Assembly: GCF_039555335.1 (NCBI RefSeq) | Contig: NC_092646.1 | Span: 24,058,893-24,122,892 of the forward strand | DNA length: 64,000 nucleotides | Direction: 5' to 3' | Source: Amphiura filiformis | Lineage: Eukaryota; Echinodermata; Ophiuroidea; Amphilepidida; Amphiuridae | Shown: in pieces, positions 1 to 64,000 of the stretch | Position numbering within the stretch: position 1 is the stretch's first letter | How the letters are laid out: each line of letters begins with the position of its first letter | The notes under the pieces: generated by a model | Database searches by the model: none | What the model was told of the DNA's origin: nothing | What the model saw: the letters and a program-made list of their open reading frames with translations, nothing else | Made by a program: the position numbers and the translations under genes

Positions 1-1205
1 AGAGTACAAAGCTGTAGCATAGTGAACTTTAGTAGTTGTAGTCTAGTCAACGTTCCTATTTATAGCTGTAGCATATAGTTAACTATCTTAATATAGCTAT
101 AGCCCAGTTAACTTTTCTCAACATAGCTGTAGCCTATTCAACTTTCGTAACGTAGTGGTATGTAGCAGAGTCCTAATTTGCCTAACTTCTGAGTGCTAGT
201 ACCTAGAATCTGTTTGCAAGGATGGATTCTGGCTAATAAAGCAATCCCACTTCCCACGATGTTTCGCTTGATGAGATAAAGTGCCCCCCTCCGGGGGTCG
301 GTATGCTCCACTGGAATTTGGAGATGGTGGGTCTTTGGGAGCTGACGGCGAACCGGTAAAAGGGGCCTTTCGGACCTGCAAACGGTTAGAATCAAGGGTC
401 TTTCTTAACTCTCTGGTTGAAAATCGTCTGGAATAACCTAGATAATGTAAGGAATTACCAATTTAGAGTCTTTTACAGCTGAAATTATAAAAATCAGGAG
501 TCTCTCAGAACTCTACTTTCGTAAAATGCATGTGTTTTTTTTTTTTTTGCGCGGTCCACACCATAGACCCTAGATATGAGTTTATAGGGTCTATGTCCAA
601 ATACAGGGTTTTTTTTCCGGGTAACTGGTGATAACACTAAGTACCAGCAATGGTACAAGTACCAGCAATGGTAAAAGAATGCGAGAGTCGGTGAAATACA
701 TAATGACCATGTTACCAAGAGGCCAAGGCTAGTTGATTGAGACATATTTATTTTATCATGTGACTAATCAATGTTATCAGAAATAATAGCCTAAAATCCA
801 TTCTAGCAATGTCTAGAGACAATGAAACTGTTCTAGGCGGATGTCGGATAACTGTAACTTTTGTAACATCTATGTTGTTCTACTGAGATGCTTTTTGGTC
901 TTGAGTCTTAGGATTCCGTTTTGATATTATTTCTAGAATGGATTTCATGGTATACTTTTTATGACATTGATTAGTCACATGATTAACGTATCTTCACCAA
1001 CCAGCTTCTTGGTAACATGCATGGTCATGGCTTTATTAGTAATACATAATCCATCCTTGCAAAACGATTGTAAGTACTACTAGTACTAATATGTTAGGAA
1101 AGTGGACTCGCCTACAGTTACGTTACAAAAGTTTAATAGGCTACAGCTATGTTGAAAAGGTTAACTAGGCTATAGCTATATTAGGAACTTTGACTAGACT
1201 ATACT
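1..1205. mobile_element. Inverted-repeat DNA transposon with long imperfect termini
   Basis: About 170 bp at the left edge is built from repeats of a motif like 'tatagctgtagcctagttaac'. The reverse complement of the same motif series occupies about 1100-1205. The two arms face each other and enclose about 900 bp. Inside is a second, smaller inverted repeat (see 748-988). No transposase is visible. The short open frames here (138-395, 494-745) have no recognisable domain and lie in repeat sequence, so I do not call them genes. The left arm may continue beyond the window. Confidence 0.5.
748..988. mobile_element. MITE nested in the 1-1205 element
   Basis: The ends 'atcatgtgactaatcaatgt' and its near reverse complement 'acattgattagtcacatgat' are in opposite orientation about 240 bp apart. 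Inner arms also pair ('aaaatccattctag' with 'ctagaatggattt'). It has no coding capacity, which fits a non-autonomous inverted-repeat element. Confidence 0.55.
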
Positions 1206-1529
1206 CTGCACTCTCCATACTTTTCACAGAACTGAAAAGACAAAAGAAAAAGTCAAATTAAATGTAAAAACCTAGTTCTAAATGGCTTCAAATGGTTTTG
1301 ATTGCTTTGTTATTGTGATAGGTGACTGTGCTAGCTGTTCAAATGGATATATAAGGGTATTTGGGTGACAGATTGAAAGGAAAATTAAGGGGTCTTTGGA
1401 TGACAGCAGTTTTTCATACTATCTGGCAACACCAAGCCCAAGTTTCAAAACCTGTATGAGCTCGTGCTAGCATATGTACAGATAAAGCTAGATAAAATAA
1501 CGGTAACAGTTAAAATAATTAAATAAATT

Positions 1530-1795
1530 TAATTATGTAAAATGCACTTATTGGAAATATAGATTTAAAAGTCAGCTTTTCTGGCAATACCGGTTTTGCA
1601 GAATACGACTCTTCTGCAGCCTTTAAGTGTTGCTTCCGGATGCAGTTGTGTGTCAAATCTTGTATGCAAAGGGTAAATATTCCAATTAAATTGGTCGTGT
1701 AAAAAGTTACGAGTAAATATGTAGAAAATGCATTATTTTGAAAAATGCTGTTTAAAAAATTGGGAAACTTTCTGGCAACACTGGAATTTGAGAGA
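1530..1795. repeat. Dispersed repeat, copy 1 of 2
   Basis: About 260 bp (from 'aaatgcacttattggaaat' to 'ctttctggcaacactgg') recurs in the same orientation at about 2217-2473 with scattered differences and small indels. Open frames on both strands in the two copies are similar only because the DNA is duplicated. No domain is recognised. Confidence 0.65.
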
Positions 1796-2216
1796 TACCA
1801 ATGAAACAAATTGTGTGCATATTTATTTCCTTTGGTTATAAAAATTAATTCCACTAAGAATACTTTATTATTATATCAACTTCATGTTGCTCTAGTGTAT
1901 TTCAATGGAAATAGGCTATTCCGGCGGCCATTTTGAATTTAAAAAATCCGATGGGATTGGGCATATATGTATTTCCTTTGATTAGAAACATATTGTATCA
2001 ATATTTTTTCATCATTAGATCATTTGTATGTTGATATAGTGTGTTTTAATGGAAAATCCCTATTTGGCGGCCATTTGGACGCCATTTTTGATTGCACTTG
2101 ATCTGATTTTCTTACTCAAAATTTTTGAAGATCTTTGCATAATTTATATAACATGAAAGTGCAAGGTAAATTTCTGAAAGAGTCATGTACACGAACTCCT
2201 CCCTAGAGCCTGTAGT

Positions 2217-2473
2217 AAATGCGCTTATTGGAAATATCTATAGATTTAAAAAGTCGGATTTTCTGGCAATACCGGTTTTTGCAGAACACGACTCTTCTGA
2301 AGCCTATAAGTGTTGCTTCCGGAAGCAGTTGTGTGTCAAATCTTGTACGCAAAGGGTCAATATTTCAATTAAGTTGGTCGTATAAAAAGTTATATGAGAA
2401 AATATGTAGAAAATGCATGATTTCGAAAAAATGCATTTTTTTTGAAAATTGGCAAACTTTCTGGCAACACTGG
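2217..2473. repeat. Dispersed repeat, copy 2 of 2
   Basis: This is the second copy of the repeat at 1530-1795, about 680 bp away. It could be an ancient tandem duplication or two insertions of one unknown element. The flanks 1860-2160 and 2480-2900 are AT-rich, and I see no gene in them. Confidence 0.65.
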
Positions 2474-2903
2474 CTTTACAGGACAAATAGCCCCAGATAT
2501 TTTTTACCAGATTTGAAAGGGGCAATGTCTGCTCAAGTACCACCAAAGAGGAAATAATTCTGGGTGCTCAAGCAAAATTAGTTTTTTGACTTCAAAGATA
2601 GGGTAAAAATGTCATTTTTTCAAAAGTGCTAAAATGTCAATGTTGCCCATCCCTAAAATTACACATGAGGAAATATTATTGAAATATTTTTTACACCTGT
2701 GAAAAGTGCAAAGATGGTACTTTATGGTGATAAGGTTGCTTTTTTAATTTGACCTCAAATTTTAAGTCGAGAGCAATTCAGAAAAGTGTATATTTTCTCT
2801 TATTTTCACCCCAAAATAAGCAAAAACCGCTAAAATCATAAAATCTGCCGTTGCTATGGCAACAAGCTCCGGAGGAATTTTTGATGTGACTTTTTGTAAC
2901 CTA

Positions 2904-5900
2904 CTACCAAAGCCCCTTCGCCTCATAGAATAAAAAATTTTTGACCGTGAGCAGGCACATGTGGTTTTTACCTGGAATCCCAATTAAAACAAGATCAAAG
3001 CTACTGGCCCAAACTTTAGGTTGATCTAGTATTGAATGGTCTAATTGGTATAACATTTGATGGGGTTGAAAAGAAGACATCCCACTTGTATCCTGTTTAT
3101 CATACCAAGTAAGAGTTCTATTGACATCCTCAGCGTGGTCATTTACACATAGCGTTTCTTCTAAATGAGTACTTCTGCTCTCCAACTGCTGGTTTGAAAG
3201 ATGGAAATTAAACACTCCTTTCATGGAAACTGCTTTGCCATCATTTGTCATTTCATACTGCAGTGCATTTTTTACATCTCCAATTTTAACATACAGGTTG
3301 GCAATATGTGTGCGGCCTAAAATTGTCTTCAGATGGTTTCCCAAAAGATTGCCGTCAATGTCCTGAGCTGTTTCTAACATTTGAATGCTCCTATGATATA
3401 AATGCATATTTTCCAGTAGTACCCCAGCAAATAGAGCTGCGTTTGAAGTCAGTGCACAGTCATAGATTTCATTTGTTAAATCCACCTGGTTCTTGTTAAT
3501 AATGTTCTTGGAGGAATCAATATCCCGACATGCATTCAATACTCCTGATTGAATACGTATTTGAACAGCTTGACACAGACTCTCAGCTGCTTCGTTCATT
3601 TCTTGCATCCTATACTGGGTATATCCAATGTGGATTATGATATGGCTAGATCTGTAGGGATCTTGTTTGACTAACCTGAAAGCAACATCTAATGTATCCA
3701 AACTATCTTGATAGAAGCCATGATGGTACAACAGCAATCCTAGTGTATGCATCATATTTGCCGTTCGTATTTCAAACTGTGATAACTCGCCATCGTATTC
3801 AGGTTGAATTTGTTTCACAGATGTAGAACCCAGGTGGCTCTGTGGTAGTTTTTCAATGTATTTCTCAACTGTAGATAGTGCTTGTGTATTGTCTTGTAAG
3901 GTTTCTTGTGCAAGTTGTATAACAAGCTTTGCAATGTTTTTATGATCAGTGTAATAGTTCAAGTCATTTTGCTGTTTTAGGAAGAAAATGGATGGTGCGC
4001 AGAGAAGGACATTTGTGAGCCTGTCATACCAGTTCAATTTATTTTCCTGATCGAAGTTGCTACCATAGATCAAACTGTTTCCATAATGACTGCCATGAAG
4101 ATTTGAATATATTTCAAAGGCTTTTTGGTACAGACTCAGAGCTTTGTCAAACTGTTCTGTGTTCTGGTAAAGCGCTCCAATATAGCGATATATTTCGGCT
4201 CTAAGTTCATCTTTGCCAAAAAAATCAAAAGAACTTAGTGAATTTTCAAACTCTTGTAATAGTAAATCACCATCTTTGATTTGAAGATTTGGAGTTGCTA
4301 CGATATTTTCTATATGTGTCCAAAACATGTTAAGCACTGCATTATGATGTTTATTGTAATCAAAGAAAACAATAGAGCTAGTCGTTTGTATAAGGGACCA
4401 CCATGGCTTCTCTTTGGCAATCAACTTGCTGAACTCTTGAAGAATTGGGTGCATTTCATACCGCTTGTGTCCAGTTGCGAGGTGAAATTTCTTTAAAAGA
4501 TTGTAGTCTACAAGTGGATATAGATCAACTTTTTCTTTGAGGGTCAATTTTACGATGACATTGGCGGTCATTTGATCAAAAGATGTTGGTATCGTTCCTA
4601 ATGCAATAAAGGTTTCTTGAATATCTGGATCAAGACCATCAAACAAAGTTTTGAGGAATTTGAAATAGTTATTGTAGTCTTCAGTGTCATTTACGATTAC
4701 TAAGATTGACAATTCTTCAAGCTTTCCTAGTAATTCATCTTCTTCATAGACCCCTCTTTGTAACAGACTTCCAGTTAACTCCAACAATAAAGGAACTCCC
4801 CTGATTTTCTTGCATATTTCTAACACAGAGCTTGCTTGTGAATTTGGTGAGAGTTTCTGCAAAACCTGTACTGACTGTGCTTCTGACAAGGGTTCCAACT
4901 TCACTGGATATATTGACACCCCAATGATATTAAAATCTTTTCGCGAAGTAGCAAGAATGTTGATTTTGTTGATGGCCAGACACAATTTTGTTACTTCAAT
5001 GAATTCTGACTTTGATATAGAGTCTAAAACTTGTTCTGTGTTGTCAAAAATAAGAAGTGTTTGGCATGTTGATATTTTTCTTATGTGTGTTTTAAATTCT
5101 TGCAATGAAGCAACATCAATTTCTGATTCAAAATCAAGGGCTAACGTTATTTCCTTGTACATATCTTCTCTAAGATGATTAGAGTTCACACTAAGTTGCT
5201 TAAAGTCCACAAAAGCCACTTGAAAATTGTGTCTTCTCATAAGCACTTGCCCAATTGCGATCGCTGTTGCAGTTTTTCCAATTGCTGGGGGACCAGTTAT
5301 GGTGACCATTTGATAAGTTCCATTACTTAGAACACTAACAGCTCTGTCTATTTCCATGTCTTGACCAACATAATAATTGGGCTTCAGTGATTCAGGAAAA
5401 TAGGTTCCAAACCTATTACAATATGTTGTAGTGACAGGAAAATCCATTGTGTGATAGTATTGTTGTATTGACTTACATAATACCATCACACATATTGGTG
5501 CCAAAATGAGAACTAGTAGCAGAAGAAGCTTGTGGTTATACCGCTCAATTTTGCACAACTTCTCTTCCACCACCTTCATGTAATCTTCAGGTACTTTCAT
5601 AACACCAGTTCTAATATCGTCCATCAGATTTTTCACACTGGCAGGACAATTCAAACCACACACACATACTTCAATATCTTTGTAGATGGCTTGAAACTTT
5701 GCGTTACTAAGAGATGCTGTTGAAGGATGGCCAAAGTATTCATTTCTTATTTGCCGTAGTTTGTCTATGTGTTGTTTTAACACTGCAGGGAGGTTTAAAG
5801 TTCCAGAATACAGTAACATGAAAAAAAGTGCAGTCGGATCCCAGTCACTACGATTACCTGACTTTGGAACTTTAGATTTGTTGTTCTTCCAGGTTCGACC

Positions 5901-6071
5901 ATTTTTCAAAATCTGTATGAAGTACTGGAGACTGTTGTTGTCATCTCTCCAGGGATTGTTGGGGTGCTGCTTGTCCCATTCTTGTTTGAAAACATTCCGT
6001 AGTTGTTCAGTGACAATTTCAAGAAGAATAAATGCAAGCTTGAAAAAGTTCCTGTTTTTGGGTGTATCCAT
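2904..6071 (-). CDS. HEPN (DZIP3-like)-transmembrane-NB-ARC-TPR protein, putative STAND immune receptor
   Basis: One uninterrupted frame of 1055 residues. I start at the ATG at 6071 (context tcaccATGg) rather than the upstream ATG at 6137. A strong acceptor (pyrimidine tract then CAG, exon edge at 6087) sits just 5' of it and implies an intron in the 5' UTR. Order: residues 1-175 all-helical with 'IRNEYFGH' (R109 to H115, the HEPN RNxxxxH signature, DZIP3-like type); 182-199 a hydrophobic helix, probably transmembrane; 230-440 a STAND NTPase with P-loop 'GPPAIGKTA' (260-268), Walker B 'LLIFDN' (339-344), 'ATSR' (374-377) and 'GVPLLL' (425-430); then a winged-helix-like stretch; from about 620 TPR-like helix pairs such as 'LGLLLYHHGFYQDSLDTL'. 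HEPN domains of this group are linked to RNA cleavage or signalling, and NB-ARC/TPR to ligand-triggered oligomerisation. Immune function is inferred. No frameshifts, so the gene looks intact. Confidence 0.85.
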   Translation of the reverse strand: MDTPKNRNFFKLAFILLEIVTEQLRNVFKQEWDKQHPNNPWRDDNNSLQYFIQILKNGRTWKNNKSKVPKSGNRSDWDPTALFFMLLYSGTLNLPAVLKQHIDKLRQIRNEYFGHPSTASLSNAKFQAIYKDIEVCVCGLNCPASVKNLMDDIRTGVMKVPEDYMKVVEEKLCKIERYNHKLLLLLVLILAPICVMVLCKSIQQYYHTMDFPVTTTYCNRFGTYFPESLKPNYYVGQDMEIDRAVSVLSNGTYQMVTITGPPAIGKTATAIAIGQVLMRRHNFQVAFVDFKQLSVNSNHLREDMYKEITLALDFESEIDVASLQEFKTHIRKISTCQTLLIFDNTEQVLDSISKSEFIEVTKLCLAINKINILATSRKDFNIIGVSIYPVKLEPLSEAQSVQVLQKLSPNSQASSVLEICKKIRGVPLLLELTGSLLQRGVYEEDELLGKLEELSILVIVNDTEDYNNYFKFLKTLFDGLDPDIQETFIALGTIPTSFDQMTANVIVKLTLKEKVDLYPLVDYNLLKKFHLATGHKRYEMHPILQEFSKLIAKEKPWWSLIQTTSSIVFFDYNKHHNAVLNMFWTHIENIVATPNLQIKDGDLLLQEFENSLSSFDFFGKDELRAEIYRYIGALYQNTEQFDKALSLYQKAFEIYSNLHGSHYGNSLIYGSNFDQENKLNWYDRLTNVLLCAPSIFFLKQQNDLNYYTDHKNIAKLVIQLAQETLQDNTQALSTVEKYIEKLPQSHLGSTSVKQIQPEYDGELSQFEIRTANMMHTLGLLLYHHGFYQDSLDTLDVAFRLVKQDPYRSSHIIIHIGYTQYRMQEMNEAAESLCQAVQIRIQSGVLNACRDIDSSKNIINKNQVDLTNEIYDCALTSNAALFAGVLLENMHLYHRSIQMLETAQDIDGNLLGNHLKTILGRTHIANLYVKIGDVKNALQYEMTNDGKAVSMKGVFNFHLSNQQLESRSTHLEETLCVNDHAEDVNRTLTWYDKQDTSGMSSFQPHQMLYQLDHSILDQPKVWASSFDLVLIGIPGKNHMCLLTVKNFLFYEAKGLW

Positions 6072-6150
6072 GGTGACAAGTAATTTTCTGCAGGAAACAT
6101 GAAAAAAGAAAAGAAAATGTACAAAAGTAACTTTCAAAATATGTATAAAT
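6072..6150 (-). promoter_or_regulatory. 5' UTR splice acceptor of the STAND gene
   Basis: On the minus strand a run rich in T and C ends in 'tttcctgcag' at 6088-6090, 17 bases before the chosen start codon. It would explain why the open frame continues upstream without sequence resembling the HEPN family. The first, non-coding exon was not located. Confidence 0.5.
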
Positions 6151-6827
6151 AATGATGAAATGAGACTCTGATATATGCTTCACCCTAACAGGGTATTTTT
6201 GCAAGATCTGAGAGGATCAGAAATAAATGATAGAAGCTTAGGGGTGCACCATTTGATTGCCGGGATGGGGGGCATGGGAGTTTTTTGTAAAAAAAAGTTA
6301 GGGTCAGGCCTATGTTTAGGGTCGTCGGGTTACGCCAATCAAACAATTTTTTTAGGCCTTAGCGCCTCTCCCCTAATTAGCAAAACATTGACAAAAAAAT
6401 AAGAAACCTATGCAATCTTCTCGTGTATCTTTCTGATGATTTTCATATAGTTTAATTATCAGTTGGGGTGCCATTCACTGTATAGTAAATGAATTGAAAG
6501 CATTCCCTCCTCATAGTCTTCAATTTTTTTCTGGTAATTTAATTAAATTTTAGCATTAAGTTTTTACATTTCTTGTACACAATAGCCAAAGATTTTTTAA
6601 ACTGTTTTAGGGTAAGAAAATACTCATTTTCACAATGTATGTACTTAATATTTCAAAAGCAGTACAAAAATGAAATGTCACCAAATAATAAAAGTGAACG
6701 CCTATATTTGACTATATTTTAGGCAAGTCGGAGGTATTATTTTTCCAGTCTGGGTAATTTTGCTTAAATAATACAGTTTATTTCTGCAGGGTAATACATT
6801 GATATTATAGGAAATGAGTCAAGGAAT

Positions 6828-7087
6828 ATATGTGATGCGATCAAGCAAAATCAGTCGGAACTCGCAAATATTGATTTTGAGATATAGCCAAACAAAGGTG
6901 ATATTTCCTTTTCTTTTCTATTGTTTTGGAAACTCTGTAATTGCTCATATCTTTGGAACTGGTTGTTCAAATTCAATGGAGTTTTCTGCAAAATGCAGCT
7001 TTGTGAATGATTTTTACTATTTTGTAAGAAACTGAAAATTTAATATTTCCGAGTTCCGACTGTTTTTGCTTGATCGCATCACATATA
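6828..7087. mobile_element. MITE, 'tgtgaYgcgatcaag' type, copy 1
   Basis: Long terminal inverted repeats begin 'atatatgtgatgcgatcaag' and end with its reverse complement 'cttgatcgcatcacatata'. The arms pair for about 45 bp with an AT-rich middle containing 'attgattttgagatat'. Two elements of the same architecture, with different arm sequences, lie at 57296-57540 and 61035-61295. Confidence 0.75.
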
Positions 7088-7166
7088 AGCACAAACACTG
7101 CAGGTTCAGGCACCGCCCTGACTTGCCTTAAAACATCCAACAGGAAACTAATGATCTACTTACAAT

Positions 7167-7483
7167 GGGCTATTCCAGTTGAAATCCACACTACCCCTGT
7201 GGAAAATTTAGGAAATACCTTCCACAGGGGGAGTATGTTTTTCAAATGTAATTGGTCAGAGTTTATCATTTTGAAACCCATACTCCCCCTGTATTATGAC
7301 TTTACCTATATATTCCACAACTGGAGTGAGTATTTCAAATGGAAGCACAACAATCGTTTATTATATTCAATATATTCAAAATATATTGAATATATTATAT
7401 TCAAAACTTATACTCCCTCTGTTGAAGACTGTTGAAAACTAAATCTTCCACAGGGATAGTGTGGATTTTAAATGGAATGGCCC
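7167..7483. mobile_element. MITE family A ('gggctattcc') copy 1
   Basis: Starts 'gggctattccagttgaaatc' and ends 'ttaaatggaatggccc', with inner pairs around 'cccctgtggaa'. Ten or so members are scattered over the window and form long hairpins. This copy carries a short AT-rich expansion of 'atattcaa' units in the middle. No coding capacity. Confidence 0.8.
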
Positions 7484-9399
7484 ATTGACTTTAAGGCCAG
7501 TATTTTTAAATTATTGTAATCATTTCCTTACATTTCGTTTCTAACCATAATTTTGGGAAGTAGGCCAAAATGCTTTCAAAAGCGGGTTGTTTTTTGTTAC
7601 CCACCCTTTTGTAAAACGGTTGTTAATCAAACACGCCTCTGTCAAACTGTCTGAAATTCGGCATGTTCATGTATAATGGCCCACAAGTTTTTAAAAAGTT
7701 GGCCACCCCTGCAATTAGCTATGATAAGGCCTAAAAAAATTGTTTGAATGGCGTAACATTAAAAAAAAATTAGGTTTAATATTATTTAAATAATTTTAGG
7801 GTAGGTCAGGTTACGCCAATCAAACAATTTTTTAGGCCTAACTCCAATGTTTCTAAAACTACTTGTTTCTGTTGCAAATGTTCTTATTGGAGTAAAAATG
7901 TGGTACTATTATATTCCGGCTAACAGATTACACAAGGAAGCAGGAAGTGCATGCATATAGGGTATAATCTTCTTCCACGGTAAACCAAACAGCTTCCGTG
8001 GTAAACCTTATAGCGCCATCACTTGATGAAAGTACGTTATTAGTAGGCGTGAGTTAAAAGCTATCTGGGCTAGAACTATTGCGACTGTAGGGGTGACCTT
8101 GCGTACAGGTAAAAAAAATACTCGTAGCGGTTATATTACACGTCTGGTTTAGGGCAACGGGGTGGAAAGGAGGGTAGGAGATGTGCGACAGATTCGGGAT
8201 GCATTTTGGTTTATTGATGGCCCTCAATTTCATGAAAATTTGGTTTAAGAAAGATTGTTTTTATTTATTTTTTTTAAAATTAATTTGTTTCCCAAATTTT
8301 TATCGGAAAGTGTGCCATTTTTTTTATTGTTATCATGGCGTGCGATAATAAATAGGCCTATTAATATAATTTTTAAATGCTATTTTATTATTTTGTTATT
8401 AATTGAAAATCTAAAATAGTATAAAATCGTATATGATGCCTTAAATTAAAGTTTAAAACGTTCTTCCAATATTAATAACTATTATTAAATAATTCCTAAC
8501 ATCTCCCCTCCCCAATACACACACCCCCACACCCCACACCCCTACACCAACAACCACATGCCAAGTCTTGGCGAAAGTCTACCTTTGCACATCGTGCCTG
8601 CTGCGTGCACCATCCAGCATTGTCCCGCTAAAATACACTACCCTATTACGAGCAATGGAATAGCCCGTCAATCATGCACAGTGGTTGCTCCTGGAAGGAA
8701 GATTATACCCGATGTGACGCGGTTGCTCATGGAAGACAAGAAGGATTATACCCCTTTTCAGTGCATGACCTCCTCCGGCATTTGCGGTAGAAAAAGAAGC
8801 TTATAAACGATAGCACCAGGCCATATCAGGGAATTAAAACAAGGAATGAACTCTTACCTGTTTTGGGTAAAATATCTATTGAAAACAACATAATTCACAA
8901 CAAAAAGTCAGATTGTGTACTGCAGTAATTTGTAGTACGCCCTTCAGGCATCAATCACATGATGAAATGTGTTGTGACGTTGGTGTTTCTATACTATTTT
9001 GAATTCAATTTTATTTTTGGAACCTTTTATATATGTACCAGCTTTGTGTTGACTTTAATATATTATACTAGTAATCTTTTAGCTAAGAATTTTTTAACCA
9101 TTACTTTTTCATTCTCAGGAATAAGATAATAATTACATTTAATTCAGGCTTTTTTGTCCTAAACAAAACTTATTGTAGGGGATTCCCCATATATTTATTA
9201 CCTACGCTTGGACAAAAAAACACAATTAAATATTTCTTGGGTCAGTGAGTCTGATCAAATATGCCACCAAGTGCAGAAAGCATGCACTTTTTTAGACTAT
9301 AAAATTGATTTGTTAAAAAAAGACAAAACATTTCTTGTTAGTGCAGGGTAGTTTTATGGATCATTTTGGTCATTTTGAAGGAAGAGCATTTTATTGTTT

Positions 9400-10330
9400 C
9401 AAGTTTTTGTCTCGCCTGAACTTTGTTCAGGATGGGACTTAGTAATGTTTATTTCTGACTGTCGGTGTATGTGGATGGATGAGGGGTGTGTGTGTCCGTC
9501 TGGAGCTGTATCTGGGGATCCGTAAGACCTACAGGGACGCTGCTTGGTGGGAGGAAGAATATCCAAGTTTGCTCCGTAACCATATGTTTTTCGGTGAAAA
9601 ATATGCAAATTAACATAACTAATTTGCATAATTTATGCGAAAATCAGCGTAAATTGATAGTGGAGTTTGGGGACAGACTATCTCAAGATCCGTCGGGCGT
9701 ATGGTAACGAAACCTGGTGGCAGGAATGATACACACCTACTGATCACCTGATTAGTTTTTCGGTGAAAAGTACGCACATTTAGTTGTTAATTTGCATAAT
9801 TTATGCGGAACGATTCTACAAATATGGTTGGAAATCTGAAGAAATCCACCTTGTGGAGCTGTATCTGGAGATCCCAAAGAACCGTAAGGGCTATGATGAT
9901 GAAACTTGGTAAAGGGTAGAAAGACCAGAGGGTCTCGACCTGATTCGATTTTCAGTGCAAAATATGGTAATAAAGTACCTAATTTGCATAATTTATGCTT
10001 AACAAGCAAAAACCTATTTTTCTCGGAGACCAGGGGTCGCCCGTTCCTCAAACTTGGTGGGTGGGTGCATCTTGACCCCAGACAGAACAAGTTTGTATTG
10101 GTTAGTGGGTCAAGGTCACCCGAGGTCATCCAGGGGTCATCTGAGGTCAAATTACTAAAAACTGTCGTATGGGCACGAAACTTGGTGGGTACATTTATAA
10201 ATTACGAACCGCGTAATTTAGTTTTCCTGATAGGTCAGAGGGCAAAGTGTCCAAAAACTGCAAAAACTGTCCCACAATGCATTGCAAATTACAATGCCGA
10301 TTTGGCTTATTACACAGTCCAAATATGATT
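9400..10330. repeat. Degenerate tandem repeat, units about 160-190 bp
   Basis: Phrases such as 'ggagctgtatctggggatcc', 'tttgcataatttatgcg', 'gaaacttggtgg' and 'ggtcacccgaggtcatcc' recur about every 160-190 bp. The last part (about 10225-10320) matches, in inverse orientation, the repeat at 46215-46310. The open frames in it are repeat artefacts. The stretch 7900-9400 is AT-rich with no gene recognised. Confidence 0.6.
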
Positions 10331-10386
10331 TTGGTGTTTATTTTCCTGCTCCATACATGATATCTTTACCTCTTGTTGATTCACAG

Positions 10387-10522
10387 GCTTCAATGTGACA
10401 GTAGGGGTAGATCCTGTCACAGGTTTTCCATTTGGAGGAAGTGAGTTTAATTGTGGGACATGGATGGATAAAGTTGGCGAATCTGAAAGAGCAGGAACCA
10501 AAGGAAAACCAGCCACACCAAG
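10387..10522 (+). CDS. AGL: AGL exon with the TWMDK motif
   Basis: Bounded by 'gattcacag' and 'gtaagt', entering with 2 bases of a codon and leaving in phase 2. It encodes from '[17 protein letters not shown]' to 'KPATPR'. It holds the conserved 'GTWMDK' block of the glucosidase domain. Confidence 0.92.
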
Positions 10523-13500
10523 GTAAGTATTGTATGTGGTAGTTAATTTTCAAACGCAGTTCAAAATACTATACTGTATCGATATTAATTTTTGAAGATT
10601 TTTGAAGATTTTACTGAAAATTTGGCTAAATTTGACAATTTAATTGTAATAGCCTATTGTTTTACCATGCCCCTGGCATTACGTTTCTCTACCTGGAGAG
10701 AATTGATCAAAAATTGAATTCCCTCCTGAGGTTCGTATCTGTCAGTGAGTTGACCAGATCACAAGGATGTCATTATAGCTAGAGGCAGTATATAACACAA
10801 ATGGGTCAATGAGTTACATAAATATGACCTTGTGTGGTATTTGGTTCCCAGGAAGTGAGTTTTACCTGAGGCAATTTGTGGTTAAATATTGATCCCTCAC
10901 TACAAGAGTTATTACTGTCGATTTATAGTTGAAAAAGGAGGTGAGACATATTCAAATCTCTCCAGGTAAGTAAGTAAGTAAGTAACACGGCATTTATAAT
11001 GCGCCTAATGCCAGAGGATACAAAGCGCAGAAACACAGAAAACAAAACAAAACAAACAAAAGCAACATCATGAGAAAAGGTATGTTTTCAGAAGGGATTT
11101 GAACCCGTTGACAGTTTGGGCACTGCGGATATTTAGGGGGATTGAGTTCCATTTGTAAGGAGCAACCACTGAAAAGGCCCTGTCCCCGGCACCCTTGTTC
11201 GTCCTTGGTACACGAAGATTGAGACCGTGGTCCGAACGTGTGGTGACGGAGCCCTCATGAGGATGTTTAACAGTAAGGCACTCATCGATATACCGGGGAC
11301 ACAGCCCATTCAGTGACTTGTATATATAAAGCAGAGTTTTGAAAGTAATGCGTTCCTTTATACGAAGCCAATGGAGTTCTTTCAACAGGGACTGATGGAA
11401 GTGCGTCTCGGCGACAAGAAGACTTAAGCGGGCACATTTATTCTGGAGCCGTTGTAATCGATCAATATCCTTTTGCGCAATATTGTTGAACAAAACATTA
11501 CAGTAGTCCAGGCGGGATAAAATCATGGCTCTGACAATATTATGTATGCCGACTGCATTGGCTCAGCAAGATCATGTTCATCAATATGATTTTTCAGTTG
11601 GGAAACAGCACATTTTTCAATGATCTTTGATGTTAACTGGAGATTGGCAACGGGCGGTAATTCTTAAGTTCATTTTTATTGAGCGATGGCTTTTTCAATA
11701 CAGGAGTAATGACCGCTCTTTGCAGATCTTCTGGGAGGGTTCCTGTGGACAAAGACATATTCACAATTTTTGTGAGTGTAGGGAGCAAGATATTTACATG
11801 TTGTTTTATGAGCCATGTGGGAGAACATCCAGAACACACTGTTTGTTTGGACACTTTGTTATAACCTGTAACAACTCGTCATCTGACACATGGGTAAAAT
11901 GATTGAATGCAATGTTAGCACTTACACTACCAGATGAGATATTAAAAACATTCACATCATCATTAACCACAGATTTGGCTTCATTAACTTTATCACCAAA
12001 CCAACCCGGTTGGTGTGACATACTTGACCTCCTTGTTATTGACGTAGCATGGCTGTCAAGAACTTCTAGGCAAGAGCGGTTATATTCATTGAACAAATCG
12101 TCAACATTGGAATAACACTTCTGCGAGATAGCCAGCATTTTCATAGAAAGATCTTCTGAGAAGCGTTGATGATCAATGCTTCTATATCTCAAGAAAGGTC
12201 CGAACAGTTTTAGATGGGCGCTGTTTGGATAAGTTAATGGAGCAGTTAACCATAAAGTGATCTATGGTGAAAGTGACACAATCAACACAGATATCATGAA
12301 TTAAGTTGTCAGAAACTCTGGTTACAACAACGTCAAGGATATGGCCACTCCTATGTGTTGGCTCGGTCACATGTTGACTCATGCCAACTGATGACAGGCA
12401 AGTAGACACACGTTTAACATCACTCTTGGTAGGCAAATCAAAGTGCACATTCCAATCTCCAACAAGTAGGACTTTGCCAGGCAGTAAGTTCACACAGTCA
12501 ATGAAATCCTCTATTTCAAGAAGGAAAGATGACAATTTGAACTTATTGACAGCAGATGGCGATGGTCTATATACAATGATGATGTAAAATGAGCGAGACA
12601 TGTTGGACACAACAGTATATTCAAATGTTGTGAATGTAGGTATGTCAATGTTCGTAAGATGACAGAGTCCAATTTGTTGCTTAAAGAGGATCCCAATTCC
12701 GCCATGAGTGTCACCAGATGCATAAACACGAGGAGTATTTATAAAAGTGTAACCAGGAGGTGACATTTCCTGATAATGACAGGGTCATCTGGTTTCATCC
12801 AAGTCTCTGTAAGACACAGTATATCTATATCATGGGTGATTACATACTCACAAATGTCATTTGATTTATTACCCACGGACTGGGCATTCCATAGGCTCAA
12901 GTTTAGATTTTCATTTCTACTGGGTGCTGATTTTGTGCTGTTGAGTACAGGTGGATTATCACTTGCAACAGTTGGTAGCTTGTTGGGCGTGAAGTGATTA
13001 GATCTACCACCACTGCAACCACGCTGAGTCCGCTGAACACCACAAATGTTGAGCTCCTTCAAAGTTTCATAAGTTGAAAGGGGTAATTGACACTTTTCTG
13101 GCATCAATCCCAATAAATCCAATCTGGAGTAGGAAATCAATGGAGGCATGATGATCAAGTCCCCTTGAACCAAAATGGTGATATAAACAATCCACAATGC
13201 TAAGCATGCCATGTGCAACCAAGTGTCTATGAACTAATGAAGTAGAAAACTATGGATTCCAGTGCAATGTGAATGATGTATGTTATCACAAACCACAGAA
13301 AATATGAATTTCATCCAAATTCAGACAAAATAGACCAAATAAAGTAGATCAGTTTGATCACGACAGTTTAATCTTTCCAATGGTGTATGGTAGAAGACAA
13401 AAATCACAGTAGAAACAGCCCAAAATATAAAAAGTTGGGAGAGCAAAAGAGTAGTGCAGCCAGACTGGCGCATCAACAAAACGTAATGGCAAACTTTGAT

Positions 13501-16500
13501 CTAAAATGAAATCAAACTTGTTCTTCTTTATTTCAGGGATGGTTCAGCTGTTGAGATAGTAGGTCTATGTAAGGCAGCACTACACTGGCTAAGTCAACTC
13601 AATGAGGAAGGAAAATATCCTTATAGTGACTTCAGTGTTAGAATTGATGGTAAGTTTGTGATAGTCTGTTTATTTGTGTGGGTGGTCCAAGACTTCAGCT
13701 CATATTCTGGAGGTTGCACAAAGTCGTGGGTTCAAATCTCTGCAGCATCAACGTGTTGTGCACTTAGGCAAGGCTCTCCACTTCTTCACCCCTATTGCCT
13801 CTCCCCACCCAGATGTACAAGTGGGTACCGGCTTTATTCAATGCCAGGAAGGTAACAGACTCACTGTGGAGGAGGTGTAGCGATGCCCCGCTCACAGCAG
13901 CATTAAATGGAGACGTCTGACTTGATCGCTTCAAAAGAGAGATGAGGCTCCAGTCTGTAAACACAGGTTCCTCCCCATTACCTTTAATGTTTGTGGGGGT
14001 GAGTTTGTGTGTGTGTTTAGTCATGAAATGAAATGATATTAATTGATATTAATCACCCATTTTACCTGTATTCTAATCGGGTATAACAAGTAGCCATAAA
14101 CCAGTTTAATGAAGTCCATTGTCTCGTCCATAGCAGACAACACCCTGGTATGCACAGAGTATTCCCAAGCCTTGCACACCGACATCGCCTGGCTAATAAT
14201 TATTTGGTGCAGCAGAGACATTAAAATGAATACACGGGATCCATACACGTGAATTGCTATGCACGATTTTGATATCAGATGAAAATCTTCGGATACTGGG
14301 TTACAAAATGATGAATATCTCCCGTAAATGAATTTTTCTCAAGAAACCAGATGTGGTCTCATACACTTGAAAATATGTGTTGAACAGATATTATAGTCGT
14401 TAGCGTGCGCTTTGAAAATTGGCCGCGTGCGCTTTGAAGTCAAAATTTGACCAAAACTCTCAATTTTATATTGCGTTGGTCCTATATGGACTACAGCGCG
14501 CAGCAGGCTATAGCGGCACTCACTCAAGTGGAGAGAGTATAACCATTGACCGCAATGTCGTATACAAGCTTGCTCACAGAGCGAGAAATCAATTACCCCG
14601 GATTGTCAGTAGCCTTAGTCAAGTCACTTCGCTAATAATATGCATCTCATAAGGTCCGAATAAAATGGTCATAGGTGGCTGTGGATTCAACCTACCATGG
14701 CGATTTCTACTATGAAGATATCGGGGCGATGTCACTGTGCCTTGATAAACGGTGGTGCTCATGAATTATTCATTGAGCCATAGATTAATAAACACAAAGA
14801 TTGGAATGTTCCATGCCTGTGCCCTCTAAGCATACTTGAATTCAGCTGACGCCAGTACAGCGTTCGATCAACTTGTGAGCGCTTACGCTCGAACTCTCTT
14901 TTGTGTACACCTGCGCTATTTATGCTATTTTTGAGTTCGCTGACGCACCCCTTACTTATCGTCGAACCCCATAAGCAGCATGCTTACCTTTCATGGTATG
15001 CATTGTGAGCATTCCCAAGCCTGATAAAATGGTGGTGTTCATGAATATTCATTGCACTCCCAAACCTGATAAAATGATGGAGCTCATGAATATTCATTGC
15101 ATTCCCAAGCCTGATAAAATGGTGGAGCTCATGAATATTCATTGCATTCCTAAGCCTGATAAAATGATGGAGCTCATGAATATGCATTGCATTCCTTAGC
15201 CTGATAAAATGGTGGAGCTTGTGAATATTCATTGCACTTCCAAGCCTGATAAAATGGTGGTGCAGAGCTCGTGAATATTCATTGCATTCCCAAGCTTGAT
15301 AAAATGGTGGAGCTCATGAATATTCATTGAGCATTCCCAAGTCTGATAAATTGGCGGAGCTCGTGAATATTCATTGCACTCCCAAGCCTGATAAAATGAA
15401 GGTGCGGAGCTCGTGAATAATCATTGCATTCACAAGCTTGAGAAAATGGTGGAGCTTGTGAATATTCATTGCACTATGAAGCCTGATAAAATGGTGGAAA
15501 TCGTTACTTTTGAATTAAAGTACTGCCACAACCTAATTTGCACACCTCATATAATACATAAATCCTTTATATTCTTTTACCTGATATTACCAACTGATAT
15601 TGTAACTGATGCCACCATATTTATTTTCTTCACTAGGCAAGCCATGCAAACTGACATACAAAGAATGGGATGCCAAGATCAAAGCACACTTTGAGCAGAA
15701 CTTCTGGGTGCCACCTGATGCTAACAAGCAAGCCAATAAGCTTATCAACAAACGGGGCATGTACAAGGACAGTGTAGGAGCCACACAGTTCTGGGCGGAT
15801 TATCAACTCAGGCCAAATTATCCGATAGCTATGGTTGTGGTAAGTATTTTTCTTGGGTAATCAGTGAAGTCATTTCTTACTGTTTGGTAGAGATATTTTT
15901 TCATGAAATGGGCTATACCAGTTGAAATCCATACACCCCCTATGGAAGACATGACCTCAATCTTATACACAGGGAGTGTGAATTTCAAATAGGTTTGTTC
16001 TGGACGGATTATAAACTCAGGCCAAATCATCCAATAGTTATTCCTTGTGTAATCATTGAGGTCATTTTCTCACTGTTTTGTAGAGATAATATTTTTCATG
16101 TAATTGGCCATTCCAGTTGAAATCCATACACCCCCATATGGAGGACATGACCTTAATCTTCCACACAAGGAGTGTAAATTTCAAATGGGGTTACCTTAAT
16201 GGGGGACTTCATTTCAAATCTACACTCCCTATGTGGGAGATTAAGGTCATGTCTACCAGAGAGGGTGTATGGATTTCAAGTAGAATTGCCCAATAGAAAG
16301 TAAATAAGGATTGCCTCAATTAACATATCTAAATCCTGCTGCCCAAAACAATTGAAAAAGTACTGCCCTCTATCAGTCTGATTCAGTTACTCACCAAATC
16401 CAAGATGGCGATTGAAAGATTCATGTCTTTCCACGCAACCCAATGTCTGATTTTTGGTGTTAAAATGCCCCCTCAATCAGTATTATTGTACAATATATTA

Positions 16501-19500
16501 ATGATTGAAGTAAATTATACCATAATTTGTCATGGGGGGGGTTCATTTGCTTAAAAATGAAGTATAAGTAGTCAAACCAGGACTCAAATGCAGTGCTCCC
16601 ATGTATTTTTTCTTTCTATAAACTATCAATGTTTGTGCGAATCCACATAGATCAGGTTTGACAAGAATCTTTGTGTGAATCGATTCATGGATATGCATTG
16701 GATTTCTGAGCCTGTGCATGACTAGACCCATAAATTTTCCCAAGTCCCTTCAACATTGACCATTCTCCTCTGTTTGAATCATATTTAGGCACCTGAGTTG
16801 TTTGTACCAGAGCATGCATGGATAGCCCTGCAGACATGTGAGAAATACCTGCTTGGACCACTAGGCATGAAGACACTGGACCCAGAGTAAGTTTTATAGA
16901 GAGAGCATGGCACACTGGTTCAATTCCTAGCAGTGGGCGACTTGCTGGGCGTATTGGCATGGAAAAAGTCTGAATTTGGCTGCTGTATGGCTGGTAACAT
17001 CATTCTGTAGATTTCTGTGTTCTCGATAATTCCCTGGAATAAGTAATATTACTCCTTAATAATTCTCACTGAATAAATAAGAGAAACATGATATGGAAAT
17101 CTTTGCCGTGTATAGCAATCTATTCCTCCCCAATGCCACAAATGTACTTCATATCTCAGTTGGTTAGAGAATTGGTCTAGAATCCCAGTGGTTATTGGTT
17201 CAAATCCTGGTTAAGGATGGTTTTTCTTAAACATGAAGTAGGTATGTACAATTTACATTTACCAATTTATTAGCAGTAACTGTTGTTCCTTCAAAAATTT
17301 AAGGCGACGTTAGTGTGTATTTGGCTGGTTGCAGTATCGAATTTGGGTATACAGGGTGCACGACTTATAAGTTCCCCCCTAAATACTTTTTTAAATAAAT
17401 TGAAAAATATTTGATGAAATGCAAACTTGTAAAAAGACATGTGTAGCCTTATTTGTTTTACACTTATGGAACAAATTATAGCGTCACACATCATTGCGTT
17501 CAATCACAATGGTTCATTATGTAAAAAAAAACCCGTTTTATTAAACTGTTAAAAGTTGCATCTCAGTCCATAAGAGTCAACTCTCAAACAATACAGCAGG
17601 CCAGGCCTATTCATGTGTTTGTTAAAGAAAACCTGACTGCTATGGGCTCAGATGCAACTTTTAAAACTGCCTCTTTTCTTACATAATTAGCCATTGTGAC
17701 TGAACGCAATAATGTGTAACGCTATAAATTGGTCCACAGGAGTAAAACAAAACAAATAGGGCTATACATATCTTTTTACATTTTTACATTTTGTAAAATG
17801 TTTTCGACTTATTTTAAAAACTATTAGGGGAAACTTATCAGTTGTACACCCTGTATATACACACACATAAAAGGGCAAATTGTTGCCACACCTGCAGCAC
17901 ACCCATGTAAAAGCACTGAGATCACCTTCAATTCATGATGGGACAAAGTTTAGTTGGTATACTGAGTGTGATATATGTGCATTGTACTTTTTGTTTTGCA
18001 GGGATTGGGGTTATGTTGGTGACTATGATAATTCCTATGATGGACCTGATGGGAAGAGAGCTAGAGGATTCAACTATCACCTGGGCCCTGTAAGTCTATT
18101 TCTGTGGGGGGGGTTGGGGTGTGTATGTGCGTATGTTTGCAGGGATTGGGTTTATGTTGGGGACTATGATAATTCATATGATGGACCTGATGGGAAGAGA
18201 GCTAGAGGATTCAACTATCACCTGGGCCCTGTAAGTCTATTTCTGTGGGGGGGGGTGTTGGGGTGTGTATGTGCGTATGTTTGCAGGGATTGGGTTTATG
18301 TTGGTGACTATGATAATTCATATGATGGACCTGATGGGAAGAGAGCTAGAGGATTCAACTATCCCCTGGGCCCTGTAAGTCTATTTCTGTGGGGGGGTGT
18401 CGGGTGTGTATGTGCGTATGTTTGCAGGGATTGGGTTTATGTTGGTGACTATGATAATTCATATGATGGACCTGATGGGAAGAGAGCTAAAGGATTCAAC
18501 TATCCCCTGGGCCCTGTAAGTCTTCTGTGGGGTGCACACACTTGCACTTCATATTTAAACCATGTCTAATATGTTTGCGAAATACATCCTATCATACTCG
18601 ATACCGTAAAGATTCGCTATGAGCTCCCGTGATATAACTGGAATTTTAGGCACAACTTAAAAGTGCCCTCAGGTAAAAATCTCATCAGGAAATACAGGCA
18701 CGGAACCTTAATTCTTGTTGGGATTTTGAGATGAGGGAGCTCTCTCTTTGTACATGTAATTTATCCCAAGGTGAAGGAGCCCATGTGCGCCATTAGGCGA
18801 ACCTTTACGGTATTTAACATCCACAGTTGCTAGGTTAAAGTCCATACCCACAAAAATATACAAATATACACAAATAAAATGGAGGAAAACGTCCTCGGTT
18901 GTCGATTGAGTACGGATTCATGATTGATGATTGACAAAATAAAATATGAATGAATGAATGAATGAATGAATGAATGAATATGAATGAATTTTAAATAGTC
19001 CACTGCTTATTTGCAGCTTTATTTTCTGAATGTAAACTCAAAATTTACCCATTTCCAGCTCATTTGCTTCTGCAAGTGTAGTAATCTAAGAATAAAAATT
19101 CCCCAATTATTATTTCAGAGATAAGTTTTCAGAGATGAATTGCTCTCTTAGGCATGTTTCCTGTCATTCTTGGGAAATAAACTAAATACCATCTTGTATT
19201 CTGACACACAGGAATGGGTGTGGCCAATTGGATACTTCCTACGTGCAAAGCTCCACTTCTCTCGTCTCCAAGACAAGCAGCCGGATCTGTTCAGGGAGAC
19301 GGTGACCGGTGTGCAGAAGATACTAACTAGACACCACAAGGAGGTCTCTACATCAGTATGGCGTGGTATACCAGAACTGACCAACAGCAAAGGAAAATAC
19401 TGCAAGGATAGCTGCCCTACGCAAGCCTGGTCAATGAGCTGCATTCTAGAACTTCTGTATGATCTTGACAAGCTCGTCAAAAGTAATGTGGGAGGTAAAT

Positions 19501-19502
19501 AG
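10387..19502 (+). CDS. AGL: Glycogen debranching enzyme, C-terminal (glucosidase) part, multi-exon, 5' part outside the window
   Basis: AGL removes glycogen branches by 4-alpha-glucanotransferase then amylo-1,6-glucosidase action in the cytosol. Only the glucosidase end is present. Exons: 10387-10522, 13537-13649, 15637-15839, 16789-16886, one of four copies (18002-18089, 18143-18230, 18287-18374, 18428-18515), and 19212-19502 ending TAG. All have AG/GT borders and matching phases. Diagnostic stretches are '[17 protein letters not shown]', '[15 protein letters not shown]', '[18 protein letters not shown]', '[12 protein letters not shown]', '[19 protein letters not shown]' and '[15 protein letters not shown]', in the same order as vertebrate AGL. 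From family knowledge the Asp in 'TWMDK' and the Glu in 'PEW' are the likely catalytic pair. That mapping is inferred. Upstream exons, including the transferase half, were not found, so they should lie left of base 1. Confidence 0.93.
10970..13215 (-). mobile_element. Degenerate CR1/L2-type non-LTR retrotransposon in an AGL intron
   Basis: Minus-strand reading gives, in order, an AP-endonuclease-like part with '[16 protein letters not shown]' and '[13 protein letters not shown]' (about 12800-13000), 'GGIGILFKQ' and '[11 protein letters not shown]' (12182-12766), a linker (11806-12192), the reverse transcriptase start with '[10 protein letters not shown]' and 'NYRPLPISS' (about 11633-11850), then the C-terminal end with '[20 protein letters not shown]' (11068-11526). 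The core RT block between 11526 and 11633, including the catalytic aspartates, is missing, and the frame changes several times. The 3' end shows a (CTTA)n tail at about 10970-10985, typical of this superfamily. Dead copy. Confidence 0.85.
13537..13649 (+). CDS. AGL: AGL exon with [10 protein letters not shown]
   Basis: Acceptor 'tttatttcag', donor 'gtaagt'. It completes the split Arg codon from the previous exon and leaves in phase 1. It encodes '[19 protein letters not shown]' and onward to 'VRIDG', a close match to the family. Confidence 0.92.
13665..13960 (+). mobile_element. tRNA-derived SINE
   Basis: A tRNA-like head with a B-box-like 'gggttcaaatctc' (about 13728-13740) is followed by a body with 'cacttaggcaaggctctcca' and 'aagtgggtaccgg', which is characteristic of tRNA-SINEs in aquatic animals. 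It lies just after an AGL donor site, in the intron. The ORFs here (13658-13880) are read-through of the SINE. Confidence 0.6.
14995..15500. repeat. Minisatellite, about 11 units of 44-51 bp
   Basis: The unit resembles 'attcccaagcctgataaaa' + 'tggtggagctcatgaatatt' + 'cattgc'. Starts of 'ctgataaaat' fall at about 15020, 15067, 15111, 15155, 15200, 15245, 15296, 15343, 15387, 15438 and 15482. It lies in the AGL intron 140 bp before exon 15637. Both strands are open in places because the unit lacks stops. These are not genes. Confidence 0.9.
15637..15839 (+). CDS. AGL: AGL exon with [13 protein letters not shown]
   Basis: Acceptor 'ttcactag', donor 'gtaagt'. The Gly codon is split with the previous exon and the end is in phase 0. 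It encodes '[19 protein letters not shown]', then '[20 protein letters not shown]', then '[10 protein letters not shown]', all conserved family blocks. Its last part and donor region are copied, in decayed form, at 15998-16100. Confidence 0.93.
15910..16292. mobile_element. Two MITE family A copies flanking a copied piece of AGL exon
   Basis: A half-copy of family A (15910-15997) is followed by about 100 bp resembling the end of the preceding AGL exon plus its intron start. A full hairpin copy then runs from about 16106 to 16292. The order suggests the segment 'exon end + intron start + MITE' was tandemly duplicated. Confidence 0.7.
15998..16100 (+). pseudogene. Decayed duplicate of the AGL exon 15637-15839 tail
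   Basis: 'ctggacggattataaactca' then 'ggccaaatcatccaatagtt' parallels the exon's 'ctgggcggattatcaactca' then 'ggccaaattatccgatagct'. The following intron sequence ('gtaatcattgaggtcatttt') parallels 15860-15880. The donor GTAAGT is lost ('attccttgtgtaatc') and no acceptor precedes it, so it cannot act as an exon. Confidence 0.75.
16789..16886 (+). CDS. AGL: AGL exon with [11 protein letters not shown]
   Basis: Acceptor 'catatttag', donor 'gtaagt'. Enters in phase 0 and leaves with 2 bases of a codon. It encodes '[20 protein letters not shown]' followed by '[12 protein letters not shown]'. The outgoing phase fits only one entry into the 88-bp exon array that follows. Confidence 0.92.
17148..17215 (+). 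repeat. tRNA-like sequence (pseudo-tRNA or SINE head)
   Basis: 'ctcagttggttagag' resembles an internal A box, and 'ggttcaaatcc' 35 bases later a B box. The acceptor stem does not pair well and no CCA-ready end is seen. I therefore read it as a degenerate tRNA-derived repeat, not a functional tRNA. Confidence 0.45.
17351..17855. mobile_element. MITE with 'tacagggtgcacga' ends
   Basis: 'tacagggtgcacgacttataagttcccc' at the left mirrors '...ggggaaacttatcagttgtacaccctgta' at the right. Inner arms ('cattgcgttcaatcacaatg' with 'cattgtgactgaacgcaat') also pair. TA borders suggest a Tc1/mariner-type non-autonomous element. It sits in the intron just before the AGL exon array. Confidence 0.75.
18002..18515 (+). 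CDS. AGL: Four tandem copies of one 88-bp AGL exon
   Basis: Copies at 18002-18089, 18143-18230, 18287-18374 and 18428-18515, each with 'ttgcag' before and 'gtaagtct' after, separated by 53, 56 and 53 bp. Each encodes '[16 protein letters not shown]', then K or R, 'GFNY', then H or P, 'LGP'. Copies 1 and 2 have His as in the vertebrate family, 3 and 4 have Pro. Copy 4 has Lys for Arg, copy 1 Gly for Val after 'DW'. Each enters with one base completing a codon and leaves in phase 0. Using one copy keeps the frame, whereas splicing two together shifts it and meets a stop at once. The units (141, 144, 141 bp) are multiples of three and the spacers are open, so retaining all spacers also stays in frame. 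Spacers are nearly identical, so the duplication is recent. Confidence 0.9.
18597..18822. mobile_element. MITE with 'ataccgtaaagattcgc' ends
   Basis: The left end 'ataccgtaaagattcgctat' is mirrored by 'gcgaacctttacggtat' at the right. 'gagctcccgtg' and 'ggagcccatg' lie inside the arms. It lies in the intron before the last AGL exon. After it, a (gaat)n microsatellite runs at about 18947-18985. Confidence 0.65.
19212..19502 (+). CDS. AGL: AGL terminal exon, starts at the EW of GPEW
   Basis: Acceptor 'ctgacacacag', phase 0. The first residues '[16 protein letters not shown]' join the array's 'LGP' to give the conserved 'GPEW' block. It then encodes '[15 protein letters not shown]' and '[18 protein letters not shown]' and stops at TAG 19500-19502. 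Length and C-terminus match the family. Confidence 0.93.
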   Translation, partial: EWVWPIGYFLRAKLHFSRLQDKQPDLFRETVTGVQKILTRHHKEVSTSVWRGIPELTNSKGKYCKDSCPTQAWSMSCILELLYDLDKLVKSNVGGK

Positions 19503-19529
19503 GACATTGCATGTCAAAGCAATGCTGGA

Positions 19530-20110
19530 GAGTGAGTATAGATAGCTGCCATTTGTACTTTGGGCCTAGGTTGAATAGCTGTCCTCTGTACTTTGGGCCG
19601 AGGTCATATTTATTGTATGTGTTCATTTGCATCAACATTAGTGAAGATGCATCAAGGCAGCTATGGTTACTTATAGCTAATCATGCGGTAGTTAACATGT
19701 GTCCATGCACAAGTGGAAGGAATAGGTGTGTGAGTATAGATAGCTGCCCTGTGTATTTTTGACTTGGGTTGAATAGCGAAGTCATATTTATTTATGTGGT
19801 TATTAATATTATTTTGTATCAACATTAGTGAAGATGTTTCAAGGCAGCTATGGTTACTTACAGCTAATCATGCAGTAGTTAACATGTGTCCATGCACAAG
19901 TGGAAGGAATAGGTGTGTGAGTATAGATAGCTGCCCTGTGTATTTTTGACTTAGGTTGAATAGCGAAGTCATATTTATTTATGTGGTTATTATTTTGTAT
20001 CAACATTAGTGAAGATGTTTCAAGGCAGCTATGGTTACTTACAGCTAATCATGCAGTAGTTAACATGTGTCCATGCACACTTGAATGGAATATGTGTGTG
20101 TGTAATATGA
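19530..20110. repeat. Three tandem units of about 190 bp after the AGL stop
   Basis: 'gtgagtatagatagctgcc' recurs at about 19530, 19729 and 19914, each followed by 'caacattagtgaagatg', 'caaggcagctatggttactt' and 'catgtgtccatgcacaagtg'. It begins 28 bp after the stop codon, so it may lie in the 3' UTR. The open frames in it come from the repeat. Confidence 0.85.
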
Positions 20111-20444
20111 GCCATAACACTGAATATGGCAGCTATGTTGTTACATCATTTGTCACAGGTATCTTAATGTCAGTGTTGGTTCGTATCAATAGCTCCCTTT
20201 AGTTCATTGGTTGCTTGCTTGTAATTATGTTTACCAAAGATGATAATGATAATACTATTATGCAAATACGGTAATAATGGTGCCCCAATAGAAATCAAGT
20301 TAACAAAATTATATCGGAACTTTCTTTTTTGGCACAAATTTGAAGTATAATGTGATTTTAAATTTCGAATTGACAGTATACCAAGACTGTCTGTTGAATT
20401 ATTTTAGAGAGTAGAGTCATTTTCTTTTCAGTTTGGATGAAATT

Positions 20445-20625
20445 AGGATTCAATCATGTTTCACCGTTGTTCATCACCGCTTAACAACGATGCGACGCGT
20501 CGTCTGCGTGGTTTATTTTCGCGAGGGCAGCTTTAGCTGCCCGAGCGAAGTAAACCACGCAGACGCTACCGGATGCTTGAAGTTGTTAAACGGTGATGAA
20601 CAACGGTGAAACATGATTGAATCCT
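20445..20625. mobile_element. Near-perfect hairpin element with GC-rich core
   Basis: 'aggattcaatcatgtttcac' at the left is the reverse complement of the right end. Arms continue through 'cgttgttcatcaccg' and a GC-rich core where 'ctgcgtggttta' faces 'taaaccacgcag', around a small loop 'cagctttagctg'. The whole is about 180 bp with no coding capacity. A different CG-rich patch follows at 20860-20950, and a genomic A-run after two AATAAA motifs lies at 20745-20797. Confidence 0.75.
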
Positions 20626-22589
20626 TTCAACAACGAAAAGAAGCTAAAGATCGTATAATTCACATGATTATTTCATGAGGAATGTTAGTTAATCATTGCC
20701 CCTCAGCCTTACAAAAACTTCGATGATTTCTCTGTTGATATCGGCAATAAAACTACAGAATAAAACTGCATGTTTAGAAAAAAAAAAAAAAAATATTGAA
20801 TTCAACTTGTAAAGCTTGAATACGCATTACATGTTCCAGGCATGACGAATTTTACGCGCTCTAGCGTAACGCTGTAGTCTCGCTTCAGCGTTCACAGTAT
20901 CACGCTACAGTAAAAAGTGTGGATTCATCATGGATTAACAACGGTTGGCTCCTGTACAAAGGTATAGGAAGAGTTGTTGAAAACCCTTTCAAAGATTGCA
21001 GAAACAAAATAAAAAACTAATCATAACTTCGATAAGGAACTAGATAATGGATAAACGCCTGATATGAATTATTTACATCAAGTTCAATAATCCGTACAAT
21101 TCACCACTTTTTAGAATTTCTATATTAGGTTTAGCTTCTTAGTAAGTATAATTATATTGGTGTACCAATGTCATTGAAAAGTCTCTGACCCAGGGATATC
21201 AACATGAAAAAGAATTCAGAAGCCAGCGGAGAAAGCTGTGAGAAACTGGGCAGGATGGGTGCAGAGTAAAAAAAAAAAACAAGGAGCGCTACCAGTATTT
21301 TTTAAGTTCCCCCATACATAAATGGAGTCACTTTATCAAGAAATGACAAGCCAAATGTTAATTGGTATTCACTAACGTATCAGTGTTAGTGTTTGCAATT
21401 AAATTGAGGCAATTCCTGGTGGCGTCTGTCTGTCTGCACAATCATTACCATAGTTTAATCAAGTTTAATTTGCATCTCAACCACTGCTACAGCTAGCATG
21501 AGATATACGATATTGATCTTTTAAGGTGTTTTTCTTTCAAATAATTCAATATAAGCTGCTCATTGTACAGTATCTTCTGTCTAAGCAAGTTTTTATTACT
21601 ATTAAAAACATCTCTTAAGGGTGGTCTTAACCCTGGAATTCTGTGAGGTCAAATTTGGGCCAAAATGCTCAATTTTGGCCCAAAATAAAAAAAAAAACTT
21701 TTTTGGCCCAAATGTTTTCGTTCAACGTAACAAAAAAATTCTTGGGCCAAATTTTTTTTTAATTAATTTTTTTTTAATTCATTACAAATATACCTAGGAC
21801 CTGTTTTTTCATTTTTTTTTAAATTTTGACCACCTTTGAGAAATTTGCACCAAAAATGGTCAAAAATTCTTAATTTTAAAAAATCATAAAATGTCTGATT
21901 TTCTACCAAATTTCAAATCATTGTATCAACTCAGTATGTTATCTTATAAAATGGTTTTATTTTAACAAATATTTATATTAGTATCTTGTGGTTTTGTTAC
22001 ATTAGTTTTTCACATAATGGTGTTTCAGTATTGTGTAGTTAAATATGATTTTAACATTTGTTTGTCTCTGTGTTAACTACCCTAGAATACTAGGCTAAAC
22101 TTAAAAAGTATGTCGTTTTTGGAGGGGAAATACAACAAAAAGGGCTGATTTAACATTACGTTTCATTTTTTTTCTTAAAAATATTTTCCAAGTGTGCAGT
22201 CTGCCCCCCCCCCCCCCACCATCCCACTGATTATGCCTGTTTTGTATGATGGAAGATCAGCTTCATCAAGTAGGGTATACACATTGTTTTTTGAAAACAT
22301 GCTGGACTCTACGATAGATGCTGCTGCCATCAACCAGCTATAAAAATAGATAGGTTAAAGGTCATTGGACCGTGACCATTGCCTGAAATAGGGAACAGAA
22401 AAGTATCATTGATCTCCTAACGGTGCAATTAAATTATTGTGGAGTGTGGAGTCAATGAGGCCGCCTTCAATGATTGATAACAACTTCTGTACAAAACAAC
22501 TTCTGTACAAAAATACTCTAAATGAATACAGATGAGTTATAATAACTTTTAACAAAATATAATGATGTATATTTGTAGCGGTAAACGTA

Positions 22590-22900
22590 AATAGAAAGCA
22601 AAATTAAACTTATACGCTACTCAAATTTGGTACACTCACGGCAGCGCTTTCACCGGGTCAACTGACGTCTTCAGCGGATATTATTGCTCTGAAGATTTGT
22701 TGTTGCTAGTGATGTTGAGACGCCTCCAATAAAGTCACAGGTGTAGATGACATCAAACAAGAAGATGTTGTGGCTCCCCCTTGGTTCCGAGCAATCAGAA
22801 CAATATCACCTGCTGAAGACACAGGTTGACCCGGTGAAAGCGCTCTGGTGAGAGTGCCAAATTTGTGTAGCGTAGAAGTTTAATTTTGCTTTTTTTTGAA
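22590..22900. mobile_element. Inverted-repeat element with 'gtcttcagcgga' arms
   Basis: 'gcaaaattaaacttatacgc' through 'gcgctttcaccgggtcaac' (22599-22662) is mirrored by 'gttgacccggtgaaagcgct' through 'gtagcgtagaagtttaattt' (about 22825-22888). Inside, 'gacgtcttcagcgga' faces 'tgctgaagacac'. A related one-sided piece is at about 56755-56830. A link to Penelope-like or other retroelement ends is only a guess. Confidence 0.6.
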
Positions 22901-24539
22901 TGCTTGAAACACCCTAAATGTTGGTGTGTGTTCCACATCTGTATATATCTTACTAACAGTACTCTTTACTCTTAAACCAAATTACTTCAAAAAAAGAGAA
23001 AAAAAGATAATGATTATGCTACATATTATTCTCCTATGTCAGAAAATTATGTCCTGTAATGTCTGTGAGATTTTCTGTTATGTATTTTATGTTTATGAAC
23101 ATATTTTAAAAATGTAATGAAATTTTAAAGTTTTGAATTATAATATTTTGGAAATTCATTGTTGTTTCTGTATTTTCCGTAAAACTAAATTTATTGTGTA
23201 TAACATAGTTTGCGGATGATGATACTCGGCAACATGTATCCATACACTTTTCCAACTCACCGATGTGTGTCATCAATGTATCGCATGGTGCTCAAGTTAT
23301 GGTAGTTAACAACATGAACAAATTATGTGTGGTAGCTTATACATGTATGTCAAATGGTCTGTCCTTAACAACATTGTCCCAATCTGAACGGTTAAGGTAA
23401 TTATTTGATAAATGAATAATTATCGTGAGATTAGAAATTAACAGTAAGTTTATTGTTGTTTTTTAATTTGTGTTTTGTTGAGAAAATAATCTAGAGTTGA
23501 ATTCAAAGTAACTCTCTAATAGAGACATTTTTCCCAGAGCATTTATTTTAGTTTTTTAAACCTTTATTGTACTTAGTTTTGGAATGAAGAAAGAAATACT
23601 GACTTTACAACAAGTTGTGCGTTTAGTTCATAGGTTGTAGTGAATATCATTGGTAAATTATAACCTTTTCAGGCTGGGCTGTCAACTCTCATGCATTGAG
23701 CATGAGACTCGCGCCAAGGTAGTTAAATGTCATGCCAAGGTAATAAATCTCACACCAAGAGCTAAAATCTCATGTATCGTCAAAATATTATGTGAAAATT
23801 ACCAATAAATAATGTAAAAATGGCGCACCAAATGGCTTCATTTGGACTTTCATTTTGGAAATTTTCCACAGCTCCCCACCGCTAACACGCCAAATACATA
23901 TTGTTGATCAATTTTAGACAATACATGTATCTAAATATAATTGAAAAAAGTGTAGTAATGGTGTGGCATGGCTAATTTGATAAATGAATCGGGTCAATTA
24001 GAAGGAAATAAAGATTGCTCTTTTGTGCTTTTTGATTACCAGAAAAGAATGAGGTCAGGAAAATAAGGAAAGCCAATACAGTCAAGAAATTTGTGTGGTG
24101 TAGATATCCTGATTGCTCCAAAGAAGTTATATTTAAAGAGTCTTGAGATTCCATATTTGCATGTAGGTCATGGAGGTTAAAATATGTGTTGTGATTTGTG
24201 CAAACCTATGTAAGCTTGGTTCAAGATTTCTATCATTCAATTTTGGCCTTTGACTATAAATGTTGGAGGTACACCATTTTAGGTCCCTTGTGTGATAATC
24301 CAATATGGTGACCGCAATTTCCTCATTTTAAAAGGAAACTTTTATCCAAAACAATGTCATCTGCTCCAATCTAACACATGGGCCGAAGTAAACCGGAGCC
24401 AAAGAAACTTTTTTCTTGACTTAAGCTTTCTTGAGCTTAAGGTGCAAATTGAATCATAACAATTGCTCAGCAGCAGAAAGATGACTGTATCTCCTGGAGT
24501 TCTTTATGAAAATGTACTTCATTTCTTGCCACCTAGAGT

Positions 24540-24765
24540 ACATTTTTGTTTGAATGAACACAGCTGCCAACAGTGTGACGATTTTCTGCGTACACTGTGT
24601 GCTGAATGCTCGCATGTGTGTAACAAGGAAGTGAATCCAACTCTCTTGTGTTTGGTTGATAGTTTCATTAAGTTTGCAAGGTTGTGCATTCACATTATTT
24701 TGAAATATGATCGTGGTCGGATCGCGTACAGCTGTTGGCAGCTGTGTTCATTCAAATGAAATATT
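24540..24765. mobile_element. Inverted-repeat element
   Basis: 'ttgtttgaatgaacacagctgccaacag' (about 24546) faces 'ctgttggcagctgtgttcattcaaatga' (about 24730) in opposite orientation. The open frames here on both strands result from the hairpin and are not called as genes. Confidence 0.6.
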
Positions 24766-24929
24766 TACTATAGCTATATGGGTTTTCATTTTGCTTATAG
24801 TCTATGTGCATGTGTATAAATATTGATTTGATATTATTTTTCTAGAGATATATATTGTAAAAACCTTCAACAGTAATACTGTAAATTGCAGAATATAAGC
24901 AAAGTAATGTAAGAACTGTTGCCTATAAT

Positions 24930-25183
24930 GGGCTATTCCATTTAAAATCCACACTACCCCTGTGGAAGATTTTGGAAATATGTTCCACAGAGGGTGTATG
25001 AATTTCAAATGGAATGAGCACATTAGACAGCTCCATTTGAATTTCATACACCCTCTGAGAAAGATTCCACCTGAATCTTCCCCTGAGGTTAGAATGAGTT
25101 TCAAATGGAGCTGCTAATGTGTTAATTCCATTTGAAATTCATACTCCCTCTGTGGTAGTGTGGATTTTAAATGGAATAACCCA
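24930..25183. mobile_element. MITE family A copy
   Basis: Starts 'gggctattccatttaaaatc' and ends 'ttttaaatggaataaccc'. Inner arms 'cccctgtggaag' and 'ccctctgtggtag' are inverted. Confidence 0.8.
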
Positions 25184-25274
25184 ATTTGGGATTATTGTAA
25201 ATAGAGTTCCTCATCCTTTCATTGTATTTTTAATGCACATTATTGTAACATATGAAATATATGTGTGAATTACA

Positions 25275-25445
25275 GTTCAAATAAACAATTACAATCCTTA
25301 GCTTTTGACAAGTGTTATGTCTTCTACGGAGGTATGTGTCTAAAGGAATGGAAACATAAGGGTGGTTTTGAAATTCCATCACACCCCCATACTCGCACAC
25401 CTCCGTAGAAGACACTTGTCGAAAGCTGAGGATTGTGGTTGTTTT
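25275..25445. mobile_element. Hairpin element with 'tcttctacggaggt' arms
   Basis: 'acaatccttagcttttgaca' and 'tcttctacggaggt' (25288-25333) are mirrored by 'acctccgtagaaga' and 'tgtcgaaagctgaggattgt' (25399-25436). The arms pair closely around about 65 bp of loop. Confidence 0.65.
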
Positions 25446-26279
25446 TTCGACCTTTGTATTTCATCATACATGTAGATCCAACCATGTTGTGTACATTAAC
25501 ATCATTAATTACGAGGAACTGTTTTTGGACACTTTGTATAATATTTGAAATATTGTGTGTAATATGTATCTCACAATGCACTATTTTAGGGTTACATTAG
25601 TCTCATGTCTATGTATGAATATCAGACAGAGTTGCCAAGCCCGCCGTTTTGTAGCCCAATTATATGACTTTGAACTATTGTCCAGCGACTTGAAAATGAT
25701 GACCCTGACTTTTGGGTGGCTTTGCAGCTCGAGTGGAAAAACATTAGCTATTTTGGTCTGTTTTGGGGAAAAACAACAAATCAGGAAGTTGTTGAAGATG
25801 AGTTTTGGATCAAAATTACAGAAAATCATAAAATTTTAGACCAATTTTGTCTCAAAATGGCCTTGATGTCTGACCAGTATTATTTTGGGTGGATTTTTGT
25901 CGATTTGTGTTGCATTTCAAGCGTACTGCCTGCAGATTGCACCACAAATTACTGGTAACCTTGATTTCAGATTTCATACATGTACATAGAATGAGATAAT
26001 GTGACCTCCTGGAAAAGTGCATTTGTGGGGCATTGAAAATGGGATTGAGAAAAAGGTTTATGAAAGTGATGTACACAGGTATAGTTTATTCCTTTATAAA
26101 GAGCACCTTGCAGTAAAATGTGCCAAAAAAACAAACAAAAAAAACTAGCTGGTTTGCTTCATAGTTATTAAATCAAGTGAATGTCAAAAAAAATATATAT
26201 GTAAAATTGATCAAGAGCACCTTGCAGGAAATGTGCCAAAAAATAGACAGTTTGATTCTATATTATAAAGAAAGGACAC

Positions 26280-26480
26280 TACTGGTCATCTAACAGTATT
26301 TCTGATTGGTTGATAACTTGAAATGCTCATTTCAATTGCCAATTATGACTAGGCTTTAAACTATTTATGGTCAAACTTGCATTTGCAGAGGACCTATATT
26401 AATAACCTCCTTGATTGGTTCAAAATTGGACACAATATTCATTTTGGCCAATCGGCAGGTAGTTCTCATGGGGTTAAAAA
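26280..26480. mobile_element. MITE with CCAAT motifs, copy 1 (diverged)
   Basis: Contains 'attggttgataacttg', 'ttgattggttcaaaattgg' and the end 'ggccaatcggcaggtagttc' then 'tcatggggttaaaa'. That end matches the copies at 28400-28586 and 49460-49668. Confidence 0.5.
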
Positions 26481-27902
26481 CTATTATGCTCATTGAGTGA
26501 ATGTCAAAAAAATAAATGTTTGACACTTAATTCGTCAACTACAAATCCTACTGTTAAACTAGGAGTATAATATTTAATCTCTGTGAAGAGAAAATATATA
26601 GTTACATATGTAAGTCTTCTAAAAACCTTACTGTTAATGGAATGAATTACAAGTACCTGGCAAAAAGTTGCTAGGAAAAAAAACTATATTTCTGCACAGA
26701 AATGATTCTATGGGATTATTATTCTGTGAACGAAATGGCTAGAAATGAAGGAATGAGCTTATTATTCTATGAAAAATAAATGATTTTTGGTTGAACAAAA
26801 ACATTTGCGATATGTAACAGACTGCTGTTTGTATATTCAATTCTCAGACACAGTTGCACAGCTGCTTAGGTTTTGCTGTGAACTACACAGACAATCATCA
26901 TTTCTTGTGTTCTATATTTAATGTAGTTGTTACTAACACCATAAACCATTATAGTTCATGCTTTCTAAAGTGCTAATTCCGTGGTTGAACAAGAAGATTG
27001 TAAGTGCTTTATTATCATTCAACTCATATAAATTATATAGTTTCATTATGTCTGTTGTTGGCAGTATACCATTTAGGTCCCATGCATGACAATCTGATGG
27101 TACAAGTATGAGCTAAACTAGTTAAGTTCACATTGTTATGCATGGGGCTTAGTAGTACATGTAGTACACAGTGGCATGCGCTGGATTTTATGGAGCGACC
27201 AGGGTATTGAGAACCCAGCTGGCTTCACACAATGCTCATTGCTCATCCTAAAATTCAATGCTCGATCCTATGATCACAGCTTCTGAGCGAGTGAATTCCA
27301 TATTATAATTACAAAGGTGTGACAGCCACCTTGTTCATGCCATGCCATGCCACTGTTGATTAAATCCACTTTCTCTTGTATGGTAAAAAGTGAAAGTATG
27401 TAAAATCTTTATCAGCAATAATAAAATTTTAATTTTAATAAATTATATCTATCAATTTGTAAATGTATTTATCGACGGTTAATGATTAACAATATAAAAA
27501 CGAAAACGTTTTGTTTTGATCTGGTATTGTATAATGCAGTGGAGTTTTGTATATATATGGAATCAGTAAATATTTCTTGTGGACTTTTGCTTCCTTATGT
27601 AAAGGTTGATCATTATCAACTATTAGACGAGTCATGTGACATTTAAACTTTGATAATTAACTGGCAACCTGTGTGGATATTAAATGGTTGCCAAGTTTTT
27701 AGACACAAGCATTGCGGAAGATATTTAGCTTAAAAAAACAGAAACTTCGCAATTCTTGAAAAAATGTTGCGTAAGGAGGTTTTTACATGGAGGTTGATGT
27801 TGGAGCTGTTCATGTAATACCAGAAAAATTGGTAGAAATCTGAAGACTTGGCACAGGCCAGTGGGCATGTTAACATTTTTTATTAGGATGCAACACTGTG
27901 TT

Positions 27903-28262
27903 ATACTGGTTTCATACTGCATGCCACTTGCCAATGAGCGATGTGATGCTTCATCATGCTGCTTGTACTTTTCTGCAAACGGTAGTCGCTAGCAGCATGA
28001 CTCGGAAAGCCAATGTTTGCCACTCTGTGCTCATTGGCCGAAAATTATATCCTGTTCTCACACGTCAGAGCAGCACCGCTCCTGAATTCACTTGAATTCA
28101 AGTCAGTCCTAGCGATCTGCTGCTTGGAGCAACTTTGGCAAAGCGGTGGAGTGATTAATCTATCAGCTTGCTGCTGGTCACTGCTAGCATTTCCGGCGCG
28201 ACTGCGCAGTGAAGCAAAATTAGCATCGGAGCAGCAGGAAAGTATGAAACCAGCATTAGGTT
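27903..28262. mobile_element. Inverted-repeat element with 'actggtttcatact' ends
   Basis: 'actggtttcatactgc' (27906) faces 'agtatgaaaccagca' (28240). Inner pieces such as 'gctgcttgtacttttctgc' and 'gcagcaggaaag' also partly pair. Open frames inside lack domains. Confidence 0.55.
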
Positions 28263-28399
28263 AAACTAAACTGTACATCGGATGCTAATGTTACTATTAT
28301 ACAATTCAGAACAGTGTACGATAAGATTATTTTATAAGTGTATTTATTTCAGAGGAGTGTACATTTCAGTGTGATATCCCACCTGTGAAATTGTTTCCT

Positions 28400-28586
28400 A
28401 ACCCCATGAGAACTACCTGCCGATTGGCCAAAAAGAAGTTTCCATTATCAATTGGACCAATCAGGGTGAATTATTGGGGTGAATTATTTGTAAATCTCCA
28501 TTCTGATTGGTGATTAAAGTGAAGATATCATGTAAATGACCAATCAGAGGCAATGTTAGATCGACAGGTAGTGCTCAGGGGGTTAA
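28400..28586. mobile_element. MITE with CCAAT motifs, copy 2
   Basis: The ends are 'ccccatgagaactacctgcc' at the left and 'gacaggtagtgctcaggggg' at the right, forming inverted repeats. Inside are 'gattggccaaaaagaag', 'attggaccaatcagg' and 'ctgattggtgattaaa'. It closely matches 49460-49668 in inverse orientation. Confidence 0.7.
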
Positions 28587-28939
28587 AAAGTACTTACAAG
28601 CACAAATTAATGTCATTCTTTCCAATCTGTACAATTTCAGAAGTAGGCCTACAAGACCATGTTAAGACCAGGTGGGGTGAGTTGCCATACTCATGTCACC
28701 TTTTACACTTTTTTGTGACTGTGCCCTAAATGTGCCATAAGTATGATCTATACTTTTCCTGTAAATAAACCTTTAATGCCTATTACAGAACAAACTGTAG
28801 ACCTGAATTACTGCCACTATAGGATGCAGTGTTATGCAGTGTTGGAGTGTTTAAAAAAATCATGTGCATTTCTTCAAATTTTAATATTATCAGGGGTGAA
28901 GAGGGCTTGAGTTTTGAATCTTAGAGGTGAGCTAAAGTT

Positions 28940-29200
28940 GCTCCCTTTAGTTTTTGCGAGAACACTTTCTCTAAGATATTACATGTTTAGTGCATTATGA
29001 GGAGAGCTATGAATTGCACTCCTGAGCCTAAATCTCAAGCCCTGTATTAAACATAATCCTGCAGGAGAGCTAAATATTGCTCTCCTGATGAAAGCGTTCA
29101 CAATATTTCACATTGTGCATTACCTGTTAGCAGCATTACAAGGAGAGCTTTGAAATGCTCTCCTGAGACTATAAATCACTCTCCTTAATGTTCAAGTTCG
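28940..29200. repeat. Degenerate tandem repeat 'ggagagct...gctctcct'
   Basis: Short palindrome-like units ('ggagagctaaatattgctct', 'ggagagctttgaaatgctct') recur four or five times. No coding potential. Confidence 0.5.
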
Positions 29201-29920
29201 AATTAAGAAGTCTGTAAATCACTCTAGGTCCCTATGGACAAGATTTTATTAATATAAATAATAATTCTCAGCAGTGCTATACTATGTAAGTTTCGCTATG
29301 GGCCAATCTTGCAAAGATCTGCAATGTATCTGAAACCATTGTCAATTCCATTGAGCCAACAAGGAGTTACAATGCATGCTAAGGACTTTCAGTAAGGATA
29401 CATTGTGGGCCTTGCAATGCATGGTTGGTCTAAAGGAGTAAAATTGTAAACTTTCAGAGGTAAAATCATTTACGGTAATTAAGTATCTTAGGCAAAATAA
29501 TGTAATACCAAAATAAAAACACCTTGCAATTATGTCAGTTTGTTTTTAGTATCTTTATTATAGTCTATATAATACAGTAGTTCACACACATCCCCTCACA
29601 CCCCCTCCCGCTTGAGTGACCAACTGGGGACACACATTAAAAAAAAATCCAACTGGGGACTTTTTTGTGCGAAATTCCACACATCTGGGGCTTTTGATGT
29701 GTGTACAATCGGGGACCTACCCCTACTTGAAGGAAGTCAATTGGGGACGTCCCCATTTGGGGCGAAGTCCCCGGATTTTCGTAAAAAATCACCAAAAAGC
29801 CCCCGATTGTAGGGTTTTACCTGGTCCCCTACACACACACCCCAACCCCCACGTATCAAGTTGATATGAGTGACCATGTACATCTAAGCAGTCTGTCCTT
29901 AAACTAACCATTGACGTAAT

Positions 29921-30172
29921 GGGCTAATCCATTTAAAATTACACACTCCCCCTGTGGAAGATTGTGAAAATATCTTTCACAGGGGGAGTATGAATTTCAA
30001 ATGGATTAGCACATTAACCAACTCTTATTTGAAACTCATCCTCCATCTGTGGAAGATTCAGGTTGAAACTATTTCAGAGGGTGTATAAAATTCAAACAGA
30101 CCCGCCTAATATGTTCTTTCCATTTGAAGTCTATATCCCCCTGTGGAAGATATTTCAAAAATAGAATAGCCC
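29921..30172. mobile_element. MITE family A copy
   Basis: Starts 'gggctaatccatttaaaatt' and ends 'aaaatagaatagccc', with inner 'ccccctgtggaagat' on both arms in opposite orientation. It is preceded by a G/C-skewed repeat at 29580-29870 with 'ggggac' phrases. Confidence 0.75.
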
Positions 30173-31723
30173 AATATAAGTTATTATGTTTTCTGAATCT
30201 TCCTATACAGAGTTGAAGAGTCCAATATAATCAACACTTTGACTGTGTTGGATAGGCTCACTCCCCCCCATTTTGTTTTCAACAATTTTTTGACCCAATC
30301 TCATACCAAAAGTCATATTTTTGACAAAAATCACATCTTTTTTCAAAAATCATTTTTGACCAAAATCATGTTTTTGACCAAAATCACATTTTTGAACAAG
30401 AAAAGATTCTGAAAACATAATAATGATAAAATTGGATGGTTTTTTCACCCAATACAAAATTTATTGGTCTTGCTATGAGTTGGAAATATATTGGACTCGA
30501 CTACATCTCGTCCAATATTTTAAAACTCATAGCTCAACCAATAAATTTGTTATTGGGTTCAAACCATCCAATTTTATATCTGCATCCTATCCAAACAGTT
30601 GTATTTTATTGTGTGAACTTCTCTTGCTGATGTAGCGAAATACAAGATTGCCCACATCTGTTGCAAGATACAGGCTAGGGTTGAGAACCAGAAAGACAAC
30701 TCATAAAATGGCATTTTGAGTAATGGGATGGGACATCTTAAAAAAACTTTTAAGGGTTGAGAACCAGAAAGAGGTACCTCATGAGTTCAATATTTTTCAC
30801 CGTTGTGGCAAAGACGTCAACGTGTTGAGGCAACAGTTTCGCACACATATTTATGTGGCGTCTTTATGCGTGTGTGTGTAGCCCGCGCTTTGAGCATCCG
30901 CTGATCATCTGTAAATCCCATAACCTGTTGCGGGTAAACCTGAGATGTCATCATTTGACGTCACATAAGTGTGCACATTGTTTAGTGAACATCATAGACT
31001 GAATCCACCAGTCCTTCAACTGCTACACACAGTCATCGGCCATTTTATTCTGCCATGTTTAATTGTTTCAAGAGAGAGGAAAGCAATAGCTAATTGTAGT
31101 TCGACATCTGCATCTACAGTTTTATCACTATTAAACATTTCTATGAATATCCAATGGTAATGATCACCACCTGAATAGTACCATCAACATCAAGCTCCAA
31201 CAGGAAGCAGCTGTCATTCAGTTTGAGAAAGTGTCATTGGTGCAGAACCCAGGGGGGGGGGGCACTTGTATTTTAAAAGGGTGGCTGTGTGTGTTACGCT
31301 CGTTTAGGGTATCAAAAACAGCCAAAATGGGAAAAAAGGGTACCTTAATCACATAGATGTTACTGAAAAAGGGTAACTAAATTTGGCAGCAAGATACCGA
31401 CAAAAATCAGTTGAAAAGTAGGTTAAATTTCGGGTAAAATTATACTCAAAAAGTGTGTTTTTTTTATTGGTTTTTCTTCAGGCCTTTTGACTGATCGCTA
31501 CCGGTTTGTTCATCGTGACTAATACCAGTAAAATACTTGCTTAGGGTAGGAAAACAATGGCATAGTACTTGCTTTGAGTCCATTTTACACTTATGAAAAG
31601 TACTCGCTTTGGGTTCTTTTTGAAAGTCTTTACGCGGGTGATATACAACTTGAAAATACAAGTGGCCCCTACGGCATAGAATTAGTCGAATCGGCACCCA
31701 GGCCTGTGCCCTCCCTTGCACTC

Positions 31724-34700
31724 CTAGCTACAGCATTGTTCCAAACTCATTTTTTTTCTTTTTCCACTGGACTCTTCAGTTGTCTTACGATCCTCTTCAT
31801 CAGCAAGTAATGTATCTCTGACATCTGTTATGATGTATCCCAGTAAATTGCTGCCTTTCCACATTTCTTTGTTCTCCGCAGCAGGGTTATTGACAGAGAG
31901 TCCTATTCCCCAGATTCTGTCCCTGGGACTAGCTTCAACTAAAGTAGTGCCTTTGGTTGCTAGAAGTGTTTTTTTGATGTCAGCATTCTGTGAGAACTGT
32001 TGGTAAATAATTCAGACAGAAAGAATTAGATACAAGTAAATGGTCTATAGAAATAAGCATTCGCACCAGAAGTGGGGAGAGGGTACATGTAGGGGGATAC
32101 ATCCCCCCGAATTTTTTCCATGGGGGAGGGGACATCCCCTCTTAAAACCATAACAGAAGAACAAAATAAAGCAATAATTTTATAAATTGCCCTGTGCATC
32201 TCTTTTTAGCCCCAAAAACAGTTTTTTGGATCAAAATAGGGTAAAATTACATTTTTACACTCTTCATGCACAATGGCCCCATCAAATAGCAATTTTCACC
32301 TTAATTTTGGGCTACAATAGTCTGAAATCAAATTGTCCTGTGTGTTTCATGTGCAAATGTACCAGTAATACCAGAACAAAATATGATCTTCCTTTTAAAT
32401 GTTTCAGCCACCACTGGAAAAAAGCACTCATGGTAGAGCTAAAACAGCCTGTGTATTCTGTCATTTGGGATTGCTGAATTGCTCATCTTTCGCTCTTACT
32501 CCAATGCAAAAGTCTAGACTGAAAGTTTGCATTGGAATGTATATGGAAATAACAATTTTGTTGATTCTTTCAGGGTTGATTTTGACACACAATGAATTTA
32601 AATTTTCTTGAGAAAAGTTGATAGATTATCAAACTAAACAATGTTTGAATTTTAATTCCTTTTTTCATGAAAGGATTAGGCTGGTGTTTCAAATTCTGTT
32701 AACTTTCCCATTTGCCACAACAGCAATTTTTCATTCCACTGGTCAAGCCCGATCCTGACTCCACATCGCAGTGCGATGCGATGCTATGCTATAAAAACTA
32801 ATCTGAGCCAGGTTTTTACGAGCTCAGCGGTGAAAATTCTCATCGCTCGGTGGAAATTTTGGTCCACGCTGCGATATCGCAGCCGTGCATGCTTCTGATT
32901 GGCTGCTGGAAAATCAAGGTCGGTAGAATGACCATAAAAGGAGATGCAGACCCCACATGCTGCAATGTTTTAAAAGCATCGCAGCATCGCATCGTGCTGC
33001 GAATTGGAGTCAGGATCGGGCTTCAGAGGGAGGTTGGGTAAATAGCCAAGTTATGACAAATGACACTCTGACTACCAGAATAATATTGATCTTTTTTATT
33101 CATTGCTATTTTTGTCCACATGGGCTTCTCATGAATCTTAATGGTTTAAATGTTTATCATATATATCACCATGACAATATTTATGAAAAAGAATATTTTT
33201 CTTATATACCTTTCCTAGGTTTCCTTTCTTGACAATTTTTTCACGGTTCTCATTCCAAATTTTCTCATCAAAATTCCTGACTTTTCTGCCAAAGGCTTTC
33301 ATCTGACCAGGTTTATGGGCCTGCAGAATCAGTTCAGCATGTTCTTCATCATTAAATAACACTGAAAAGAAACAAAAGAATAAGTTGATCAAATTAAAAT
33401 AATGAAATGTGTTTAGGGCACAAACAAAGTTTTGGTGGAATCCTATTAAACGAAAGCAAAAAAGACAACAGTCATTGATATATACAGAAACCGAGCTTTA
33501 ATTTGATACCAAATTTATTTTGCCAAGTATTGCAGGGACGCCAGAAATGACGCATGAAGTAGGTAGAATTCGCACATTTCTATGGAACGCTTTAATAATA
33601 ATAGTGTGCACCCCTTGTGAAGGTTTCAAGGGCCTTGCAAGTATATTATTTCAAGCTGCGGATGTTGCTAAGTGTGTAGGTTTGTGCTGAGTTCAGCTAC
33701 AACTGGCCTATTTAGCTCTATTTGATGTGATCCGATTCTGATGATTCACCAGTGGAAGCGAAATCAGAAATTACAGCGCTATTAATCCTCTGGAAAATAT
33801 GCACTATATAAATCCCAAATTTATATTATTATTATGATGAGTCTTCATCGGTAGCTGTCCAGCTGCCCTGGCTGCTTCAAGCAAAAACGTCTGAACCAAC
33901 AATGGTCTGGTGCAATCAAGCTATTTAAAGCCATATTATAACATTTGCTGAGAAGAACGCCCTCAAAATAATTTTAAATTCAGGTTTTTACACGATTGTA
34001 ATGTACTTTAGTAAACAAAGATTCTCTGCAAAAATCAAGACTTTAGGTGCTGTATTTTCGTCAAAATCCGTGATTTTGAATTTAAACCGATGGAACCGTC
34101 GTTTTATTATTACGATAGAAATATTAGTTGAACGCATATGTGTTGTTCATGACACAGTACTACGTACACAGCGTGCGGGACACACACATATGCCAGAGGA
34201 TCGTACTGTATTACAACCGCCAGAGTAACATGCATTGGCGCTAGTAGTAAATTCCAATTTTCTTTGCTTTACCTCACTTGTTCGGCTCAAAATTAAAAGG
34301 GGACATATCTGACAGTAAAAGCTAACATTTTATGGAAAATAAATACTAATCTATTTTGTAAAGAAACGTTATAATATGGCTTTAAGGCGATATAATACCC
34401 CTATTTTCATCAGTACCCCTCTTCTTTTTTTTCTTGCAAATTTATTAAGTACATATATATGTTTATCACCTCATGTCCTGAACTTATAAAATATATCTAC
34501 ATATAAAGTGACTTTCAACCATTTTAGTAAGTAATTTTAGCCCTATATATTTTTTGTTTACTGTAACCTAGTAACTCAGATCTGTGTTTCATAACAAACC
34601 ATAATTTATTCTTTACAAAATGTTCAAGTAGGGTACATGAATAGAATACATTAAATCCTTTGTTATACTCTCTATAGAAAATCTATAGTGGTGCATGCAA

Positions 34701-35777
34701 AATACCTACCATGATATAACACTGAATAAATTAAATAAACACTTATACAATAGATGCATAGTCATTAGTTGTTAGGAGAAGAAAAGGCTATTAGGTCACC
34801 GTATGTCAGGTTATAGGTCAATTGGTTCAGGTCAAATTTAAGCATCAATTTTGAATACACATGTGAGAGTCTGTGATATCATATGAGGCATAATTTTGAT
34901 ATTCTGTCTTTAACTGGATATATATCGAGAAGTGCATGGTGGATATACTAATATACCTTGGGATGTAAATGGTGAGTACAATTTAGAATGCCTAGTTGAG
35001 ACGGATTTCACAAATAAATATAAAATAGTTACCAAAATCACAAAAGCTAAGCTTACGGAAAACTACCCAATATGGTTGTATAGGTGACAAGAAATACAAT
35101 TTTTTCATCATTGCTGTAGTATGGTTGTTGTAACCTGTTACCTATGGCTTAATTAAGTTTCAGTGCAATAATGTCGCAAGTTAAAAATACAAAATATAGC
35201 TCAACATTGAAAATAGAAGCATTTTAACCAGTTCCTTTTTGATAGTTGTGGAGCACCAAGTTCATGAAGTCATAAAAGAAATCAGGAACCACTTATTCCC
35301 ATTTTACATATCAACTTTATTTCCCTAATGTGTTAGCAACACATACCCAAAATTTTAACGAAATCCGTTGATAGTAAGCTTTCCAAAATGAAGTGAATTT
35401 AAATCATCAGTGATGTACCTCCTTTTGGCTTCTATCTGTAAAAGCATGTAAGCTACATTGATACCGATACCACCAATAAAACGAGAAGATTTGCCCCTTC
35501 ATTTTGCATACCACTTTGTCCAATTTTTTTTTGTAATTTCTTCACAAAATGCAAAAAATGCAAAAAAATCAATGGGTGTAGTACCCCTTAACTAAATTGT
35601 TGAACAACTCTGACACTTACCAGCCTTTTGGTGCATCATGAATTGCTCAGCACATGAGTACTGAACATCATCCACTTTAAACGAAACTGGATAAAATTGA
35701 CTGAATGGTGAAGCTGTGGTGTAGAAGAATGTGTATTTAGATGTTGTTTTCATGCAGGAATTTGATTTTGAAGCCAT
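31724..35777 (-). CDS. NADAR (YbiA-like) domain protein, three exons, 193 aa
   Basis: Exons on the minus strand: 35621-35777 (ATG at 35777, the first Met after the upstream frame; donor gtaagt), 33210-33361 (acceptor ttttcag), 31724-31996 (acceptor caacag; stop TAG). Phases agree and the total is 582 bp. Residues 15-165 form the NADAR fold: 'YSCAEQFMMHQKA' (40-52) with the conserved Glu, 'GRKVRNFDEKIWNENRE', 'NLGKFSQN', 'LVEASPRDRIWGIGLS' (122-137) and 'WKGSNLLGYIITDVRD'. The tail is charged with 'GKRKK'. Family members hydrolyse N-glycosidic bonds: bacterial YbiA acts on early riboflavin intermediates, and other NADARs act on NAD- or ADP-ribose-linked bases, including guanine ADP-ribosylated in nucleic acid. 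The substrate here is unknown. No signal peptide or membrane segment, so probably cytosolic or nuclear. Complete and intact. Confidence 0.9.
32746..33024. mobile_element. Inverted-repeat element in a NADAR intron
   Basis: 'agcccgatcctgactccaca' at the left is mirrored by 'tggagtcaggatcgggct' at the right. Next inside, 'tcgcagtgcgatgcgatgc' pairs with 'gcatcgcagcatcgcatcg'. About 280 bp, no coding capacity. Confidence 0.75.
33925..34384. mobile_element. Inverted-repeat element in the larger NADAR intron
   Basis: 'aaagccatattataacattt' (33928) faces 'aacgttataatatggcttta' (about 34365). The open frame at 34001-34228 lies inside it and shows no domain. Confidence 0.55.
35540..35592. repeat. End of a TTAA-bordered repeat
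   Basis: 'tgggtgtagtaccccttaa' is identical to the right terminus of the MITE at 57775-58142, and is also preceded by a 'gcaaaaaatgcaaaaa' tract. It lies 30 bp from the NADAR exon-1 donor. The matching left end was not found. Confidence 0.5.
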
Positions 35778-36554
35778 TTTCTCTCTCACAGCTCAGTTTA
35801 ATACCATTACCAGCTTGCACTGCTGAAGAAAATCTTGAAAATCATATTTCAATTGAAATTGTAAAATTTAATATCATCAGAATCTAGCCACAATTTGAGA
35901 TGAGCTTATGGTACGTATATCAACCTTTGAGTGGTTTTTATACAGTCCAGAACGTTTGTGTAAATTGCAAACATGCTTGCAATATTATCCAACGCGAAGA
36001 CTTTTCATCATATCTATTTATACACCATCAAACACATGATTGTGTTTGTGCAATGCAATGTTTACATTCTCTTCCGGGTTTCGATATTTAGCCTCATAGT
36101 CATTGCCACAAATAAAGAATTCGTACATCTTTAAATAGACGGACTGTTTGTACAGTACGAGATTGCTAAAAGTTAGGTTTGAGACTAAACCGGGAAAATC
36201 CATCTCGTTACTACTCTAAATCCTCTAAGCGGACGTCCAATGATTCTGTGCGAAGTATGTTGTTGCGATCATAAGTTGCAGGAAAGAGGCTATCAGAGCC
36301 AAAACAGAAAAACGCCGCGAAAAATACACCCACACAAGTCAAGGTAAGCTTACAGAATTCAGATGCCCAGATTTACTAAACTTAATATCTAAAAAAATGA
36401 GCAATCCTTGGTTTAGGCTTTTACCATTATTATCTCAATATATCTGGCATTAAAGCCGCAAAAATTTACATGCAAGCTGAGTTAAGCTTACAGAAATTTT
36501 AATTTAGATTAGACCATCGACCACCCAGTCTCCCAGATTTTTTAAAGATTTTTT

Positions 36555-37720
36555 ACCAGTCCAGTCGGTGTCAATAATGTAAATGGAGGCCAGTCATCAT
36601 GGGCTGATGTACATAGTGGTATTCCTCAAGGAAGTGTGCTGGGTCCAATCCTCTTCGTCATCTTTATAAATGACCTACCAGATGTAGTGGAAAGCTTCGT
36701 GAAAATATTTGCAGACGATACTAAGGTATTCACCCACATATTAGAAGATGATGATTGGAAGAAGCTCCAAGAAGACCTGGACAGGCTTAGTGAATGGTCG
36801 GATACCTGGCAACTCAAATTTAATGTATCCAAGTGCGGAGTTATGCATTATGGAAGCAAGACTGAGAACCACACTTATACAATGTCAGAGGAAGGCACCA
36901 AACGTGATCTTGAAGTTATAAAGGAAGAAAAGGACCTTGGTGTAAAATTTGACCCTTCCTTGTCCTTCAGTAAACATGCAGCCATGGTAGCTAATAAAGC
37001 CAATAGAATGGTAGGAATCATCCGTCGTACCTTTGATTTCATGGATGAGGAGATTCTAAAGATACTCTACAAGACATTGGTAAGACCACATCTTGAATAT
37101 GCCAACAGTATCTGGAATCCATTGTATAACAAAGATGCCCAGATAATAGAGAAGGTACAACGAAGAGCCACCAAGATTGTTCCAAGTTTAAAGGAGATGT
37201 CTTACGAGGAGAGATTAAAGAAACTGAAGTTACCAACTCTAGCGTACAGAAGGATAAGAGGAGATATGATACAAGTTTTCAAGATCATGCACGGAATCAA
37301 TGACATGGAAAAAGAAACCCTATTTAGGATGGATGATAGTAAGACAGGCACAAGAGGACACACCTATAAGATCCAGAAACAGCACACTAGGCTCAACCTG
37401 AGGTCACACACCTTCAGTTCAAGAGTGGTCAACCAATGGAATGCCCTTCCAGAACATGTTGTCTGTGCTGAAACCATAAACAGGTTTAAAACCGGAGTCG
37501 ACAAAGCATTGGCCAAGGAGTACAACAAGTTTACGCATGGTGTTGGTCAGCTCTGGCAGGCAACGGTGTATTAAGTCCTCTTCAGCCAATACCCTTTTTA
37601 TGTAATGTGCAGTGAGTGTTATGATGTACTAAGGTGGGCATAATAAGGTTTTTCTACCTTCCCAAGAGCCCGACAAGACAGGTGAATACAGGTGAATACA
37701 GGTGAATTAATTTGTGGCAT
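36555..37720 (+). mobile_element. 5'-truncated non-LTR retrotransposon (CR1/jockey superfamily RT)
   Basis: The frame from about 36561 to the TAA at 37572-37574 encodes the second half of a reverse transcriptase: 'VHSGIPQGSVLGPILFVIFI', the catalytic 'KIFADDTKVF', 'WQLKFNVSKCGVMHYG', 'LVRPHLEYANSIWNP', 'YEERLKKLKLPTLAYRR' and a C-terminal 'NQWNALPEHV'. No stop or frameshift interrupts the 1 kb, so it is a fairly young insertion. The endonuclease and RT fingers are absent (5' truncation, usual for LINEs). A short tail of three 'acaggtgaat' units at about 37680-37709 marks the 3' end. It lies between the NADAR and SKP2 genes. Confidence 0.9.
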
Positions 37721-38336
37721 GGCACTGGCAGTGATTGTTTATTTATTTACTATTTTAGGCCAAGCAAAGTAAGTAACATGCATGACTTCCCTCGTCCTCG
37801 AAAAAGTATAGTTTTTAATAATCTGCAACTTACTGTCTTTCCCGTTCCGAAGCAGAAAGGTCAAAATTGGTGGGGGAGGGGGTGACCAGGCCGGGCCAGG
37901 GTCGCATTTAAGGAGTTTGCGCGTCCAGGGACTCCTTATTTTTTATTTTGGCCATATTCAATTTTGGACTCCTTAAATCACAAGTTGAAAATGAAATTGA
38001 CCAACCCAACATGACCAAAGCATACAATAAAAACTGTATGGACTCCTTTAGACTAGTTTTACGATGCACGGCCACGGAGGCGTAAATCAGTATAAGCATC
38101 ATCGTCTCGATCAAAAGTAAAAAAATAGTTCCAAAGTTTAGAATTTCGGACAGGTCAACTCCTTAAATTCTCATTGGACCCCTTAATGTTGGTTTTGCAG
38201 ATACCAAGGCAAAGGGTCCAGAAAAATTAAATTGGACCCGTTGATTTTTTTGTGCTCGCGCTACCCCCGGGGGGGGAGGGGGGGGGCACTCACATTTTTT
38301 TTGGGTAGGGGTGTGCCACCGCCAGTTTCGAACTCG

Positions 38337-38460
38337 AGGTCTAGGGAACTGATCGCCCGTCAAATAGGGAGGGTCTAGGGAACTGATTGGCCGGTCAAAA
38401 AAGGGGGGTCTTGGGAACTGATCAGCCGCCAATGGGGGTCTCAAGAACTGATCCAGGGTA
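38337..38460. repeat. Four degenerate units of about 36 bp
   Basis: 'gtctagggaactgat' recurs at about 38339, 38372, 38408 (as 'tcttgggaactgat') and 38438 (as 'gtctcaagaactgat') with GC-rich spacers. A related phrase occurs near 39700. The proline-rich minus-strand frame here is a repeat artefact. Confidence 0.6.
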
Positions 38461-39026
38461 ATTTTCAATTTTTTTTGTTGCATTTTTGCCACAGATTTTC
38501 GAAAAAATCGATTTCGATTCTTGTCAAAAATTGTGCATCGAATATCGGGATGAAAAATAAACTAAATGTACCGTATCTCAACATCTGGACCTGGATCATT
38601 CCAAGCAGAATGTCTGCATCACACTTGAATCCAGATTAGGGACCGATCGTTATTTACGGCAGGGTGGGGGATGGGCGTTTTGGGAAAAAATATCAACAAA
38701 TTTCGCGTTCCCCCCTCGCGTCTGCTCAAAATTTCCGCGTTCCCCCTTGTTTTCCCACTTTCTCCATTTAAAACTTCACAATCCCTTCCTGGTTCAACTA
38801 AAATTTCAGGTTCCCCTCTCAAGACTAAAAAAATTGTGTTCCCCTAAATTTTCCCATTACCCCCTGCCATAAATAACAATTAATCGCTCCCTTAGTCATT
38901 GTTAGTAGGGAGCCTACAGGGATCTATTCTATACAATGATTTTTATTTTTGGGTGGATCATCTAGAAAGGATAAAATTCAAATTGAGAAAATATTCTAGG
39001 TATGACTTGTACTTACCAGTTAACAC

Positions 39027-40836
39027 GATCATGTCAGAAATTAATATTTTGTTCTGGGTCTGATTATTCGGACTAACTTGTACTATAACATCCAGATCAT
39101 AAGAAAATGACAAATAGCCTAAATTCCCTGTACTGGCCTACTTTCTCACCTACTGAATAATTATAGCAGCACTACAAGCAAACCTGAGATTGCCAGCAAA
39201 GAAAAACATTATAATTAATAGTTTTATGTGAATGGATCGAGCCATAAATGTCAAGTGTGCAGAATTCGGCAGTCTTTCCACCAATATTTACTTCCAATTT
39301 TATTCCCAATGATGGTCTCAATTCATCAAAATGTTCATGTCACCATCAGCCGAAAAGACCGATGTTTTTCAATGTCATGGCCACACACACAGCACAGCTC
39401 GCTCAAGTTTCGAGTGATGTTTACATTTTGAAAACAATCACAAAACTGGCCCAGTGTTGCCTAAAAAGGAGCCCAAAATTCACCTTATTCCTTACAATGT
39501 GTTAAATGGGGAAGAAAATGATGGAAAATCCCCATTGAAGGAAGCTTTTGGGCTTGCAAAAGTAGCTTTTTTGGGCTTGTAAACAAAGTGAAAAAAACAT
39601 GCCAATCTATTGTCAATGAGAGCGGAGATGATGAATTCTGTGAGTCTAGCGAACGGCTAGAAAAAAAATTGAGTCATCAGAGGGGCAATCAATGAATTCA
39701 GGGGGTATAGGGAACGGCCAGCGGCTCTGAAAAAGGGGGTCGTCGCCGCGGCACATACCTGTACATGTATAGCTGGCAAATGTGAATGCCCCGGGCGCTA
39801 CCCTGGGGCAGGGTCTTAGTTAGCCACCCGCCTGGCCGTCATTTTAGACGGCCAGTTTGCTCCTGGGACGGGCAAAATTAATGCCTTTGACAGATGCTAT
39901 ATTATAAATTGTATGTTTTGAGAAGCTATTAAATTGACCTTTTTAGTAGACCCAATTTGTAGAAGAAGGCCTTATCAGCACATATTTGAAATCTTTGAAC
40001 CCCCCAATGGGCTATAGATGTCTGGTAAATGTTTTAAAGGTCAAATTAGGACAGGCAATTTTATTCAAATGACGGGCAACCCTCAATTTCTAGCTAAGAC
40101 CCTGCCCTGGGGGTGAGTCAGTTTTTTTGCCACATAAAGCAAGGCCAAGGAAGGGCATGAAGGAGTCAAAAACTAAAGTGCTATAATTTCAATGAAAATG
40201 GTCGATGGTCTCAAATTGTTCGTCATGTAAAACAGGGCTGTCAACTCTCACGCATTGGGTCACTTTCTCACGGTCTCACCCCAAAGGTAGTATAATCTCA
40301 CGCCTAGGTAGTAAATCTCGCGTAAAAAGATGGAAAATTAGTAAAATCTCACGCATCGTCACGAATAATTTGTTGTTCCTTTGCTTTTCACATTCTCAAG
40401 CGCAGTGGCTCAAATAATCATGGTTCAAAATGAACACATTACCGGTATTTGAAAATAATTTCATCATTTGCAAATAATTTCATTATTTACCAGAAACATG
40501 AAAAAATGACTTTCAAACATAAAATCAGCAAGTTTGAAGTTGGTAAAACAGTTGTAAAACCCCAGTGCCGTACGTACTATTACGCTGACTTTCGTATTCG
40601 GCGAGGAGGACGATTTCGACCTCCTGGTTTGTTTACAAACAGAGAGGTAGACAAAAGACCGTTCCGCTTGTCCAAACACTCAAGTATCAGAAGGATGGTC
40701 CACAAAAGCTGTCAAGTAGAACCATGTGCTTCTTTTGTCCTATTTGCCATCAAGATTTCATATGGAAACAGTTCAGACCCAGAACAGGATCATGTCAGAA
40801 ATTAATATTTTGTTCTGGGTCTGATTATTCGGACTA
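39027..40836. repeat. Pair of identical 49-bp direct repeats enclosing about 1.75 kb
   Basis: 'gatcatgtcagaaattaata' continuing to 'ttattcggacta' is found at 39027-39075 and 40788-40836 without a visible difference. The interval contains repeat pieces, including a 'ctgtcaactctcacgcattg' segment that also occurs near 23678. I see no gene. It may be one element or a duplication. Confidence 0.4.
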
Positions 40837-41488
40837 GTAAAACCCGTTGAAATTGGTCTTTTTGAATAAATTAAAAAAACTATCTAATTAAACTATCTGT
40901 GGTCATCTTGTGACTCTCTACATTTTGGTCATCAAAAATGTTATGACCCCCCCCTATTTTTCTTTTAAAAATGTATGATCCCTCTTCCGAAGAAAATGAT
41001 AGCCCACTAAAATACATGTCGTAACGATTACGAACAATTTGAGACCATTTTCATTGAAATCAGAGCTCATTATTTCTTGACCCCTATGTGGCCAAAAAAA
41101 ATGACCCCCCAATTTTGACCTCTCAAGAACGGTATGTCGCAGGTGTACTTTTTCTGAATCGTTATGACCAGAGGAATACTAGTCTTGGTTGTGGTTTTTG
41201 ACCAAATCTGAGCAATAATTTTTTTTGAAATTTCAACCCTGTTGTATGAAATTTGACTCCTGTTTACCCTAGTCATTTTTAAATTTTTTTAACATAGCTT
41301 ATCTTTTTCTACTCATGCTTTCTGAGTGATCTAGAAACGTTGATTAGAAGTATATTTTCGAGGGTGCACACTAGGCCCTTATATACCTAAACTACTGGCA
41401 AACTAAAATTGCTCTTTGGAATTTTTATTCACTTCTCAGAAATAACATATGGGTTAGGTTGATGATAGTGTAGCAGCATCTATTTACA

Positions 41489-41584
41489 ATGGAGCTGAAT
41501 ACAACGCCAGAAGTAGATGAAATGCCATCCAGTCCCATTGATGCCAGTGAACCTGTCAACTGTGACCCAACACAGCCTCCAACA
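41489..41584 (+). CDS. SKP2: SKP2 first coding exon
   Basis: Thirty-two codons from ATG (context 'acaATGg'), acidic, with 'ELNTTPEVDEMPSSP', ending at donor 'gtaagt' in phase 0. Start and exon were chosen because the second exon is also in phase 0 and this is the only ATG-led frame with a good donor nearby. An alternative is that translation starts at the Met opening exon 2. Confidence 0.6.
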
Positions 41585-44500
41585 GTAAGTGTTTGGATCA
41601 ATTTTCTCCTTCCTTCCCTCCCTCCCTCCCTCCCTCCCTCCCTTCCTTCCTCCCTCCCTCCCTTCCTTCCTTCCTTCCTTCCTTCCTTCCTTCCTTCCTT
41701 CCTTCCTTCCTTCCTTCCTTCCTTCCTTCCTTTCTTCCTTCCTTCCTTCCTTCCTTCCTTCCTTCCTTCCTTCCCTCAATCAATCATTCTTTCATTTTTT
41801 TCTTCCTTCCTTCCATGCTCCTTTTCATTACCCCTTCCTTCCCTGCTTCCCTCTCTTAATATTGTTCAACCTCAATTTCTTGAGCAGGTAGGATACACAA
41901 TTTTGATTGTTAAAATATGTTAGTATTTATATCTTTGATTTGGCCATATTACTAGATCATTTATGATCAGTAACTCAACTTGAATGACTTGAGTTTGATT
42001 CAACTCCATATTACAATGTATAGCCTACATGTGGTAACTTGTGACTCGATTCAAAAGTCGAGATATAGCCCTTTTTAAATGGTTTCATTCAAGATGATCG
42101 ATCACCATATATGTGTATATAAATTTGACAACTATATACATGTAATCTATGACTAGTACTAATAGTGTATCCATACCATACCCATACTTAGTGCTAAGAA
42201 GTTCTTGGCACCCGGGCTTGGCACCAAAAGACAAGCCCAATGCAGTGTAGGACGCATTCACTGTGTGCTATAGTGAAATGCAATATGTCAGCAATCTGAC
42301 ATCTAGACTCTGAAACTCTGAAAATGCTACTCCTGTTAAAAGATAAATAAGAAAAAAAGTACCATACTTATGCAAGTTTTTTCTTTTTGTTTTCATGATT
42401 TTCAGATGCTGTGGAATATCAAAGCTACAGATAAAAGTGCTATCTATGATGACTTAGGAGTAAATGATTTGGAAGGCATTAAAGCGCCCCCAAAGTCACT
42501 CAGACATCCGCCTCAACTACGCCACCACACAACACCAACAGATAATGTCACACTTACTCAGCAGGTAAATAAATGTTGTGTCAAAATGTGTGAAGAAATA
42601 CAAAATGAATTTCAAACAAGAAGCAGCTGCTGAATAACTTATTGTATATCCTCGAATAAACGCCCATCCTTTAATAAATGCCCCCTCAAGATTTTTCAGC
42701 AAAAAATGACAGAAATTGAACATTTTCAGTGAAAAAAACTTAGAATCGGCTAAAAATGGCGGCTCCCATGGAATACAATATTATCGGAGTAAATATTACA
42801 AAATTCCATCTGTAAGTGTATACAAGCCTCGAAATAAGCAGATCTGGATCAGGAGCCACACATTTGGAAAAAGTGGCTCCTGGTCCTGTGATTATCTAGT
42901 GAACCAGGAGCCATTTTTAAAGAGCTAAGAGTCATTTAAATGTTAATTGTACATATAAAATACAAAACCTGCTTTAACTACCAGGCTCTATTCTAAAAAA
43001 TGTAGAGCCTGGTTCACATGATTTTGGTGTGGACCAAGAGCCAAAATGTTATGATCATTGGGTAAATGGCTCCTGGGTGCCTGCTTATTTCGAGGCTTGA
43101 GTGTATATTAAGCATGAATAAGATTTACGTAGTGAAATTCTACCATAATTGGCAATCAACTGTGTAGAAGTTAAAATAGGTTTTGTCCATGTGATCTACC
43201 GATCTTAACGGCCAACACTGAAATGACTGATACAAGTTTTAATCTTATGTACACGATATGGCATGGAAATGTTCCCATTTTGGTCACTTTTTTATAGAAA
43301 AATATCTTGATGGGGTGGCTGGCTAATATACCCGGCCCATGGATATAAACACAGGCGTTTCCAGGATCTTTTTCTGTGGGGGGCTCAGAGGGGTTTTCAG
43401 AGTTATGCAGGGAGCTTAAAGCCTAAAATTGCCAAAAAATGGCTTCAGCACCCAAAGCCCCCCCCCCTTCCGAACAGGCCACTGATAAAAGTGCTTCTTT
43501 TATTTCCCAGCTTGGTAACCCTGGCGATGGTCCCATACCAGTTCTTACAACTCCATCTTCCTCAACTAGGTCAGACACAGATCATATACATAATGGGACA
43601 TCTTGTAGTTGCAAACGACGTCTACTGGATGAAATCAACAGCACAGGTAGGTAGCAACAATTTTTGTCACAAATTAAAGAGGTAAATGGGCTATTCCAGT
43701 TGAAATCCACACTATCCCTGTGTTATGGCTTTACCTATATCTTCCACAACTGGAGTGAGGATTTCAAATGTAAGTTACCCAACTGTCTATTCTATTTTAT
43801 TTTATACAGGATGTATCAAAATGATTGGTACCCATCAATTTGGATGTTTATTGAACAGCCTGCATCTTCCAAATCTAACATTGGATACTTTTGAAATGTT
43901 CAGAATATATAGTTTATGACTTGTTATACAAAATATCTATAAATTATGTGGATCATGTGTTGAATTTGTGTGTGTCCGACTCATCCATTATCAATGGAAA
44001 CTAATGGGTACCAATCATTTTGATACAGCTTGTATCACTCATACATAAATTCTAGACAGTTCATTGGTTGATTACCATTTATCATTTTTACCATCACCCT
44101 GTCTGTGTGATAGTCTTTACCTTAGATTATGGTCTTTACCATCATAGTGCTCTGCCATAGTGCGCCAAGCCAAGCCGTGCGCTGACTCTTGGACTCGCCG
44201 ATTTAGTTATGGGGTAGACCCCAAAATGTGAAGTATATCACGGCAAAACATGGTGTTATGTTGATGAAAAAATGTATTTTCTACCTTAAATAGTATTTTA
44301 GTAATAGAATTTATGCATGAATGATATAAAACAAATATTAACTGTCTTAAATTTGTGTAATGGTCAAAATATAATCACTCGGTGAGAGATGTATTGTTCC
44401 ATTCCACTCGCCGTTCTGGCTCGTGGAATGGAACAATCCATCTTTCACCTCGTACTGATTATATTTCGACCATCACACTCACAGTTAATATTTGTATACT

Positions 44501-47500
44501 ATTCTATTCTATTCTATTCTATTCTATTATATTCGAAACTCATACTCCCTCTGTGGTTTTGACAATAACTCAATTATATCATGGATTCTTTTGCCTGCCT
44601 TGCAGATGAAATTATGAACTGACCTGAACTATCATCCTCTGAACTTTTGCCTGCCTTGCAAATGAAATTTTGAATTGAACTGAACCCAATTAAATAGCAT
44701 CCTCTGAACTATTTGTTGCAGATTCTTTTGCCTGCCTTGCAGATGAAATTTTGCTGCACATTTTAAAGTGGTTGCCTCTGACAAAGTTATCACACTGTAG
44801 CAGAGTCTGCAAAAGATGGTATAGGCTTGCGTAAGTATAGATAGTGGTTTATTATGAACGACAGAAACTGCCTGTGAAGGAGGCTACATAGCGATGTTGC
44901 TCACTCCAACTTGGAGTGAAATTCAATTCCAGAAAAACCAACACTTAATTTTAAGTTTGTCAGTATAATTTAACGGTAAATCAAGTAAGTAACTTCCACT
45001 CTGCAGACTTAGAAACTTGTTTGATTTCACTGACTATCTGTGAATAGTGATCGAAATGTACACAACACCAATGACAGCAATCATTGTGGTACCGACCCAC
45101 AGAATAGACTTTTTCCCCAGACATCAAGTGTGTCCAGCATTCAAGTTCTTTGCGCCCAAATGTAATAAGATTACTGTTGCATGACACATGTGTAGGCCTA
45201 CTGTGGCTAGCACACAATACAAATGTACATAATAACAATGATAATTAATTATTACTAATTATAAGTTGCTTTTTTCAGGTTTTAGTAACCAACTCTAAAA
45301 TCAGACATTTATCATGAAGTCTTCATAATCTCTGTATACACCAACAGATTTGATGAGTTGCTATGGCGTCGCATAGATTTATCATCCAAGCAATTTTTCG
45401 CTGGTATTCTTGGCAATATCCTACAGAGAGGCCCAGTAGCTGTTAAACTCTCTCGGGCGAAGATAGAAGAGCCAGTGTTCTCACTTAACTACAGACACAA
45501 AGCAAAAAAGCAGTGCAACAAATTGAGGAACGGGTAAGCCATCTGTGGGTAATTCCTGTTGAAATTCATACACCCCCTATGTAACACATGACCTTCATCT
45601 CCCACACAGGGGGTGTAGATTTCATTTGGGGTCACCCATTTAGGTGTTGCCTGCTTCAAAATGGGTTATTCCAGTTGAAATTCATACACCCCCTATGAAA
45701 GACATGACCTTCATCTCCCACACAGGGGTGTAAATTTCAAATGGAGTCACCCATTTAGGTGTCGTCTGCTTCAAAATGGGTTATTCCATTTGAAATTCAT
45801 ACACCCCCTATGGAAGACATAATCATAATCTCCCACACAGGGGTGTAGATTTCAAATGGAGCCACCCATTCAGTGTCGTCTGCTCCAAAATGGGTTATTC
45901 CATTTGAAATCCATACACCCCCTACTGAAGACATAAGCTTAATCTCCCACACAGTGAGTGTGAACTTCAAATGGAGTCACACATTTAAGTACCCCATTTA
46001 AAATTCACACTCCCTATGTGGAAGATTAAGGTCATGTCTTCCATAGGGGGTGTATGGATTTCAACTGGATCAATGAGCAACTTATGAGCTTTCCACTGAT
46101 ACTAAAATCTCCATTTTGAAAACTTTTGATGGTGAAAAATTGGATGGTGTGCAGTGTTATTTTAAGCATTTTGCTAAAGGGGTCTATCTTTTCAATTGTG
46201 AATTTTTCATCTGAAGGGGTATTAATAAGCTAAATCGGCATTCGAAGTTTGCAATGCATTGTGGGACAGTTTTTGCATTTTTAGGACACTTTGTCCTTTG
46301 ACCTTTCACAAAAATTGTTTTTTGTACATACAAAATATAATCAAAAAAGTTTTACTTGAATAAAAACAAATCCGAAAAATATATTTATTACATAAATTAA
46401 TTATTTAAATATTTTTAATTGTAACATTATTAGAATAATAAAAAAATAAATAATAATTAGAGTAATTTTCCCGAAATGTCAGAGGTCAAAGTGTCCTAAA
46501 AGTGCTCTCAAAAACCGGAAGTCACAATGGCGATTGGGCTTATTAAACATTGCACAGAGGTTTTTTTATTTGAAAAATGTGTCTCTCAATTGCAGATTAC
46601 AAGGAGGGGGGAAGGGGTACGGACCAAAAATTTTTACTAGTAAATTCCACTAGCTACCGTCATAATCTCATGGTTCATTCTCATAATACAAAGGGTATAA
46701 TTTCGACATCTATCACTACCAGGTGAAAATATCGTTGGACTATCCTCTTTGCTTTTGAAGGGGTATGGAAAGTGTGTGAACGCGTAAATACACATGATTG
46801 TGCATTAAAAGTAAACCCTGATGGCGTGGGGTGAGACTGGATCAGGTCATGGTCCTTTAATTGTGATTTGTGCATTTCCCACAGATTCAAAATTGTTTTT
46901 ATTACATTTATTTGTACTTGTCTTATTTGATTTCTCGTTGTTTCTTTCTTGTCTCCAGCAAACAATCCATTACCACAAAAGTGCAATATCTAGACCTATC
47001 AGCCTGCGACGTTTCAACAAGCACCCTCCAGGAGATCATTAAATCTTGCCCGCCCCTTCGTAAACTGAGCCTTGAAAGTTGCATGGTGAACGTCAGTGTG
47101 CTAACATGCGTCGGCCAAAAAGCGCAAGAATTAGAAGAACTGAACTTGAGCATGTGCGAAGGGGTCATAGACTATGGGATGATGCAATTACTGGTCAACA
47201 CACCAAAGTAAGTACATTAAACTTTGGGCTATTCCATTTAAGAACCATACCCCCTATGGAAGACATCATGATGACCTTGATCTTCCACACAGGGAGTGTG
47301 AATTTCAAATGGGGTACCTGAATGGGTGGCTCCATTTGAAATCTATCTACACCCCCTGTGTGGGATATTAAGGTCATGTCCTCCATAGGGGGTGTATGGA
47401 TTTGAAATGGAAAACCCTATTGGGATATTCTATTTAAAAAAACACACACCCCCTACAGGAGATTTTGTAATTCCAACCAAATTCAATAGTTCTTGCCATT

Positions 47501-50500
47501 GCAGGTCCCAAAATTTTCATCCGAACAACAGTGGAAAATGCATGTAAGGTTTTGGCATTCAAAACTAAATTTCTAAAACAAAGGCAAAGTTGTGAAAAAA
47601 TCCAACAGAATTTCAAAGATATTTATTGTTTTCAGATGGATTTAACATAACATAACATAATAGTGAGTGCTTAACAAAAGAATATATACAGGTACATGAA
47701 CCATAAACTAATACAAACAATACAAAGCATAATATATGTCATGACAATTGGATAATTAAGAGCATGATAAAAACTACTTGAACAGGTATGTTTTCAGATT
47801 TGCTTTGAATAGCTGGAGTGTACCAGCTTCCCTGATGTCACGAGGTAGATAGTTCCATATCCGGGGTGCACATGTTTCAAATGATCACCGGTACGTGTCT
47901 TGGTTTTTGGTTAAGATAGAAGTGTTTTGTCTGATGAACGAATGGCATAAACAGATGTTTTAACCGAGATCAGTTCTTGAAGATATGATGGAGATTGTGA
48001 ATGGAGGCATTTGAACACGTAGACCAGTAGTTTAAAACTTGATACGTTCGCGAATTGGTAGCCAATGAACATTTAACATGAGTTGCACAAATTCTAACGG
48101 GCTTTTATACTAAAAGGCTTATAGTTCAACTGGAATAAGGGGTACTAGCTTCTTCTAGATACTGCTTAACATTCCAGGTGGAAGATAAACAAGCAGGATT
48201 TTGGGCATGCGTAAATTGTGATTAGTCTCTTACATGTATGTTAGCTTCCTTTGATTTGAAGTAGCTGTGTAGTGCCTCTTTAAACTGATCTGGATTGACA
48301 ATATCAGTTATGGTGTGGGGTAAATCATTCCAGTCTCTTACTGTCCATGGTACATAAGAAATTTGTAGATGTCGTTGCGAGATTGGAGTTGTGTAAATGA
48401 ATTTGTGTTTGAGCCGGCGACAAGTACAAATGGACTGGCAGTGCCAGGTGGACCCCTATGGCTTTGTGCAGGATGGTTAGCATTGGAAAGCACCTCCCAG
48501 TCAAGCTGTTTCATTAGGTCAGTGATGCTCGTCTTCCAATCGGAAGTCGTTGCATCCTTGCTGCTCGCCTCTGGATCTTGCCCACTTTCTTGATCAGCTC
48601 ATTGGTGTGGGGATCCCAAACCCCAGAACAGTATTCTAGGGTAGGCCTTACCAATGCCTTGTAGGCGGCTTCCTTAGTATCTTTAATGAGCTTACGTTCC
48701 TGCGAATAAAACACAAATATTCAAATGGAATAGCCCATAGAATAACCTTGCATGCTCATATAGAATGATTACTTTAGAATAGGTATCTTCTGTGACCAAC
48801 CAGTGCATGGAAAGACAACGTTACTCACTAGTTTGTAATACATATTTTATGTTGCTAACCAGTGTTTGGAAAGACAACATTAGTCACTAGTTTGTATTAA
48901 TGCTTGCAGAAAGAAACAAACAAATGAAAGTTTGATTTTGCTAAGTTCATTCCGGGTCTATTATTCATGAATAGTTGTTTGCAATTAAGGGTATACGAGG
49001 TATTGTTGGTCGAAGCAGCCAAAAAAAATTGATTTTCATTATCTAGATCAATATATTATTGAAAAATAACACTTTGATGTTTTGCAAAAGTTCATTCTTC
49101 AAATCCTATAATTTGAAAACTTGCTTACTTTATTGTTGTTAATGAGTTATGTACGTTTTACACAAGTGTTGTTGTTTCAGCCCTCTTTACAACATAACTC
49201 AAGTGATATTTGAATTCTTCTACACGCTCGCTATAAATTGAGCAATGCAATTTTTGCTAAAGCTCACTACCATTCGCAAGATGCTGTGAACTACTTTTTT
49301 TCTGCTGCTTCGACCAACAATACATTGTATACCTTTAAGGCGCCCAAACGCTGTGAACAGCGTGATGAGATTAGGTGAGGTTAGGTGAATTACCAATTAC
49401 TGTGATGTTACATACTCTTAATTTACCACACAAATTACACACCATCAAGCTGTTACTTATCCCCCTGAGTACTACCTGCGGATCCAACATTGACTCTGAT
49501 TGGTCAATTACATGATATCTTAATTTTAATCACCAATCAGAATAGAGCTTTGCAAATAATTCACCCCAATTTATTTGTGTGGTGAAATTATTCTAACAAT
49601 GTTGCTGATTGGTCCAATTGATAATGAAAACTTCTTTTTGGCTAATCGGCTGGTAGTTCTCATGGGGTTATACATACATTCACTGTGGAAGTACCTTTGT
49701 AGGCGCCATTCAGTACCTCGTTGTATTTGTCTTGGGAGATATTATTTCCCTTTCTTGCAACTGTGTTTACTGTGTGGTCCCACATCAAGCTGTGGCGCAG
49801 TCTTTCCGACATAGTTCCACCGACACAGAATAACAAGTGTGTTGCCAGGTTCTAAGTATTTTGGTTGCTTTTGGATGTGAAACTGCAACAAATCTTCTTT
49901 CCAGTGCCTGATGATCTTCACCCCATCATTTTTGTGTACTGCGTCACGTCGGCATATAGCCTTCAGACCTGCTGATATGATCCCTTGAGCATATTGCCGC
50001 TTCCCGTCCACCTTAATTTGGACACTCTTTGTCTTTTTCTTCATCATCTTCAGCTTCTTTCCCGACGTTGTGTACTGCGTCACGTCGGCATATAGCCTTC
50101 AGACCTGCTGATATGATCCCTTGAGCATATTGCCGCTTCCCGTCAACCTTAATTTGGACACTCTTTGTCTTTTTCTTCATCATCTTCAGCTTCTTTCCCG
50201 ACGTTATGTACTGCGTCACGTCGGCATATAGCCTTCAGACCTGCTGATATGATCCCGCGAGCATACTGCCGCTTCCCGTCCACCTTAATTTGGACGCTTA
50301 TTGTCTTTTTCTTCATCGTCTTCAGCTTCTTTCCCGACGCAGATACATCTGTTTCACACGCCTTCGAGTAGAACCAAATACCTTTGGGAGCTGTGTCTGG
50401 TGTTACACCGATACAGTCGTAATGGAACCAGCTCCCCAGTGTGCAATTAAAGCGGTTGTTGCATTACAACATAGGGGAGCTGCTATCTAGTTGTGTTTTG

Positions 50501-53500
50501 CACAGGCAAAGATCGTCATAATCTTCCTCTTCCTTCACTTCTTCTTCATCCATGTCAGACACATCTGAGTCTATGACGTGATTGACATCGTCGTATAGGT
50601 CTTCTCTTACATGTTCATATTTCAGGTATGCTTCTTTGGGCACCTCTATAATGGCAAACTCAACGATTTGTCGGCTGACATCCCGTACATAATTCGTCAA
50701 ATCCTTGGTGGACGCTGGTATATCTTTGGGGATTTTATTGGGATCATTGATTGCCATGATGTGCATTGCCATTTCAACAACATACGCTGTTGTCACAAAC
50801 TCTAATAGCTCATATGCATCTTGGAAGCAGTTTTAGAGACACTTGTGTGGCAATACCTGTTCCTCACATAGGCCAAGGTGCCGATGTCTCGGGCACCAAG
50901 ATCTTCTCCGTACAGAGTGTCCCAACCATCCTGCAATAAGATAAAGAATACATGAATGAATGAATACATGAATGAATGAATCCACTTGGAGAAAAAAAAC
51001 GCCTATGAGAGGGTCGCCTTTGAAGCATATCATATATGGTCAGTCGATATAGCCTGATGTCACAGCCTGTGAAAGTGATAAACAAATGGGCAGGGGGTAA
51101 CAATCCCTGATGTTATGAGCCTCACCTTTTTCGCCAATTATAAGCTGAACAAACTATAGTCTTATCAAGATACAAGATAATTTATTTCCCATAATTCACA
51201 ACAAATCACATCTTACTATAATTTGCCTTATGTTGCGTGTATGTATGTATGTATGTATGTTTGTATGTGGGTAAAAGGCTCCCTCAGTTTTGATCCGAGC
51301 CTCGCCAAATTCGCATACGGGGATGCAGACAAATACGGGAGTGTCGTAAGTTACCTTCGATCGAAATCGAGGTCGAAGGTCAAAGGTCAACTTTTAAACT
51401 TGGTCCGATTGCGCTGTAATTCATACGGGAGATCAAGGAAAATACGGGGAGTGACCTAAGCTACCTTCGGTCGAAATCGAAGGTCAAAGGTCAAATTTTG
51501 AACTTGGTCCGATTGGGCTGTAATTCATGCGGGAGATCAAGGAAAATATGGGGAGTGTCCTACCCTACCTTCGGTCGAAATCGGAGGACGAAGGTCAAAG
51601 GTCAAATCTTAAACTTGGTCCGATTGGGCTGTAATTTATACGAGAGATCAAGGAAAATATGGGGAGTGTCCTAAGCTACTTTCAGTCGAATGCAGGGATC
51701 ACATTTGGTTGCGACTTTCGGTCGAATGCGGGGATCACATTTGGTTGCGATCGGTAAAGGATTGGGCCCAAAATCCGCGAAAATGTGCATTTTCAAAAAG
51801 TCAGTGACCATGGTATAAACAATTGCACTTGCTGCCTGTGTTCTATAAATAGCTCTGATGCATTCTGATTCATGTACATTATATTAAGCCAATGTCTTCC
51901 ACTGTGGGTTTTGAAGGGTAAAAGGCTCCGTAGCATACGGCCATACGGGTATACCTCTAGTAAATGTAAATATAAGTATAAATTCAAAAAACAAATAAAC
52001 AAGGGCAATATCAAACAACAACGAATTATGGAGGGGATGACCAGAAGGCCAGTAAGGCCAGAGGGAGTCACCCTCTTTAACAAAGAAATGTTACCATCAA
52101 AGAAAGAAAAACAAAACAAACAAGAAACACAATGCTCAAGAATTAATCATATTTTGAGATCAAGTCACATTTATATATATTTTCGGAAATGTTTCACAGA
52201 AATGGCCATTTTTATTGAGTTTGGCAATGGATTCCATAATATTGGACCAGCAGTACAAATGGCATGGTCAGTAAATGTTTTTTAGATGTTTCAGATATAC
52301 ATTCATGAATGCATTTTTTGTCATTTCGTGCATGTTTCAATACCAATGGGCTATTCCAGTTGAAATCCATACCCCCTATGGAAGACATGACCTTATCTTC
52401 CACACAGGGAGTGTGAATTTCATATGGGGTTATTTAAATGGGTGACTCCATTTGAAATCTACATTCCCTCTATGGGAGATTAAGGTCATGTCTTCCATAG
52501 GGGGTGTATGGATGTCAACTGGAATACCCCAATTTGAATAGATTATGTTCCACATAGTTTACTTACCTACTTGTTAATTTTTATCTTCTAGCTTAACATC
52601 TCTTAACCTTGCCTGGACATCTCTTAATAAACAAACTCTTACAACTCTGACAGACAACATCCCAACAAACTTAGAGAAACTCAACCTGAGTGGCTGTGGA
52701 AGAAACCTGGAAGATAATAGTAAGTTTAGATACTTTTCTTCAGTTTTCCCACCATACAAGAAAGTGACATAAGTAAACAGTCCACTGTCCAGTTATCTCA
52801 ATGGGCAATGTCGTCACTGGGCGGGAAAAACCTTGTGTACTTTTTGCCCTTGAACATGGATGAAACAAACCATTCAATATAAAGTCTTCACCTACAAGTC
52901 TTTATCCATTTTCAAGGGCCAAAAGCCGGGGCCAAAAGTAATGAGGTGTTCCCTGCATGTACTTTTGGCCCTTGAACATGGATGAAGCAACCTCTTCAAT
53001 ATAAAGTATAAACCTACTAGGCTTTATCCATGTTCAAGGGCCAAAAGTACTTTTTCCCACCCAGAGATGATGTGCTGGTGTGATGATGCTCATTTGAGTC
53101 ACAGCAGTTTGATTTTGTGCAAATTGTGATAAAATAACTTGGGATCTTGTGACTTATAATCTTTTGCTAATGTTTCTGGAAATGTTTTAATTCTGGCATT
53201 CTGGGATGTGAACTCCCCCACCCCCATCTGGACTGCTATACAGAATTTTGAGTCCCAGTTTCAGTGGCCCATTATTGTTGCATGAGTGTTCTTATTATAT
53301 ATCTATCCATCTTTTTCATATGTCTGTATTTTTTTCCAGCTGTTGACCAGATATTGCACAAGTGTCCAAAGTTACGTGAGCTTGATATCAGTGACTCACC
53401 ATCAGTCTCGGAGGCTATTTTCTCATCTTTAGTCAACCATGGCAACATTCAATACCTTGCATTGAACAGATGCTATAGCTTACATTATTCTTATCTGGAG

Positions 53501-54839
53501 TAAGTAGCCTATGTTTTAACATACCTTCCCAGTAAACACAAAATGTTTTTGAAATGTTTTAAACAGGTTATTTTTTGGTTTTGGTCAAATGTTTTAATAA
53601 CATTAAATGTCGGGTTATATTAAGTTCATGAAAACATTTTAAAAACATTTTGTATGAAAAGTTGAAAACACATACAAAAATATTTTTTAAATGTTTTCAT
53701 ACAATACAAATATTTTCTTAAATAATGATATGTTAGTAAGTTATCAAAAAAATGTTTTTGAATGTTATGAGAATGTTTTATTCCCTTTATATAACCCGAC
53801 ATTTAAATGTTTTATGGCAACCTTTTCTAACCTTTTGCGAATGATGTAAAAAACTTTTTGTGTTTTTGTTCTGGGCTCTACTCTGGGTTTTGAAATGGAC
53901 TCATGATAAACTTTTTTATCAACTTTCATAGCAGTTGATTGTGAGACATGTTGACTGTGAGCTATATTGTAGGTATAAATGTCCCAGAAGTCTCCCAAAA
54001 GCTTTTGGGTGCCATGTCAAAGAGACCTAAGCCTCCCGGAGATGCTTAAGTTTGGAAATGCAAGTATCCTAGAACAGTTTCTAATTAAATATCTTTCTAT
54101 TCAAATTAGGTATCTTATTAGAAACTGTTCTAGGATACTTGCATTTCCAAACTTAGGCGTCTCTTTGACATCACCCAAAAGGTTTTGGGAGACTTCTGGG
54201 ACATTACATACAATGTAGCTTCCAAAATCACGGTCCTGGTTCCAGGAGACCTCTTATTTTTTGGCGTAATACATCGTTGCATCAACTTAAGGCAACACGA
54301 TCTATTGTTGGTCGAAGCAGCAAAAAAAATTGATTTTCATTATCTGAATCAATATATTATTGAAAAATAATACTTTGGTGTTTTGCAAAATTTCATTCTA
54401 CAAATCATATACTTTTACAACATACATGTAACTCAAGAACCACAGGACCTACAAAAGTGTATCTGTGATGTTTGAATTCTTCTACACACTCGCTATGAAA
54501 TGATTAATGCAATTTTTGCCAAAGCTCACTACCATTCGCAAGATGTTGTGAACTACCAAATCACAACAGTTTAAAATAGTTGCTAACCTTAAAGTACTTA
54601 GCTTGATAATTGATAATATTTCATTAATTAATTATTCTTTCATTTATTTTTTCCAGACAACTTGCGGATTGCAATCCTTGAGAGCATTAGATGTCTTTAG
54701 CCTCGTCCCTGATGCCGCCTATGAATCTGTGACAGAATTGTTTCCAGGAGTTATCTTCAACGCACACCCATACTCTGCTATAGCTAGACCATGCATAAAG
54801 AAAAAGGACTATATTTGGGGTATCAAGTGTTATGAGTAG
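41489..54839 (+). CDS. SKP2: S-phase kinase-associated protein 2, F-box/LRR protein, nine exons
   Basis: SKP2 is the substrate receptor of the SCF ubiquitin ligase that targets CDK inhibitors such as p27 in the nucleus. Exons: 41489-41584, 42406-42564, 43511-43646, 44722-44830, 45348-45533, 46959-47207, 52592-52719, 53340-53499, 54657-54839. Phases match at every junction up to the last exon. Residues 1-130 are a divergent, low-complexity N-terminus; about 131-167 the F-box ('LADEILLHILKWL', 'VCKRWYRLA'); then 'DELLWRRIDLSSKQF' and leucine-rich repeats ('VQYLDLSACDVS', 'LEELNLSMCEGV', 'LTSLNLAWTSL', 'LEKLNLSGCGRNLEDN', 'LRELDISDSPSVSE', 'IQYLALNRCYS'). It ends 'YSAIARPCIKKKDYIWGIKC', close to the SKP2-specific C-terminus. 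About 468 aa versus 424 in human. The last exon carries an apparent frameshift (separate entry). Confidence 0.92.
41600..41790. repeat. (CTTC)n/(CCCTC)n polypyrimidine microsatellite
   Basis: About 180 bp of almost pure pyrimidine on the plus strand begins about 25 bases after the SKP2 exon-1 donor. All open frames here ('LPSFLPSF' or 'GRKEGRKE' repeats) are artefacts. Confidence 0.95.
42406..42564 (+). CDS. SKP2: SKP2 exon 2
   Basis: Acceptor 'tgattttcag', donor 'gtaaataa', phase 0 to 0, 53 codons. It contains 'ATDKSAIYDDLGVNDLEG', with some likeness to the 'MGVSALEKE' region before the F-box of vertebrate SKP2. Its conservation is low. Confidence 0.7.
43511..43646 (+). CDS. SKP2: SKP2 exon 3 with two possible in-frame acceptors
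   Basis: Acceptor 'cttttatttcccag' gives an exon from 43511. A second acceptor, 'cccttccgaacag', would begin it at 43478 and add 11 residues 'ATDKSASFISQ' in frame. It encodes 'LGNPGDGPIPVLTTPSSSTR' and ends '...NSTG' at donor 'gtaggt' (phase 1). Ser/Thr-rich, as expected for the regulatory N-terminal part. Confidence 0.7.
43688..44560. mobile_element. Broken MITE family A copy with other insertions
   Basis: The left end 'gggctattccagttgaaatc' starts at 43688. A second inverted-repeat element (43806-44036: 'tacaggatgtatcaaaatga' facing 'tcattttgatacagcttgta') interrupts the interval. A short hairpin lies at about 44372-44480 ('attgttccattccac' facing 'gtggaatggaacaat'). A (attct)n tract and 'catactccctctgtgg' near 44530 may be the right remnant. 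Confidence 0.55.
44580..44690 (+). pseudogene. Two truncated duplicates of the SKP2 F-box exon start
   Basis: 'ttcttttgcctgccttgcag' followed by 'atgaaatt' of the real exon (from 44723) also occurs at about 44587, and as 'cttttgcctgccttgcaaat' at about 44645. Each copy ends after about 30 bases with 'atgaactgacctgaac' or 'gaattgaactgaac'. Only the third copy continues into the F-box. Confidence 0.75.
44722..44830 (+). CDS. SKP2: SKP2 F-box exon
   Basis: Acceptor 'tttgttgcag', donor 'gtaagt', phase 1 to 2. It encodes 'DSFACLADEILLHILKWLPL' and then 'CSRVCKRWYRLA', a classic F-box that binds Skp1. Its 5' part and upstream sequence are repeated twice just upstream (44580-44690). Confidence 0.93.
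45348..45533 (+). CDS. SKP2: SKP2 exon 5
   Basis: Acceptor 'acaccaacag', donor 'gtaagc'. It encodes 'FDELLWRRIDLSSKQFF' to 'KKQCNKLRNG', matching the post-F-box linker and first LRR of the family. Phase 2 on both sides. Confidence 0.9.
45546..46075. mobile_element. Tandemly amplified MITE family A
   Basis: Four head-to-tail half-units of about 115-118 bp ('gggttattccagttgaaatt' and variants at about 45546, 45664, 45777, 45892) are followed by one inverted half (45990-46070, ending 'tggatttcaactgga'). Other family members are simple hairpins. It begins 13 bp after a SKP2 donor. Confidence 0.8.
46210..46552. mobile_element. Inverted-repeat element related to 10225-10320
   Basis: 'aatcggcattcgaagtttgc' and 'gcattgtgggacagtttttg' match the reverse complement of the 10225-10320 region. 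The right end ('gtcaaagtgtcctaaaagtg' and 'gcgattgggcttatta') is the opposite arm. The AT-rich middle has no gene. Confidence 0.6.
46959..47207 (+). CDS. SKP2: SKP2 exon 6 (leucine-rich repeats)
   Basis: Acceptor 'cttgtctccag', donor 'gtaagt', phase 2 to 2. It encodes 'KQSITTKVQYLDLSACDVST' through 'LRKLSLESCMVNVS' and 'ELEELNLSMCEGVIDYG', about three LRR units. Confidence 0.92.
47225..47419. mobile_element. MITE family A copy
   Basis: Starts 'gggctattccatttaagaac' 17 bp after the exon-6 donor and ends 'gatttgaaatggaaaaccc'. It is a full hairpin with the 'aaggtcatgtcctccatagg' arm. Confidence 0.8.
47637..48120 (-). mobile_element. LINE 3' fragment
   Basis: On the minus strand the decayed end of a reverse-transcriptase ORF is seen ('WNYLPRDIRE', 'LFKANLKTYLF'), followed by a short 'cataa' repeat tail near 47645. 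Stops and frame changes are frequent. Fragment only. Confidence 0.65.
48240..48715 (-). mobile_element. LINE RT C-terminal fragment
   Basis: Minus strand: 'KEAAYKALVRPTLEYCSGVW' and 'KIQRRAARM' (48514-48714), then a decayed continuation with 'LDWEVLSNANHPAQ' down to about 48240. This is the thumb/C-terminal part of a non-LTR reverse transcriptase, with the catalytic core missing. Confidence 0.8.
48985..49338. mobile_element. TTAA-bordered MITE, 'ttgttggtcgaagcagc' type
   Basis: TTAA, then 'gggtatacgaggtattgttg' and 'gtcgaagcagc'; at the right 'gctgcttcgaccaacaatac', then TTAA. A TTAA duplication is typical of piggyBac-type elements. A second, right-truncated copy is at 54287-54592 in the last SKP2 intron. 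Confidence 0.8.
49460..49668. mobile_element. MITE with CCAAT motifs, copy 3
   Basis: 'ccccctgagtactacctg' at the left faces 'ctggtagttctcatgggg' at the right. It contains 'gattggtcaatt', 'caccaatcag' and 'gattggtccaatt'. It is the reverse-orientation counterpart of 28400-28586. Confidence 0.7.
49697..50930 (-). pseudogene. PHD-finger plus DUF6589-like pseudogene, antisense in SKP2 intron 6
   Basis: Minus strand, starting after an acceptor 'cttattgcag' (exon edge 50930). It reads 'DGWDTLYGEDLGARDIGTLA', then (frame change) 'EMAMHIMAINDPNKIPKD', an acidic stretch, then a PHD-type zinc finger 'LCLCKTQLDSSSPML' - in-frame stop - 'WFHYDCIGV', 'WFYSKAC' (one Cys is Tyr). Next is 'SGLKA'-type sequence 'GIISAGLKAICRRDAVH', present three times, then 'NDGVKIIRHWKEDLLQFH', 'KYL', and after another frame change 'GGTMSERLRHSLMWDHTVN' and 'NISQDKYNEVLNGAYK' at a possible donor (49697). 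This order (PHD, then RRDAV/HWK/KYL/RLR blocks) is what I recall of DUF6589-type proteins, often multicopy and transposon-linked in marine invertebrates. Stop, lost Cys, two frameshifts and an internal triplication say it is dead. Confidence 0.7.
49934..50341. repeat. Three tandem 136-bp units inside the pseudogene
   Basis: 'tgtactgcgtcacgtcggca' starts at 49935, 50071 and 50207. Each unit ends in 'cagcttctttcccgacg' and they differ at only a few bases. Since 136 is not a multiple of three, each copy shifts the frame by one base and the overlapping ORFs repeat the same peptide. Confidence 0.9.
51220..51260. repeat. (tgta)n microsatellite
   Basis: About nine 'atgt' units at 51237-51264. It lies at the start of the longer tandem repeat region that follows. 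Confidence 0.7.
51290..51750. repeat. Tandem repeat, units about 105-117 bp, about four copies
   Basis: 'gaaatcgaaggtcaaaggtc', 'aaacttggtccgattg', 'gctgtaattcatacgggaga' and 'ggggagtgtcctaagctacc' recur from about 51340 to 51690. No gene. The start of one unit is reduplicated at 51690-51750. Confidence 0.8.
52348..52530. mobile_element. MITE family A copy
   Basis: 'gggctattccagttgaaatc' at the left, 'gtcaactggaatacccc' at the right. It lies 60 bp before the SKP2 exon at 52592. Confidence 0.8.
52592..52719 (+). CDS. SKP2: SKP2 exon 7
   Basis: Acceptor 'ttatcttctag', donor 'gtaagt', phase 2 to 1. It encodes 'LTSLNLAWTSLNKQTLTTLT' and 'LEKLNLSGCGRNLEDN', equivalent to the 'ELNLSW' and 'LNLSGYRKNL' repeats of vertebrate SKP2. 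Confidence 0.93.
53340..53499 (+). CDS. SKP2: SKP2 exon 8
   Basis: Acceptor 'tttttttccag', donor 'gtaagt', phase 1 to 2. It encodes 'VDQILHKCPKLRELDISDSP' and 'IQYLALNRCYSLHYSYLE', the last regular LRRs before the C-terminal tail. Confidence 0.93.
53978..54206. mobile_element. Long hairpin element in the last SKP2 intron
   Basis: 'aatgtcccagaagtctccca' at the left is the reverse complement of 'tgggagacttctgggacatt' at the right. Arms continue through 'gtttggaaatgcaagtatcc' and 'ctagaacagtttctaat' against their complements, around a loop of about 20 bp. One of the most perfect hairpins in the window. Confidence 0.85.
54287..54592. mobile_element. TTAA-type MITE, second copy, right end lost
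   Basis: 'ttgttggtcgaagcagc', 'ttgattttcattatctgaat' and 'gctcactaccattcgcaaga' match 48985-49338. The right terminal repeat is replaced by unrelated sequence. It ends 65 bp before the last SKP2 exon. Confidence 0.75.
54657..54839 (+). CDS. SKP2: SKP2 last exon with apparent one-base deletion
   Basis: Acceptor 'tttttccag' at 54656. In the phase set by exon 8 it reads 'QLADCNP' and then meets TGA at about 54678. One frame over, from 'LRALDVFSLVPDA' to 'YSAIARPCIKKKDYIWGIKC' and TAG 54837-54839, it matches the conserved SKP2 C-terminus. Both halves look like SKP2, so a base has been lost near 54676-54680, or the sequence or assembly has an error. Confidence 0.85.
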   Translation, partial: TTCGLQSLRALDVFSLVPDAAYESVTELFPGVIFNAHPYSAIARPCIKKKDYIWGIKCYE

Positions 54840-55090
54840 GGTTTGTGAAAGAGATGACATGCAAGAAATATTCATACTGTCTTCCATTTATTTTGTTACT
54901 CCTTTTTTTACTTTTATACTAGGTTGTTTGTATACATATAATCAATGTAATTGATAGAACTCATACGGTGAAATATAAACTCATGAATATGTGATATTAC
55001 TAACATTTTACTAAAACAGTGGGCTATTCCAGTTGATATTCATACACCCCTATGGAAGACATGACTTTAATCTCCCACACAGGGGGTGTA
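54834..55090 (+). repeat. SKP2 3' flank, copied at 58771-59077
   Basis: From 'gtagggtttgtgaaagagat' onward about 190 bp, plus the adjoining MITE, is repeated about 3.9 kb downstream with about 10% differences and small gaps. It begins at the SKP2 stop codon itself. Confidence 0.85.
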
Positions 55091-55149
55091 GATTTCAAAT
55101 GAAGTCACCCATTCAGGTAACCCCATTTGAAATTTGAATTTAGGAAATA

Positions 55150-56182
55150 CAGGGTGTCCCAGAATGATCTGTACCGGGAAAGATGGAATTTTTTAGGTAT
55201 GAAGGGCATGTTAAATGTTCATATTGTTTTACATTTTAAGTTTTACATATATTTAGCTTTCTCAGATTTTTTAGATTTTAAAAATTGGACGTTTCTAGTA
55301 GAAGTTATAGAAGATTGCGTAAAATGGTGAATTCTAAGTTTTGACAACGCAACCTATTTTGAAAATCTAACATTACTAACCGCTCAGCACAAAGTTCTTT
55401 GGAAAAAGTTATGCAGGTATTTTAGTGGTGCCCTGTTCATATATCCACCAAATAGCCGATATCTATCTATTATTTATGACGTTACTGAAGCAATCATTAC
55501 ATGGAATTAAGGATTTGCGCCTAATCCCATTCTCTCTTTGGCAGTAGTTTTAGTTATTGTGGTGTGAGGTCCATGTCATTTGAAATGCTTGCAGAGGTCG
55601 AACTGGTTGTGGTACAATAAAGATGGCTCCTCAATTTTTGGGCAGCAGCGTAGATTTCTTTCAAAAACTTACTGGCAAACCGGCAGCTATGTTGAGACGC
55701 AAAGAAGATTCATTAGATTTTCATGAGCACGCTGCTCCAGTCAAAGGAGCGATAGTGTATAACGTAAAGAAGTTTGACGAGCACAGAACTGTCAGGAATC
55801 GGCAGAGTGAAGCTTCAGGTGCTCGTAAGACTGTAAGAACTAGAGCGAACATTGCAGCTGTCTGGCAAGCTTTAAGGCCCAACCCCAACAGTAGTTGTCG
55901 TCGAAATGCTGTGCCAAACATCCCACGTTCTTTATTTAATCGTATCATGCCATTTTCAAGGGTATGCGAAGTCGTTTATGCTGAAAATGAAAAGCAGTTT
56001 TTCATTGATTTTACATTATTGCATGCCACGCCAAAACAAATAAAGGTAGCGTGCTGAAATTAACAGAATAAGTAGGAGACATGTCCAGCATTATAATGCA
56101 TGTATCAAAAATAGATACACTGCCCGTCTTCTATTTTTAGTTATTTTTGCAAACACGGTACAAATCATTCTGGGACACCCTG
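55150..56182 (+). mobile_element. Mariner/Tc1-like DNA transposon, defective
   Basis: Perfectly placed 27-bp terminal inverted repeats (55150-55176 and 56156-56182, 'cagggtgtcccagaatgat' and complement) differ at one base and are flanked by TA on both sides, the target duplication of this superfamily. Inside, 55623-56057 encodes 144 residues with a helix-turn-helix type N-terminus ('AAPVKGAIVYNVKKF', 'VRTRANIAAVWQALR', 'NIPRSLFNRIM') as in mariner-like transposases. The frame then stops, and no DDE/D catalytic core follows in the remaining 125 bp. It is therefore an internally deleted copy. Confidence 0.85.
55623..56057 (+). pseudogene. Truncated transposase, DNA-binding part only
   Basis: 144 residues from ATG to the TGA at 56055-56057. 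The middle (about residues 40-105) resembles the paired helix-turn-helix region with the 'GxxRxVRTxxNIxAV' linker typical of mariner-type transposases. The catalytic domain is missing. A protein like this could still bind element ends, but there is no evidence that it is expressed. Confidence 0.65.
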
Positions 56183-56970
56183 TATCTTCCATAGGGGGTG
56201 TATGGATTCCAAGGAATGGCCCAAGCACTAATATTACACAAGCCTGTCAACATTGGGGATAAGAAGAGTTAAAAGGGTTAAAGAGGATGAATTTAAAATT
56301 ACTCCGAGATCTAAATGCTGTATTTTGATTCATTACTCAGATGATGCAATCAGAGGCACAGTAAGAAAGGCAGTAGTGCCTGTGGGGTGGGTTGTCCCAT
56401 TATAAAACCGAATGCCTAGGACTCATAACACTTTGTCCTAGATAGATATTTTGTTTCTAATAATTGATCTGTAGCACATGGTTTTGACCATATTTTTCAC
56501 AAATCACTGAATAAAGTATCAAAATGTGCAGAACCAATATATAGAAACTGAAAATGTTGTTCTTTTTGAATAATTATATGGAAAGATTGTTAAATTTTAA
56601 TGATTTTTCTCCACTACACTTGTAGTTTCGTCAGTCTGGCAACATCTGACTATTTCCTTTTATAGACAGCAAGATTGTTCAAAAAGAACAAAATTATCAG
56701 TTTTAAAATCAATATTCCAAATGAACATGTTCAAACAATATAGAAAATGATTAAAGAGTTTAACTTCAACACTACACTATTTTTCGCTCACCTGGAACGT
56801 TTTCACTAGTTCGACTAGCGTCTTCAGCAGATGGTGATGCTGTGATGATATCTTGTCTACAATCGGGATATCTCTCACTGTCTCACGCTCCCCTTTCGGA
56901 TTACTTCACTCCATTTGTGGTGTAACAGTATTATTGTTCATGGTTTAGTTGATGTTTTTGTACTTTCTAG

Positions 56971-57111
56971 TTCTTCCTGTCCCTCCCAACAAAGCAATGT
57001 TTTGTGGACATGCATATCAGTGGTGTGGCTGTGGCCAAAAGAGGGCCTGTACACATGTTAGCAAAACAGTGTGCTACTGCTTCATCTGGCCAGTTTTTTA
57101 AACGAAATTGA
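56971..57111 (+). CDS. Possible orphan terminal exon, unrecognised
   Basis: After an acceptor-like 'tactttctag' the frame reads 46 residues including 'TKQCFVDMHISGVAVAKRGP' and 'MLAKQCATASSGQFF' before TGA. The composition looks coding, and the pattern is faintly like the end of a von Willebrand A-type fold, but that is a guess. A second frame just downstream (57090-57210, 'SREKAGYTNAYSASTTEEQL') is also open. It could be a decayed exon with a frameshift. Confidence 0.25.
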   Translation, partial: FFLSLPTKQCFVDMHISGVAVAKRGPVHMLAKQCATASSGQFFKRN

Positions 57112-57295
57112 AAACTTCGAAAATCAAAAGAAGCTGTGCCTCTCAAGAGAAAAAGCTGGCTACACTAATGCATACAGTGCTTCTACAACTGAAGAACAAC
57201 TGCAAGAACTTACATTTTTAGTTATTTTTCTGTTGAAAATTATGTCATACGTAATGTATATTATATGTCATTTTAACGGTGTTCATTTTTGGTAC

Positions 57296-57540
57296 ATATG
57301 TGACACGATCAAGGGGAATGAGTCGGATGTCGCTAATATTGATTTTGAGATATTGGCAAAGAAAGTGTTAAAATTCTTTTGTTTTATATTGTTTTCAGCG
57401 ATTGATAAATTGATGTAACTTTGCAAAGAAAAGTCGTATCAACATGGGGTTTTCAGTTTCTGAAAGCTCTAAATGTTCTCTTTAGAAACCTATGTAAAAC
57501 TCAGTTTCGACCAGGGTCGACATGTGACTCATTCCCCTTG
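57296..57540. mobile_element. MITE, 'tgtgac...gatcaagg' type, copy 2
   Basis: 'catatgtgacacgatcaagg' and 'ggaatgagtcggatgtcgc' face 'cgacatgtgactcattcccc' and 'ttgatcatgtcaca'. The core 'attgattttgagatat' is shared with copies at 6828 and 61035. Confidence 0.75.
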
Positions 57541-57774
57541 ATCATGTCACATTATTATGTTTCATACTGTAATTATGTTATGTTGTAAAATCATGACCAT
57601 GACTATTTGTTGTGGTGTTTGTTTGTTCCTTTATTTTTACCCACAAAGTTAAAAAGTGCTACTTAGCTTTGTTCAGCTCATAATATGTGACCTGCTATCA
57701 CGAAATCAGTGTAAAGTCGTAAGGTGTTAGTCACTCAAAACACCCTGGCTACTGTGTTGGTGTTCACTCACCTG

Positions 57775-58142
57775 TTAAGGGGGTACTACACCCCTCGATA
57801 AATCTGTGTCTATTTTTTGCATTTTTCTCAAAAACTAATAACACAGTGGTAACAAAAGTTATGTATATTATAGGGGCAAGGAATCCAATTACTACACTGG
57901 AATTTCAGTGACCGAAGACAATTGGTTTGTTATTTATGACCAGAAATGAGGTACCACTAGGATGTACCTCGTTTCCTATCATATATACTGAACCTCTTGT
58001 CTTGAGTCACTGAAATTTCAGTGTAGTAATTGGATTCCTTGCCCCAATAATATACATAACTTTTGTTACCAGTGTGTAATTATTTTTTGAGAAAAATGCA
58101 AAAATAGTCACAAATTTACCACATGGGTGTAGTACCCCTTAA
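57775..58142. mobile_element. TTAA-bordered MITE
   Basis: TTAA 'gggggtactacaccc' at the left and 'gggtgtagtacccc' TTAA at the right. Further in, 'aggaatccaattactacact' faces 'agtgtagtaattggattcct'. Non-coding. It sits inside a broader inverted repeat (about 57680-58420, 'atgtgacctgctatcacg'). Confidence 0.85.
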
Positions 58143-58657
58143 AGCCACTAAGTATGTCTGTATGTCCTTTGTGAATTGGGCACAATCGGCCATTCACAAA
58201 TGATAATACTACTGGCTTGTACAGGTGGCGGCAAACAAAGAACATCAACTTAGTCAGACCAAATATCTCAAAACTACCAACTCAACAAAATGAGTATAAA
58301 GTCGCAGCGACTTTACATTGTGGATTGATATGTAGTACGCAGCACTTAGATGCACAAAGTGTGTGACTAACATGTGCTCTTGTGATTTTACATGAGCGCA
58401 AGTTGGGACTTTACGGATGCGTACAGTAACAAAATATGAACAAAGTATATTAAAGTATTATTTATATTGGATATCAGAAATGGTTTAATTAACATTACTG
58501 ACCTGTGAATTGTAAATATCCCACAGAACCACAACTAAGGCTGAAAATAAATCAGAGGCTGAGATATGCTTAAAACGTCTTCCAGGTATTTTTCCGTTGC
58601 ACAGATAGACACAACAGCAAATATTTTCCCACCGAATTTGGGAAAACATTTTTGCAG

Positions 58658-58773
58658 CAACAAACATGGAGAAGAAGAATAAAGCCTTGAGCAAAGTTAA
58701 TCATTTGTGCGAAATATCTCTGCCCAGAACGAAATATCAAGGCAGAGAACTGAAAATTGAACCAAAGTTGTAG
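58658..58773 (+). CDS. Possible orphan terminal exon ending at the duplicated block
   Basis: After 'acatttttgcag' the plus strand is open to TAG at 58771-58773, with ATG at 58666: 'MEKKNKALSKVNHLCEISLP' followed by 'RTKYQGRELKIEPKL'. The composition looks coding, but I do not recognise the family. Its stop codon coincides with the first bases of the copied SKP2 3' flank. It may be chance. Confidence 0.25.
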
Positions 58774-59077
58774 GGTTTGTGAAAGAGATGACATGTAAGA
58801 AATATTCATACTTCCATTTATTTTGTTATTTCTTTTTTACTTTTATACTAGGTTGTTTGTACACATAATGTATTTGATAGAACTCATAAGGTGAAATATA
58901 TACTCATGAATATGTAATTTTACTAACATTTTACAAAAACAATGGACTATTTTTTGTTGAAATCCATACACCCCCTATGGAAGAATGGGTGACTCCATTT
59001 AAAATCTGCACCCCCTGTGTAGGAGATTAAAGTCATGTCTTCCATAGGGGGTGTATGGATTTCAACTGGAATAGCCC
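58771..59077. repeat. Duplicate of the SKP2 3' flank with its MITE
   Basis: 'gtagggtttgtgaaagagat' to 'tactaacattttacaaaaac' matches 54836-55018. The following 58944-59077 is a family A hairpin lacking part of one arm. The duplicate starts at the base before TAG. Confidence 0.85.
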
Positions 59078-60124
59078 AATATATTATGCAAAGGTAGACA
59101 AACACCTGTGAAAATTGTTGGACATTTTACACTGACCTTAAGACTAGCTTCTGTTAGTCAAAAATGGCTGCTGCTTCAATATTTATTTGGGTGAAGCAGG
59201 AGCTATACTAAAGCCAAGAATTCTCCGCGTTGCGGAATTCGGAGGTAAAGCGGAAAACGCATTTCTGAGAAAAAATATAAAAAATAAGCAAAAATGACAT
59301 AGAAAAATAAAAAAAATACAATTGATAAATAAATAAATAAAATACTAAATGAAATGGGTCTTCAAAATTCATCAAAATAAAGTAAAATCCGTCATAGATT
59401 TACCGTACAACGCCTGTCCTACCTCCCATTGCAGCCATGATACCCAATTCTTGTGAAATTTTATTATGTCAGAAATGTGATAAAATTACAAAGCGGAGAA
59501 AAGCAGAATTTAGCATTTGTAAAGCAGAAAATTCTTGGCTTTAAGCTATACTTCATATCTGATGGACCAGATGTTTATAAAATATTGTTAAGAACTTCAT
59601 GTATTTGTTATTATAAATGTTTTCCTCTTCACTTATCCACAATTTGTGCTAGAAAACAGCAGACTTGTTTTCATGAATCTGTAAAAGTGCTCCAGATACA
59701 AACATATTTTCCATAAACTTGCCAAACCAATTGAAATTGTCCCTTGGTGCCCTAAAAGTAAAATTTCAGATCTTCCTGGTGCCAATTAAATGGCTCCCGA
59801 TTATTTGCACCCTTCACCTTAATTGATTGGATCTGTCTGCAGTTTTCATTAATCCTTTCATTCCGTCTTTTAGCTGCATGTTGAGATGCAGTTCTGTAAA
59901 ATTACCGCTTGGCACTCAACTTTAGTACACAACTTTTTTACCACCTGGATTCTTAACATTCCTTCTATTGACCTTTTGCATGGCCATCTCAAAATGAGGT
60001 TCTACCCACAAAGTGCGCATTGTGTGTGCGTACGCCAAACCCGTGCCGTAATTACCGCATAAACTTCGCAAAATGCTAAGCCTTCTGGCACATTGCTAGA
60101 AAAGTGAGAGAAATAAAAATGCAC

Positions 60125-60180
60125 TTTTTGCGCATGCGTTTGCAGGGAGAACTTCGTTTTCATAACAATATGGCGGATCC
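60125..60180 (+). promoter_or_regulatory. Candidate TATA-less promoter (NRF1-like and YY1-like sites)
   Basis: 'tgcgcatgcgt' (60129-60139) matches the NRF1 palindrome, and 'aatatggcgg' (60167-60176) matches the YY1/initiator-proximal 'AAnATGGCGG' pattern, 28 bases apart. Together they often mark housekeeping transcription starts. A short first exon with ATG at 60170 or 60301 (donor 'gcgcag' + 'gtgag' near 60338) is conceivable. Inference only. Confidence 0.35.
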
Positions 60181-61034
60181 GTGCAAAAGCCAAATTCCAA
60201 GGGAATCTAGCTATTTTTTACAACTCAACTCAACTCGCTTGCCAGTCCTATAAACGCCGTGCCTATGTATATTATTTAGGACTGGCTTACGCCATTTTGG
60301 ATGTCAATGAGAAATACACACTTAACAATTTGCGCAGGTGAGAAATTTGTAACATTTTCTTCAAAAATGTCATCAATGTATATTAAATTGGTACCCACCT
60401 TATTGTGCTTGCTAATTAAAGACTCGGCTGAAACAGAAGTACCAAAAAGGCAAAATTATTGTGTTGCCGAATTCTGCACCCTTGAGGGTGCCAAAATGAA
60501 TCGGAAATAAGAATATCCGATCTTTACGATCAAAAACACAAAATTACAAGTTTAAACATACTATTGCCAAACAATATGGAATAGAATATAATTGACGTCA
60601 ACTTGTCAAATTATTGGAGAAAATATGTTCACCAAACATTGAGAAAGTGCGCAATCTAATTCCCATTCAAACGCGTGGGGAACTGAAAGTGCATAATCCA
60701 GGCTAGTTTTCTTAAAGTTTTTTTTAAAGATATTTAATGTTTCAGCCTTTGATTGAACTATGACAAATTTAACTTAATCAAAATAATTGGTCTTCTTTTA
60801 ATTAATGAATCGATAACATAATTGTAAAATGTATAGTAACCTGTATTATAACAAATTTTATACTGATACCAATAAATCTGCTTAAAACTAATATATTCTT
60901 TCCCGTGTTCATTTAATTATTACAGTGTGTAATTATGTGTACCCTCCAGGGGTAAGTTTTACAGAGAAACATGCATTTTATTGTCTCAACCCCATTAGCT
61001 CAATTTCATGTTTTCAAAAGCGCTCGATAGTAAG

Positions 61035-61295
61035 CACATATGTGACCCTCGGCACAACTGAGCCCGAAGTCGCCAATCATCATTTTTGAGATATTCAACC
61101 AAAATATTCTGCTTGAAATTAGCTTTAAAATGATGTATATCATGTCTATAGTACTTGACATTTAAGTAGTGAAAAATCAATAAAACAGTCAATAAATCCT
61201 TTGTTTCCTATTGTTTATTGTTAAGTTCAATGGAGCATATCTCAATAGTGGCACTGGCGACATCCGGGCTCAGTTGTGCCGAGGGGTCACATATG
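61035..61295. mobile_element. MITE, 'tgtgac' type, copy 3
   Basis: 'cacatatgtgaccctcggca' and 'caactgagcccgaagtcgcc' face 'ggcgacatccgggctcagtt' and 'gtgccgaggggtcacatatg'. It has the same layout as 6828-7087 and 57296-57540 but different arms. A CpG-rich patch without a recognisable gene follows at 61440-61700. Confidence 0.8.
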
Positions 61296-61802
61296 CTAAC
61301 TATCAAGTTTTTTATGGTTAAAATAAGGCCCTTCTGATGTTGAGATAGCAATAAAAAAAAGATATGGAGGGCTGAGGACACTATACGTCCACATAGAAGT
61401 ACAAAGTAAATAGACCTCGGAAACTGGAGGTATGAGAATAATTGTTTCAGCGCAATGCTTCTTTGGCGCGCCAACTGCTGCGCGATTTGTACACCATGCT
61501 CTTTACGCGTCGCGCTCGCGTGTGACGCAAAGCATCGACCCCCGATGCCACAGATTTGGTTTGTACTTCTTAAGTGGACAGACTGTACTCAACGTAGGCA
61601 GGCAAGGTGGGCTACCCTGTGTGCCTGTGAAAGTCCGCAAGATTGACTCAATGCTGACTTCATCATCAATCCATGGCATCACCTGTTGTTGCTTTGCAAG
61701 TCCAAAGTGTCACAAAATGTGGACCAGTGTAACATTAGGCACATGAATAGGGCCTGATAGCCATTGATGATTTTGTCTTATTTTATTTACATGTATATGG
61801 AA

Positions 61803-61972
61803 GCAGTGTTCGAAATATGCCTCAAAAAGTTACAGGCCAGCCGGGCTTGACCTTAAAAAGTTACCGGCCAGCCGGGCCGGGCAACTAGATGCCAGTCAGA
61901 AAAGTTACCGGCCAGGCCAAAAAGTTACAGGCCAATGGCCGGATGACCGGCCCTATTTCGAACGCTGTATGG
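61803..61972. mobile_element. Inverted-repeat element 'cagtgttcgaaat'
   Basis: 'gcagtgttcgaaatatgcct' faces 'cctatttcgaacgctgta'. Inside are several 'aaaagttaccggccag' units in tandem. Confidence 0.7.
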
Positions 61973-62324
61973 AAGTTAATGTTGTTGTAAATCTCTTTAT
62001 TATTTAATAAGATTTACAATTCAACAAATTCTGGTACAAAAATCACCAGGAAATGGCTGCAAAAAGCCTCGAGTCAGTATTTCCTGGAGCTCCAGCCATA
62101 ATGTAAATTAAATGTAAAACAATACTACCAAAAAAAGAATCAAACTTCTGCTGCCCTTTATGAATATGTACCAAAGACTTAATAAACACTCTTCATGTTT
62201 TATATCCAGCTTTACAGACAATGCAATCAAGAGTTGCAACTTTATTATAAAGTAGTATAAATTTTCTTTAAAACAGTGGCAAAATGATTGACTTGATTGT
62301 GAGGAAGCATAAACCATAAGGTCC

Positions 62325-62575
62325 ATATGCACAAAAGATAGTTAGATCTAGTCTAAATGGAATTTAGTACCAGGACTTGTCCAGGAGAAAGGACATTTTC
62401 CTTTACATTTTCTTAAGTTAATTTGTATTATTTTTGAACTTTGCATTTAAATCTGTAGAATTTACTAGCTACTCTAGGAAGGAAATAAGAGTAAAGGACA
62501 ATTCCTGATGGAACTAAATTCACTTAGTCCAGGTCTAACTTTAGATCCGGTCTAACTCTTTTGTGCATACGGATC
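62325..62575. mobile_element. Inverted-repeat element 'tatgcacaaaagatagttag'
   Basis: 'catatgcacaaaaga' with 'ttagatctagtctaaatgg' faces 'ttagatccggtctaact' with 'cttttgtgcatacgg'. Inner arms 'ggacttgtccagg' also pair. No coding capacity. Confidence 0.7.
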
Positions 62576-62588
62576 TAAGTATATATTC

Positions 62589-62790
62589 TTTCTCGTCTCA
62601 AGTGAGAGTAACACCATGTTGGAATTCAGTGGTAGATTTGAATTGTGTGTGCAAATCTAATCCCATGTGACATATACACATGTGCAGTAGAGTGATTTGT
62701 CCATAAGCTGGCCACCTGCGTAAATGCACCAATTCGAATCTGCCACTGCCAAATCCAAAATGGTGTTATTCTGAACTTGAGACGAGACAC
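62589..62790. mobile_element. Inverted-repeat element 'tctcgtctcaag'
   Basis: 'ctcgtctcaagtgagagtaa' with 'caccatgttggaattcagtg' faces 'ccactgccaaatccaaaatg' with 'gtgttattctgaacttgaga'. It is about 200 bp and lies immediately after the previous element. Confidence 0.7.
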
Positions 62791-63190
62791 ACTATAGAAT
62801 CTGATCAACCAGGCCATAGGAATTGTGAAATGGAGATACGAGTAAAACTAGTGTTGCATACAACACAAACAAGCCGGTCGGCAAAAAATACCACATGATA
62901 CACTAGGTATGAACATACGGACTCTCTGCTATGTTTTTCCTGGTTAATAAAAATTGTTGACGGTATTTTGTTTTAGACCGGAAACATTATACATGTAATA
63001 ACATGTAAATGTTGGGTTAAATATAAAGATCAAGAATACATTTTTAAAATGTTTTTGTAAAATATTTTGTCATCAGTTATGTTTTGCATCGCATTGTCAA
63101 AATGTTTTCTGAATGTCGTTAAAAAGTGTAAATACATTTTGTATTTCTGCAAAACATTTTGTGTTTGCTGGGATAAAAGTAAATGTTGGA

Positions 63191-63682
63191 AACAGGGTTC
63201 GCAGGTTTTTGCCACAGGTGGAAAAAAACGCGGTTTTAACCACTTGGCAAAAACAGTTTTTGCCGGCAAAAATGGCAAAAACTAAAAAAGTGATTCATAG
63301 TTCAGTTTTTTCATCTCAAAACAAATTATTAAGTTACAAAAATAAGTTCCTGAGTGTAACAAGGCCAGATTTTGTAATTATAAGTAATATATTCAGAAAT
63401 TAAAAGCATGCATTTTCATTGCTCAAGTGCAATTAACCAAAATGTGGCATGTATAAAATTAAAAAAATTTTCATTTCAAGGACTTGATGAGACAAAAAAT
63501 ATGTTGAATGATTCATTAAAAGTTGTGTGTTACTGTTTATGAGCTTTCTGTGCCACTTTTTAATATTTGAGTGAATATATGCGAGTTTTTGCCAGTTTTT
63601 GCCGGTTTAAACCAGGCAAAAACTGGCAAAAACAGTTTTTGCCAGGTTTTTGCCACTTTGCCGGCAAAAACCGAACCCTGGT
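63191..63682. mobile_element. Inverted-repeat element rich in 'tttttgcc'
   Basis: 'cagggttcgcaggtttttgc' at the left is mirrored by 'gcaaaaaccgaaccctg' at the right. Both ends contain several copies of 'gcaaaaactggcaaaaac' and its complement. The open frames at 63030-63403 lie inside and come from these repeats. Confidence 0.75.
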
Positions 63683-63727
63683 GGAAACCACCAATACCTT
63701 ATTTTGTGAACTAAATTTATCTTTCAG

Positions 63728-63953
63728 GTTCCAAGGGGTATTTTTGTGCTACGACTCTGAAAATGACCCCACAGGAAATAAGCAATTTAAACTTCTGAAA
63801 CATGTCTTATTTTGTTGCCACTGTGACCCTTTGAATGGAAAAGATGCAGATTTGAAAGTTACACTTAAACTAACGAACTTTTGCCGCTTTAACATCAGTT
63901 GGCCTGATGATGCATCCGAGATAGGATGTGAAATATTGCCACTCATCAAAAAC
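63728..63953 (+). CDS. Internal exon of an unrecognised gene
   Basis: Acceptor 'aatttatctttcag' and donor 'gtaagt' bound 226 bp that is open in only one sensible frame: one base completing a codon, then 75 codons, leaving in phase 0. It includes 'FQGVFLCYDSENDPTGNKQF', 'KHVLFCCHCDPLNGKDADL', 'VTLKLTNFCRFNISWPDDA' and 'GCEILPLIKN'. It is Cys-rich with no obvious membrane segment. I do not recognise the family. The gene continues beyond the right edge. Upstream exons could include the weak candidates at 56971 and 58658 or a start near 60170, but no phase evidence links them. Confidence 0.6.
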
Positions 63954-64000
63954 GTAAGTCCAGTAGATCAGATTATAATAATTTCACAGTTTTTTATACC

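Follow-up and report, generated by a model that had tools for sequence, protein, structure and literature searches.

The plus strand of the window, the 64,000-nucleotide stretch of Amphiura filiformis contig NC_092646.1 that was analysed, bears the 3′ part of a gene for glycogen debranching enzyme (AGL). This part includes an exon of the glucosidase domain at 13537-13649, bounded by AG and GT and aligning to human AGL (8zeq) from residue 1280, further exons at 15637-15839 and 16789-16886, an array of exon copies, and the last coding exon at 19212-19502, which runs from EWVWPIGYF to the stop codon. The introns upstream of the first copy measure 1987, 949, and 1115 nt; the third of these (16887-18001) follows the exon at 16789-16886, which ends in phase 2, and closes with CTTTTTGTTTTGCAG (75% pyrimidine). 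A final intron of 696 nt (18516-19211) follows the array. When the exons are joined through the first copy, the reading frame is open and the product has clear C-terminal glucosidase homology (PF06202, 215.2 bits against a cut-off of 21; human 8zeq, E 2e-91). The same product scores 303.7 bits against TIGR01531 over positions 1202-1443 of 1443, and the whole-protein cut-off of that profile (1399.55) is not reached because the query has only 263 residues. With the second copy in place, 252 residues align to positions 1280-1532 of human 8zeq and 1260-1522 of the C. glabrata GDE (5d06).

Within the array, a single AGL exon of 88 bp is present four times on the plus strand (18002-18515). Copy 1 (18002-18089; 29 residues), copy 2 (18143-18230), copy 3 (18287-18374), and copy 4 (18428-18515) are separated by spacers of 53 bp (18090-18142; G/T-rich, beginning with GT and ending with AG), 56 bp (18231-18286), and 53 bp (18375-18427), matching the four 88-bp exons spaced by 53-56 bp of the initial annotation. 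Copy plus spacer amounts to 141, 144, and 141 bp. TRF delimits the array at 17995-18523 (period 141, 3.7 copies), and its scores of 977 (period 141) and 995 (period 285), with 96% matches, indicate that the repetition is not due to chance. Only 5 of the 88 exon positions vary, pairwise identities being 95.5-98.9%, and all four copies are distinct, with private sites in copies 1, 2, and 4 and one site common to copies 3 and 4. The three spacers also differ from one another. They are far shorter than the other AGL introns seen, given the lengths of those introns, and with 23, 25, and 22 G residues they have the size and composition of ultra-short G-rich introns (<66 nt and G-rich).

A total of six TRF arrays with a period of at least 100 occur in the window (2729 bp, or 4.3%; one also fits a 45-bp unit), and three of the six are in or beside the AGL gene. 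The intron before the exon at 15637 carries a 45-bp tandem array (15009-15498; 10.6 copies, also with a 142-bp period), much of which is spanned by an open minus-strand frame (14984-15313). A 187-bp array of 2.8 copies (19599-20104) begins about 100 bp past the AGL stop codon, perhaps in the 3′ untranslated region. Elsewhere, three 136-bp copies (49932-50339) cover a lysine-rich open stretch on the minus strand, although their length is not divisible by three; no Pfam family was found at E 0.01 in the two frames covering these copies. A dispersed TTCCAGTTGAAATCCATACACCCCC-like repeat was seen by eye at 15900-16290 and 45546-45987, with a 115-bp tandem array at 45546, and a foldback element at 20445-20625 has 44-nt arms that are 98% complementary and 93 nt apart. 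Additionally, the minus strand holds an uninterrupted stop-to-stop frame of 1091 residues with NB-ARC and TPR domains (2904-6179) and a NADAR domain in an open frame (31724-32011; 79.7 bits), and a reverse transcriptase fragment lies at 36546-37574 (PF00078, 51.2 bits).

Splice signals and reading frames

The initial annotation described the splice sites of all four copies as intact. This holds for the GT and AG dinucleotides and for the donors, which are identical in the four copies (CCT/GTAAGTCT, with the slash at the exon end), but not for the acceptors of copies 2-4, which have neither a pyrimidine tract nor a branch-like sequence. Over the 20 positions before the AG, pyrimidine content is 0.75 in copy 1, the sole copy with a normal acceptor, and 0.55 in copies 2-4; the same count gives 0.80, 0.80, 0.70, and 0.65 for the four other AGL acceptors. 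As background, 40% of the 3435 AGs on the plus strand of the window reach 0.55 and 2.6% reach 0.75. It should be noted that these are simple counts rather than a model trained for this species, and that the acceptor of the last exon (0.65) is just two of 20 positions better than those of copies 2-4. Branch candidates were scored against yTnAy among adenines 12-59 nt before the AG in the AG-free zone, a scoring that covered the four copies, the exon at 16789, and the last exon. The best candidate in all three spacers matches 2 of 4 positions and none matches more, as against a candidate at 3 for copy 1, 3 for the last exon, and one at 4 for the exon at 16789.

Mid-spacer adenines, defined as those past the first 9 nt and before the final AG, are found at donor distances of 36-39 or 44-47 nt and acceptor distances of 18 and 10 nt; the yTnAy scoring covered those at 18 nt, which are not branch-like. 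A minimum of about 50 nt from donor to branch has been reported (PMC7969005, PMC5740500), and steric exclusion between neighbouring copies is plausible because the spacer adenines fall below this threshold. It is not certain, however, since splicing is reported in human for introns as short as 43, 49, and 56 nt (PMC8363638). The earlier proposal that the sites are too close for a spliceosome is made plausible by the adenine distances but is rendered uncertain by these human introns. Moreover, in a set of 15 introns validated at lengths of 37-65 nt, 12 were reported to be G-rich and 9 to have inefficient sites (PMC4463651). With regard to RNA structure, pairing of the docking/selector type between spacer 1, the one spacer covered by this test, and three AGL introns showed no excess (p 0.27, 0.57, and 0.22; 200 shuffles each). 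The fold of 17950-18560 was not unusual, with 17 of 20 shuffles folding at least as well (z +1.09), and Rfam gave no matches over the window at gathering scores.

Each copy is entered in phase 2 and left in phase 0, and all four single-copy products are open to the normal stop. In 11 of 11 products that join two or more copies, a TGA is met once 6 or 8 codons of the second have been read, so that the frame clash proposed initially is exact, and skipping all copies also breaks the frame as had been claimed, the resulting stop falling in the last exon. The stops of the 11 multi-copy products precede the last junction by 61-237 nt; under the usual rule of 50-55 nt for decay after a premature stop such products would be decay targets. 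By contrast with spliced joins, all six products that retain contiguous spacers are open, every acceptor-donor pair within the array keeps one phase, and full retention yields 300 rather than 158 residues. The in-frame gain of 142 residues claimed for spacer retention is therefore correct, but the openness on which the claim drew says nothing for retention: when spacer 1 was shuffled with its dinucleotides preserved, 5000 of 5000 sequences likewise lacked stops, which makes openness a result of composition and led to its rejection as evidence of coding. The divisibility of every unit by three would be expected by chance in roughly 1 of 9 cases, counting the unit length and the single length difference as separate events.

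Predicted consequences at the glucosidase site

The exon encodes the equivalents of C. glabrata Tyr1407, Tyr1424, and His1425 and of human Gly1448 (numbering offset from the gap-free alignment start), and at all four positions copy 1 agrees with both the human and the C. glabrata enzyme. Tyr1407 and Tyr1424 are reported glucosidase substrate contacts, Y1407F severely lowers glucosidase activity, and G1448R is a disease change (PMC4837477). His1425 hydrogen-bonds the inhibitor miglustat in the glucosidase site; the multiple-alanine mutant of the same study left out this residue (PMC13299489). Both tyrosines and the glycine are kept in all four copies, and the histidine is retained in copies 1 and 2 and replaced by proline in copies 3 and 4. 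Copy 1 has Gly at a position where copy 2, like human AGL, has Val, and copy 4 additionally carries an Arg to Lys change.

Products with copies 1-4 score 215.2, 215.7, 209.1, and 209.0 bits against Pfam GDE_C, 303.7, 305.2, 299.4, and 300.8 bits against TIGR01531, and 23.4, 24.2, 20.1, and 18.8 bits against the archaeal TIGR01561. The change of His to Pro is the largest step in all three profiles (6.6 bits in GDE_C and 5.8 in TIGR01531), including the archaeal one, which also drops, whereas the V/G and R/K changes shift the score by at most 1.5 bits in both GDE_C and TIGR01531; copy 2, not copy 1, has the best score throughout. The case for conservation of the histidine is built on three aligned sequences, two family profiles, and one structure paper, because none of the 18 and 21 pattern matches returned by a three-sequence profile from genome and viral contigs was confirmed as a relative. 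Copies 3 and 4, if used, would probably spoil the glucosidase active site. The suggestion that isoforms might differ at the active site is thus borne out to the extent that copies 3 and 4 lose the pocket histidine, but the loss points to impairment of the glucosidase and not to a variant of functional benefit. Three of the five variable sites are nonsynonymous, a share close to the 72% expected for random changes, and selection on the copies is neither shown nor excluded at five sites.

Origin of the array and competing readings

The reading that we favour, and hold to be somewhat probable, is that of a young minisatellite-like array whose unit contains a whole exon, in which copy 1 is the working exon and copies 2-4 are mostly silent. 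Tandem amplification would have acted on a unit of about 141 bp in which the complete AGL exon is flanked by its donor and by an acceptor that has been shortened. Past the splice site, the 5′ part of the spacer resembles the beginning of the intron that follows copy 4 (p 0.0005); its middle and 3′ part shows only weak matches, both to the intron ahead of copy 1 (p 0.08) and to the one behind copy 4 (p 0.11; 2000 mononucleotide shuffles for each test). The T-rich stretch before the AG is longer in the upstream intron. These observations are compatible with a duplication of the exon together with both intron edges, the acceptor tract having perhaps been shortened before the unit was amplified. 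Copy 1 is expected to be favoured in splicing because in no other copy is a pyrimidine tract accompanied by a candidate branch adenine; the upstream exon would then be spliced mostly to copy 1 and the copy 1 donor to the last exon, with copies 2-4 removed as intron. Transcripts in which copies were joined by mis-splicing would meet the TGA described above and probably decay. The frame and the short spacers would therefore make the array tolerable, rather than a switch. Several observations run contrary to the choice of copy 1. The donors are equal, so an exon begun at the copy 1 acceptor could end at any of donors 2-4, with spacers kept in frame. Copy 2 tops both main profiles and copy 1 has Gly against human Val, which may point away from copy 1. 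The silence of copies 2-4 is also open to doubt because, among unannotated human duplicated exons, those of higher identity were reported to have more split-read support (PMC9013439).

The closest likeness is to the mirages of amphioxus, which duplicate splice signals while regular splicing is apparently undisturbed (PMC3087553, PMC3902484). Compared with the Adh3, globin (BflGb6 and BflGb9), TnC, and PGBD5 repeats reported there, the AGL array similarly consists of minisatellite-like tandem copies that include splice signals, as in the sequence definition of a mirage, with near-identical neighbours and a similar unit size (150-160 bp in BflGb6, 157 bp in BflGb9, and 108 bp in PGBD5 exon 4). 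Globin mirages, however, duplicate one intron-exon boundary, whereas the AGL unit contains a whole exon with both sites; the array thus resembles a whole-exon version of a mirage. Among the matches listed from the open-licence literature, judged by title and the start of the abstract, none reported a tandem AGL exon or presented an array as a whole-exon mirage, although the PGBD5 repeats come near. The AGL spacers are also like human ultra-short G-rich introns in being 53-56 nt long and G-rich with poor branch and pyrimidine signals (PMC4463651, PMC8363638). Those introns have reported splicing evidence, whereas the spacers are known here from DNA sequence, and removal of a spacer with both neighbouring copies kept would shift the frame.

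A different reading, regarded as quite unlikely, is that the copies are regulated mutually exclusive exons, each used in some tissue, so that AGL isoforms would diverge at the glucosidase site, among them glucosidase-dead forms with the transferase kept. As in known mutually exclusive exons, the copies are homologous, of equal length, and in the same frame, their joint inclusion always shifts the frame (one of several mechanisms known to block it), and the donor-branch distance is possibly below 50 nt (PMC5740500, PMC6071210). They may accordingly be listed as candidate mutually exclusive exons by the sequence features used for that class (PMC5740500), and mutually exclusive splicing is reported often to follow tandem exon duplication (PMC6071210, PMC9013439). 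Frame thus blocks joint use as the initial annotation proposed, but the unequal acceptors, weak in copies 2-4, the failure to find competing RNA pairing for spacer 1, the ordinary fold, and a likely inactivating change of the pocket histidine in two of four copies all set the array apart from such exons. Human mutually exclusive events are, moreover, reported to be mostly ancient and their changes mostly conservative (PMC9741552). The more specific possibility of a functional switch between full enzyme (copies 1-2) and a glucosidase-dead enzyme with working transferase (copies 3-4), with frame and spacing enforcing the use of one copy, has only a slight chance of being correct.

Retention of all spacers, by which the array would be read as one 514-nt exon and 142 residues would be inserted ahead of the EW encoded in the last exon, also appears quite improbable. 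The frame is open from stop to stop across 17871-18569, a single phase is kept by all acceptor-donor pairs, and the spacers are near the lower size limit of introns; yet this openness follows from composition, the insertion would split a conserved GP from EW beside the pocket histidine, and the read-through frame reaches 16.3 bits against GDE_C, below the cut-off of 21, though a single exon is short. An exon of 88 nt is also more usual than one of 514 nt. Copy number in amphioxus arrays of this sort is reported to vary between assemblies or haplotypes (PMC3087553, PMC3902484), and the AGL array might likewise be an assembly artefact or merged haplotypes of a locus with fewer copies. We consider this unlikely, as all four copies and all three spacers differ, an observation with which merged haplotypes are still compatible. 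Finally, the array might act as a brake on AGL expression, a regulated share of transcripts being made decay-prone by joined copies. All 11 multi-copy joins have stops far enough upstream for the 50-55-nt rule, but such a brake requires that spacers of 53-56 nt with poor acceptors be spliced out, and it is very unlikely.

The AGL array amounts to a natural four-copy test of spliceosomal choice between nearly identical exons separated by 53-56 nt, set in a conserved metabolic enzyme whose frame punishes each joined pair. It also suggests a way in which a complete exon can be captured by a minisatellite while the gene stays usable, and such an exon array may be an early stage on the path to mutually exclusive exons, or one that leads no further.
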